Below the pieces are notes generated by a model. That model was not told where the DNA came from, ran no database searches, and saw only the letters and a list, made by a program, of their open reading frames with translations. From the IMG/VR virus record IMGVR_UViG_3300042452_000558, positions 1 to 27,111 of that record: 27,111 nucleotides of DNA; one strand, 5' to 3'. Of this stretch, positions 1 to 27,111 are shown in pieces; positions within the stretch are counted from its first letter, which is position 1, and every line of letters starts with the position of its first letter. Origin of the DNA: a virus. Both the position numbers and the translations under genes were made by a program.

Positions 1-59
1 CGACGGACTCAAAATCCGTTTCCCGCAAGGGAGTGTGGGTTCGACCCCCTCCGCCGGTA
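1..59 (+). tRNA. tRNA-Leu(CAA), 3' part, cut by window edge; probable prophage attachment site
   Basis: The anticodon arm is complete: stem ACGGA (3-7) pairs with TCCGT (15-19) around loop CTCAAAA, giving anticodon CAA at 10-12. A long variable arm follows (TCCC-GCAA-GGGA, 21-32), as expected for a class II tRNA such as Leu. The T arm has TTCGA at 40-44, and the acceptor 3' strand ends with the discriminator A at 59. CCA is not encoded. The 5' half lies outside the window. An integrase gene follows directly, and tRNA 3' ends are common targets of tyrosine integrases, so this is probably attL. The duplicate expected at attR is not in the window. Confidence 0.9.
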
Positions 60-63
60 TTAT

Positions 64-96
64 TTAACCCCCTGTAAATCAGGGGGTTAAGTTTTT
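64..96 (+). terminator. Rho-independent terminator of the tRNA gene
   Basis: A perfect 11-bp stem, TTAACCCCCTG (64-74) with CAGGGGGTTAA (80-90), encloses the loop TAAAT and is followed by GTTTTT. It sits five bases after the tRNA and would separate host tRNA transcription from the prophage. Confidence 0.9.
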
Positions 97-158
97 AGGA
101 GGGCGGAAAGTAACCACATTGGAACCCCGCGTCTTGGGGTAAAAATTGTCAATCTTTG

Positions 159-175
159 ATAAGTGTGATACTTAT
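159..175. promoter_or_regulatory. Palindromic operator candidate upstream of the first RHH gene
   Basis: ATAAGTGTGATACTTAT is an inverted repeat with 6-bp perfect arms and a 5-base spacer, 21 bases before the ATG at 197. The position fits autorepression by the RHH protein encoded just downstream, since RHH proteins bind short palindromes. A TTGTCA at 146-151 could serve as a -35 box, but the matching -10 is poor, so the promoter itself is uncertain. Confidence 0.5.
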
Positions 176-196
176 TCCTTGCTCACTACAAATGCT

Positions 197-448
197 ATGA
201 ACTACCGAAAACCGGACGGCGAAAGGGCCGTTCCAACAGGGATCTCTCTTCCGGGCGATCTGATCGAACAAGCCAAGGCTCACGCCAAGGCAGGTGGCTA
301 CGGAGGGTTAAGCGGGCTAACCCGCCACCTTCTTACAACCTATCTCGCAAAGGCGGCAGAGGCAGCGCAAAAGGTAAGCCAAGAGGCAAAAACCAAAGGC
401 CAAAAGAAAGTAGCGAGCGGCGCAAAGAAAGTCCGCTCCCGCCGATAG
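197..448 (+). CDS. Ribbon-helix-helix DNA-binding protein with basic tail
   Basis: A protein of 83 residues. The segment from GISLPGDLIEQAKAHAKAGG through LSGLTRHLLTTYLAKAA matches the strand-helix-helix plan of CopG/Arc-type RHH proteins. About 30 residues rich in Lys, Ala and Gln follow, resembling a histone-like tail that could bind DNA non-specifically. I chose ATG 197 over an in-frame TTG at 146, because the longer form would place the 159-175 palindrome inside the gene. No Shine-Dalgarno is visible. It resembles the RHH protein at 1643-1813 (shared GISLP-x-DLI). It may be a repressor or excision/lysogeny regulator; this is inferred from family and position only. Confidence 0.7.
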   Translation: MNYRKPDGERAVPTGISLPGDLIEQAKAHAKAGGYGGLSGLTRHLLTTYLAKAAEAAQKVSQEAKTKGQKKVASGAKKVRSRR

Positions 449-533
449 AAGAGAATGATTCATAGGGGTTCATTGTTAGTTGGCGGCATAGGACAATCGC
501 GGTTCTACCCCCCCCGCAAGCAACAATTAAAAA

Positions 534-1577
534 ATGAATAGCGAAACGATACGAGTCGGCGGCTTCTCAACCCGCCTTTGGCTCGGATCGGATAACCGCT
601 GGAAATGGCACACCAGAAGAGGCGGCAAGCGGGTCATGTGTGCGGCCAAGGAGTTGACCAAGGCCAAGGCTAGGGCGAAGGCGCAACTGGTCGCATTGCG
701 CGACGGGCGATCTGCACTTGGCGAAATAAATGAAACGCTCGTTTCAGAGTTCCTTGCGTGGAAAGGCCAGCGCGCCGATAGCCCTCCGACTTCCGAGGCT
801 GCGCGCAAATACGTGGCGCACCTTGCCGAGCGAAGGGTTCAGACGCGCACCATTGAAGCGGACATTGCGCACTTTACGGCGAAGCACCCCGGCCCAATGG
901 CTGATGTGACCGCCCAGCACGTCAAGTTGCACCTTGACTCATTAGGGGTCGGGCCGCGCCGCTACAACAACGTCCGGGCAACGCTGGTCAGTTTCTTCGT
1001 ATGGGCGCGCAAGCAGTCCTACTTGCCCGACAGCATGACCGCACCGCAGCGCACCCATGCTTTGCCCGTGCCAAAAAAGCGTCCCGCCATTTATTCCCCC
1101 GACGAGTTCCGCGCCCTGCTTGCCGCCGTTGCCCCGGAATGGCGTCTGCCGCTGGCGATTTGCGGGCTTGCAGGACTACGCACCTGCGAGACGGAAAGGC
1201 TGCTCTGGCGCGAAATAAAAATCGGAAAGAAGCTGATCGAGGTTTTACCAGAGAACGCGAAGAACACGGGCAGAAGAAGGCTTGTGCCAATTCACCCCGC
1301 GTTGATGGCTTGGCTCCGAAAGGCGAAGTTCGCACCAGAGGATCACGTTTGCCCGCAAGGTGTCCGAATCGACAACATTGCAAAGCGCGTGAAGCGCAAC
1401 GGGGTTAAATGGGTAAAGAACGGACTAAGACATTCTTACGGCAGTTACCGATGCGCCGTGATTAAGTCCGTCTCGCAGACGGCTTTAGAAATGGGCAATA
1501 GCGAGGCAACTGTTCGATCAAACTACTTGGAATATGTTGAGCGGAGGGTGGCTGCGGCGTGGTTCCAAAAAAAGTAG
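534..1577 (+). CDS. int: Phage tyrosine-recombinase integrase
   Basis: This 347-residue protein should integrate and excise the prophage at the tRNA-Leu site. Residues about 65-160 look like an N-terminal SAM-like core-binding domain, and 180-340 form the catalytic domain. Visible active-site residues are Arg216 (GLRTCE), Lys243 (AKNTGRRR), Arg299 (NGLRHS) and the Tyr331 nucleophile (SNYLEY). Two positions usually held by His carry Asn: 296 in the box-II HxxR motif and 322 in MGNSE. The first 50 residues may be an arm-binding region. The gene reads away from the tRNA, and its stop codon lies within the stem of a terminator. The 85 bases upstream (449-533) show no gene. Confidence 0.93.
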   Translation: MNSETIRVGGFSTRLWLGSDNRWKWHTRRGGKRVMCAAKELTKAKARAKAQLVALRDGRSALGEINETLVSEFLAWKGQRADSPPTSEAARKYVAHLAERRVQTRTIEADIAHFTAKHPGPMADVTAQHVKLHLDSLGVGPRRYNNVRATLVSFFVWARKQSYLPDSMTAPQRTHALPVPKKRPAIYSPDEFRALLAAVAPEWRLPLAICGLAGLRTCETERLLWREIKIGKKLIEVLPENAKNTGRRRLVPIHPALMAWLRKAKFAPEDHVCPQGVRIDNIAKRVKRNGVKWVKNGLRHSYGSYRCAVIKSVSQTALEMGNSEATVRSNYLEYVERRVAAAWFQKK

Positions 1578-1600
1578 GGGAACCCCCTATTTTTTTCTTT
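1575..1600 (+). terminator. Rho-independent terminator after integrase
   Basis: TAGGGG (1575-1580), loop AAC, then CCCCTA (1584-1589) form a perfect 6-bp stem, followed by seven T at 1590-1596 and more T. The integrase stop codon TAG is the first three bases of the stem. Confidence 0.85.
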
Positions 1601-1605
1601 TCAAA

Positions 1606-1639
1606 CCTTATTAAGGTCTAATAAGATGGGCGTATCTTA
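1606..1639. promoter_or_regulatory. Two inverted repeats before the second RHH gene (operator candidate)
   Basis: CCTTATTAAGG (1606-1616) is an odd-centred palindrome. TAAGAT (1622-1627) and ATCTTA (1634-1639) form a second inverted repeat with a 6-base spacer. Both lie within 40 bases of the ATG at 1643, in an otherwise AT-rich gap after the integrase terminator. They are probable operator and promoter DNA for the early operon. No confident -35/-10 pair was found. Confidence 0.45.
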
Positions 1640-1642
1640 GAT

Positions 1643-1813
1643 ATGGCCCATCCCAAAATCCCACCGCACAAACGAGCCAAGGGCGCAGGCATTTCTTTAC
1701 CGCCCGATCTCATCCGCACTGCGCGCAAAGTCGCAAGTCAACGCGGAATGACGCTTTCGATGTTCGTAAAACTTTTGCTCATGCAACGCCTTAACGGCGC
1801 TGCGCAGCAGTGA
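1643..1813 (+). CDS. Small ribbon-helix-helix protein
   Basis: A 56-residue protein starting MAHPKIPPHKRAKGAG. Its core runs from ISLPPDLIRTARKVASQRG to MTLSMFVKLLLMQRL, a classic short RHH: a beta strand with alternating polar residues (GISLPPDLI), helix A, a Gly turn, then helix B. It looks like a shortened paralogue of the RHH protein at 197-448 without the basic tail. It is the first gene after the integrase terminator and is preceded by two inverted repeats, so autoregulation and control of the early operon are plausible. Its TGA stop overlaps the first GAACACAGAACA box by two bases. Confidence 0.7.
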   Translation: MAHPKIPPHKRAKGAGISLPPDLIRTARKVASQRGMTLSMFVKLLLMQRLNGAAQQ

Positions 1814-1823
1814 ACACAGAACA
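1812..1823 (+). repeat. GAACACAGAACA box 1
   Basis: First of six near-identical words found only near start codons in this window (others begin at 3656, 4215, 11481, 11845 and 13261). It consists of two GAACA units separated by CA. Here it ends nine bases before the ATG at 1833, followed by an A/C-rich stretch. It could be a dispersed operator or a translation-initiation element. Confidence 0.6.
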
Positions 1824-1832
1824 AACAAAACC

Positions 1833-2075
1833 ATGAACGAAATAAACGTCATCATCGCAACGCTCGCGGCAATGAGCGTTGTCGCACTTGCATGGCTCGG
1901 AGGTTATCGCCTTGGCCTAAACAACGGAACCAACGCCGAACGCGAACTCGCGGATCGGCGTATTCAAGGCGTCTTGGCGCAGGAGAATGCGCGCAAGCCG
2001 AAATCACAAAAAGCCAAACGCAAGCAAGCTCGTCGCGCAACGCTAACGCGCATCGGATCAATACGACTACCATGA
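1833..2075 (+). CDS. Small membrane-anchored basic protein
   Basis: An 80-residue protein not recognised as any family. Residues about 6-29 (VIIATLAAMSVVALAWLGGY) form one hydrophobic segment, likely a membrane anchor. A cytoplasmic tail rich in Arg and Lys follows (RKPKSQKAKRKQARRATLTR). The ATG is preceded by an A/C-rich leader carrying GAACACAGAACA rather than a Shine-Dalgarno. It starts a chain of seven genes joined by 4-base ATGA/GTGA overlaps. Its function is unknown. Confidence 0.5.
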   Translation: MNEINVIIATLAAMSVVALAWLGGYRLGLNNGTNAERELADRRIQGVLAQENARKPKSQKAKRKQARRATLTRIGSIRLP

Positions 2076-2248
2076 GCATCGCACCAGCGCACCGCGACAA
2101 CGACGGCAGCAAGCCATGTCTGCCGCCGCACATTCTGGGCCGCTTGCTTGACAAGCTGCGCGAGCGCATCGGCAACGAGCGCAAGGTCAATCAAGACCCG
2201 TGGACCGACATCGACAAAGCCGCGCGCGACATGGAGGCCGCACGATGA
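2072..2248 (+). CDS. Small hypothetical protein, translationally coupled
   Basis: A 58-residue protein, MSIAPAHRDNDGSKPCLPPH..., ending in DMEAAR. It is mostly polar, with a charged helix in the middle (GRLLDKLRERIGNERK). The ATG overlaps the previous stop as ATGA (2072-2075) and its own stop overlaps the next ATG, so it is almost certainly translated by reinitiation in the early operon. A longer reading with an upstream start in the same frame would run through the preceding gene and is less likely. No family recognised. Confidence 0.55.
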   Translation: MSIAPAHRDNDGSKPCLPPHILGRLLDKLRERIGNERKVNQDPWTDIDKAARDMEAAR

Positions 2249-2343
2249 ACCCGCATCTTCCCCCAGACGAAGCGATTGTTGCAGCTTTGGTTTTGGTCGC
2301 TTTGGGAATGGCTGTGATTTGGTGGATTGAATACTGGAAATGA
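2245..2343 (+). CDS. Tiny single-span membrane protein
   Basis: A protein of 32 residues, MNPHLPPDEAIVAALVLVAL followed by GMAVIWWIEYWK. Residues about 9-27 form one strongly hydrophobic helix with an aromatic C-terminal edge, typical of a phage mini membrane protein. ATGA overlaps on both sides (2245-2248 and 2340-2343) are the main support for its being real. It is too short to assign a role. Confidence 0.5.
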   Translation: MNPHLPPDEAIVAALVLVALGMAVIWWIEYWK

Positions 2344-2750
2344 TATTTGACCTGACAAGCGGCGACCAAGTTAGCGCGTCTAACATGAACAGGCGCAGTC
2401 ATGCCGTTACGGGCAGCAAGTCGCCCGTCCGTAACGGTTGGGAATTGGCGGGTTGGGCGATGTTGGAGCTTGCCGTCGATGATACGAAGATTCTCTGCCG
2501 CTACGGACTTTTCACTGCGGAAGGCGAACTGCGCGCATGGCCGAAAGTAAAGAAGCGCGACACACGCAAGCCTGATACCTGGCAGTGGGAGCCTATGCGA
2601 ATTGCGTGCATGTGCGACCCGCTTGAGCACGCGCGTCTGCGGGAGTTTTGGCTGGACCCAGAGCAAGGCCAGACATGGTGCGATTTGGTGGGATGTAAGC
2701 TGCCCGCGAAGGACATCTGGGCAGGAATCTTAAAGAACCACGCCAAATGA
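2340..2750 (+). CDS. Hypothetical early protein
   Basis: This 136-residue soluble protein has no recognised family. It contains a conserved-looking core rich in Trp and Cys (GWELAGWAMLELAVDDTKILC, then RIACMCDPLEHARLREFWLDPEQG). The ATG overlaps the preceding stop (ATGA, 2340-2343) and its own stop overlaps the next ATG (2747-2750). It is probably an early accessory or DNA-metabolism gene by position, but nothing in the sequence fixes a function. Confidence 0.6.
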   Translation: MIFDLTSGDQVSASNMNRRSHAVTGSKSPVRNGWELAGWAMLELAVDDTKILCRYGLFTAEGELRAWPKVKKRDTRKPDTWQWEPMRIACMCDPLEHARLREFWLDPEQGQTWCDLVGCKLPAKDIWAGILKNHAK

Positions 2751-2983
2751 ACTACGCGATGGAACAGGAAGATTTTGTCCGCATGAAGGACGCGGAGATC
2801 GCCGCACTGCGCGAGGAGATCGACAACCTTGTTGCGCGCATCCGCGTGCTGCAACAGCGGGAAGAACAGGCGCGGAAATGGAAAGACGAGCGTGACCGAT
2901 TGTTGCTGGCTCTGGACGAGGCGCTGGGACGCGAGCGCGCGCGCAAGGCCATTCGCGATCAAGAGGAGGCTGCGGGGCTATGA
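2747..2983 (+). CDS. Small coiled-coil protein
   Basis: A 78-residue protein that is nearly all charged helix. From MKDAEIAALREEIDNLVARI through RVLQQREEQARKWKDERDRL the Leu/Ile/Val heptad spacing predicts a coiled coil. The C-terminus is rich in Arg and Glu. ATGA overlaps join it to its neighbours on both sides. Such short coiled coils are common in phage early operons, and no specific role is supported here. Confidence 0.55.
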   Translation: MNYAMEQEDFVRMKDAEIAALREEIDNLVARIRVLQQREEQARKWKDERDRLLLALDEALGRERARKAIRDQEEAAGL

Positions 2984-3237
2984 ACAATTCTGAAGGGGGA
3001 ATCCATCAGAAAGCCGGGGCGGGGCAGCTTGGGGGCTGCAACATACCCGCCTCGGCACAATTTACTGTCGGCGCTGTTGGCTTCGGGCCGCATTGGAGCA
3101 ACGCAGAAGACGCGATGGCAGCAAGCATAATACGGCTTGAGTGCCAAAAGGATGAAATGAACGCCGAGGTGGCGTTACTGCGGGAGCAGGCGCGGATCAT
3201 GCAAAAGCGCATTTTGGAATTGGAGGCGCTGCAGTGA
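2980..3237 (+). CDS. Small protein with C-terminal coiled coil
   Basis: An 85-residue protein. The N-terminal half is Gly- and Ala-rich and probably disordered (KAGAGQLGGCNIPASAQFTV). From about residue 45 it becomes a charged helix with heptad spacing (ASIIRLECQKDEMNAEVALL, REQARIMQKRILELEALQ). It is coupled by ATGA at 2980-2983 and by GTGA at 3234-3237. Its C-terminal coil resembles that of the preceding gene, so the two could pair; this is a guess. Confidence 0.5.
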   Translation: MNNSEGGIHQKAGAGQLGGCNIPASAQFTVGAVGFGPHWSNAEDAMAASIIRLECQKDEMNAEVALLREQARIMQKRILELEALQ

Positions 3238-3602
3238 GCAAGATGAGCCGCGAGAAAGGCAAGCGTGGCGAGCGCGAGTTTGCCGAAATGCTACGCGAGC
3301 ATGGCTTTGCGTCCGCCCGCCGTGGCGTGCAGACGGCTTGCCGTGGCGGACTGACCGCTCCTGATGTGATTTGCGAGGAGTTAGCCGACACGCATTTCGA
3401 GGTTAAGCGGTGCGAGGTTTTTCTGCGCTCGTTCTATGAGCAAGCGACTAAGGACGCGGGGCTAAAGGAGCCGGTCATTGCATGGAAGCGCAACGGCCAA
3501 CCCTGGATGGCCTATGTGGCAATGGGTCATTACCTCGGCCTGCGGCAAAAGATTTCCCGTCTTGAAACCGAGCTAAAGGAGGCGCGGCAGGGCGGGACTT
3601 AA
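3234..3602 (+). CDS. Hjc-type Holliday junction resolvase / PD-(D/E)XK endonuclease
   Basis: A 122-residue protein of the size and pattern of phage Hjc-like resolvases. It starts SREKGKRGEREFAEMLREHG with candidate catalytic Glu13. Asp44 follows in APDVI, then the ExK pair Glu56/Lys58 in FEVKR, together making the PD-(D/E)XK metal site. The segment EPVIAWKRNGQPWMAYVAMG matches the last core strands of the fold. It would cut branched DNA during recombination or before packaging. GTG 3234 is chosen because it forms a GTGA overlap with the previous gene; an in-frame ATG at 3243 is the alternative. It lies next to the ERF/SSB/exonuclease module. Confidence 0.75.
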   Translation: MSKMSREKGKRGEREFAEMLREHGFASARRGVQTACRGGLTAPDVICEELADTHFEVKRCEVFLRSFYEQATKDAGLKEPVIAWKRNGQPWMAYVAMGHYLGLRQKISRLETELKEARQGGT

Positions 3603-3614
3603 CCCAAACAAAGA

Positions 3615-3640
3615 CGCCGGGAGGCGGCAACCCCCCGGCG
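3615..3640 (+). terminator. GC-rich intergenic hairpin (weak terminator or processing site)
   Basis: CGCCGGGAGG (3615-3624) pairs with CCCCCCGGCG (3631-3640), with one A-C mismatch, around loop CGGCAA. No T-run follows, so it may act as an attenuator or mRNA-stability element between the resolvase and the ERF gene. Confidence 0.4.
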
Positions 3641-3653
3641 CGATTTAGCACAC

Positions 3654-4196
3654 ATGAACACAGAACAGGTGAACAATGAAGTGCGGCCCATAGGCAAAAC
3701 TATTGCAGCCGCATTTGTCAAGGCGCAGTCGGGCTTTGGCCCCGCGCTTAAAACGTCAGACAACCAGCACTTCCGCTCAAAATACGCAGGGCTTGATGCC
3801 TGTATTGAAGCGGTAATCGGTGCGCTTCACGCAAACGGCATTGCGCTTATGCAACGCAACATCCCGTGCGAAAGCGGCGTGTCGGTTGAAACAATCCTGC
3901 TGCACACAAGCGGGGAAACAATTAGCGGCGGAATCCTTCACGTTCCAGCCAGCAAACAAGATCCGCAGGGCTATGGCTCCGCTCTTACCTATGCGCGGCG
4001 TTATTCGCTTTTAACACTTTGCGGGATCGCCCCGGAGGATGATGACGGCAACGCCGCATCGAAGCCCGTCAACTATGTAAAACCAAGCAAGCCCGCCCCG
4101 CGCATAACGGACGAAGCGGCAGACAAATCTAACGGCAGTCGCTCGGCAAAAGCGGCGGTCGCTACGAACGAGGCAGACGAAGCTCTGCCTTGGTAA
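3654..4196 (+). CDS. erf: ERF-family single-strand annealing recombinase
   Basis: This 180-residue protein shows the ERF superfamily signature: KTSDNQHFRSKYAGLDACIE (33-52), then NGIALMQ, then LLHTSGETISGG, then the hallmark KQDPQGYGSALTYARRYSLL (101-120) and CGIAPEDDDGNAA. ERF proteins anneal complementary single strands during phage recombination and circularisation. The C-terminus is a flexible basic/acidic linker ending EALPW. It is followed by SSB-like and exonuclease genes, forming a complete annealing-recombination module. The ATG at 3654 abuts a GAACACAGAACA box (3656-3667); an in-frame GTG at 3669 just after the box is an alternative start. Confidence 0.92.
   Translation: MNTEQVNNEVRPIGKTIAAAFVKAQSGFGPALKTSDNQHFRSKYAGLDACIEAVIGALHANGIALMQRNIPCESGVSVETILLHTSGETISGGILHVPASKQDPQGYGSALTYARRYSLLTLCGIAPEDDDGNAASKPVNYVKPSKPAPRITDEAADKSNGSRSAKAAVATNEADEALPW
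3656..3667 (+). repeat. GAACACAGAACA box 2
   Basis: An exact copy of the 12-base word, beginning on the last base of the ATG at 3654 and ending one base before an in-frame GTG at 3669. It therefore either encodes the first residues (NTEQ) or leads the GTG start. Confidence 0.55.
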
Positions 4197-4214
4197 CAAC
4201 CAAAACAAACAAAC

Positions 4215-4226
4215 GAACACAGAACA
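4215..4226 (+). repeat. GAACACAGAACA box 3
   Basis: An exact copy of the word. Its last A is the first base of the ATG at 4226. It is preceded by an A/C-rich leader (4197-4214) with no Shine-Dalgarno. Confidence 0.6.
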
Positions 4227-4501
4227 TGATCAGTCTATCCATCAAAACGGAAAAAATAGAAAAGCAGCACCTCATTGAAGGCAAAAACGGAAAAATCCTT
4301 TCCGTTGTCCTCTTTGAGAACAAGGACGGCAAAGGTCAATACGGCGATGACGGATTCGCCGTGCAGGGCGTAAGCAAAGAATCCCGCGAGGCTGGAACGC
4401 GCGGGCCGATCGTTGGCAACTGGCGCTACATCGGCCAAGGCGCAACGGGCGGCAACAACAAACCCAAGCAGGAGGTTGAGGACGATAACGTCCCGTTCTA
4501 A
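4226..4501 (+). CDS. SSB-like single-stranded DNA-binding protein
   Basis: A 91-residue protein beginning MISLSIKTEKIEKQH and ending EVEDDNVPF. The short acidic tail with terminal Pro-Phe closely resembles the bacterial SSB C-terminal peptide that recruits partner proteins. The body is small, with alternating hydrophobic residues (GKILSVVLFENKDGKGQYGD), consistent with a minimal OB-fold. Its place between ERF and the exonuclease supports a role in single-strand DNA handling. I chose ATG 4226 over an in-frame upstream GTG at 4190 because of the box that ends on it and the A/C-rich leader. The fold assignment is inferred from the tail and context. Confidence 0.7.
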   Translation: MISLSIKTEKIEKQHLIEGKNGKILSVVLFENKDGKGQYGDDGFAVQGVSKESREAGTRGPIVGNWRYIGQGATGGNNKPKQEVEDDNVPF

Positions 4502-4504
4502 GCC

Positions 4505-5302
4505 ATGCCCGAAATCCTCACCGACATGGATGCGGCAGCCTACCGCGCCACGGATGCGATTAGCGCGTCCGACATTAAATGGATACTACCGCCAAAGACC
4601 CCGGCGCACTACCACGCATACAAGACAGGCCAGATCGTGCGGGAAGAAACCCGCGCGCTTGTCATCGGAACGCTCTGCCATCTGGCCGTGCTGGAACCGG
4701 AACGCTTGCCCACGGCTTTTGCCGTGCGGCCAGCGGGCGTCGATTTCAGAACGAAAGACGGCAAGGCATGGAAGGAGGCGCAAGGCGACAAGCCGATCCT
4801 CGACGAAACCGAAGCCGCCATGCTTGACGGCATAAGCAAATCGGTCGCCGCCCACCCCGCCGCTTCCGCCCTGCTTGACGGGGCGCAGCGCGAGGTGAGT
4901 TTGTTTAAGGATCATCGCACGGGACTGAAGATCAAGGGGCGGCTCGACGTTCTGGGCAACGGCTACGTGGCAGACGTTAAGACCGCCGAGGTGGGAGACT
5001 CGCAGGGCTTTGCCGCTGCGGTCTATCGCTACAACTACCATGTCCAAGCGGCAATGTATTGCCAGCTTGCAGGGGTGGAGCGGTTCAGCTTCATCACGGT
5101 CGAGAAGGTCGCCCCGTTCGCGGTTGCGGTCTATGATCTGTCGGCCAAGGCGATTCAAGTCGGGCTTAACTCGCTCAACTACGCCCTGGACACCATCGCG
5201 GACTGCGAGCAAGCGGGCGAATGGCCTGCATATTCCTGCCGTCCTGAGGTGCTTGACCTTCCGGGATGGGCTTACAAGCAAATGGAGGGAGGCGCACAGT
5301 GA
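4505..5302 (+). CDS. PD-(D/E)XK 5'-3' exonuclease, RecE/DUF3799-like
   Basis: This 265-residue protein matches the phage exonuclease family that partners annealing proteins. It opens with ISASDIKWILPPKTPAHYHA. His59 lies in GTLCHLAVLEPE, Glu130 in AQREVSLF, Asp148 in KIKGRLDVL, and Asp157-Val-Lys159 in YVADVKT. Gln181 sits in HVQAAMYCQ. These are the metal-binding and catalytic positions of RecE/lambda-exonuclease-like enzymes. It would resect DNA ends to 3' overhangs for ERF annealing. It starts three bases after the SSB-like gene and is coupled to the next gene by a GTGA overlap. Confidence 0.85.
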   Translation: MPEILTDMDAAAYRATDAISASDIKWILPPKTPAHYHAYKTGQIVREETRALVIGTLCHLAVLEPERLPTAFAVRPAGVDFRTKDGKAWKEAQGDKPILDETEAAMLDGISKSVAAHPAASALLDGAQREVSLFKDHRTGLKIKGRLDVLGNGYVADVKTAEVGDSQGFAAAVYRYNYHVQAAMYCQLAGVERFSFITVEKVAPFAVAVYDLSAKAIQVGLNSLNYALDTIADCEQAGEWPAYSCRPEVLDLPGWAYKQMEGGAQ

Positions 5303-5478
5303 ATCTTCACGAACGTCGAGCCTGTGACGGCCTGCTACCAGACGAGGAAACGCCGATTAGTTCTCACATGGATTGGCTGCGCGAACATTGCGAGCGGTTG
5401 GCATGGGAGTTGGAATCGACCAGCCGCGCGCTAATCGAGGCAACCGAAAAACTGCGGGCAGGAGGCAGGGAACAATGA
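5299..5478 (+). CDS. Small helical hypothetical protein
   Basis: A 59-residue protein from GTG 5299, beginning MNLHERRACDGLLPDEE. Its second half is an amphipathic helix (MDWLREHCERLAWELESTSR, ALIEATEKLRAG), a likely short coiled coil. The GTGA overlap with the exonuclease stop (5299-5302) and the ATGA overlap with the next start (5475-5478) support this start over an upstream ATG in the same frame. No family recognised. Confidence 0.55.
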   Translation: MNLHERRACDGLLPDEETPISSHMDWLREHCERLAWELESTSRALIEATEKLRAGGREQ

Positions 5479-5717
5479 CGTGGCAACCCGAACTGACGTT
5501 CGCGCCTGCCGAGACGCACAAACGCCCTACACAAGCGGGCCGCATCCTGCGCTTCTTGCAGGAGGGTCATCGTCTCACGCCGCTCGACGCTCTGGAGCTA
5601 TTCGGGTGCTTCCGTCTAGCTGCGCGCGTCCATGAGTTGCGGCGGGAAGGTTGGGCAATCGTGGAGCGCACGGTTGAGACGGCCAGCGGGAAACGCATCG
5701 CGGAATACTCGCTATGA
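5475..5717 (+). CDS. Winged-helix DNA-binding protein (HTH_39-like)
   Basis: An 80-residue protein. Residues about 18-80 (TQAGRILRFLQEGHRLTPLD, then ALELFGCFRLAARVHELRRE, then GWAIVERTVETASGKRIAEYSL) match the small phage winged-helix domain often called HTH_39: three helices, then a two-stranded wing. It is coupled by ATGA overlaps to both neighbours and sits directly before the replication initiator. It could regulate the early operon or assist replication initiation; the family does not decide. Confidence 0.65.
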   Translation: MTWQPELTFAPAETHKRPTQAGRILRFLQEGHRLTPLDALELFGCFRLAARVHELRREGWAIVERTVETASGKRIAEYSL

Positions 5718-6586
5718 AGATTGAGCCGTCTTTCTGCGATCACTGGAAAACAAAGCGCCTGCACCGCATCTGCGGGGCCGAGGCGGTCTTGGGCCTGCTC
5801 CGCTTGTGGGGGCAGGCCAAGATACGCCGCGAATACACGGGCCTTGTCCTTAACCCGACTAAGCTGGCCGCGATCATGGAATACCCCGGCGACGAATCGC
5901 TGCTCTGGGCGACCATGACCGATCCCGCCGCCCCGTGGCTGGACGGCGCGCAGGACGGCACGTGGTCGCTACACGGTTACGCCGAGCATCAAGCGCAGAT
6001 CATTCGCCTGTGGGAAATCGGAAGAAAGGGCGGCAGGCCAGCGAAAGCCGTCGTCCATTCTTCTACTAACCCTATAAATACATCCTCTTCCTCTTCCTCT
6101 TCACCTATATGCGAACCAAATGGAAACCATATGGTTTTCCAGACCCCCACCTTGGAGGAATTTATAGAGACGGGAAGGAAAGCAGGGATTGAGCGCGAGA
6201 TTGCCGAGGAAATCTGGCACGACAACGAATCCCGACCCATCACGCCTTACGGCCAATGGACGGACTATCGCGGAAACCCCATTGTGAAGTGGCAGGCGAA
6301 CATGATGGCGCGAGCCTCGCAGATTCGCGCCCGGAGGGGCAACGGGGTAGGAAGACCCAACGGGAACGGAAAAGGCGCGCCAGAGAGCGTTTGGGCCACG
6401 CAACAGCGCATTGATGCAGCGACCAAGGAAATCGAACGCATCCAAGCTAACCCATCGAACAAAGAACAGGTCGAGGACAGCTTTGACCGCCGCCTCAAAG
6501 CGCAACCGATGGCAAAGGTGCGGGCGCTGAAGGCAAGCATAAGCGAAATGCGGCAGCGCATAGCCGGGGTGGGGGTGGCGGCATGA
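5714..6586 (+). CDS. Phage replication initiator / replisome organiser
   Basis: A 290-residue protein with the architecture of phage replication initiation proteins. The N-terminal domain (about 1-100) resembles a winged helix and ends in the common LWEIGRKGGRPAK motif. A Ser-rich linker follows (about 115-130). A DnaT/replisome-organiser-like C-terminal domain contains TLEEFIETGRKAGIEREIAE and ITPYGQWTDYRGNPIVKWQA. The tail is charged helix. By analogy with lambda O, the origin may lie inside the gene where the linker is encoded (AT-rich repeats and a palindrome at 6065-6140). No helicase or helicase loader is seen nearby. ATGA overlaps occur on both sides. Confidence 0.72.
   Translation: MKIEPSFCDHWKTKRLHRICGAEAVLGLLRLWGQAKIRREYTGLVLNPTKLAAIMEYPGDESLLWATMTDPAAPWLDGAQDGTWSLHGYAEHQAQIIRLWEIGRKGGRPAKAVVHSSTNPINTSSSSSSSPICEPNGNHMVFQTPTLEEFIETGRKAGIEREIAEEIWHDNESRPITPYGQWTDYRGNPIVKWQANMMARASQIRARRGNGVGRPNGNGKGAPESVWATQQRIDAATKEIERIQANPSNKEQVEDSFDRRLKAQPMAKVRALKASISEMRQRIAGVGVAA
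6065..6140. other. Candidate replication origin inside the initiator gene
   Basis: This patch is more AT-rich than its surroundings. It holds a polypyrimidine run with CCTCTT repeated (6081-6100) and a 14-bp perfect palindrome AAACCATATGGTTT at 6124-6137. It coincides with the low-complexity Ser linker of the initiator, the position of ori in lambda O. No clear iterons were found. Confidence 0.35.
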
Positions 6587-7119
6587 GCGAAACCCTTCGC
6601 CCCTTCCGCCTCGCAACGCTCATGGAGGCCGTCAAGGTTGCCGAGCTTCGCTATCTGGAAGCGCGGGTTGGCGGGATGAACAACGCCACGACCTACCAAA
6701 GCGATTTCGTCGAAGTCATGTCACGTGACGTTGGCGGCATCCTTGCCGAGTTAGTTGTCGGGCGAAAGTTCAGCCGCACATTCCTCCCGGCGATCAATAC
6801 GTTTCACAATCAAGCGGACGTAGGCGAGGACATCGAAGTGCGGTCAACCCCGCACCTTAACGGGAGCTTGATCCTGCGGGATAATGACGATCCGGGGCGG
6901 CGGTATGTGCTGGTCATCTGCGACCCCATGACGGGGTTTGAGGTCAAGGGCTGGTGCTACGGAATCGAAGCCATGACGGACGAGTGGCACATGAAAGGCG
7001 AGGGACGCCCGCATTGGCGCTACAAGGGGCCGCTTAGGGCTTTTTCCACGCTGACGCTGGAACGACCCAAGGACGCACCGACCAACGCCGATACGGCCAG
7101 CGCGGAGTATTCGTGGTGA
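6583..7119 (+). CDS. Phage protein with PD-(D/E)XK-like core (putative)
   Basis: A 178-residue protein of a type often seen near phage replication genes. It has an AELVVGR helix (Glu56), then Asn-rich strands and ADVGEDIEVRSTPHLNGSLI (Asp79, Glu85, Arg87). RDNDDPGRRYVLVICDPMTG follows. The order Glu ... Asp ... Glu-x-Arg resembles a PD-(D/E)XK nuclease core in which the catalytic Lys is replaced by Arg, so activity is doubtful. It is coupled to the initiator by ATGA (6583-6586). The nuclease assignment is an inference from motif spacing. Confidence 0.5.
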   Translation: MSETLRPFRLATLMEAVKVAELRYLEARVGGMNNATTYQSDFVEVMSRDVGGILAELVVGRKFSRTFLPAINTFHNQADVGEDIEVRSTPHLNGSLILRDNDDPGRRYVLVICDPMTGFEVKGWCYGIEAMTDEWHMKGEGRPHWRYKGPLRAFSTLTLERPKDAPTNADTASAEYSW

Positions 7120-7304
7120 GCCAGACGCTTATGCGATGGATCGCAGACAACAACCTTGACCCGCGCCTCGTTATGAACGCGCTGCAAGATCACGGCAAAT
7201 GTTCTGACCTGTGCGTCGAGGTCGAGGACGTAGGCAATGGGGGCGAGTGCCTGCGGTGGTTATTAGGGCGGGATGTGAGGGAATATCGGAGGTCCGAGAA
7301 GTGA
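7116..7304 (+). CDS. Small hypothetical protein
   Basis: A 62-residue protein, MSQTLMRWIADNNLDPRLVM..., with three Cys (in KCSDLCVEV and GECLRW). GTG 7116 is chosen over the adjacent in-frame GTG 7113 because it gives the GTGA overlap (7116-7119) seen at other junctions of this operon. No family recognised. Confidence 0.5.
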   Translation: MSQTLMRWIADNNLDPRLVMNALQDHGKCSDLCVEVEDVGNGGECLRWLLGRDVREYRRSEK

Positions 7305-7504
7305 GCGAGGCATACAAGCAACTGCCGGGACATCAATACGCTGGCAAGACGATGGGACGGGGACACAGGCAGCGCAGTAAGATTATGAAGGCGCTGAATG
7401 GCGTAGCGTCTTTGGCCTTGATTGATGAGGTGATGCGTGAGGATAGGCAAAGGGTTTTTGCTATGGCCCCCCCGGTAAGGAATCTTTTTGAAGAGGGGAA
7501 ATAA
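7301..7504 (+). CDS. Small basic hypothetical protein
   Basis: A 67-residue protein from GTG 7301. It is basic in the middle (GKTMGRGHRQRSKIMKALNG) and acidic at the end (NLFEEGK). The GTGA overlap with the previous stop supports this start. It is the last gene of the overlap-coupled early operon; 67 non-coding bases separate it from the terminase small subunit. Unknown function. Confidence 0.5.
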   Translation: MSEAYKQLPGHQYAGKTMGRGHRQRSKIMKALNGVASLALIDEVMREDRQRVFAMAPPVRNLFEEGK

Positions 7505-7538
7505 CGGTGTTTAGGCGTCATGTATGCTGTTTTTGAGT

Positions 7539-7582
7539 GTTCACCAGCGTTTGACACGGTGAACGCGGCGAGTGAACGCCGC
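7539..7582 (+). promoter_or_regulatory. Tandem hairpins with TTTGACA in one loop and the start codon in the next
   Basis: GTTCACC (7539-7545) pairs perfectly with GGTGAAC (7558-7564). The loop between them contains TTTGACA (7550-7556). GCGGCG (7565-7570) then pairs with CGCCGC (7577-7582), with the GTG start (7572) in its loop. This leader of the small terminase gene looks like a structured translation-control element. Confidence 0.5.
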
Positions 7583-8261
7583 CGCAGTTTCAGTCAGAGC
7601 GCAAGCCAGCCACGAAAGAGTCAGCCCGTCTCTCATTCATCGCTGGAGAAAGCGCGGGATGCCCGCCGACTTGGAGGGCGGAAGCCTGTGGCGTCAACGT
7701 AACGCGGCCCGCGCCGGGAGCCGACCCGTTACAGCAACGCCGCTCGCGTCGAAGGTTGAGACGCCCGCAGCGCCCGCGCTCGTCACGATAGAGGAACCCG
7801 AAGACCCTGACGCCACCAAGCAAGCTGTCGAGCTTGCTGAGCGCCCGGAAGAAATCGTCATCGGGGAACGCTCCTGCCAAGAAACGCTTAAGGCACTGCG
7901 GTCATCGCGTCAGTATTGCCAGAGCCGCATTGCCGCCTGTCACAAGCGCGGTGACGAAGCGATGGCCCGTCAGTGGGTTCAGACACTCAACAACATCATC
8001 ATGCGACAAGCGGCGATGGAAGACCGCTTGCGCGACATCTTGGAGCGCGACGGCAAGACGATGAGCGTCGAAGCCGCCGAGCGCGCCTACCGCCAAGTCT
8101 TTACCGATCTACGCCAAAAGCTTCTTGCCGCACCCGCCGCCCTGTCCGCGCAACTGAACCCGAACGACCCGATCCACGCTCAAGGGATCATGGAGAACTG
8201 GATCAGAATGCTTTTCAAAGAAACCAACCGACCAAATGAAAACCACGCAAACACAAATTGA
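7572..8261 (+). CDS. terS: Terminase small subunit (Nu1-like DNA-binding protein)
   Basis: A 229-residue protein. The N-terminus (VSVRAQASHERVSPSLIHRW, then RKRGMPADLEGGSLWRQRNA) reads as a MerR/Nu1-type winged helix-turn-helix. A long helical region follows (CQETLKALRSSRQYCQSRIA through MEDRLRDILERD), as expected for small terminase oligomerisation. It would recognise the packaging site and hand DNA to the large subunit at 9595. The GTG start lies 15 bases after TTTGACA. The large subunit does not follow directly: a ParB-like gene and a glycosyltransferase intervene. The 3' end overlaps the ParB-like gene by 26 bases. Confidence 0.7.
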   Translation: MNAAAVSVRAQASHERVSPSLIHRWRKRGMPADLEGGSLWRQRNAARAGSRPVTATPLASKVETPAAPALVTIEEPEDPDATKQAVELAERPEEIVIGERSCQETLKALRSSRQYCQSRIAACHKRGDEAMARQWVQTLNNIIMRQAAMEDRLRDILERDGKTMSVEAAERAYRQVFTDLRQKLLAAPAALSAQLNPNDPIHAQGIMENWIRMLFKETNRPNENHANTN

Positions 8262-8895
8262 GCACGTAGAAACAGAGACGCTTATACCCTACGCCCGCAA
8301 TGCGAAAAAGCATGACGCAGAGCAAGTGGCTAAAATTGCGGGAAGCATCCGGGAATTTGGATTTAACAACCCAGTGCTTATTGATCCAGAAAACGGGATC
8401 ATCGCGGGACATGGCAGAGTGATGGCCGCTCAAAAGCTTGGGCTAACGCAAGTGCCGTGCCTTCGCTTGAGCCACCTAACAGAAATACAAAAGCGCGCCT
8501 ATATCATTGCCGACAACAAGTTGGCAGAAATTGGCGGAGGATGGGACGAAGAAATGCTGAAAGTCGAGGCCATCGACCTTTGCGCAGAAGGATTTGACCT
8601 TGAGGCGTTGGGATTTACAGACGCGGAATCGGATGACTTGCTCAACGGCGAGAAGATTATAGAGGAAGCGGAGGAAAAAATAGAGCACGAGCAGTCTTTG
8701 CAGTTAGAGCCAGAAATGGAATACGTAGTGATCCTCGCTAAAACATTGGAAGAATGGGACGAGATGGTGCAGTGGTTTCAGCTAAAAAAAGTGCGGCGCG
8801 GCGGATACAAACAGGGAAGCGCGTTTGATGCCATAGGCACGGAAAGAGTCCTGACATTTGAAAGGGTCAAAAATGCTTATAGCCATACCAAGTAA
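8236..8895 (+). CDS. ParB/Srx-superfamily protein of the DNA-modification-associated type
   Basis: A 219-residue protein. Residues 13-78 form a ParB N-terminal domain: LIPYARNAKKHDAEQVAKIA, then NNPVLIDPENGIIAGHGRVM with the GHGR motif at 58-61. IIADNKLAEIGGGWD follows at 90-104, typical of ParB-like proteins beside phage methylases and base-modification enzymes. A separate C-terminal domain (about 160-215: EYVVILAKTLEEWDEMVQWF, then IGTERVLTFERV) is also seen in that phage group. These proteins are not plasmid partition factors; roles as nucleases or specificity factors have been proposed. The gene is clearly lower in G+C than its neighbours and overlaps the next gene by 23 bases. Confidence 0.8.
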   Translation: MKTTQTQIEHVETETLIPYARNAKKHDAEQVAKIAGSIREFGFNNPVLIDPENGIIAGHGRVMAAQKLGLTQVPCLRLSHLTEIQKRAYIIADNKLAEIGGGWDEEMLKVEAIDLCAEGFDLEALGFTDAESDDLLNGEKIIEEAEEKIEHEQSLQLEPEMEYVVILAKTLEEWDEMVQWFQLKKVRRGGYKQGSAFDAIGTERVLTFERVKNAYSHTK

Positions 8896-9589
8896 AGGGC
8901 GCGCGGGATTAACGACCTCGGACAAAGTGTTGCCTACAGCAACGATGTTTGTTCCAGAAGGCGAGCTGCATCAATACACAAAGACCAACAAGCACGTTGT
9001 CGGCATTCCCAATGAAGTAAGGGGAATTACTAAAACCAGAAACTGGATACTCAAGAACACCAAAGAGTCGCGGGTGGTCTTTGTTGATGATGACGTAAAA
9101 GTGTGTGGCTATACAAAGCTGTATCGAGAAAACGCAAAACAGAAGAAACTCAAGAGCGAGTCGGTATGGCGCGCGGAGTTTCACAAGCTGTTTGATATGA
9201 CCGAACAACTTGGGTGGAAAGTGTGGGGCCTTAAAACGGAAAGCGCGCTGCGGAGCGTTTACCCATACAAGCCGTTCAATTTTCGCAGCTACGTCACGGC
9301 TTCTTGCATGGGAATAATCAACGACGGAGCAATGTATTTTGACGAGGATTTCCCGGTCAAAGAGGATTACGAAATTTGCTTACGGCACGTAAAAATGCAT
9401 GGTGGCATTTTGGCCGCGCGGCATTTGCATTGGCAAAATGAACATTGGGGAACAGACGGAGGATGCAAAGACTATCGGACAATGACGATGGAAGCGGAGT
9501 GCATCAAAAAGCTGGTTGAGAAATATCCGGGGATGGTGCGGCAGATAACGCGCGGAGGGTGCGCTTATTCTATTGAGTTGAATCTGTAA
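8873..9589 (+). CDS. TET-associated-type glycosyltransferase (TAGT-like)
   Basis: A 238-residue GT-A fold enzyme. It begins MLIAIPSKGRAGLTTSDKVL, has RNWILKNTKESRVVFVDDDV (metal-binding DDD at 72-74), MYFDEDFPVKEDYEICLRHV, and HWQNEHWGTDGG. This pattern matches the TAGT family that Iyer, Aravind and co-workers described beside TET/JBP oxygenases in phages, where it is predicted to glycosylate modified bases. Low G+C (25 of 60 at 9001-9060 against 36 of 60 at 10081-10140 in the terminase) suggests the pair was acquired together. ATG 8873 is preferred over in-frame TTG 8858. The substrate is unknown: DNA base, or less likely protein. Confidence 0.78.
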   Translation: MLIAIPSKGRAGLTTSDKVLPTATMFVPEGELHQYTKTNKHVVGIPNEVRGITKTRNWILKNTKESRVVFVDDDVKVCGYTKLYRENAKQKKLKSESVWRAEFHKLFDMTEQLGWKVWGLKTESALRSVYPYKPFNFRSYVTASCMGIINDGAMYFDEDFPVKEDYEICLRHVKMHGGILAARHLHWQNEHWGTDGGCKDYRTMTMEAECIKKLVEKYPGMVRQITRGGCAYSIELNL

Positions 9590-9594
9590 GTGGC

Positions 9595-11376
9595 ATGACG
9601 CTTTGCCAACAACTTGACCGCAGCCTGCGCGATGTGTTCGCCCCCATCGACACGCGCAGCGTCTGGCAATGGGCCGAGGACGAGATCGTCCTTTCCCGCC
9701 GTCAGACCGAGACGCCGGGGCCGTATTCAACCCTGCTTACCCCCTACGTCCGCGAGCCGCTGGAATGTTTTAGCGATCCGCGAGTGACCGACCTCGCGCT
9801 TTGCTTTGGAACGCAGACCAGCAAAACGACCATCGTCATGATCGGCACAGCTTGGCGCATGAGCAACAATCCTTTCCCAACCCTTTGGGTCATGCCCACG
9901 GAAAGCATGGCGCGCTCGTTCTCCGAGAACCGATGGCAACCGATGGTCGATGACTGCCGCCCCTTGGCCGCGCTGAAGCCGCACAACACGCATCGCTACA
10001 AGACGCTGGAGCAACAGTTCAAAGACGCTACGCTTACCTTCGTCGGGTCTAACTCGCCCTCAAATCTGGCTTCGCGCCCCGCCGGGTTGCTCGTCATGGA
10101 CGAGACGGACAAGTTTGCCGAGGCCACGGAAAAGGAATCCTCTGCCGTAGCCTTGGCCGAGAATCGCACCAAGAGCTACACAAACGCGCTCCGGGTCAAG
10201 ACCTCGACACCGACCACGCCAGACGGCGAAATCTGGACGGCATTTCAATCGGGCGATCAGCGCTATTACTACGTCCCGTGTCCGCATTGCGGCGAAAAGC
10301 AACGGCTGGAGTTCTCACAGGTCAAATGGGACAAGGAGGCCAAGCTCGACGGCAGGTGGAACGAGGACGCTGTGCGCGCTTCGGCTTACTACGAGTGCGC
10401 GGCTTGCCAAGGCAAGATCACGGACGGCCACAAAACCAAGATGCTCCGCGAAGGCGAATGGCGCGCAACGAATCCCGCCGCCTCTGCGGGACGCCGCAGC
10501 TATCACCTCAACTCGCTTTATGCGCCGTGGCGATCCTGCGGCTTTGGCGAACTGGCGGCAAAGTTTTTGCAGGGCAAGGATACGCCCGCCGATTTGCAGG
10601 ACTTCAACAACTCAACGCTGGCGATTCCATACGCGCCGATTGACGTAAACGTGCGCGAGGAAAAAGTGAGGCAATGCCGGGACGTTTCGTGCGAGTGGCA
10701 AAAGATTCCGCCGCATTGTTCCGGGGATCGCTTGGCTTATTTATTCCTCGGCGCTGACCCCGGACAAAATCAGACGCATTGGGTTGTTTCCGCGATCAGC
10801 ATCACGGGGGAGATTACCCCGATTGATTGCGGCACGGTCTTGTCGCCCGAAGACCTCATCGCATTCGTGCAGGAAGATAACCCCGCGCGCCTTCGTTACC
10901 TCGACTCGGCGGGCAATGACGTTTTCATTCAGCGCGGCCTTGTCGATAGCGGATACCTGACCGAGCGCGTTTACAATGTGTGCTATGCCACGGCCCCGGT
11001 GCTGTGGCCGAGCAAGGGAAGTGACGCAGCCTTCGGCAAAGACCCAGTGCGATACACTCGCTTGCAACAACCCGAAGGCTTGGGGCTTTACACTTACATC
11101 GACCAAACGCTCAAGACGGAGTTCTACGATTGGCGAATCAATCGCCGCCGCGTTCCGCTTTTCCGTTTGCCGATCGACGCACCTGACTCGCTCATCGCGG
11201 GACTCAGCGGGCAGCAACTCATGACAAAGCGCACGGCGGGCGGGACGTTGCAAACGTGGAAGAAGTTGCCGAACGATCACTACGGGGATTGCTGCAAGCT
11301 GGCCGTGGTAAGTTGGCAAATTCTCCGAGGGAATTTCGACGCGGGCGCGGCCTCGTCAGAAGAAGTGACCCCGTAA
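9595..11376 (+). CDS. terL: Terminase large subunit, GpA family
   Basis: A 593-residue ATPase-nuclease that packages DNA into proheads. The Walker A-like loop is FGTQTSKTT (71-79) and Walker B is LLVMDE (165-170), with Thr-rich motif III near TSTPTTPDGEIW. A zinc-binding pair, CPHC (229-232) and CAAC (268-271), is characteristic of lambda gpA relatives. The nuclease domain opens with LGADPGQNQTHW (Asp388), continues with RLRYLDSAGND and ends near NDHYGDCCK. It starts six bases after the TAGT-like gene and ends before a strong terminator. The family implies cos-type packaging, but no cos site was recognised. Confidence 0.93.
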   Translation: MTLCQQLDRSLRDVFAPIDTRSVWQWAEDEIVLSRRQTETPGPYSTLLTPYVREPLECFSDPRVTDLALCFGTQTSKTTIVMIGTAWRMSNNPFPTLWVMPTESMARSFSENRWQPMVDDCRPLAALKPHNTHRYKTLEQQFKDATLTFVGSNSPSNLASRPAGLLVMDETDKFAEATEKESSAVALAENRTKSYTNALRVKTSTPTTPDGEIWTAFQSGDQRYYYVPCPHCGEKQRLEFSQVKWDKEAKLDGRWNEDAVRASAYYECAACQGKITDGHKTKMLREGEWRATNPAASAGRRSYHLNSLYAPWRSCGFGELAAKFLQGKDTPADLQDFNNSTLAIPYAPIDVNVREEKVRQCRDVSCEWQKIPPHCSGDRLAYLFLGADPGQNQTHWVVSAISITGEITPIDCGTVLSPEDLIAFVQEDNPARLRYLDSAGNDVFIQRGLVDSGYLTERVYNVCYATAPVLWPSKGSDAAFGKDPVRYTRLQQPEGLGLYTYIDQTLKTEFYDWRINRRRVPLFRLPIDAPDSLIAGLSGQQLMTKRTAGGTLQTWKKLPNDHYGDCCKLAVVSWQILRGNFDAGAASSEEVTP

Positions 11377-11377
11377 A

Positions 11378-11436
11378 CCCCTAATAAACAGGGGCTTAAA
11401 ATAGTGCAAAAAAAGTGCATTTTTTGCACCTTTTTT
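11378..11436 (+). terminator. Terminator after the terminase
   Basis: GTGCAAAAAA (11404-11413) pairs perfectly with TTTTTTGCAC (11420-11429) around loop AGTGCA, followed by C and six T. The A-run on the left arm makes it usable in both directions. A smaller hairpin, CCCCT/AGGGG (11378-11382 and 11390-11394), precedes it. Confidence 0.88.
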
Positions 11437-11438
11437 CC

Positions 11439-11467
11439 TTTACAAAGACAAGCGGTTGTCTTACATT
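11439..11467 (+). promoter_or_regulatory. Promoter with operator palindrome in the spacer
   Basis: TTTACA (11439-11444) and TACATT (11462-11467) are sigma70-like boxes 17 bases apart. A perfect inverted repeat AAGACAA-GCGG-TTGTCTT (11445-11462) fills the spacer, so a bound repressor would block RNA polymerase. The expected transcription start is within a few bases of the ATG at 11477, which predicts a leaderless or nearly leaderless mRNA. Confidence 0.6.
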
Positions 11468-11476
11468 GTCCCCGTT

Positions 11477-11791
11477 ATGAGAACACAGAACACCACAACG
11501 GGCGCGGGGATTTCTGCCGCGCGTAATACCTACAAACTGCAAGCCGAGTGCTGCGCTCGCTTGGAATCTATGGAGATTCCGATCCCGCACTACTCGCGCA
11601 TGAGCATGATGATGACGTTGGAATTTGCGCATGACGATTGCCCGCTCGACTTTGCGGCTCTTGTCGCTGCCGACAAATCCAACTTCCTCCACGATATGCT
11701 CGGCCTGTGGCGGCACGTTAGCCGCGAGACGCTAAAGATTGAGGGGTTCTTCCGCCCGCGTTTTGCGCTTCGCACCGCAGTCGCCGCCTGA
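11477..11791 (+). CDS. Hypothetical protein under an operator-controlled promoter
   Basis: A 104-residue protein, MRTQNTTTGAGISAARNTYK..., with a Met-rich stretch (HYSRMSMMMTLEFA) and an acidic centre. No family recognised. The ATG lies 9 bases after a -10-like box and is immediately followed by GAACACAGAACA (11481-11492), which encodes RTQNT. Its own terminator-isolated promoter with a palindromic operator sets it apart from the late operon; it may be a regulator or a prophage-expressed accessory gene. An in-frame upstream TTG (11456) would fall inside the operator and is rejected. Confidence 0.55.
   Translation: MRTQNTTTGAGISAARNTYKLQAECCARLESMEIPIPHYSRMSMMMTLEFAHDDCPLDFAALVAADKSNFLHDMLGLWRHVSRETLKIEGFFRPRFALRTAVAA
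11481..11492 (+). repeat. GAACACAGAACA box 4
   Basis: An exact copy, one base after the ATG at 11477, inside the first codons of the gene. Confidence 0.55.
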
Positions 11792-11799
11792 CCTCTCTC

Positions 11800-11822
11800 C
11801 CGCCCCCGCACGCCGGGGGCGG
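11800..11822 (+). terminator. GC-rich intergenic hairpin
   Basis: CCGCCCCCG (11800-11808) pairs perfectly with CGGGGGCGG (11814-11822) around CACGC. It lacks a T-run, so it is a weak terminator or mRNA stabiliser between 11791 and 11859. Confidence 0.5.
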
Positions 11823-11844
11823 CATGGGACGCCAAAAGCGAACC

Positions 11845-11856
11845 GAACACAGAACA
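11845..11856 (+). repeat. GAACACAGAACA box 5
   Basis: An exact copy ending two bases before the ATG at 11859. Confidence 0.6.
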
Positions 11857-11858
11857 CA

Positions 11859-12137
11859 ATGAACACAACATCACGCCGCCGCTCCGGTGGCATCAAGATA
11901 CCGAATCAAGACTCGCTCGCTTTAGGGCGCGTCTTTGATGACACACCCAAGGCCGTGCTCGCCGCGATTGTTTGCAGCGCGTATCGGCAGCTTGGCTTTA
12001 AGGACGAGGAACTCAAGGCCCGCATCGCCTACGAGTGGCTCGCGCTGCACCACAACGAGATCGTGGACAACCCGCCGACCAAGGCGATCCGCGACGAGGC
12101 TTGGCACTACAACCCGATGGGCGAGGAGGCCAAATGA
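11859..12137 (+). CDS. Small hypothetical protein
   Basis: A 92-residue protein, MNTTSRRRSGGIKIPNQDSL..., with a helical middle (AVLAAIVCSAYRQLGFKDEE) and HNEIVDNPPTKAIRDEAWHY near the end. No family recognised. ATG 11859 is chosen because GAACACAGAACA ends two bases upstream; longer in-frame starts run through the hairpin at 11800-11822. The stop overlaps the next ATG as ATGA. Confidence 0.55.
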   Translation: MNTTSRRRSGGIKIPNQDSLALGRVFDDTPKAVLAAIVCSAYRQLGFKDEELKARIAYEWLALHHNEIVDNPPTKAIRDEAWHYNPMGEEAK

Positions 12138-12325
12138 ACATCAACGAAATCGCCCTCGCCGCTGCGCACTTCAACGCGGCCCACGACTACGATCTCCCGT
12201 CCGCGCTCAAGCTGACCGAGATCATCATCCACCACGCGCACCTTGTGCAACTGGCCCGCATCCAAGCCGCCGATCCGCAACTTGAGTTGCCCATCGACTT
12301 AACCGCCGCCGAATCGCTAACATAG
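12134..12325 (+). CDS. Small helical hypothetical protein
   Basis: A 63-residue protein, MNINEIALAAAHFNAAHDYD..., His- and Ala-rich and largely helical. The ATGA overlap with the preceding stop (12134-12137) fixes the start. Function unknown. Confidence 0.5.
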   Translation: MNINEIALAAAHFNAAHDYDLPSALKLTEIIIHHAHLVQLARIQAADPQLELPIDLTAAESLT

Positions 12326-12332
12326 CGCCACA

Positions 12333-12557
12333 ATGAGCAAACAATCCGACATATCCAAAGCCGCCGCCGCCCTTGGCAAAAAGGGCGGGGCGGCAGGGAC
12401 GGGCAAGGCCAAAGCCCGCAGCAAAAAGCACTACAGCGAGGCGGGCAAAAAGTCCGGGGAGGTTCGCCGCCGCAACGCCGAGCTAAAGCGGCTTATGATT
12501 GAGAAGGGTGGCATCGACAAGGCATGGGCAAAAAAGCATTTGATTGTAGATAGTTGA
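12333..12557 (+). CDS. Small very basic protein with KGG motif
   Basis: A 74-residue protein with the segments ALGKKGGAAGTGKAKARSKK and YSEAGKKSGEVRRRNAELKR. Repeated Lys-Gly-Gly and basic helices suggest nucleic-acid binding, like KGG-repeat and histone-like small proteins. No Shine-Dalgarno; the ATG follows GCGCCACA. It lies among small genes between the terminase and the head genes. Confidence 0.55.
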   Translation: MSKQSDISKAAAALGKKGGAAGTGKAKARSKKHYSEAGKKSGEVRRRNAELKRLMIEKGGIDKAWAKKHLIVDS

Positions 12558-12626
12558 CGCCGGGTCATTTGACCGATTTCTGGTTTGTGGTAATCTCCGC
12601 GCCAATGAGGCAAATCCTTCTCCCGC

Positions 12627-13343
12627 GTGGCCGTCATGGGCCACACGTTCTCTGAGTCTCAACGACTCGACTCCCAGCTATTCCATCACGCTAATCCGCT
12701 TGACGATGCTCGCGTCGATGCGGAGTTGCCGAAAGATTCCCCTGCGGACTTCTGTCTTGATGAAGTAGCGCAAATGCGCGGGGAGATTCACACGCGCCTC
12801 GACGCAATGATGCGCGGCCCTGCCGGGACGCAAGCGGTCTTTGCCTATCTGCAATTCGTCATACGTAAATGCACGGAGGCGGGGATCGCGCAATGGATGG
12901 AGCAGGAGAACGACCAAGGAAGTATCGCGCGCGGGGAAGACGCTATCGTGCTGGCCCTGCAAATGGTCACGCAACTCCTACTCGGAGACGGCGACTCACA
13001 CAAGGTCATGACTGCGCGGCAACAAGCTATGCGGGCGCAGGCTTTGCTTTTTGCCATAGGGCGCACCCGCAAGACAGAGACACAAATCGCGCAGGAGTTT
13101 GGCTATACCCGCGCCAACGTCTCGGCAGTGGTCAAAAACTATCAGCGCAAATTTAAGTTATGGAAGTCGCGCGGCATGAAATCCGACGCCGCCGTCGAAG
13201 TCTATCGTGAACGGGCAAAGCGCGTTCACAGGGAAAACAAAGAAAAACAACAACAATGGAAAACACAGAACAAACACAACTCAGTCAACCGTCTCTTAAC
13301 CTTGAAATCCTCGTTGATGCAGACGCTTGTGCCGCAGAACTAA
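12627..13343 (+). CDS. Helix-turn-helix regulator, sigma-region-4-like
   Basis: A 238-residue protein. Residues about 125-175 (TARQQAMRAQALLFAIGRTR, then KTETQIAQEFGYTRANVSAV) form a convincing helix-turn-helix of the sigma region-4 type, followed by a Lys/Arg/Gln-rich tail. The N-terminal half is helical and unassigned. It could control late transcription or act in DNA packaging; neither is proven. GTG 12627 or the in-frame ATG 12636 may be the start. Its 3' end overlaps the next gene by 88 bases, unusual for this compact genome. The gap before it (12558-12626) carries GGTCA-TT-TGACC (12563-12574), a possible operator. Confidence 0.6.
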   Translation: MAVMGHTFSESQRLDSQLFHHANPLDDARVDAELPKDSPADFCLDEVAQMRGEIHTRLDAMMRGPAGTQAVFAYLQFVIRKCTEAGIAQWMEQENDQGSIARGEDAIVLALQMVTQLLLGDGDSHKVMTARQQAMRAQALLFAIGRTRKTETQIAQEFGYTRANVSAVVKNYQRKFKLWKSRGMKSDAAVEVYRERAKRVHRENKEKQQQWKTQNKHNSVNRLLTLKSSLMQTLVPQN

Positions 13344-13810
13344 AACGCTGCGCGGGCGAAGCCGACAAATGCGCTGCAATGGCGCAAGGATGCGCGGAGA
13401 TTGCAATTCGCCATGCGTGGAACGCTGGCACGATCTGCAACCGCGCCAAGGAAATTGTTCCGCATGGAACATTCAAAGATTGGCTTGAGCAGAACTGCGG
13501 GGATCGCGGCTATCACACAATGCTGAAATGGATGAAGCTGGCAAAAGTTGATTTAAATCTACTTTTGGAAGTGCAAAACGTGAAAAATTTAAAGGAGGCC
13601 TACATTGCCGCAGGCGTCTTGCCAGAACCGGAGGCAAAGACCGAAGGCGGCGAAGGCGAAGCAAAAGACAAGCCGCCTTTCACGCTTACATTCAAAACCA
13701 ACTGGCGCAGCGTCAGCGAATGGAGCCGCGACGCGGCCAAAGACTTTCTTTATGAGTTTGATCGTTTGGCGCAACTAGCGCGCTCGCTCAAAACGGAGTT
13801 TGGTCTGTGA
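13256..13810 (+). CDS. DUF3102-like protein
   Basis: A 184-residue protein. HAWNAGTICNRAKEIVPHGT and FKDWLEQNCGDRGYHTMLKW (about 53-92) match the DUF3102 pattern found in many phages and plasmids, a helical domain resembling DNA-binding or ParB-associated modules. A Glu/Lys/Gly linker (about 122-140) leads to a C-terminal helical part. The ATG is followed at once by a one-mismatch copy of the ACACAGAACA box (13261-13272). It overlaps the previous gene by 88 bases and is coupled to the next by GTGA (13807-13810). Confidence 0.6.
   Translation: MENTEQTQLSQPSLNLEILVDADACAAELKRCAGEADKCAAMAQGCAEIAIRHAWNAGTICNRAKEIVPHGTFKDWLEQNCGDRGYHTMLKWMKLAKVDLNLLLEVQNVKNLKEAYIAAGVLPEPEAKTEGGEGEAKDKPPFTLTFKTNWRSVSEWSRDAAKDFLYEFDRLAQLARSLKTEFGL
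13261..13272 (+). repeat. GAACACAGAACA box 6 (first base changed)
   Basis: AAACACAGAACA, differing from the other five only at the first base, in codons 2-6 after the ATG at 13256. Confidence 0.5.
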
Positions 13811-13917
13811 GCATAGATCGCGTAATGCCCATGCTGCTTTTTGCCTTTGCCGCGATTGGTTTTGTCTGGTCGCTGGAGTGCATAGCGCAAGTCGTGCGGC
13901 AATGGCTTGGGCTGTGA
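13807..13917 (+). CDS. Tiny single-span membrane protein
   Basis: A 36-residue protein from GTG 13807, MSIDRVMPMLLFAFAAIGFV followed by WSLECIAQVVRQWLGL. Residues about 7-28 form one hydrophobic helix. The GTGA overlap with the preceding stop supports translation. A lysis or membrane role is possible but unsupported. Confidence 0.45.
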   Translation: MSIDRVMPMLLFAFAAIGFVWSLECIAQVVRQWLGL

Positions 13918-13920
13918 GGC

Positions 13921-13927
13921 ATTGACA
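13921..13927 (+). promoter_or_regulatory. ATTGACA, variant of the TTTGACA start-site word
   Basis: It ends 14 bases before the ATG at 13942, the same spacing as the six exact TTTGACA copies, and is the only one-mismatch member I assign to the set. Confidence 0.4.
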
Positions 13928-13941
13928 CAAGCAAAGTTGAT

Positions 13942-14235
13942 ATGACCTCCGAATTGGCAGGAATCAGAAAATATCTAAAACGCACCAAGTCTCTTGGAGA
14001 ACTCCAGACTCTTGCTGACGGGCTGTATTCCATAGCTGATTCGGAGGTCACTATCACCTCAACAGGCTTTGAGGGCGGCAGCGCCAGCGGCACGGCCCGG
14101 CGTTACAGCAAGGCCGACATCCTCAACATCGTGGAAGATTTGATCGAAGACCTTGCGCCTTCGATTGAGCCAGTGAAGACGCGTTCGGCGGGCATGGTGT
14201 ATTCCGATTGGAGCGAAGCGCCCGCCCGCCTGTAA
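13942..14235 (+). CDS. gpW-like head completion protein (putative)
   Basis: A 97-residue protein lying directly before the portal, where lambda has gpW. A helix (LGELQTLADGLYSIADS) leads to VTITSTGFEGGSASG and then RRYSKADILNIVEDLIEDLA, ending GMVYSDW. This helix, beta hairpin, helix, tail order resembles gpW, which closes the portal after packaging, though this protein is about 30 residues longer. The assignment rests on position and pattern, not on strong similarity. Confidence 0.5.
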   Translation: MTSELAGIRKYLKRTKSLGELQTLADGLYSIADSEVTITSTGFEGGSASGTARRYSKADILNIVEDLIEDLAPSIEPVKTRSAGMVYSDWSEAPARL

Positions 14236-14242
14236 TTTGACA
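14236..14242 (+). promoter_or_regulatory. TTTGACA start-site word, portal gene
   Basis: Ends 13 bases before GTG 14256. A small hairpin, GCC-GCA-GGC (14247-14255), lies between the word and the start codon. No -10 box at promoter spacing. Confidence 0.55.
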
Positions 14243-14255
14243 GACCGCCGCAGGC

Positions 14256-15743
14256 GTGGCGGAAATTCAAACGAAATCAAAGCGCGGCGGAGCGCGCCCC
14301 GGAGCAGGCAGGCCACGCAAGCCCGATGCCAAAAATGCCGCCTATGAGGCGGGCGAACTTTATCAGCCGGGCAGGACGTTCATCTATATGCCCACGGTGG
14401 AGCCGCGCAACGAGCTTACCAACGGCACGCGGGTCAACATCATGCGGAAGGCGCGATGGCTCTACAACAACGTGGGCCTTGCCGCCCGCGCCGTGGATGG
14501 CGTGGCGCGTTATGTCTGCGGCACGGGCATTATTCCCGCTGCACGCACCTCCGACGATGCGTGGAATAAGCAAGCTGAAGAACTGTTTGAGGATTCCGTA
14601 GGCCGCGAAGCGTTTGGTTTCGACGCGGGCGGTCAGGTCAATTTTTACGAGGCGCAGAGCTTCATCATTCGCCACGTTGCTATCGACGGCGACTTTTTCG
14701 GGCAGTTCATCAAAAGCGAGAGCGGGCGCGCCCTGGTTCGGTTCATGGGAGCCGAGCAAGTGGGCAACGCCTCGACCCCGCTGGCGCAAGACGAATGGCA
14801 AGACGGAGTGCGGACTGACCGCTACGGCAGGCCGACACAATACCGCATCCTTGGCAGCGCCGACGCACAGCGTTTCACCGATGTCTCTGCCGATGACATC
14901 CTGCACTTCCGCCGCCCTGTTCGCATTGGCTACACGCGCAGCCCGTCCTGGCTGGCCCGCGCAGCCCTGCATCTGCACGACATGGCCGATATCGTCAGCT
15001 TCACCAAGCAGACGTTTAAACTGGCAAGCCAGCCCGCCTTTATCATCGAGTCGCCCGACGCCATGCAGATCGGCATGGGGGCCGCGCTCAAGAAGCAGGA
15101 TGCTTCCACGGGCAGCGTGACGCTCGACAAGCTCTACTCGCAATCGGGCGTGGTGCAGTTGCCGCCCGGAAGCAAGTTGCAGCAATTCAAAAACGAGCAT
15201 CCTGGCAACAACTTTCAGCAGTTCCTCGATTTTCTCGCCCGCGACATCTCTTGGGGTATCGGCGTCTCGCCCGAAATGCTTTGGTCGGTGGCCGGGATCG
15301 GCGGGGCAAATACCCGCTATGTGCTGGCCGACGCACAGGTCTTTTTCTCCGAATTGCAGGAATGGCTCATCAATCAATTCTGCCGCCGCTTCTGGAAGTA
15401 TTGGGTCTGGTCGGAGATCCAAGCGGGACGCCTACCGCTGCGTGACGATTGGTGGCGCGTTGATTTCATCCCGCCCGCCCGCGCCACGGTGGACTTTGGC
15501 CGCGATACCAAGGCGCTGTTGGAGATCGTCCGCACGGGCGCAATGTCCACCCGCCGCTTTGCCGAGATGCACGGGCTGGACGAGGAGGCCGAAGAAGATG
15601 CGGCGATTGCCGCCGCGCTTCGCCGCAAAGAGAAGTGCGAGGCCGCAGGGTTGAGCGTCACAGACGTATTCCCGCCCGCGCCGGGCTCGCCTATCACCGC
15701 GCCTGCGGTTGACACGAGCGAAGTGCCGCCTGCCGACGTTTGA
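14256..15743 (+). CDS. Portal protein, lambda gpB family
   Basis: A 495-residue protein of the usual length for lambda-type portals. After a basic Gly/Arg/Pro N-terminus (GGARPGAGRPRKP) it shows the family blocks: VNIMRKARWLYNNVGLAARA with YVCGTGIIP, ADDILHFRRPVRIGYTRSPS, and DFLARDISWGIGVSPEMLWS with GANTRYVLADAQVF. It forms the dodecameric DNA channel and docks the terminase. The GTG start lies 13 bases after TTTGACA, and the stop TGA is itself part of the next TTTGACA copy. Confidence 0.92.
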   Translation: MAEIQTKSKRGGARPGAGRPRKPDAKNAAYEAGELYQPGRTFIYMPTVEPRNELTNGTRVNIMRKARWLYNNVGLAARAVDGVARYVCGTGIIPAARTSDDAWNKQAEELFEDSVGREAFGFDAGGQVNFYEAQSFIIRHVAIDGDFFGQFIKSESGRALVRFMGAEQVGNASTPLAQDEWQDGVRTDRYGRPTQYRILGSADAQRFTDVSADDILHFRRPVRIGYTRSPSWLARAALHLHDMADIVSFTKQTFKLASQPAFIIESPDAMQIGMGAALKKQDASTGSVTLDKLYSQSGVVQLPPGSKLQQFKNEHPGNNFQQFLDFLARDISWGIGVSPEMLWSVAGIGGANTRYVLADAQVFFSELQEWLINQFCRRFWKYWVWSEIQAGRLPLRDDWWRVDFIPPARATVDFGRDTKALLEIVRTGAMSTRRFAEMHGLDEEAEEDAAIAAALRRKEKCEAAGLSVTDVFPPAPGSPITAPAVDTSEVPPADV

Positions 15744-15757
15744 CACCCGCGAGGGTG
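15739..15757 (+). promoter_or_regulatory. TTTGACA word plus GNRA-loop hairpin before the protease gene
   Basis: TTTGACA (15739-15745) contains the portal stop TGA. Starting within it, CACCC-GCGA-GGGTG (15744-15757) forms a 5-bp stem with a GCGA tetraloop, one base before ATG 15759. Confidence 0.6.
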
Positions 15758-15758
15758 C

Positions 15759-16808
15759 ATGACCCAGAAGTGGTATGCGTTTAAAAACTCTTCCGACAAG
15801 AGCGGCGAGGTTGAGCTTTCTATCTACGACGAAATCGGTGCGTTCGGCATCGGCGCAAAAGAGTTTATCGCAGAACTGCGCGAATACAAAGGCCAGCACG
15901 TCCATGTCCGAATTAACTCCCCCGGTGGAGAGATCATTGACGGAAGCGCCATTGCCAACGCGCTGAACCGCCACGAAGGCGGCGTCACTGTCCACATCGA
16001 CGGCCTCGCGGCTTCGATGGCGAGCTACATCGCCATGTCGGGCAAGCCGACTTACATGAGCGAGAACGCGCTGCTCATGATCCACAACCCGTGGACGCTC
16101 GCCGCTGGCGAAGCTGACGATCTTCGCAAGCAAGCCGACTTGCTCGACACGATGAAGTCCACGCTGGTGCGTGGCTATCAGCGCAAGAGCGGGATGCCTG
16201 CCGAAGAGATCAGCAAGCTCATGGACGAAGAAACATGGCTGACGGCGCTGGAAGCCACCGCGCTCGGCTTTGTGGACGCTATCGAAGACGGCATTCCTGC
16301 CGCCGCCAGCGCCAAGGATTTGCGCCACAGGTTTGACACTTTTGCAAAGCGCATGGACGAATCCAATTCCGTCGCTCCCGAAGTCGAAGTCGCCGCGCCT
16401 GCGGTTGAAGTCGCCGTTGAGGAAGCGCCCGCCGCAGTCGAGGCCGAAGTCGCGCCCGAAGTCACAGAAGAGCCCGCCGCCGAAGAGGCCGCGCCCGAAG
16501 CCAGGGCCGACGATTCCGCCGAAAAGCTCGCCGCGCTGGAAGCCGAGAAGGCCGAAGCCATCGCCCGCGCCGAAGCTGCCGAGGCCGAACTTGCCAAAGT
16601 CAAAGACGCTTTCGCCGCGTTGGAGAAATCCGCAGGCGTTTCCGCCGCAACAGTCGCCCCGGTTGCCAAGTCCGAAGAGTCCGACCCCGTGGCGCAGTGG
16701 ATGGCCGCAGTCGAGTCCAAGGACTTCGCGGCCAGCAACAAACTTTACGCCGAGCACAAGAAGGCCATTTGGGCCGCTCGCGCCTCACTTTCCAAAGCCA
16801 CCAGCTAA
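15759..16808 (+). CDS. ClpP-like prohead maturation protease fused to scaffold
   Basis: A 349-residue protein. Residues 1-190 are a ClpP/S14-like serine protease: NSPGG (53-57) at the oxyanion site, nucleophile Ser86 in GLAASMASYI, His109 in LLMIHNPW, and an Asp near 127-130. The rest is an Ala/Glu/Val-rich stretch, a charged coiled coil (about 245-290) and a basic C-terminal helix, which is the layout of a scaffold protein with a capsid-binding tail. It would cleave scaffold and itself during prohead maturation. An in-frame ATG at 16353 preceded by TTTGACA suggests the scaffold is also made separately, as with lambda C/Nu3. Confidence 0.88.
   Translation: MTQKWYAFKNSSDKSGEVELSIYDEIGAFGIGAKEFIAELREYKGQHVHVRINSPGGEIIDGSAIANALNRHEGGVTVHIDGLAASMASYIAMSGKPTYMSENALLMIHNPWTLAAGEADDLRKQADLLDTMKSTLVRGYQRKSGMPAEEISKLMDEETWLTALEATALGFVDAIEDGIPAAASAKDLRHRFDTFAKRMDESNSVAPEVEVAAPAVEVAVEEAPAAVEAEVAPEVTEEPAAEEAAPEARADDSAEKLAALEAEKAEAIARAEAAEAELAKVKDAFAALEKSAGVSAATVAPVAKSEESDPVAQWMAAVESKDFAASNKLYAEHKKAIWAARASLSKATS
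16332..16338 (+). promoter_or_regulatory. TTTGACA word inside the protease gene
   Basis: Lies within coding sequence yet keeps the 14-base spacing to an in-frame ATG (16353). A weak hairpin, CTTT-TGC-AAAG (16339-16349), lies between them. Confidence 0.5.
16353..16808 (+). CDS. Predicted internally initiated scaffold protein (Nu3-like)
   Basis: Starting at Met199 of the protease reading frame (MDESNSVAPEVEV), this 151-residue product would contain only the acidic linker, coiled coil and C-terminal helix. That is what a scaffold needs, and it matches the overlapping lambda C/Nu3 arrangement. The evidence for a real start is the TTTGACA copy 14 bases upstream and the exact position at the domain boundary. 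It remains a prediction. Confidence 0.5.
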   Translation: MDESNSVAPEVEVAAPAVEVAVEEAPAAVEAEVAPEVTEEPAAEEAAPEARADDSAEKLAALEAEKAEAIARAEAAEAELAKVKDAFAALEKSAGVSAATVAPVAKSEESDPVAQWMAAVESKDFAASNKLYAEHKKAIWAARASLSKATS

Positions 16809-16852
16809 GGAAAACCCAACAACCAACAAACCCAACCTAATCAACTAAAGAT

Positions 16853-17704
16853 ATGGCTAACGTATTCGATTCCGGGCTGGTGGTCGCCACCATCTCGCAA
16901 CAGGTTCAGACAGTCTTGGCTAATCGCCTCGCTCCTCTGCGCCTTTTCACCACTGACTTCTCGAACGAAGTCAAGAAAGCTAAGGACACCATTCAGGTGC
17001 CCATCGTCTCGGCAACCAGCGCCACCGCTGTTAACCCGACCAACTTTGAACCCGGCTCCGATGTGACCGTTGGCAAGGCCACCGTCACCTTGGATCATGT
17101 GGCTCAGTTCTTCGGCATCAGCCAGGCGGATCTCGCCCTCGGTCATCGCCTTGAGAACCTCATCAAGATCAACGTGGACGCTCTGGCCGACAAGCTCTGG
17201 AGCATCGCCATTACGCCCGTCACGACCGTGAACTTCGGCGCGGCGACTGTCACCACGACCACGATCACTCCGGGCAGCGGCCACTTGGCCTCGCTGTGGA
17301 GCGCGATCAGCAAATCCACCAGCAAGGGCTTGGTCGTTACTCCGTCGATCTACTCGGCGCTCATCCCGACCAACGCGGACTTCCTGCCGCTTCAAAACGG
17401 TGCTTATGGTTTCGATCAGGGCATCTACTACGCGAACAGCTTCAGCGGTGCGGTCACGGGCCTCGACGGCTTCGCCTGCTCGCGCGAAGCGGTGTGCGTT
17501 GCCTCGGCCAAGCCGATGATCGACCCTGCGGTTTCCTCGCAGTTCCAGATCAGCGACCAAGTTGTCACCCTCGATCAGTTGGGCCTCTCGGTCTACTGGA
17601 ACGTGTGGGGCTCGACCAACAACCGTCAGGTCAACGCTTCCATCGAGCTTATGTTCGGCGCGGCCCCCGGCCTCACGAGCAACACGATGGCGCTGATTAT
17701 CTAG
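16853..17704 (+). CDS. Major capsid protein (HK97 fold)
   Basis: This 283-residue protein is the only gene in the expected major-head slot, after the protease-scaffold. Its opening, SQQVQTVLANRLAPLRLFTT, the strand/loop TIQVPIVSATSATAVNPTNF, and TVTLDHVAQFFGISQADLAL fit the N-arm, E-loop and spine helix of HK97-type capsids. LVVTPSIYSALIPTN and GAYGFDQGIYYANSFSG fit the A-domain. No separate decoration protein lies beside it. The leader (16809-16852) is almost free of G and has no Shine-Dalgarno, consistent with an unstructured, efficiently translated mRNA. Strong hairpins follow the gene. Confidence 0.82.
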   Translation: MANVFDSGLVVATISQQVQTVLANRLAPLRLFTTDFSNEVKKAKDTIQVPIVSATSATAVNPTNFEPGSDVTVGKATVTLDHVAQFFGISQADLALGHRLENLIKINVDALADKLWSIAITPVTTVNFGAATVTTTTITPGSGHLASLWSAISKSTSKGLVVTPSIYSALIPTNADFLPLQNGAYGFDQGIYYANSFSGAVTGLDGFACSREAVCVASAKPMIDPAVSSQFQISDQVVTLDQLGLSVYWNVWGSTNNRQVNASIELMFGAAPGLTSNTMALII

Positions 17705-17719
17705 TTCTGTGTGTTCATC

Positions 17720-17749
17720 CTCCCGGCGGATTGAGTGGACCGCCGGGAG
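17720..17749 (+). terminator. Strong hairpin after the capsid gene
   Basis: CTCCCGGCGG (17720-17729) pairs perfectly over 10 bp with CCGCCGGGAG (17740-17749). Only TTTCACTT follows, so it may protect the capsid mRNA 3' end as well as slow transcription. Confidence 0.65.
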
Positions 17750-17758
17750 TTTCACTTA

Positions 17759-17770
17759 GGTCTTCGGACC
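17759..17770 (+). other. UUCG tetraloop mini-hairpin
   Basis: GGTC-TTCG-GACC, the extra-stable C(UUCG)G loop, lies between the other two hairpins after the capsid gene and may be an RNA stability element. Confidence 0.5.
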
Positions 17771-17773
17771 AAG

Positions 17774-17809
17774 GGGTCACGGTTCCACTCGCCGTGGCCC
17801 TTCCTTTTT
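17774..17809 (+). terminator. Rho-independent terminator before the glycosyltransferase genes
   Basis: GGGTCACGG (17774-17782) pairs with CCGTGGCCC (17792-17800) through one T-G wobble around a 9-base loop, followed by TTCCTTTTT. The next gene begins only eight bases later, so readthrough or attenuation must feed it. Confidence 0.75.
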
Positions 17810-17816
17810 GTAGCAA

Positions 17817-19532
17817 GTGGCGAAAATACATCTCGGCATAATCGCGGGCAACGAAGAGGCCATGATTGGCCGATTCTTGGACTCGTTTCAGCCTCACGTT
17901 GATTCTGTTTCGGTTGTCCGCGCCATCGGAAACCAATCGCCAGACCGAACGCTCGACATCGCCAAAGAGCGCGGCTGCATCGTGGGTGAGTATTGGAACG
18001 CGCCCGACCGCCAATGGGAGCACGTCGACAACTTCGCCGCCGCCCGCAACCAGACCTTTGCCCTGGCCCCCGAAGGCACGGACTTCCTCATGTGGGCCGA
18101 TTGCGATGATTTGCTAGGTGACAGTGGCGCGGCGGTGCTTCGACTCCTTAGAGACGGCAAAGATCCGCAAGCAGATGTGATCTATGCGCCGTATGTGACT
18201 AACGCGGCAGGAAGCTACGCGCGCCGGGTGCGTTTGCTCAAAGCCTCGGCATACGAGAAATGGATTAACGCGGTCCACGAGGACATTGAGCACAAGCCAG
18301 AAAGCAAGCTCATCTGGTCAAATGAATTGCAAGTGATTCATATGCCCGTGAACAACAAGCGGACAAGCGTAGTCCGCAACCGCCGCATCCTTGAAGCCAT
18401 TCCCGAAACCGAGCGCACGGGCCGCGAGTGGTGGTTCCTTTTCCGCGAATGCGAAGTGCAGCAAGACATTCCCAAGGCGCTGGAGGCCGCTGTTATTGCC
18501 ACAGGGCGCGACGATCTGGGCGACGAGGAAAAGTTCTGTGCGTATCAAACCATTGGCCGCTGGCTCAAAGACGTGGACGAAGCCGAGCGCCCCTTGCTTG
18601 AAGCCGTGCGCCTTATGCCGCATCGGCGCGAAGGTTATGCCGAGCTTGCCAAGGTTCACCTAGCTCGCGGCAGCGCAAGCAAAGCCTTGGCCTACGTCAA
18701 CGCGATGGAAGCGCAGCCCATGCCCAACGAACCTAGCTGGACGCATGACGCCTCACTTTTCGGATGGCGGGCGCATGATTTGAAATGCTTGGCCCTAGCA
18801 AAGAACGGCAAGCCCGAAGACGCCAACCGCATCCGCAAAGCATGGCACAAGCGCAACAAGGTGCGCCTTGCCATCGGCCACCCGACTTGTCGCCCAGAAA
18901 AAGCCATTGCGGTGCGGGAAATGGCTTTCTCACGGGCCGCAAAGCCCGACCAGTTGGCGTATTACTTTGGCGTGAACGAAGGCGATAATGACGTTGTGGA
19001 CGCGCTAAAGCATTACCCGCACGCCGTTAGCAAGGCCGTGCCCGAAGGACACGCCTCTGCCGTAGCCAATTACAATGCCGCCGCCCGTGCTGCCGCCGAA
19101 TCGGGGGCGCGCATCTTTGTCATGTTGCAGGATGATCTTTATCCGCCGCACGGATTCGATGAAATGATTGTTCGCGCCTTTGAGGGGCACATGGATTCGC
19201 CAGCCGTGCTGCACTTGCACGATGGATTCCGCAAAGAGGGCGACCCGATCATGGTTGCGATGTGCTACAACTGGCGCTGGTGGCTAGGACGGGAGTGGTT
19301 GCTCTGCCCGGAATACGACGGCTATTGGTCCGATACCGAGTATTCTTTCCGCGCCTACCGCGACACCAAGGTCATCAACGGGCGGCACATCCAACTGTAT
19401 CACGACCACCCGGTGTTCACGGGCGCGGCATCTGACGAGGAATATCAGCGGCAGCAAAACCCGGTTGCCAATGCGCGCGGGCGCGAAATCTTTGTGCGTC
19501 GCAACCCGGACGCCGTAGCGAAAGGCTGGTAA
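17817..19532 (+). CDS. Two-domain glycosyltransferase with central TPR-like region
   Basis: A 571-residue protein. Domain 1 (about 3-180) is a family-2 GT-A glycosyltransferase: IHLGIIAGNEEAMIGRFLDS, RNQTFALAPEGTDFLMWADC, with DCDD at 95-98. Residues about 215-345 form TPR-like helical repeats (LLEAVRLMPHRREGYAELAK). Domain 2 (about 375-571) has another GT-A pattern, ARIFVMLQDDLYPPHGFDEM (QDD at 438-440), with YDGYWSDTEYSFRAY and HIQLYHDHPVF. It lies between the capsid and connector genes, behind a terminator, like a cargo gene. Capsid or virion glycosylation is the simplest idea; modified DNA or host surface sugars are alternatives. The GTG start lacks both start-site words. Confidence 0.75.
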   Translation: MAKIHLGIIAGNEEAMIGRFLDSFQPHVDSVSVVRAIGNQSPDRTLDIAKERGCIVGEYWNAPDRQWEHVDNFAAARNQTFALAPEGTDFLMWADCDDLLGDSGAAVLRLLRDGKDPQADVIYAPYVTNAAGSYARRVRLLKASAYEKWINAVHEDIEHKPESKLIWSNELQVIHMPVNNKRTSVVRNRRILEAIPETERTGREWWFLFRECEVQQDIPKALEAAVIATGRDDLGDEEKFCAYQTIGRWLKDVDEAERPLLEAVRLMPHRREGYAELAKVHLARGSASKALAYVNAMEAQPMPNEPSWTHDASLFGWRAHDLKCLALAKNGKPEDANRIRKAWHKRNKVRLAIGHPTCRPEKAIAVREMAFSRAAKPDQLAYYFGVNEGDNDVVDALKHYPHAVSKAVPEGHASAVANYNAAARAAAESGARIFVMLQDDLYPPHGFDEMIVRAFEGHMDSPAVLHLHDGFRKEGDPIMVAMCYNWRWWLGREWLLCPEYDGYWSDTEYSFRAYRDTKVINGRHIQLYHDHPVFTGAASDEEYQRQQNPVANARGREIFVRRNPDAVAKGW

Positions 19533-20158
19533 TGGATAAGCCGAAAGCCTTGGCGAATATGCCCGACGAGCGGCAGGCCAAACTTTTTGAGGTGCTGATT
19601 CCCACCATGCCTGGGCGGGAGTTTATGCTGTCGCAACTGATGTCTGTGCTTGAGCCGCAGTTTGCGCGCTGGCCTCAAGCTACTTTCACCGCCGATTGGG
19701 GTGAGGGAAGTATAGGGGCCAAGCGGCAACGCATGATTGAGACCAGCAAGGCCGAGTATGTGGCCTTTGTGGATGACGATGACATGGTTTCGCCAGACTA
19801 CCTCGACCGAATCATGCCCTGTCTACAAAGCCACCCGGACTGTGTCGGTATTTCCATGCACGTCACGATGGACGGGCGCGATTGGCATCCATCGCCCATC
19901 TTTCGCCATTCCCTCCGCTTTCGAGAAAACTTCCAGTGGCACGGCCAAGATCGCACCCCACACCACCTTTGCCCACTGAAACGAGAAATCGCCGTCCGCT
20001 CGCGGTTTCCCGATCTGATGTGGGGCGAGGATTACAGTTTTGCTTTGGGGCTACTAACCAACCTCCAGACTGAGGAATGGAGCGGCGATGAACCGCTTTA
20101 TTTTTACAACTACGTCTCAAAGAAGGGCGACCCGCCTACACCTAGCCAACACCTTTGA
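19532..20158 (+). CDS. Small family-2 glycosyltransferase
   Basis: A 208-residue single-domain GT-A enzyme. FEVLIPTMPGREFMLSQLMS opens the nucleotide-sugar fold, GSIGAKRQRMIETSKAEYVA precedes the metal-binding DDDD (81-84) in FVDDDDMVSPDYL, and SRFPDLMWGEDYSFALGLL near residue 165 supplies the acidic acceptor-site motif. It is short for the family and probably lacks acceptor-specific additions. It overlaps the previous stop by one base (TAATG) and so forms a pair with it. Its TGA stop lies in the TTTGACA word that leads the next structural gene. Confidence 0.78.
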   Translation: MDKPKALANMPDERQAKLFEVLIPTMPGREFMLSQLMSVLEPQFARWPQATFTADWGEGSIGAKRQRMIETSKAEYVAFVDDDDMVSPDYLDRIMPCLQSHPDCVGISMHVTMDGRDWHPSPIFRHSLRFRENFQWHGQDRTPHHLCPLKREIAVRSRFPDLMWGEDYSFALGLLTNLQTEEWSGDEPLYFYNYVSKKGDPPTPSQHL

Positions 20159-20160
20159 CA
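20154..20160 (+). promoter_or_regulatory. TTTGACA start-site word, connector gene
   Basis: Contains the stop TGA of the glycosyltransferase gene and ends 13 bases before GTG 20174. No evident hairpin at this copy. Confidence 0.55.
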
Positions 20161-20173
20161 GTAGCCTTCAAAC

Positions 20174-20491
20174 GTGAACCAAGCGGCCCTCACATCGTTT
20201 GCCACCGCAATGGCAAAAAGCATTCGCGACCTTTACGGCTCCACCGTAACCATCGGCGGAACCAATTACACGGCGGCGGTTGCTACTGGCGAGCCAGCCT
20301 TTGACCTCGAGTCTGGCGGCTTCCGCAGCCCGGTGAGCTTTGTTGTCCGCGTGCTGAAGCAGGACATGGCAACCGCCCCGGTTCCCAAAACTGCCGTGGT
20401 CATCAACAGCAAAAACTACCGAGTCATGTCGGTGCGCCAGAATTTTAGCGCCGTGGCGCAAGAGTGGATTATTGAGGTTGAAACTCCATGA
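20174..20491 (+). CDS. Head-tail connector protein (putative)
   Basis: A 105-residue protein with mostly beta character (STVTIGGTNYTAAVATGEPA, then VSFVVRVLKQDM, then TAVVINSKNYRVMSVRQNFS). The size and the position after the capsid resemble lambda gpFII-type attachment proteins. It is followed by two genes joined through 4-base overlaps that precede the tail tube. Position is the main support. Confidence 0.55.
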   Translation: MNQAALTSFATAMAKSIRDLYGSTVTIGGTNYTAAVATGEPAFDLESGGFRSPVSFVVRVLKQDMATAPVPKTAVVINSKNYRVMSVRQNFSAVAQEWIIEVETP

Positions 20492-20907
20492 ACCCGTGCG
20501 AGATCGAACTAGGCGTGGCGGGCTACCTTGAATCGGTGATTACAATCCCAGCCAACACGCAATTCTTGGAAGCGGTCAATGCCGACGCGATGGACTTGGA
20601 AAAGCAAGCCGTGGTTGCCCGCGCTGAAAACGTCGAATATCGGGGAGCCACCAGCTTTGTCGCCACTCTTGAAATTGCCGTCCGCAGCCCGGCTACAGTC
20701 TTCACTCGCGCCAACCACAGCGACCTCGTCAAAAAAGTCACCACGGCCCTGCAAAACGAGGGGGCTTTTGTCACTGCGTTTAATAACGCCACCACTGGCA
20801 TGGACATGATGGGCGTTGCCCCGGTCAACTACCGCGCCCCGGAGTTCGACAATCGAGCGTGGGTCAACGTGATCAGTGTTGACTGCGGCATTTTGCAAAC
20901 GCCGTGA
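20488..20907 (+). CDS. Tail terminator / minor tail protein (putative)
   Basis: A 139-residue mixed alpha/beta protein. AENVEYRGATSFVATLEIAV and SPATVFTRANHSDLVKKVTT resemble the small tail-completion proteins (gpU-like) that cap the tail tube and join it to the head. The ATGA overlap (20488-20491) and the following GTGA (20904-20907) put it in a tight three-gene connector cluster. The exact counterpart is uncertain. Confidence 0.5.
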   Translation: MNPCEIELGVAGYLESVITIPANTQFLEAVNADAMDLEKQAVVARAENVEYRGATSFVATLEIAVRSPATVFTRANHSDLVKKVTTALQNEGAFVTAFNNATTGMDMMGVAPVNYRAPEFDNRAWVNVISVDCGILQTP

Positions 20908-21566
20908 CCACGCTTGAAGTAGAGACAGAAAAATTCAAAGAGGCGTTTGCGCGGTTTCAACAAACCAGCAAGCGGTCAGTGGCGACAAACCTACGCCAGC
21001 AAGGCAAACTGATCGCGGTAGACATCGCCAAACGCACGCCTCCGGGCGATTTTCAAGCATCGGGGTGGAAAAGGGTTGCTGGCGAGAACGCCGTTAAGGG
21101 CGACATTGCCAAGATCATGCGGCCTTGGAACAACCCGAAAGCACGCACCGATCCGCAACGCATCCATAAAGAATACAAACGAAAGAGAGGAAGGGTTCAG
21201 ACCAGGCTAAAGCGAAACAAGGACGAGCGTTTCCGCATAGATACCCAAACTTACAAGATATACGTTGAACAAATTCGCAATCGCGTCGGCTACATGGCCG
21301 CAGGATGGGCCAAGGCAGCGGCATTTTTAGGCGCTTCGTTGCCGAATTGGATCACGCGCCACAGCGCGCCGGGCACAGGCAATGTTGTCATTCGCGGTGA
21401 GGACATTGAGTTAGACCTTACAAACAACGCCGTCTATCCCGACTCGCGCGGCCTTGTCGACCGCCGTGCCGTTGCCGCGCTCAAAAAACGCTATTGGGCC
21501 ATGATAAAACAGGCCGACAATTATCTAAAGAAAGCAGCCCAAGAAGCAGGCTTCAACGCCTCCTAG
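20904..21566 (+). CDS. Tail completion protein, gpZ/HK97 gp10-like (putative)
   Basis: A 220-residue protein, strongly basic in the middle (IHKEYKRKRGRVQTRLKRNK). The opening FARFQQTSKRSVATNLRQQG with DIAKRTPPGDFQASGW matches the start of phage minor tail/neck proteins, where a long helix precedes a T-P-x-G motif. It sits just before the tail-tube gene, the usual place. An internal segment rich in Ala and Trp (GYMAAGWAKAAAFLG) may pack in the connector. Confidence 0.6.
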   Translation: MTTLEVETEKFKEAFARFQQTSKRSVATNLRQQGKLIAVDIAKRTPPGDFQASGWKRVAGENAVKGDIAKIMRPWNNPKARTDPQRIHKEYKRKRGRVQTRLKRNKDERFRIDTQTYKIYVEQIRNRVGYMAAGWAKAAAFLGASLPNWITRHSAPGTGNVVIRGEDIELDLTNNAVYPDSRGLVDRRAVAALKKRYWAMIKQADNYLKKAAQEAGFNAS

Positions 21567-21569
21567 CCG

Positions 21570-21590
21570 TTTGACAAAGCCCGCGAGGGC
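21570..21590 (+). promoter_or_regulatory. TTTGACA word plus GNRA-loop hairpin before the tail-tube gene
   Basis: TTTGACA (21570-21576) is followed by GCCC-GCGA-GGGC (21579-21590), a 4-bp stem with a GCGA tetraloop that directly abuts ATG 21591. It closely resembles the leader at 15739-15757. Confidence 0.6.
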
Positions 21591-22136
21591 ATGGCTATCA
21601 GCTACGGTTCCAGCGCAGACGGAAAACAAATCGCCAAGTCTTATGAATGGCTGGCCGTTCAGGACAACCAAGGTGCTGTTGCCGACAACATCCTCAAGCA
21701 CACCCGCACCGAAACCACGACTGAAACCGTGGAATCAACTTGGGGTTGCCCGACTTTGGATAGCGAAGAAGTGCTCAACGCTACCGTCACTTGGACCGTG
21801 GACGAGGCGCTTGTTGAGGCTTCTGCCAGCGGAACGGCTCCGCAGGCTATCCGGTATTACAATCCAAAGGCCGAGTGCTCGGTCACTTACTTGGGGAGCT
21901 CCAACCAGGACAGCACTTTTACTTTCGACAGCGTCGAGTTTGAAACCGTCTCAAGCGAAGTCGCAGAAACTTTGGGCGATGTGCAAAAGGTGACCGTGCG
22001 CGGCGTTGCTTACGGCGCGACCAACGGCCTTACCACTGGCACAGCCTCCAGCGGCACGATCCGCAAAGAGAAGCGTTTTTCCAACACCGACTTCGTCCGC
22101 ACCTCGACAACCACTGTCGCCTTTAGCGGTTCCTAA
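21591..22136 (+). CDS. Major tail (tube) protein (putative)
   Basis: A 181-residue protein, almost all beta and rich in Thr/Ser/Val (TTTETVESTWGCPTLDSEEV, then VTYLGSSNQDSTFTFDSVEF), followed by VTVRGVAYGA. Length and composition match siphovirus tube proteins, and it is followed by a probable chaperone and the tape measure, the standard order. The start is preceded by the TTTGACA/hairpin leader. Confidence 0.65.
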   Translation: MAISYGSSADGKQIAKSYEWLAVQDNQGAVADNILKHTRTETTTETVESTWGCPTLDSEEVLNATVTWTVDEALVEASASGTAPQAIRYYNPKAECSVTYLGSSNQDSTFTFDSVEFETVSSEVAETLGDVQKVTVRGVAYGATNGLTTGTASSGTIRKEKRFSNTDFVRTSTTTVAFSGS

Positions 22137-22140
22137 GGAG
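22135..22140 (+). promoter_or_regulatory. Shine-Dalgarno AAGGAG, rare in this window
   Basis: AAGGAG lies eight bases before ATG 22149. It is the only strong Shine-Dalgarno I found at a gene start here, which shows the host ribosome probably can use one and makes the other start-site words more notable. Confidence 0.6.
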
Positions 22141-22148
22141 CAGCGCCA

Positions 22149-22700
22149 ATGGATGCGCTGGCCGCTGAAGCGTTCCTAAACGCCGAGCATTCTGTTTACG
22201 GGCTGCGGATGCGCCCGCTGTCGCTCGGCCATGCCTTTGCTTTAGAGGCTATCGGTTCACCATTTTACACAGGGGCGCTCGGTGACGCCTCGCAGCTTCG
22301 TTTGGCGGCGTGGATATGTTCCCGGCCCGCGTTGTCGTCTTTTGATGCTTCCGGGCTGCGGTTTCGTCTTTGGTCGTATTTGGCGGGAAAAATGGATTTC
22401 GACACACAGGCCGCGCGGTGGGCCGTCTATGTTGCCGATTATTGCGCGCCTCCGCAGTTTTGGAGCAAGCAGACCAAAGAAAAAGCCGAGCCGTCTAAGA
22501 TTCCATCAGCCATCACTACGGTTGTGCGCCTTATGCGCTTGGGGATGACCGAGCGCGAGGCATGGCAAACGCCCGTGGGCGCGGCCTCATGGTATGAGAT
22601 TGCCGCTTACGAAACCGAGACGGGCAACAAATTAGACATTGTGACCGACAGCGAGCGGATCGCGATCATCCGCCAGAAAGCAAAACGCAAAAATGGCTGA
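22149..22700 (+). CDS. Tail assembly chaperone (putative)
   Basis: A 183-residue, mainly helical protein between the tube and tape-measure genes, where siphoviruses encode assembly chaperones. MRPLSLGHAFALEAIGSPF opens it, and VRLMRLGMTEREAWQTPVGA with YEIAAYETETGNKLDI near the end is typical of such proteins. No canonical -1 slippery heptamer is seen at the 3' end, so a frameshifted second form is not supported. It overlaps the tape-measure start by eight bases. Confidence 0.55.
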   Translation: MDALAAEAFLNAEHSVYGLRMRPLSLGHAFALEAIGSPFYTGALGDASQLRLAAWICSRPALSSFDASGLRFRLWSYLAGKMDFDTQAARWAVYVADYCAPPQFWSKQTKEKAEPSKIPSAITTVVRLMRLGMTEREAWQTPVGAASWYEIAAYETETGNKLDIVTDSERIAIIRQKAKRKNG

Positions 22701-24123
22701 AGTAAACGTAAAGATCAAAGCGCAGAACCAGACGCGCACTGGTTTCCAGCAGGCGCTCGGTGACGCTCAACGCTTTGGCAATACTGCCTCTGGGTCTTTA
22801 CGCTCCGCCTTTGCTGGCGTGGCGTCAGACATCAAAAGCAGCATCGGGGGCGCTTTGGCCGGGCTTGCCTCAATCGGAGCTATCAAAAGCGTCATCGACC
22901 AGTTTGGACGCATTCAAGACCTGTCGGAGCAATTTGGAGTGTCCGCCGAGACGCTGCAAAGGTTTGGTCAACTTGCAAGCGAAAGCGGATCAAGCATTGA
23001 CCAGATGGCGGCGGCATTTTCTCGACTGACTATTAACATCCAAAAAGCCCAAGGCGAAACTGGCGCGCAGGCAGACGCCATGCGGACGCTCGGTTTGTCG
23101 GCCAGCGAGATGGCAAATCTTTCCCCAGAACAGGCGTTCTTGAAATTGGCCGATGCGCTTAAAAGCTCTGGCGGCACAAATGAGGCTTATTCAGCGACAT
23201 TGGCGCTTATTGGCAACAGACAGCAAAACCTCATTCCGTTGCTGCAACAAGGAGCCGAAGCCATCAAGGCGCAGTCGCAGGGCATTGCGGTTGCGAGTGA
23301 TGAAACGGTTGCCAAGGTGGATGCCATTTACGACAGGTTCCAACGACTCGGACAGCAGCTTGCCGTAGGCCTTGGCCCCGGCATTGCGCTCATTGGGCAA
23401 ACTTTGCTTGGGGCTTTTTCAGTCATTCAGTCAGCCGTTACGCAGCTTTCAACATTTTTGGGCAGCAGCTTTGCCGCTGCGGGACAGGCTATGTCTGGCA
23501 ATTTTGCCGCCGCAGGCGAGATCATGCGCGGAGAAGCACAAACTGCCGCGCAGGAATGGGAAAATCTTAAAAATAAGCTTAACGAAATCAACGCGCCTGC
23601 TCCTGTGCGTCAGGCTCGCGGAGCATTGGGACAAATTGAGGCACAGCTAGACGATCAAAACACTGAAAAAACAAAACGCGACGCAGATCGTGAAGCTCAA
23701 AAACTTTCTGAAGAACGGGAAAGAATTGCAAAAAGCAAAAGCGAGTTAGACCAAGAAATTCGCTTAAAAGAAGCAAGGCTTCGCGGAGACAAAAAGGCAG
23801 AAGAAAACATTTTGCAACAGCAAGACATGAATCGCGTTTTAGAAGCAGGCGGTTCATTCGAGCAGGCGGCAAACATGGCATCCTTGAATGCACTTGAACG
23901 CCAAATTCAAGCACAGCAGGCAATCAATCAAGGCGCAGGCTTTCAAGGCTCCTCCGGCGCATCCGCCTTCCAGCGTGTCGGCCTCGCCACCAACGAGTTC
24001 TTCGACACACGCAAGCCTAAAGACCCAGCCGCCGACACCAAACGGGCGGCAGACTTTGCCAAGCAAATCTTAGAGGTTCTTAAAAAAGGCGAACCCCTAG
24101 TTCTCAACCCGACAAGCAGCTAA
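22693..24123 (+). CDS. Tape measure protein
   Basis: A 476-residue protein, long, helical and Ala/Gln-rich. The N-terminus (VNVKIKAQNQTRTGFQQALG) and FGRIQDLSEQFGVSAETLQR with LASESGSSIDQMAAAFSRLT match phage tail-length proteins. Hydrophobic segments occupy about 45-65 and 225-260. A charged coiled coil (about 310-390) follows. At roughly 1.5 angstrom per residue the tail would be about 70 nm, short for a siphovirus. The ATG lies in an A-rich context and overlaps the previous gene by eight bases. Confidence 0.85.
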   Translation: MAEVNVKIKAQNQTRTGFQQALGDAQRFGNTASGSLRSAFAGVASDIKSSIGGALAGLASIGAIKSVIDQFGRIQDLSEQFGVSAETLQRFGQLASESGSSIDQMAAAFSRLTINIQKAQGETGAQADAMRTLGLSASEMANLSPEQAFLKLADALKSSGGTNEAYSATLALIGNRQQNLIPLLQQGAEAIKAQSQGIAVASDETVAKVDAIYDRFQRLGQQLAVGLGPGIALIGQTLLGAFSVIQSAVTQLSTFLGSSFAAAGQAMSGNFAAAGEIMRGEAQTAAQEWENLKNKLNEINAPAPVRQARGALGQIEAQLDDQNTEKTKRDADREAQKLSEERERIAKSKSELDQEIRLKEARLRGDKKAEENILQQQDMNRVLEAGGSFEQAANMASLNALERQIQAQQAINQGAGFQGSSGASAFQRVGLATNEFFDTRKPKDPAADTKRAADFAKQILEVLKKGEPLVLNPTSS

Positions 24124-24136
24124 CCACTCAAACACC

Positions 24137-24775
24137 ATGTCACAATACACAGTTCCGGGCGGCGGAATAATCAACTCAGGCGACAAACTTATCACTCGCA
24201 AAGTGGTTGTCGCCACAGGCGGTTCAGACCCATCGGCCCCAGGCGGGGCAGGACGCCTTACCAACGTGACTATCACCGCCGAGCCGGGCGGCATCAAGCG
24301 CGGCGTGTTTGAATACACGCAGGGCGGCGGTGGAGACGCCAACTACAATGCTTACGGCAAGAAGATTGAGCTAATGGGCGGGAGCCGGGAAGTTCCGATC
24401 TACAACCATCCGAATTTTGCGGCACTGACCAAAGAGAAAATTTTGTCGGTTCAAAAGGCCGTTGAAGAAAAGCAAAACAGGAGCTTCACAGACTCAGACC
24501 AACAGAAACTTTTTGAGTTTTTGAGTCGCGGCACTGAATACTTTCTTGCGCCGTCAGTAGTTGCAAGAGTGTCAGAAATTGAAAGCAATATTCCAAGCCT
24601 CTCTGGCCTTTGCAATGTAGACAATCCATCTGGCATTAGTGCGCCAGATGGAACTTTTTGGGTGTTGACCGGAATTTCGGCAACGCCGGTTGGCGACAAA
24701 TACGAGGTAACAAGGGAATACACATCAATTCCGTCTGGCTGGGATGATGTCGAGTTCCTCTACACCAACTGGTAA
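24137..24775 (+). CDS. Tail protein of unknown type
   Basis: A 212-residue protein. The Gly-rich beta N-terminal half (VPGGGIINSGDKLITRKVVV, GGAGRLTNVTITAEPGGIKR, VFEYTQGGGGDANYNA) suits a virion structural protein. A helical middle follows (ALTKEKILSVQKAVEEKQNR), then a beta C-terminus ending in VEFLYTNW. It follows the tape measure, so a distal-tail or baseplate role is likely. No family recognised. Confidence 0.55.
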   Translation: MSQYTVPGGGIINSGDKLITRKVVVATGGSDPSAPGGAGRLTNVTITAEPGGIKRGVFEYTQGGGGDANYNAYGKKIELMGGSREVPIYNHPNFAALTKEKILSVQKAVEEKQNRSFTDSDQQKLFEFLSRGTEYFLAPSVVARVSEIESNIPSLSGLCNVDNPSGISAPDGTFWVLTGISATPVGDKYEVTREYTSIPSGWDDVEFLYTNW

Positions 24776-24779
24776 TAAC

Positions 24780-25400
24780 GTGGCCCAATTCGACGGCATC
24801 CGTTTTCAGCCTAGCCGCCCGCTCCTTAAAGAGGTCAGCGCGGACCGACTCAACGCGATTTTGTCGGAGATCAAAAAGAACCGCCCTCGAGGAGAGCGTG
24901 GAATCACGGTGCGGCAGGCAGGGGATGCGACCTACATCGGCCTTGCCGCCCCAACGGGCAGCAGCGGCTTTCAAGAGCAGACTCACGCCTTCAAGATCAA
25001 CGTCTCAAGCCCGGATGCAAACCAATACGAGGCAACAGTCTCGCCCGGAACAATCAACAGCCTTTTGCCGAGCAACTGTTTCGATGGGGCCGAGCTTCGC
25101 AAGTTTTCGGTAACCGCAAACCAACTTGTTTACATCAACCTAAACTGCACTTCGGACGGCCAAAAAATCACCTCGGCCACTATTGCGGCAGAAGCAACCG
25201 CTGCGCTCCCGCAGTCGCCAACGCTGTTCAGTTTGCCAACTGCGCCAACCTTTTTGATTGGAGTAGTCTACAACTCCTCCGTTTACCAGGCGGTGACCGA
25301 CAACATCACCGTCTCTGGAAAACAAGCCTTTATCAAAAATGCCACCGGCAACGTCCAGCCGGGGCAGCTTGGCTACGAAATTTGGTATAACTGGGGGTGA
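24780..25400 (+). CDS. Tail-associated structural protein (putative)
   Basis: A 206-residue protein from GTG 24780. It opens MAQFDGIRFQPSRPLLKEVS and SADRLNAILSEIKKNRPRGE, a short helical adaptor. GITVRQAGDATYIGLAAP leads into beta-rich sequence (FKINVSSPDANQYEATVSPG, and ISGKQ-like strands near the end). Short N-terminal adaptors before beta domains are common in tail spike or collar proteins. GTG 24780 begins four bases after the previous stop and is preferred to upstream in-frame starts inside that gene. Confidence 0.5.
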   Translation: MAQFDGIRFQPSRPLLKEVSADRLNAILSEIKKNRPRGERGITVRQAGDATYIGLAAPTGSSGFQEQTHAFKINVSSPDANQYEATVSPGTINSLLPSNCFDGAELRKFSVTANQLVYINLNCTSDGQKITSATIAAEATAALPQSPTLFSLPTAPTFLIGVVYNSSVYQAVTDNITVSGKQAFIKNATGNVQPGQLGYEIWYNWG

Positions 25401-25406
25401 TCGTCC

Positions 25407-27111
25407 ATGATTAGCTGGACAATCACAGTTCCGCCGACTGTTGGAACGGCGCAGGGGACGGACAGTGCAAGCCAGAGCGTTTCCTACACATACACAAACA
25501 TTGAATTTTCAGACTCCGAGCAAACACTTGCTGGCACTGATTTTAGCGGGGCTTTTTCTAGTTCTTCCGCTGGCGCGGGCGGATCTGCAATTTTAGCAAA
25601 TGGCAATATTACCGCATCGGGATCAGGCGCTTTTGGATTCTCAAGAACTTTAGCCGATCAGCCTGTAACAACTGAAACTGGATCTACTGGCGGCAGTGAA
25701 TCTGGTGCCACAACAACGAGTTGGAACGGCAGCATTAGTGTGAATCCCCCACTAACCTACGAGGAGGAAGCAGACGAATCGGTCAAATACACTTCCACCA
25801 CGCAGACCTCGGCAAAACAAACAACACAGCAAAGCAACTTCACTGTTGCAGTAAATACTTTGGCGACTCGTCCTGTTTCGTGGGTCAGCGGGACAACGCG
25901 CACCACGGAGATCAATTCCGAGACATTAACAATCGCAACAACCACAACGACACAAGCGGCAACCACGGGCATAAATTCAACGCAAGCGAGCGGGACGCAA
26001 ACTGTTCTGGTTCCAGCCACGCAAGCGTCAAACTCTTCGGCCATTGTCCTTACCACTTCAAGCGACACCGTGACGGCGTATGGTTATCGCTCAAGCGGCA
26101 CAACCTACACGGGGCCAGACATTACTCCTACAATCGCGGGCGCCACGACAACCACAACTTTTGGCCCTACAAATACTGGTTTCCGTCACACTGCCACGGT
26201 TGCCATTGTCGGGGCCAATGAAGTTCTTTGGGAGCTAACCACCAACGGAACGGGAATGTTGTCCGATCTGTGCGCTAGTCATGGGCAGGGGACGCACACA
26301 ATCCTGCCAAAAATCACACGCTTGCAGCCAGTGCAGGGCAATCCTCCTTATTTAGATAGTTACGAAACCACCCTGACTACAGCCACAACCAGCACGACTA
26401 GCAGCACACAAACCACGCTGGCAAATGGCAACAGCTTTCCGGCACACACCGCATCGGTGCAGATCAACAAGGCAAGAACGACAACAACGCAAATAACCAA
26501 AACGCTTTCGACTTACGAAGGGCCAATAGAAAGCACAACGGTTTGGACAACAGCCACAACGATGTTGTCTTTAGACGGGCAAGATGTGTTTTCCACAATA
26601 CCCCAAACCAGCGAAATAACTTTCAGCAAGGCATACGGCGGGCAGACTCTAGAAGAAGGATTTGCGAGCGGCTTCACAACAGAGCCGTGGACGTTTTTGA
26701 AGATGACGCAGGCCGTGATGGGGCAAGGTCAAAGCGCCTACCAATCCAACTACCTATCCGGGCGAGCCGCGCCGAATAACCTGACGGCAGTTGGTCAAAA
26801 CCTGCGGGCCGTTGGCTTAACTTTTACAGCGGACACTGCCTTGGCGCAGCAGACGGCCATTGCCCCCTTCCCGACAAGCTGGACTTATACCCAAGGCCAA
26901 ACGAGCGGAACCATTTCTCTTGGAGGCGGAGGGGCCAGCCGCACCACGCAAGACGAAAGCACTTTCGGAACCACTAGCGGGGCGTGGCAGATTGAAGGCG
27001 GAACAACGCATGAATTTGTCGTTGCTGCTCAAATTGCGGTTGGCGGCAAGCCGCCCAAGGGAAACAACATTTCTTTGCTCTATCCGCCCGGTGTTTATTT
27101 TACATCCAACT
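25407..27111 (+). CDS. Large Thr/Ser-rich tail protein, 3' end outside window
   Basis: The frame is open from ATG 25407 to the window end, at least 568 residues. It begins MISWTITVPPTVGTAQGTDS. The sequence is rich in Thr, Ser, Gly and Ala, with runs such as TIATTTTTQAATTGINSTQ and TTLTTATTSTTSSTQTTLAN, few Lys and almost no Cys. No signal peptide or enzyme motif was recognised. It is last in a tail operon, so a tail fibre, tip or receptor-contact protein is likely. The Thr-rich repeats could be stalk segments and possible O-glycosylation targets for the phage glycosyltransferases; that link is speculative. Confidence 0.65.
   Translation, partial: MISWTITVPPTVGTAQGTDSASQSVSYTYTNIEFSDSEQTLAGTDFSGAFSSSSAGAGGSAILANGNITASGSGAFGFSRTLADQPVTTETGSTGGSESGATTTSWNGSISVNPPLTYEEEADESVKYTSTTQTSAKQTTQQSNFTVAVNTLATRPVSWVSGTTRTTEINSETLTIATTTTTQAATTGINSTQASGTQTVLVPATQASNSSAIVLTTSSDTVTAYGYRSSGTTYTGPDITPTIAGATTTTTFGPTNTGFRHTATVAIVGANEVLWELTTNGTGMLSDLCASHGQGTHTILPKITRLQPVQGNPPYLDSYETTLTTATTSTTSSTQTTLANGNSFPAHTASVQINKARTTTTQITKTLSTYEGPIESTTVWTTATTMLSLDGQDVFSTIPQTSEITFSKAYGGQTLEEGFASGFTTEPWTFLKMTQAVMGQGQSAYQSNYLSGRAAPNNLTAVGQNLRAVGLTFTADTALAQQTAIAPFPTSWTYTQGQTSGTISLGGGGASRTTQDESTFGTTSGAWQIEGGTTHEFVVAAQIAVGGKPPKGNNISLLYPPGVYFTSN

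Follow-up and report, generated by a model that had tools for sequence, protein, structure and literature searches.

A seven-nucleotide word, TTTGACA, looks like a start signal for many late genes of a Verrucomicrobia phage family, and comparative sequence evidence makes it very probable that one copy, inside the capsid maturation protease gene, allows the back half of that gene to be made as a separate scaffold protein through an internal start. The account that we favor, at somewhat above even confidence, is that of a late-gene start signal of this phage clade that yields a nested scaffold mRNA, with transcription initiation as its likeliest mode of action.

The window, which is the whole stretch of DNA analyzed, spans the 27,111 bases of an uncultivated virus record, and its plus strand carries genes for an integrase, Erf/exonuclease recombination, terminase, portal, ClpP-like protease, capsid, and tail. 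The nearest cultured phage, judged by the protease, is Verrucomicrobia phage P8625 (52% identity over residues 2 to 184), and the nearest cellular loci are in Verrucomicrobia MAGs (L124-L126). The protease gene lies between the portal gene and a major capsid candidate that rests on a weak PHROG match, and Pfam CLP_protease covers protease residues 43 to 175 (E 4.5e-33). The features of this region are the following.

14256-15743, plus strand: portal gene, with a GTG start at 14256
15759-16808, plus strand: capsid maturation protease of 349 aa (PHROG head maturation protease, E 1.2e-73), whose C-terminal part would be the scaffold
16332-16338, plus strand: internal TTTGACA at codons 192 to 194 (TTT GAC ACT), in frame with the open reading frame 15759-16808
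16353, plus strand: predicted 5′ end of a leaderless mRNA, from the fixed pyrimidine-purine pattern
16353-16808, plus strand: predicted scaffold product of its own, 151 aa from Met199 to the stop codon (pI 4.33)
16853-17704, plus strand: major capsid protein candidate (ATG 16853; weak PHROG major head protein match, E 0.0014)

Opposite the protease gene, a 441-aa open frame on the minus strand (15432-16757) is probably a high-GC by-product. Two glycosyltransferase genes (17817-20158) are flanked by the major capsid gene on one side and head-closure-like genes on the other, and several relatives carry the same pair at the same place. A TET-associated glycosyltransferase (TAGT) domain at 8858-9589 adjoins a ParB-like gene, and DNA hypermodification is a possible role for it.

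Fourteen bases (16339-16352) separate the internal TTTGACA from the in-frame ATG 16353, which is Met199 of 349. The coordinates are exactly those of a preliminary description, which had proposed an internal start here for a second product of 151 residues, and the translation of 16353-16808 has that length. Its further claim, that Met199 marks the boundary between the ClpP-like domain and an acidic, coiled-coil scaffold part, is about right. In an AlphaFold2 model of the protease built from 41 sequences (mean pLDDT 67, pTM 0.52), which superseded an earlier model from 11 sequences (pTM 0.32), the confident ClpP-like fold stops near residue 177, a helix is predicted over residues 185 to 202, pLDDT stays below 50 over residues 199 to 253, and further helices are predicted at residues 252 to 291 and 310 to 348. 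Because the confident fold ends near residue 177, Met199 would lie approximately 22 residues beyond it, where the disordered acidic part begins, and the modeled domain boundary, near residues 177 to 199, would thus hold an in-frame internal start codon. The pI is 4.33 from Met199 to the end vs 5.25 for residues 1 to 198. We infer both the scaffold function of the Met199-to-end product and its abundance.

Protease relatives were collected with six protease patterns, among them FDTFAKRM, the peptide of the word itself, and with a capsid query. The collection comprised 84 distinct sequences, 77 of them full length (7 were dropped as short or without a stop). Loci found with capsid queries or with LMIHNPW/SMAS[VY]IAM agree with the FDTFAKRM-found set; retrieval with LMIHNPW/SMAS[VY]IAM located the internal-site word in MAG loci L124-L126 and not in L127. 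TTT-GAC-A is identical at the same codons in 66 of the 77 full-length relatives. The word device is not universal for the protease family, since the other 11, a P8625-like clade, are without it. Phe192 is TTT in all 66 word-bearing relatives, whereas other Phe codons are TTT in 183 of 519 cases (35%), and Asp193 is GAC in 66/66. Residue 194 varies (T in 29, K in 25, N in 9, and S in 3), yet the A that follows TTTGAC is constant. Codons 192 and 193 are the sole invariant ones among 93 conserved codon columns. Loss of the word or the ATG from close homologues, the observation that the preliminary description had set against its own proposal, was looked for, and every one of the 66 word-bearing relatives keeps both: an in-frame ATG falls within codons +7 to +10 in 66/66, at a distance from the word of 14 nt (30 sequences), 17 nt (16), 20 nt (11), or 23 nt (9). 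Control four-codon windows hold an ATG in 223/10478 cases downstream (2.1%) and in 1100/5805 upstream (18.9%). The ATG shifts by whole codons, as two products sharing one frame require, and because it moves in this way Met199 itself is not invariant although an in-frame ATG is. These 66 relatives form 28 clusters at 90% identity, and the word and ATG are retained down to approximately 42% protein identity.

Such a pattern could arise if an F-D-x-F-A-K peptide were kept for the protease or its linker, with the codons set by chance and no second product, and residues F192, D193, and F195 are indeed invariant in an 11-sequence alignment. We consider a constraint on the protein alone highly improbable, however: codons 192 and 193 are fixed, but F195 is TTC in 47 sequences and TTT in 18; residue 194 changes with its first base fixed; the same word precedes many other genes; the in-frame ATG is always present; and P8625-like proteases lack the peptide. 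On comparative grounds, the internal word appears beyond reasonable doubt to be a conserved element under selection at the nucleotide level, and this conservation strongly predicts that a further product is made in frame from Met199.

The same word, or a variant of it, occurs elsewhere in the window.

7550-7556, plus strand: TTTGACA, 15 nt before GTG 7572 of a gene that is weakly terminase-small-subunit-like
13922-13927, plus strand: TTGACA (no first T), 14 nt before ATG 13942, as read from the start context
14236-14242, plus strand: TTTGACA, 13 nt before the portal GTG 14256
15739-15745, plus strand: TTTGACA, 13 nt before the protease ATG 15759, including the TGA stop of the portal gene
16789-16795, plus strand: variant word TTTCCAA, 20 to 21 nt ahead of the point where the major capsid gene's leader opens with GGAAAACCC, with a putative role
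16809-16852, plus strand: A/C-rich leader of the major capsid gene, with a predicted 5′ end at 16809/16810
20154-20160, plus strand: TTTGACA, 13 nt before GTG 20174, including the TGA stop of the upstream gene
21570-21576, plus strand: TTTGACA, 14 nt before ATG 21591

The six TTTGACA copies per se are unsurprising by count (3.24 expected, with 6 reached in 11 of 100 shuffles). Their strand and placement are not chance, as 6/6 lie on the plus strand, each 13 to 15 nt before a start codon. At the capsid gene the window has TTTCCAA in place of TTTGACA, and close relatives keep TTTC[CT]AA with the same leader start.

Beyond the window, 105 loci chosen through the protease and capsid searches were reduced by shared 40-mers to 47 nonredundant loci (58 dropped; 657 kb), which carry TTTGACA 235 times on the gene strand vs 8 times on the other. 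An ATG or GTG that opens a frame of at least 60 codons follows 11 to 23 nt later in 183 of 234 usable copies, at exactly 13 nt in 87 and at 14 nt in 53. Another 30 of the 234 have no start codon within 44 nt, and most of those shown are capsid-type leaders or short genes; ahead of capsid-type genes, words lie at 36 to 59 nt. An unsupervised k-mer scan recovered TTTGACA at −20/−21 in 133/233 copies, together with the sister group variants TTTGACT and GTTGACA at −20 to −22. Seven phage records hold their copies mainly in the portal-to-tail region, with others preceding genes that lie beyond the head block. Four MAG genomes rule out a general use of the word by hosts, as TTTGACA-N12-14-ATG is not enriched in them (46 vs 62 with the control spacing N28-30).

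Several familiar elements were tried and rejected as identities for the word. A sigma-70 promoter, with TTGACA as its −35 element, is opposed by a consensus scan of 13000-22500, which found no −10 hexamer 16 to 18 nt after the words, and by the word-aligned profile of the 47 loci, which has no −10 element. No AGGAGG-type Shine-Dalgarno sequence precedes 16353, and none of five host-family 16S genes contains a complement of the word. The 13-bp GGGATAGGAGCCC of the cluster K start-associated sequences was absent, by eye, from the start contexts of the window. A boxA consists of GCTC before a TTTGACA/TTTAACA core, and GCTCTTTGACA, which includes the phage word, lies approximately 196 nt before the 16S gene in a host-family rRNA leader (L231). 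It seems nonetheless very doubtful that the phage word is a boxA-like antitermination element binding NusB-S10: the GCTC part is missing at the phage words, since the preceding bases are not conserved (position −1 is A in 27, C in 27, G in 25, and T in 19), and antitermination does not require each gene to have a site at a set distance from its start codon.

A fixed pyrimidine-purine step downstream of the word points to what the signal may do. Counting from the start of the word, index 20 or 21 is a G in all 31 long-leader sites, most of which belong to the capsid gene or to one other late structural gene, and AA and CC usually follow this G. Its position is that of the start codon in the genes with spacings of 13 and 14. 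Where word and start codon are 15 nt or more apart (95 sites, reduced to 48 representatives), the step lies between indices 19 and 20 or 20 and 21 in 43/48, against an average background of 46%; any other place has it in at most 34/48. The binomial p for 43/48 is 4e-10, a value that treats related sites as independent. Step-bearing sites with the start elsewhere comprise long capsid-gene leaders, tail genes, and shifted internal starts, and with the site classes taken separately the fractions are 0.88, 0.90, and 0.97. On this pattern, the most probable effect of the word is to place an mRNA 5′ end 13 to 14 nt downstream of it.

Stray copies of the word appear to be avoided. In coding regions, antisense TGTCAA occurs 20 times vs 64.7 expected (sd 6.1, synonymous shuffles); in two MAG hosts, observed and expected counts are 27/22.7 and 11/22.0, with some depletion in host G002. 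Sense TTGACA in coding sequence precedes a start codon in 72 of 95 cases, and the remaining sense and antisense copies together stand at 0.245 of expectation, a value below which only 6 of 1742 word pairs fall, although numerous other words are likewise depleted on both strands. Depletion on both strands favors a signal at the DNA level, because a signal in RNA only need not be avoided in antisense. As a separate observation, GTAC is absent from the window (approximately 100 expected) and from the P8625 locus examined (L123, 27,892 bases), with 12 vs 836 expected in the coding regions of relatives and 0 of 245 and 1 of 262 in genes sampled from Verrucomicrobia MAGs G001 and G002. The palindromes GACGTC, GGGCCC, and CTGCAG and the AGGTCC/AGGACC words are also strongly depleted in the coding regions of relatives; the depleted palindromes suggest restriction pressure.

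These results bear on whether the signal acts in translation, with a protein of the phage or its host reading the word to recruit ribosomes independently of a Shine-Dalgarno sequence, and with the scaffold made by internal initiation like that of Nu3. The tight spacing of 13 to 14 nt to start codons is consistent with such an element, as is the scarcity of Shine-Dalgarno sites, which most window genes lack and which precede 15 to 17% of starts, by a rough count, in two MAG hosts. Some Verrucomicrobia are described as poor in Shine-Dalgarno sites despite normal 16S ends (PMC10783764). Hairpins of 5 to 7 bp touch the ATG at about seven late-gene sites with a spacing of 20 to 21 and would suit a role at the RNA level; such sites include L247:17977, L125:20166, L126:18570, L235:7999, L235:9686, and L239:268, and their hairpin sequences differ. 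A hairpin between word and start was rejected, as 131 distinct spacers have a mean folding energy of −0.94 vs −0.83 when shuffled (p 0.63). For a stem touching the start, the observed value was reached in 14/400 recombinations at spacing 13 (a small excess), in 369/400 at spacing 14 (none), and in 5/400 at spacings of 18 to 22 (some). The hairpin is not needed for the core claim. A role in translation nevertheless seems unlikely to us: it leaves unexplained both the fixed pyrimidine-purine step where the start codon lies elsewhere and the words 36 to 59 nt before capsid-type genes, TGTCAA is found in 0/5 host-family 16S genes, host genes make no use of the word, and antisense depletion is not expected of an RNA signal.

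Cleavage of RNA would also make a 5′ end. If an endonuclease read UUUGACA in a long late transcript and cut 13 to 14 nt downstream, leaderless messages would be freed, that of the scaffold included, and the fixed pyrimidine-purine distance, the strand bias, and the GC-rich spacers would be accounted for. A GC-rich stretch is indeed often found just before the proposed 5′ end (e.g., CGCCCGCCGAGGC) and counts against a promoter, because it is unfavorable for DNA melting. A cut within the protease message would, however, destroy that message, the antisense-strand depletion is not predicted, and no such phage nuclease was identified; we regard RNA processing as quite improbable.

A promoter would fit the comparative pattern better than a ribosome-binding element, and an RNA-cleavage signal appears less likely than a promoter. 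The proposed signal consists of TTTGACA, 13 to 14 bp, and a pyrimidine-purine step where the 5′ end of the mRNA would form, most likely by transcription initiation. We infer a transcription start at this 5′ end, leaderless translation, and a factor that reads the word, which may be a polymerase or a sigma-like factor; a search of 20 phage records for sigma-70 region 4.2 gave no match above the cutoff, and the early-region open reading frames gave no convincing regulator match. When the spacing is 13 or 14, the start codon itself begins with this purine, so late genes with ATG or GTG on it would have leaderless mRNAs. In the capsid gene and one more late structural gene of the more distant relatives, the purine would be followed by an A/C-rich leader. 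A 5′ end set inside the protease gene would give the scaffold its own short-leader or leaderless transcript: the copy there is predicted to yield a nested, 3′-coterminal mRNA starting at 16353, which would encode the acidic coiled-coil scaffold (151 aa) and no more, so that the scaffold would be made besides the protease-scaffold fusion. The more specific proposal of a phage-specific single-element promoter class, with leaderless late mRNAs starting at numerous sites across the late region and a UL26.5-like nested scaffold transcript in a tailed phage, seems to us evenly balanced.

In a phage group that has no close cultured relative, the comparison predicts an exact 5′ end and an exact N terminus for a second protein of capsid assembly. 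In uncultured Verrucomicrobia phages, the word could be used to locate late genes and to identify true start codons. If the promoter reading is true, late genes would be under a control device of a new kind, and the herpesvirus protease/scaffold gene with its nested promoter would have a phage counterpart.

Phage P8625 has neither the internal word nor the word system, and the terms "promoter" and "protease" are not present in the main text of its genome paper (PMC4642752). Our literature search found no paper in which TTTGACA is described as a motif of phages and nothing on in-frame internal protease/scaffold starts of the Nu3 type. The start-associated sequences of cluster K mycobacteriophages are described as short, almost one-stranded repeats before many starts, absent from the host, sometimes holding an upstream stop codon and with their function left open; the 13-bp repeat lies 3 to 7 nt before the start of nonstructural genes and has a Shine-Dalgarno core (PMC3203893). 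TTTGACA resembles them in being short and almost one-stranded, in lying upstream of many starts, in sometimes including an upstream stop, and in not being used by the host. It differs in its position 13 to 14 nt before the start, in having no Shine-Dalgarno core, and in serving late genes and a site inside a gene.

In lambda, the overlap of C and Nu3 was reportedly described by Shaw and Murialdo in 1980, Nu3 is described as the scaffold, and its start is translational, inside the C message. The preliminary description held that the scaffold arises in just this way. The likeness of layout stands, in that a ClpP/S49-type protease follows the portal, its C-terminal part is reused as scaffold through an in-frame internal start (here predicted), and the nested gene lies beside the major capsid gene. 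The likeness of mechanism is not supported: the 7-nt word found here is specific to the clade and shows signs of determining where an mRNA begins. Tailed phages and herpesviruses share a common capsid fold, and the herpesvirus protease fold differs from the ClpP-like fold. In herpesvirus UL26/UL26.5, the promoter, transcript, and start of the scaffold are described as lying inside the protease-scaffold gene, in frame and 3′-coterminal (PMC4498786, PMC2949831). The promoter proposed here would likewise be nested in the protease gene; the host domain differs, and the analogy is one of mechanism only.

Follow-up and report, generated by a model that had tools for sequence, protein, structure and literature searches.

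Two glycosyltransferase genes linked to a phage major capsid gene, a putative virion-glycosylation cassette behind a conserved three-hairpin RNA

Between its major capsid protein (MCP) gene and its connector gene, the phage sequence analysed here (an IMG/VR virus record of 27,111 nt from an uncultured phage, hereafter the window) carries two glycosyltransferase genes, GT1 and GT2. Judging from sequence and predicted structure, we infer both the activity of these enzymes and their acceptor, and assign a probability of about 0.7 to the reading that they form a virion-glycosylation cassette whose main acceptor would be the MCP encoded just upstream. Capsid glycosylation is the best reading because the MCP and GT1 genes are linked and because the relatives of GT1 are protein glycosyltransferases. 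The late genes run in the order terminase (GpA type), lambda-type portal, ClpP-type protease, MCP, GT1, GT2, connector and tail, and the features considered below are as follows.

8858-9589: TAGT-family protein (TET-associated glycosyltransferase; Pfam TAGT, 6e-14)
16853..17704, + strand: MCP, HK97-type major head protein family (phrog_283), the proposed acceptor
17720..17749, + strand: hairpin H1, 10-bp stem, loop 17730-17739 with GAGTGG at 17733-17738 (conserved, with compensatory changes)
17759..17770, + strand: hairpin H2, GGTC-UUCG-GACC (compensatory changes at 2/4 pairs)
17772..17802, + strand: hairpin H3, intrinsic terminator of 11-12 bp followed by CCTTTTT (terminator scan, pairing)
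17817..19532, + strand: GT1, 571 aa, GTG start; GT-A, TPR repeat and second GT-A (ORF, fold model, profiles)
19532..20158, + strand: GT2, 208 aa, ATG start; single GT-A domain, accessory (ORF, Pfam, PHROG)
20154..20160, + strand: TTTGACA motif, overlapping the GT2 stop codon (conservation)
20174..20491, + strand: head-tail connector/head-closure protein, where the structural order resumes (Phage_attach, phrog_82)

The original prediction, that two glycosyltransferase genes interrupt a lambda-like head-to-tail order, was borne out: the two open reading frames lie exactly where it placed them, and family matches recovered the portal, the ClpP-type protease and the major head protein on one side and a head-closure/attachment protein on the other. 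Even the word "inserted" holds in a comparative sense, as the MCP gene leads directly to the connector in the sister MCP clade (see below). The window MCP matches the major head protein family phrog_283 at E = 0.0014, with the best MCP family member reaching 5.8e-19, and is under purifying selection (median dN/dS 0.133); both connector matches are weak (Pfam Phage_attach 0.0012; phrog_82 Hc1 0.007). Comparison of the MCP profile with solved structures gave no useful match and an AlphaFold model of the protein was discarded for its low confidence (pLDDT 38), so acceptor sites could not be mapped on the MCP surface.

The predicted model of GT1 (pLDDT 81) contains a GT-A domain (residues 1 to ~180), a TPR-like helical repeat (~182-347) and a further GT-A domain (~349-571), in agreement with the earlier description of two GT-A domains around a TPR-like centre. 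Structural comparison of the domains, which had been suggested as a check, placed the N-terminal half nearest to the peptide S-glycosyltransferases SunS and ThuS (Z 20-22 over residues 1-288; SunS Z 21.8 over 1-280), enzymes with a protein or peptide acceptor that share only ~18% identity with GT1 and have no second GT-A domain. The C-terminal 220 residues also adopt a GT-A fold, matching solved structures that include WrtF and GalNAc-T2 (Z 14-17). In profile comparisons the solved proteins closest to GT1 are GmaR (6.7e-12, the best), SunS (1.6e-9) and the TPRs of O-GlcNAc transferase (OGT), and GT1 is thus sequence-related to GmaR/SunS-type proteins; it scores far below the curated cut-off of the SunS equivalogue (TIGR04195; 19.5 vs 350 bits) and is not counted as a SunS member. 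Listeria GmaR, a flagellin O-GlcNAc transferase, shares with GT1 an N-terminal GT-A domain followed by TPRs, those of GmaR having been proposed to hold the substrate (PMC9638930), and its target, as we propose for that of GT1 too, is an abundant surface protein that self-assembles; it differs in having an antirepressor domain where GT1 has its second GT-A, and in that GT1 is phage-borne beside an MCP gene. On these profile and fold comparisons, the closest characterised relatives of GT1 are protein glycosyltransferases, acting on flagellin (GmaR) or peptides (SunS/ThuS). No full-length relative of GT1 was found among 50,697 deposited phage records.

The first domain of GT1 has, besides the GT-A fold, the Asp-rich nucleotide-sugar motif MWADCDD of GT-A, GT2-like enzymes, in which D95, D97 and D98 are invariant. 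In the second GT-A domain D440 is the sole invariant residue of the acidic motif, the adjacent position often being Ser; the activity of this domain is therefore less certain, and it may work differently or weakly. GT2, which overlaps GT1 by one base (TAATG), matches Pfam Glycos_transf_2 (8e-7) and the phage glycosyltransferase family phrog_14775 (4e-29), and likewise shows the GT-A, GT2-like pattern, its DDDD (D81-D84) and GED (E166/D167) motifs being invariant. Purifying selection acts on both genes (median dN/dS 0.087 for GT1 and 0.080 for GT2). GT2 is present in 19 of the 29 close relatives with enough sequence, leaving about one-third without it.

The survey of related phages that had been proposed was run with the MCP as the only query, blind to the glycosyltransferases, and returned 48 contigs. 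Counting was limited to those with an MCP more than 60% identical to the query and at least 300 nt of downstream sequence (n = 37), and in all 37 GT1 lies 106-117 nt downstream of the MCP gene. These contigs fall into two sets, one with portals 83-100% identical to that of the window and one with portals at 25-26% and without a detectable protease homologue; in about half of the 37, the MCP (75-79%) and GT1 (70-84%) are retained even though portal, terminase and protease are either absent or unrelated. As both genes are kept in both sets, they travel as a unit while the rest of the head operon is replaced. Inside the family the alleles of GT1 have been reshuffled: the window GT1 groups with those of L002 and L003-L005, and the window MCP and portal are nearest to those of L010 and L012-L014 (MCP 97-99%, GT1 73%). 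Tight matching of enzyme and acceptor is therefore not needed. Readthrough of the MCP stop codon into GT1 was rejected, since the length of the gap varies out of frame.

A sister clade, made up of MCPs related to that of L100 and sharing 48-67% identity with the window protein, was retrieved separately. GT1 is absent from all 68 of its contigs with at least 1 kb of downstream sequence, where the MCP gene is followed by one plain terminator and then the connector. An MCP tree with 96 rows requires only two changes of glycosyltransferase state, one of them being the long-branch L099. This presence/absence contrast between MCP clades makes capsid glycosylation directly testable. L100 itself, assigned to a Burkholderiaceae metagenome-assembled genome (MAG; host hints here come from MAG bins alone), encodes an MCP at 72% and GT1 at 56% identity, two extra ORFs and then GT2 at 64%. 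Ser/Thr positions diagnostic of glycosyltransferase-bearing MCPs outnumber the reverse (11 vs 2; 8 vs 3 against the nearest clade), a suggestive result that we set aside as support because it is confounded by shared ancestry. Several such positions fall in a Ser/Thr-rich stretch, ITPVTTVNFGAATVTTTTITPGSGH, at MCP residues 117-150 (~17201-17302), a candidate glycosylation region by sequence that is subject to the same confounding.

The linkage extends to distant homologues. Of the 460 viral contigs matched by a GT1 profile, 80 were kept for analysis, and among these a 294-317-aa ORF lies directly upstream of GT1 in 35 of the 38 homologues at 32-35% identity, the other three starting too near a contig end. 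A PHROG scan of 25 MCP representatives (22 from distant loci, plus L046, L100 and the window) mostly matched "major head protein" families, phrog_283/267 in 14 cases and phrog_1005/1650 in nine, and the two GT1-linked MCP families have no detectable sequence similarity to each other. With two other MCPs as queries, GT1 was found within 1.4 kb in 59/59 contigs with room for it. MCP-GT1 linkage is thus obligate in three independent settings, and hundreds of environmental phages have a distinct GT-TPR-GT architecture tied to their capsid genes. Some distant loci carry additional functions. In a betaproteobacterial MAG contig (L103:7669-12149), the MCP-adjacent GT1 homologue is accompanied by further glycosyltransferase-like genes, and the gap also holds sugar-phosphate nucleotidyltransferase-like and HAD phosphatase-like genes, making a phage-made nucleotide sugar possible for this cassette; in two other loci (L314:5407-7611 and L101:347-2800) a Methyltransf_24 domain is fused C-terminally to GT1 homologues and perhaps O-methylates the glycan.

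Adjacency is evidence of co-inheritance and not proof of acceptor identity, and other targets have to be weighed. The original prediction had named the capsid or the Thr-rich tail protein; linkage in three settings, presence and absence on the MCP tree and the protein-glycosyltransferase fold favour the capsid, all indirectly, and leave the tail protein as a possible second acceptor. That the tail protein is the main acceptor, with the glycosyltransferase genes adjoining the MCP gene for the timing of their expression, seems to us unlikely. The window tail protein (25407-27110) is indeed 32% Ser+Thr, nine other glycosyltransferase-bearing relatives have a 538-729-aa ORF with 27-36% Ser+Thr at the corresponding position (tblastn found no homologue of the window protein in relatives, although the composition is kept), and in mycobacteriophages tail proteins are glycosylated besides capsids (PMC12363180). 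However, tails and connectors are swapped freely while the MCP and GT1 remain together, the linked neighbours of distant GT1s are mostly MCPs, and sister phages lacking the glycosyltransferases have Ser/Thr-rich tail proteins too (20-28%). As the latter are only slightly less rich, the tail protein was dropped as a discriminator.

Phage-borne glycosyltransferases often act on O-antigen, and the family names returned by the libraries are generic, so that GT1 and GT2 could instead modify a host surface glycan or another host molecule, in receptor masking or superinfection exclusion, like phage serotype-conversion genes. We consider this about as improbable as a tail acceptor, given that no flippase or membrane glucosyltransferase of the kind found in O-antigen gtr cassettes was called in the MCP-connector gap and no membrane partner is adjacent, that GT1 is closest to protein glycosyltransferases in both fold and sequence, and that the genes sit in the head operon beside the MCP across unrelated phages. 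Far less probable still is joint action of the cassette with the upstream TAGT enzyme on phage DNA bases. The TAGT gene, located between a ParB-domain protein gene and terL, suggests that DNA base glycosylation takes place, but neither GT1 nor GT2 is of the TAGT family, and GT1 has TPRs and resembles protein glycosyltransferases. The earlier count of four GT-A domains holds as a count (four GT-A-type domains in 11.3 kb, including TAGT); pooling the TAGT protein with the capsid enzymes does not, because it is a member of a DNA-modification family, its gene adjoins terL, and it showed no link to the MCP-GT1 module.

The hairpins noticed ahead of GT1 proved to be more than a terminator. H3 has the make-up of an intrinsic terminator, with a T run after a GC-rich hairpin, and its loop sequence CCACTC (17785-17790) is complementary to GAGTGG in the H1 loop. 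The MCP-GT1 gap folds more stably than its shuffles (z = -3.5), and an alignment of 31 gaps has 99.4% of its cells paired, with 25 double-change cells against 4.1 in shuffles; when the partners were slid against each other as a control, pairing fell to 40-54%. The terminator scan alone was near background (20 found vs 13.4 expected), so the significance rests on conservation and covariation. In these alignments the three hairpins form one conserved, covarying RNA.

As the H1 and H3 loops are invariant within the family, loop covariation had to come from outside it. L100, unseen by the covariance model, was recovered by it (E = 1.8e-5) and carries the loops GAGTGAG/CTCACTC. Other GT1 leaders have the pairs AGCGAG/CTCGCT, GTGATTGG/CCAATCAC, GATCGG/CCGATC, GCTTGG/CCAAGC, GTGCGG/CCGCAC, GATTGG/CCAATC and GTGAGT/ACTCAC, and a pair with a bulged H3 in L250 (GGTTTGG/CCAAACC) was missed by the script and found by eye; the complementary loops before GT1 thus come in ten or more different sequences. 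When 53 loci were scanned on both strands, 18 loop pairs were found against 1.3 expected, 17 of them at GT1. With one representative per group, the script found pairs in 10/21 groups against 0.36 expected (2/1,677 in control segments), and 11/21 with L250 added; the groups were set by us from similarity and gap type and their number is therefore approximate. The remaining ten GT1-bearing groups have no loop complementarity, which means that the RNA is not essential. No Rfam family matched the three-hairpin RNA above its gathering score, and a literature search on kissing-loop terminators at capsid genes returned nothing relevant.

Whether the element belongs to GT1 or to the MCP can be judged from its position. 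In the window clade it lies 14-16 nt past the MCP stop, and with H3 acting as a terminator it could be the stabilised 3' end of the abundant capsid mRNA, the loop pairing protecting that transcript independently of GT1. We find this explanation possible but rather unlikely, since in three loci with an extra ORF after the MCP (L226, L286 and L314) the element stays at the GT1 start, 294-439 nt from the MCP, the MCP of L314 is followed by a plain terminator of its own, and relatives lacking the glycosyltransferases carry a plain terminator in its place. Across the groups with paired loops, H3 ends 3-16 nt (in L229, 29 nt) upstream of the start codon of GT1. The element is thus better read as a GT1 leader than as an MCP 3' end and, because it sits at the GT1 start codon, probably acts as a GT1 attenuator in which the kissing contact would matter. 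We regard it as an even bet that this is a new regulatory RNA in which H1 and the terminator form kissing loops, serving as the dedicated leader of a widespread phage capsid-glycosyltransferase family and keeping enzyme output low or signal-gated relative to capsid proteins that share little or no sequence similarity among themselves. In known intrinsic-terminator attenuators, too, the regulated gene is separated from its leader by a terminator hairpin; they differ from the present case, where two hairpin loops of the same RNA are predicted to pair with a third hairpin between them. If true, the leader would add a conserved kissing-loop attenuator to the few known RNA control devices.

On the capsid reading, late transcription would yield MCP in bulk, and H3 would end most transcripts, with the three-hairpin RNA stiffened or gated by H1-H3 loop pairing. 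GT1 and GT2 would then be made from read-through transcripts alone and kept at catalytic levels. The TPRs of GT1 would dock the MCP while its first GT-A domain added the first sugar to Ser/Thr, like GmaR and SunS-like enzymes, and the glycan would be extended by the second GT-A domain, plus GT2 where present; here we infer the acceptor residue, the identity of the sugar and the order of transfer.

Glycosylated virions are documented for few phages, chiefly mycobacteriophages, in which the modification shields the particles from antibodies. The sequences analysed here, of which one contig with the whole module was binned to Burkholderiaceae, suggest that sugar-coated capsids are common beyond actinobacteriophages. 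Phages Che8, Corndog and Myrna encode glycosyltransferases and have glycosylated capsid and tail proteins (Freeman et al. 2023, as described in PMC12363180 and PMC11256854); our system resembles theirs in having phage-encoded enzymes. In Che8, however, the glycosyltransferase genes are placed at the right genome end and not beside the MCP. With Che8 gp110, essential for capsid glycosylation in that phage, neither GT1 nor GT2 shares similarity detectable by BLAST or by profile, the single-sequence profile comparison being a weak one. A closer parallel in a different lineage is Omegavirus LittleE (cluster J), whose genes 15-21 (GT-kinase-GT-GT-...-GT) place four glycosyltransferases and a kinase in the same gap between MCP and connector. 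Its gp15, the first glycosyltransferase in the gap, is a GT2 homologue (29%, 2e-14); tblastn of LittleE found no GT1-type double enzyme, and the kinase-domain gene and the actinobacterial host set it apart.

At the downstream border of the cassette, TTTGACA is conserved 19-20 nt ahead of the connector start in glycosyltransferase-bearing and -lacking relatives alike, and a second lineage has CTTTGACTCG at its position. The TTTGACA leader proposed for the resuming structural genes therefore stands as a conserved motif but not as a recognisable promoter: a consensus scan called none there, the motif has no -10 at promoter spacing, and any normally spaced -10 would fall inside the connector gene, so this role was rejected.

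Finally, nine of the 48 contigs retrieved with the MCP query end within the MCP gene or no more than 135 nt past it (L057, L062, L077, L078, L083, L086, L094, L096 and L097), as if assemblies break at the junction between a conserved capsid gene and variable alleles of GT1. One of these, L083, is the same 37,098-b contig as L036; because it has the MCP at one end and GT1 at the opposite end, it probably represents an entire genome of ~37 kb that is circularly permuted, with the cut in the hairpin region.
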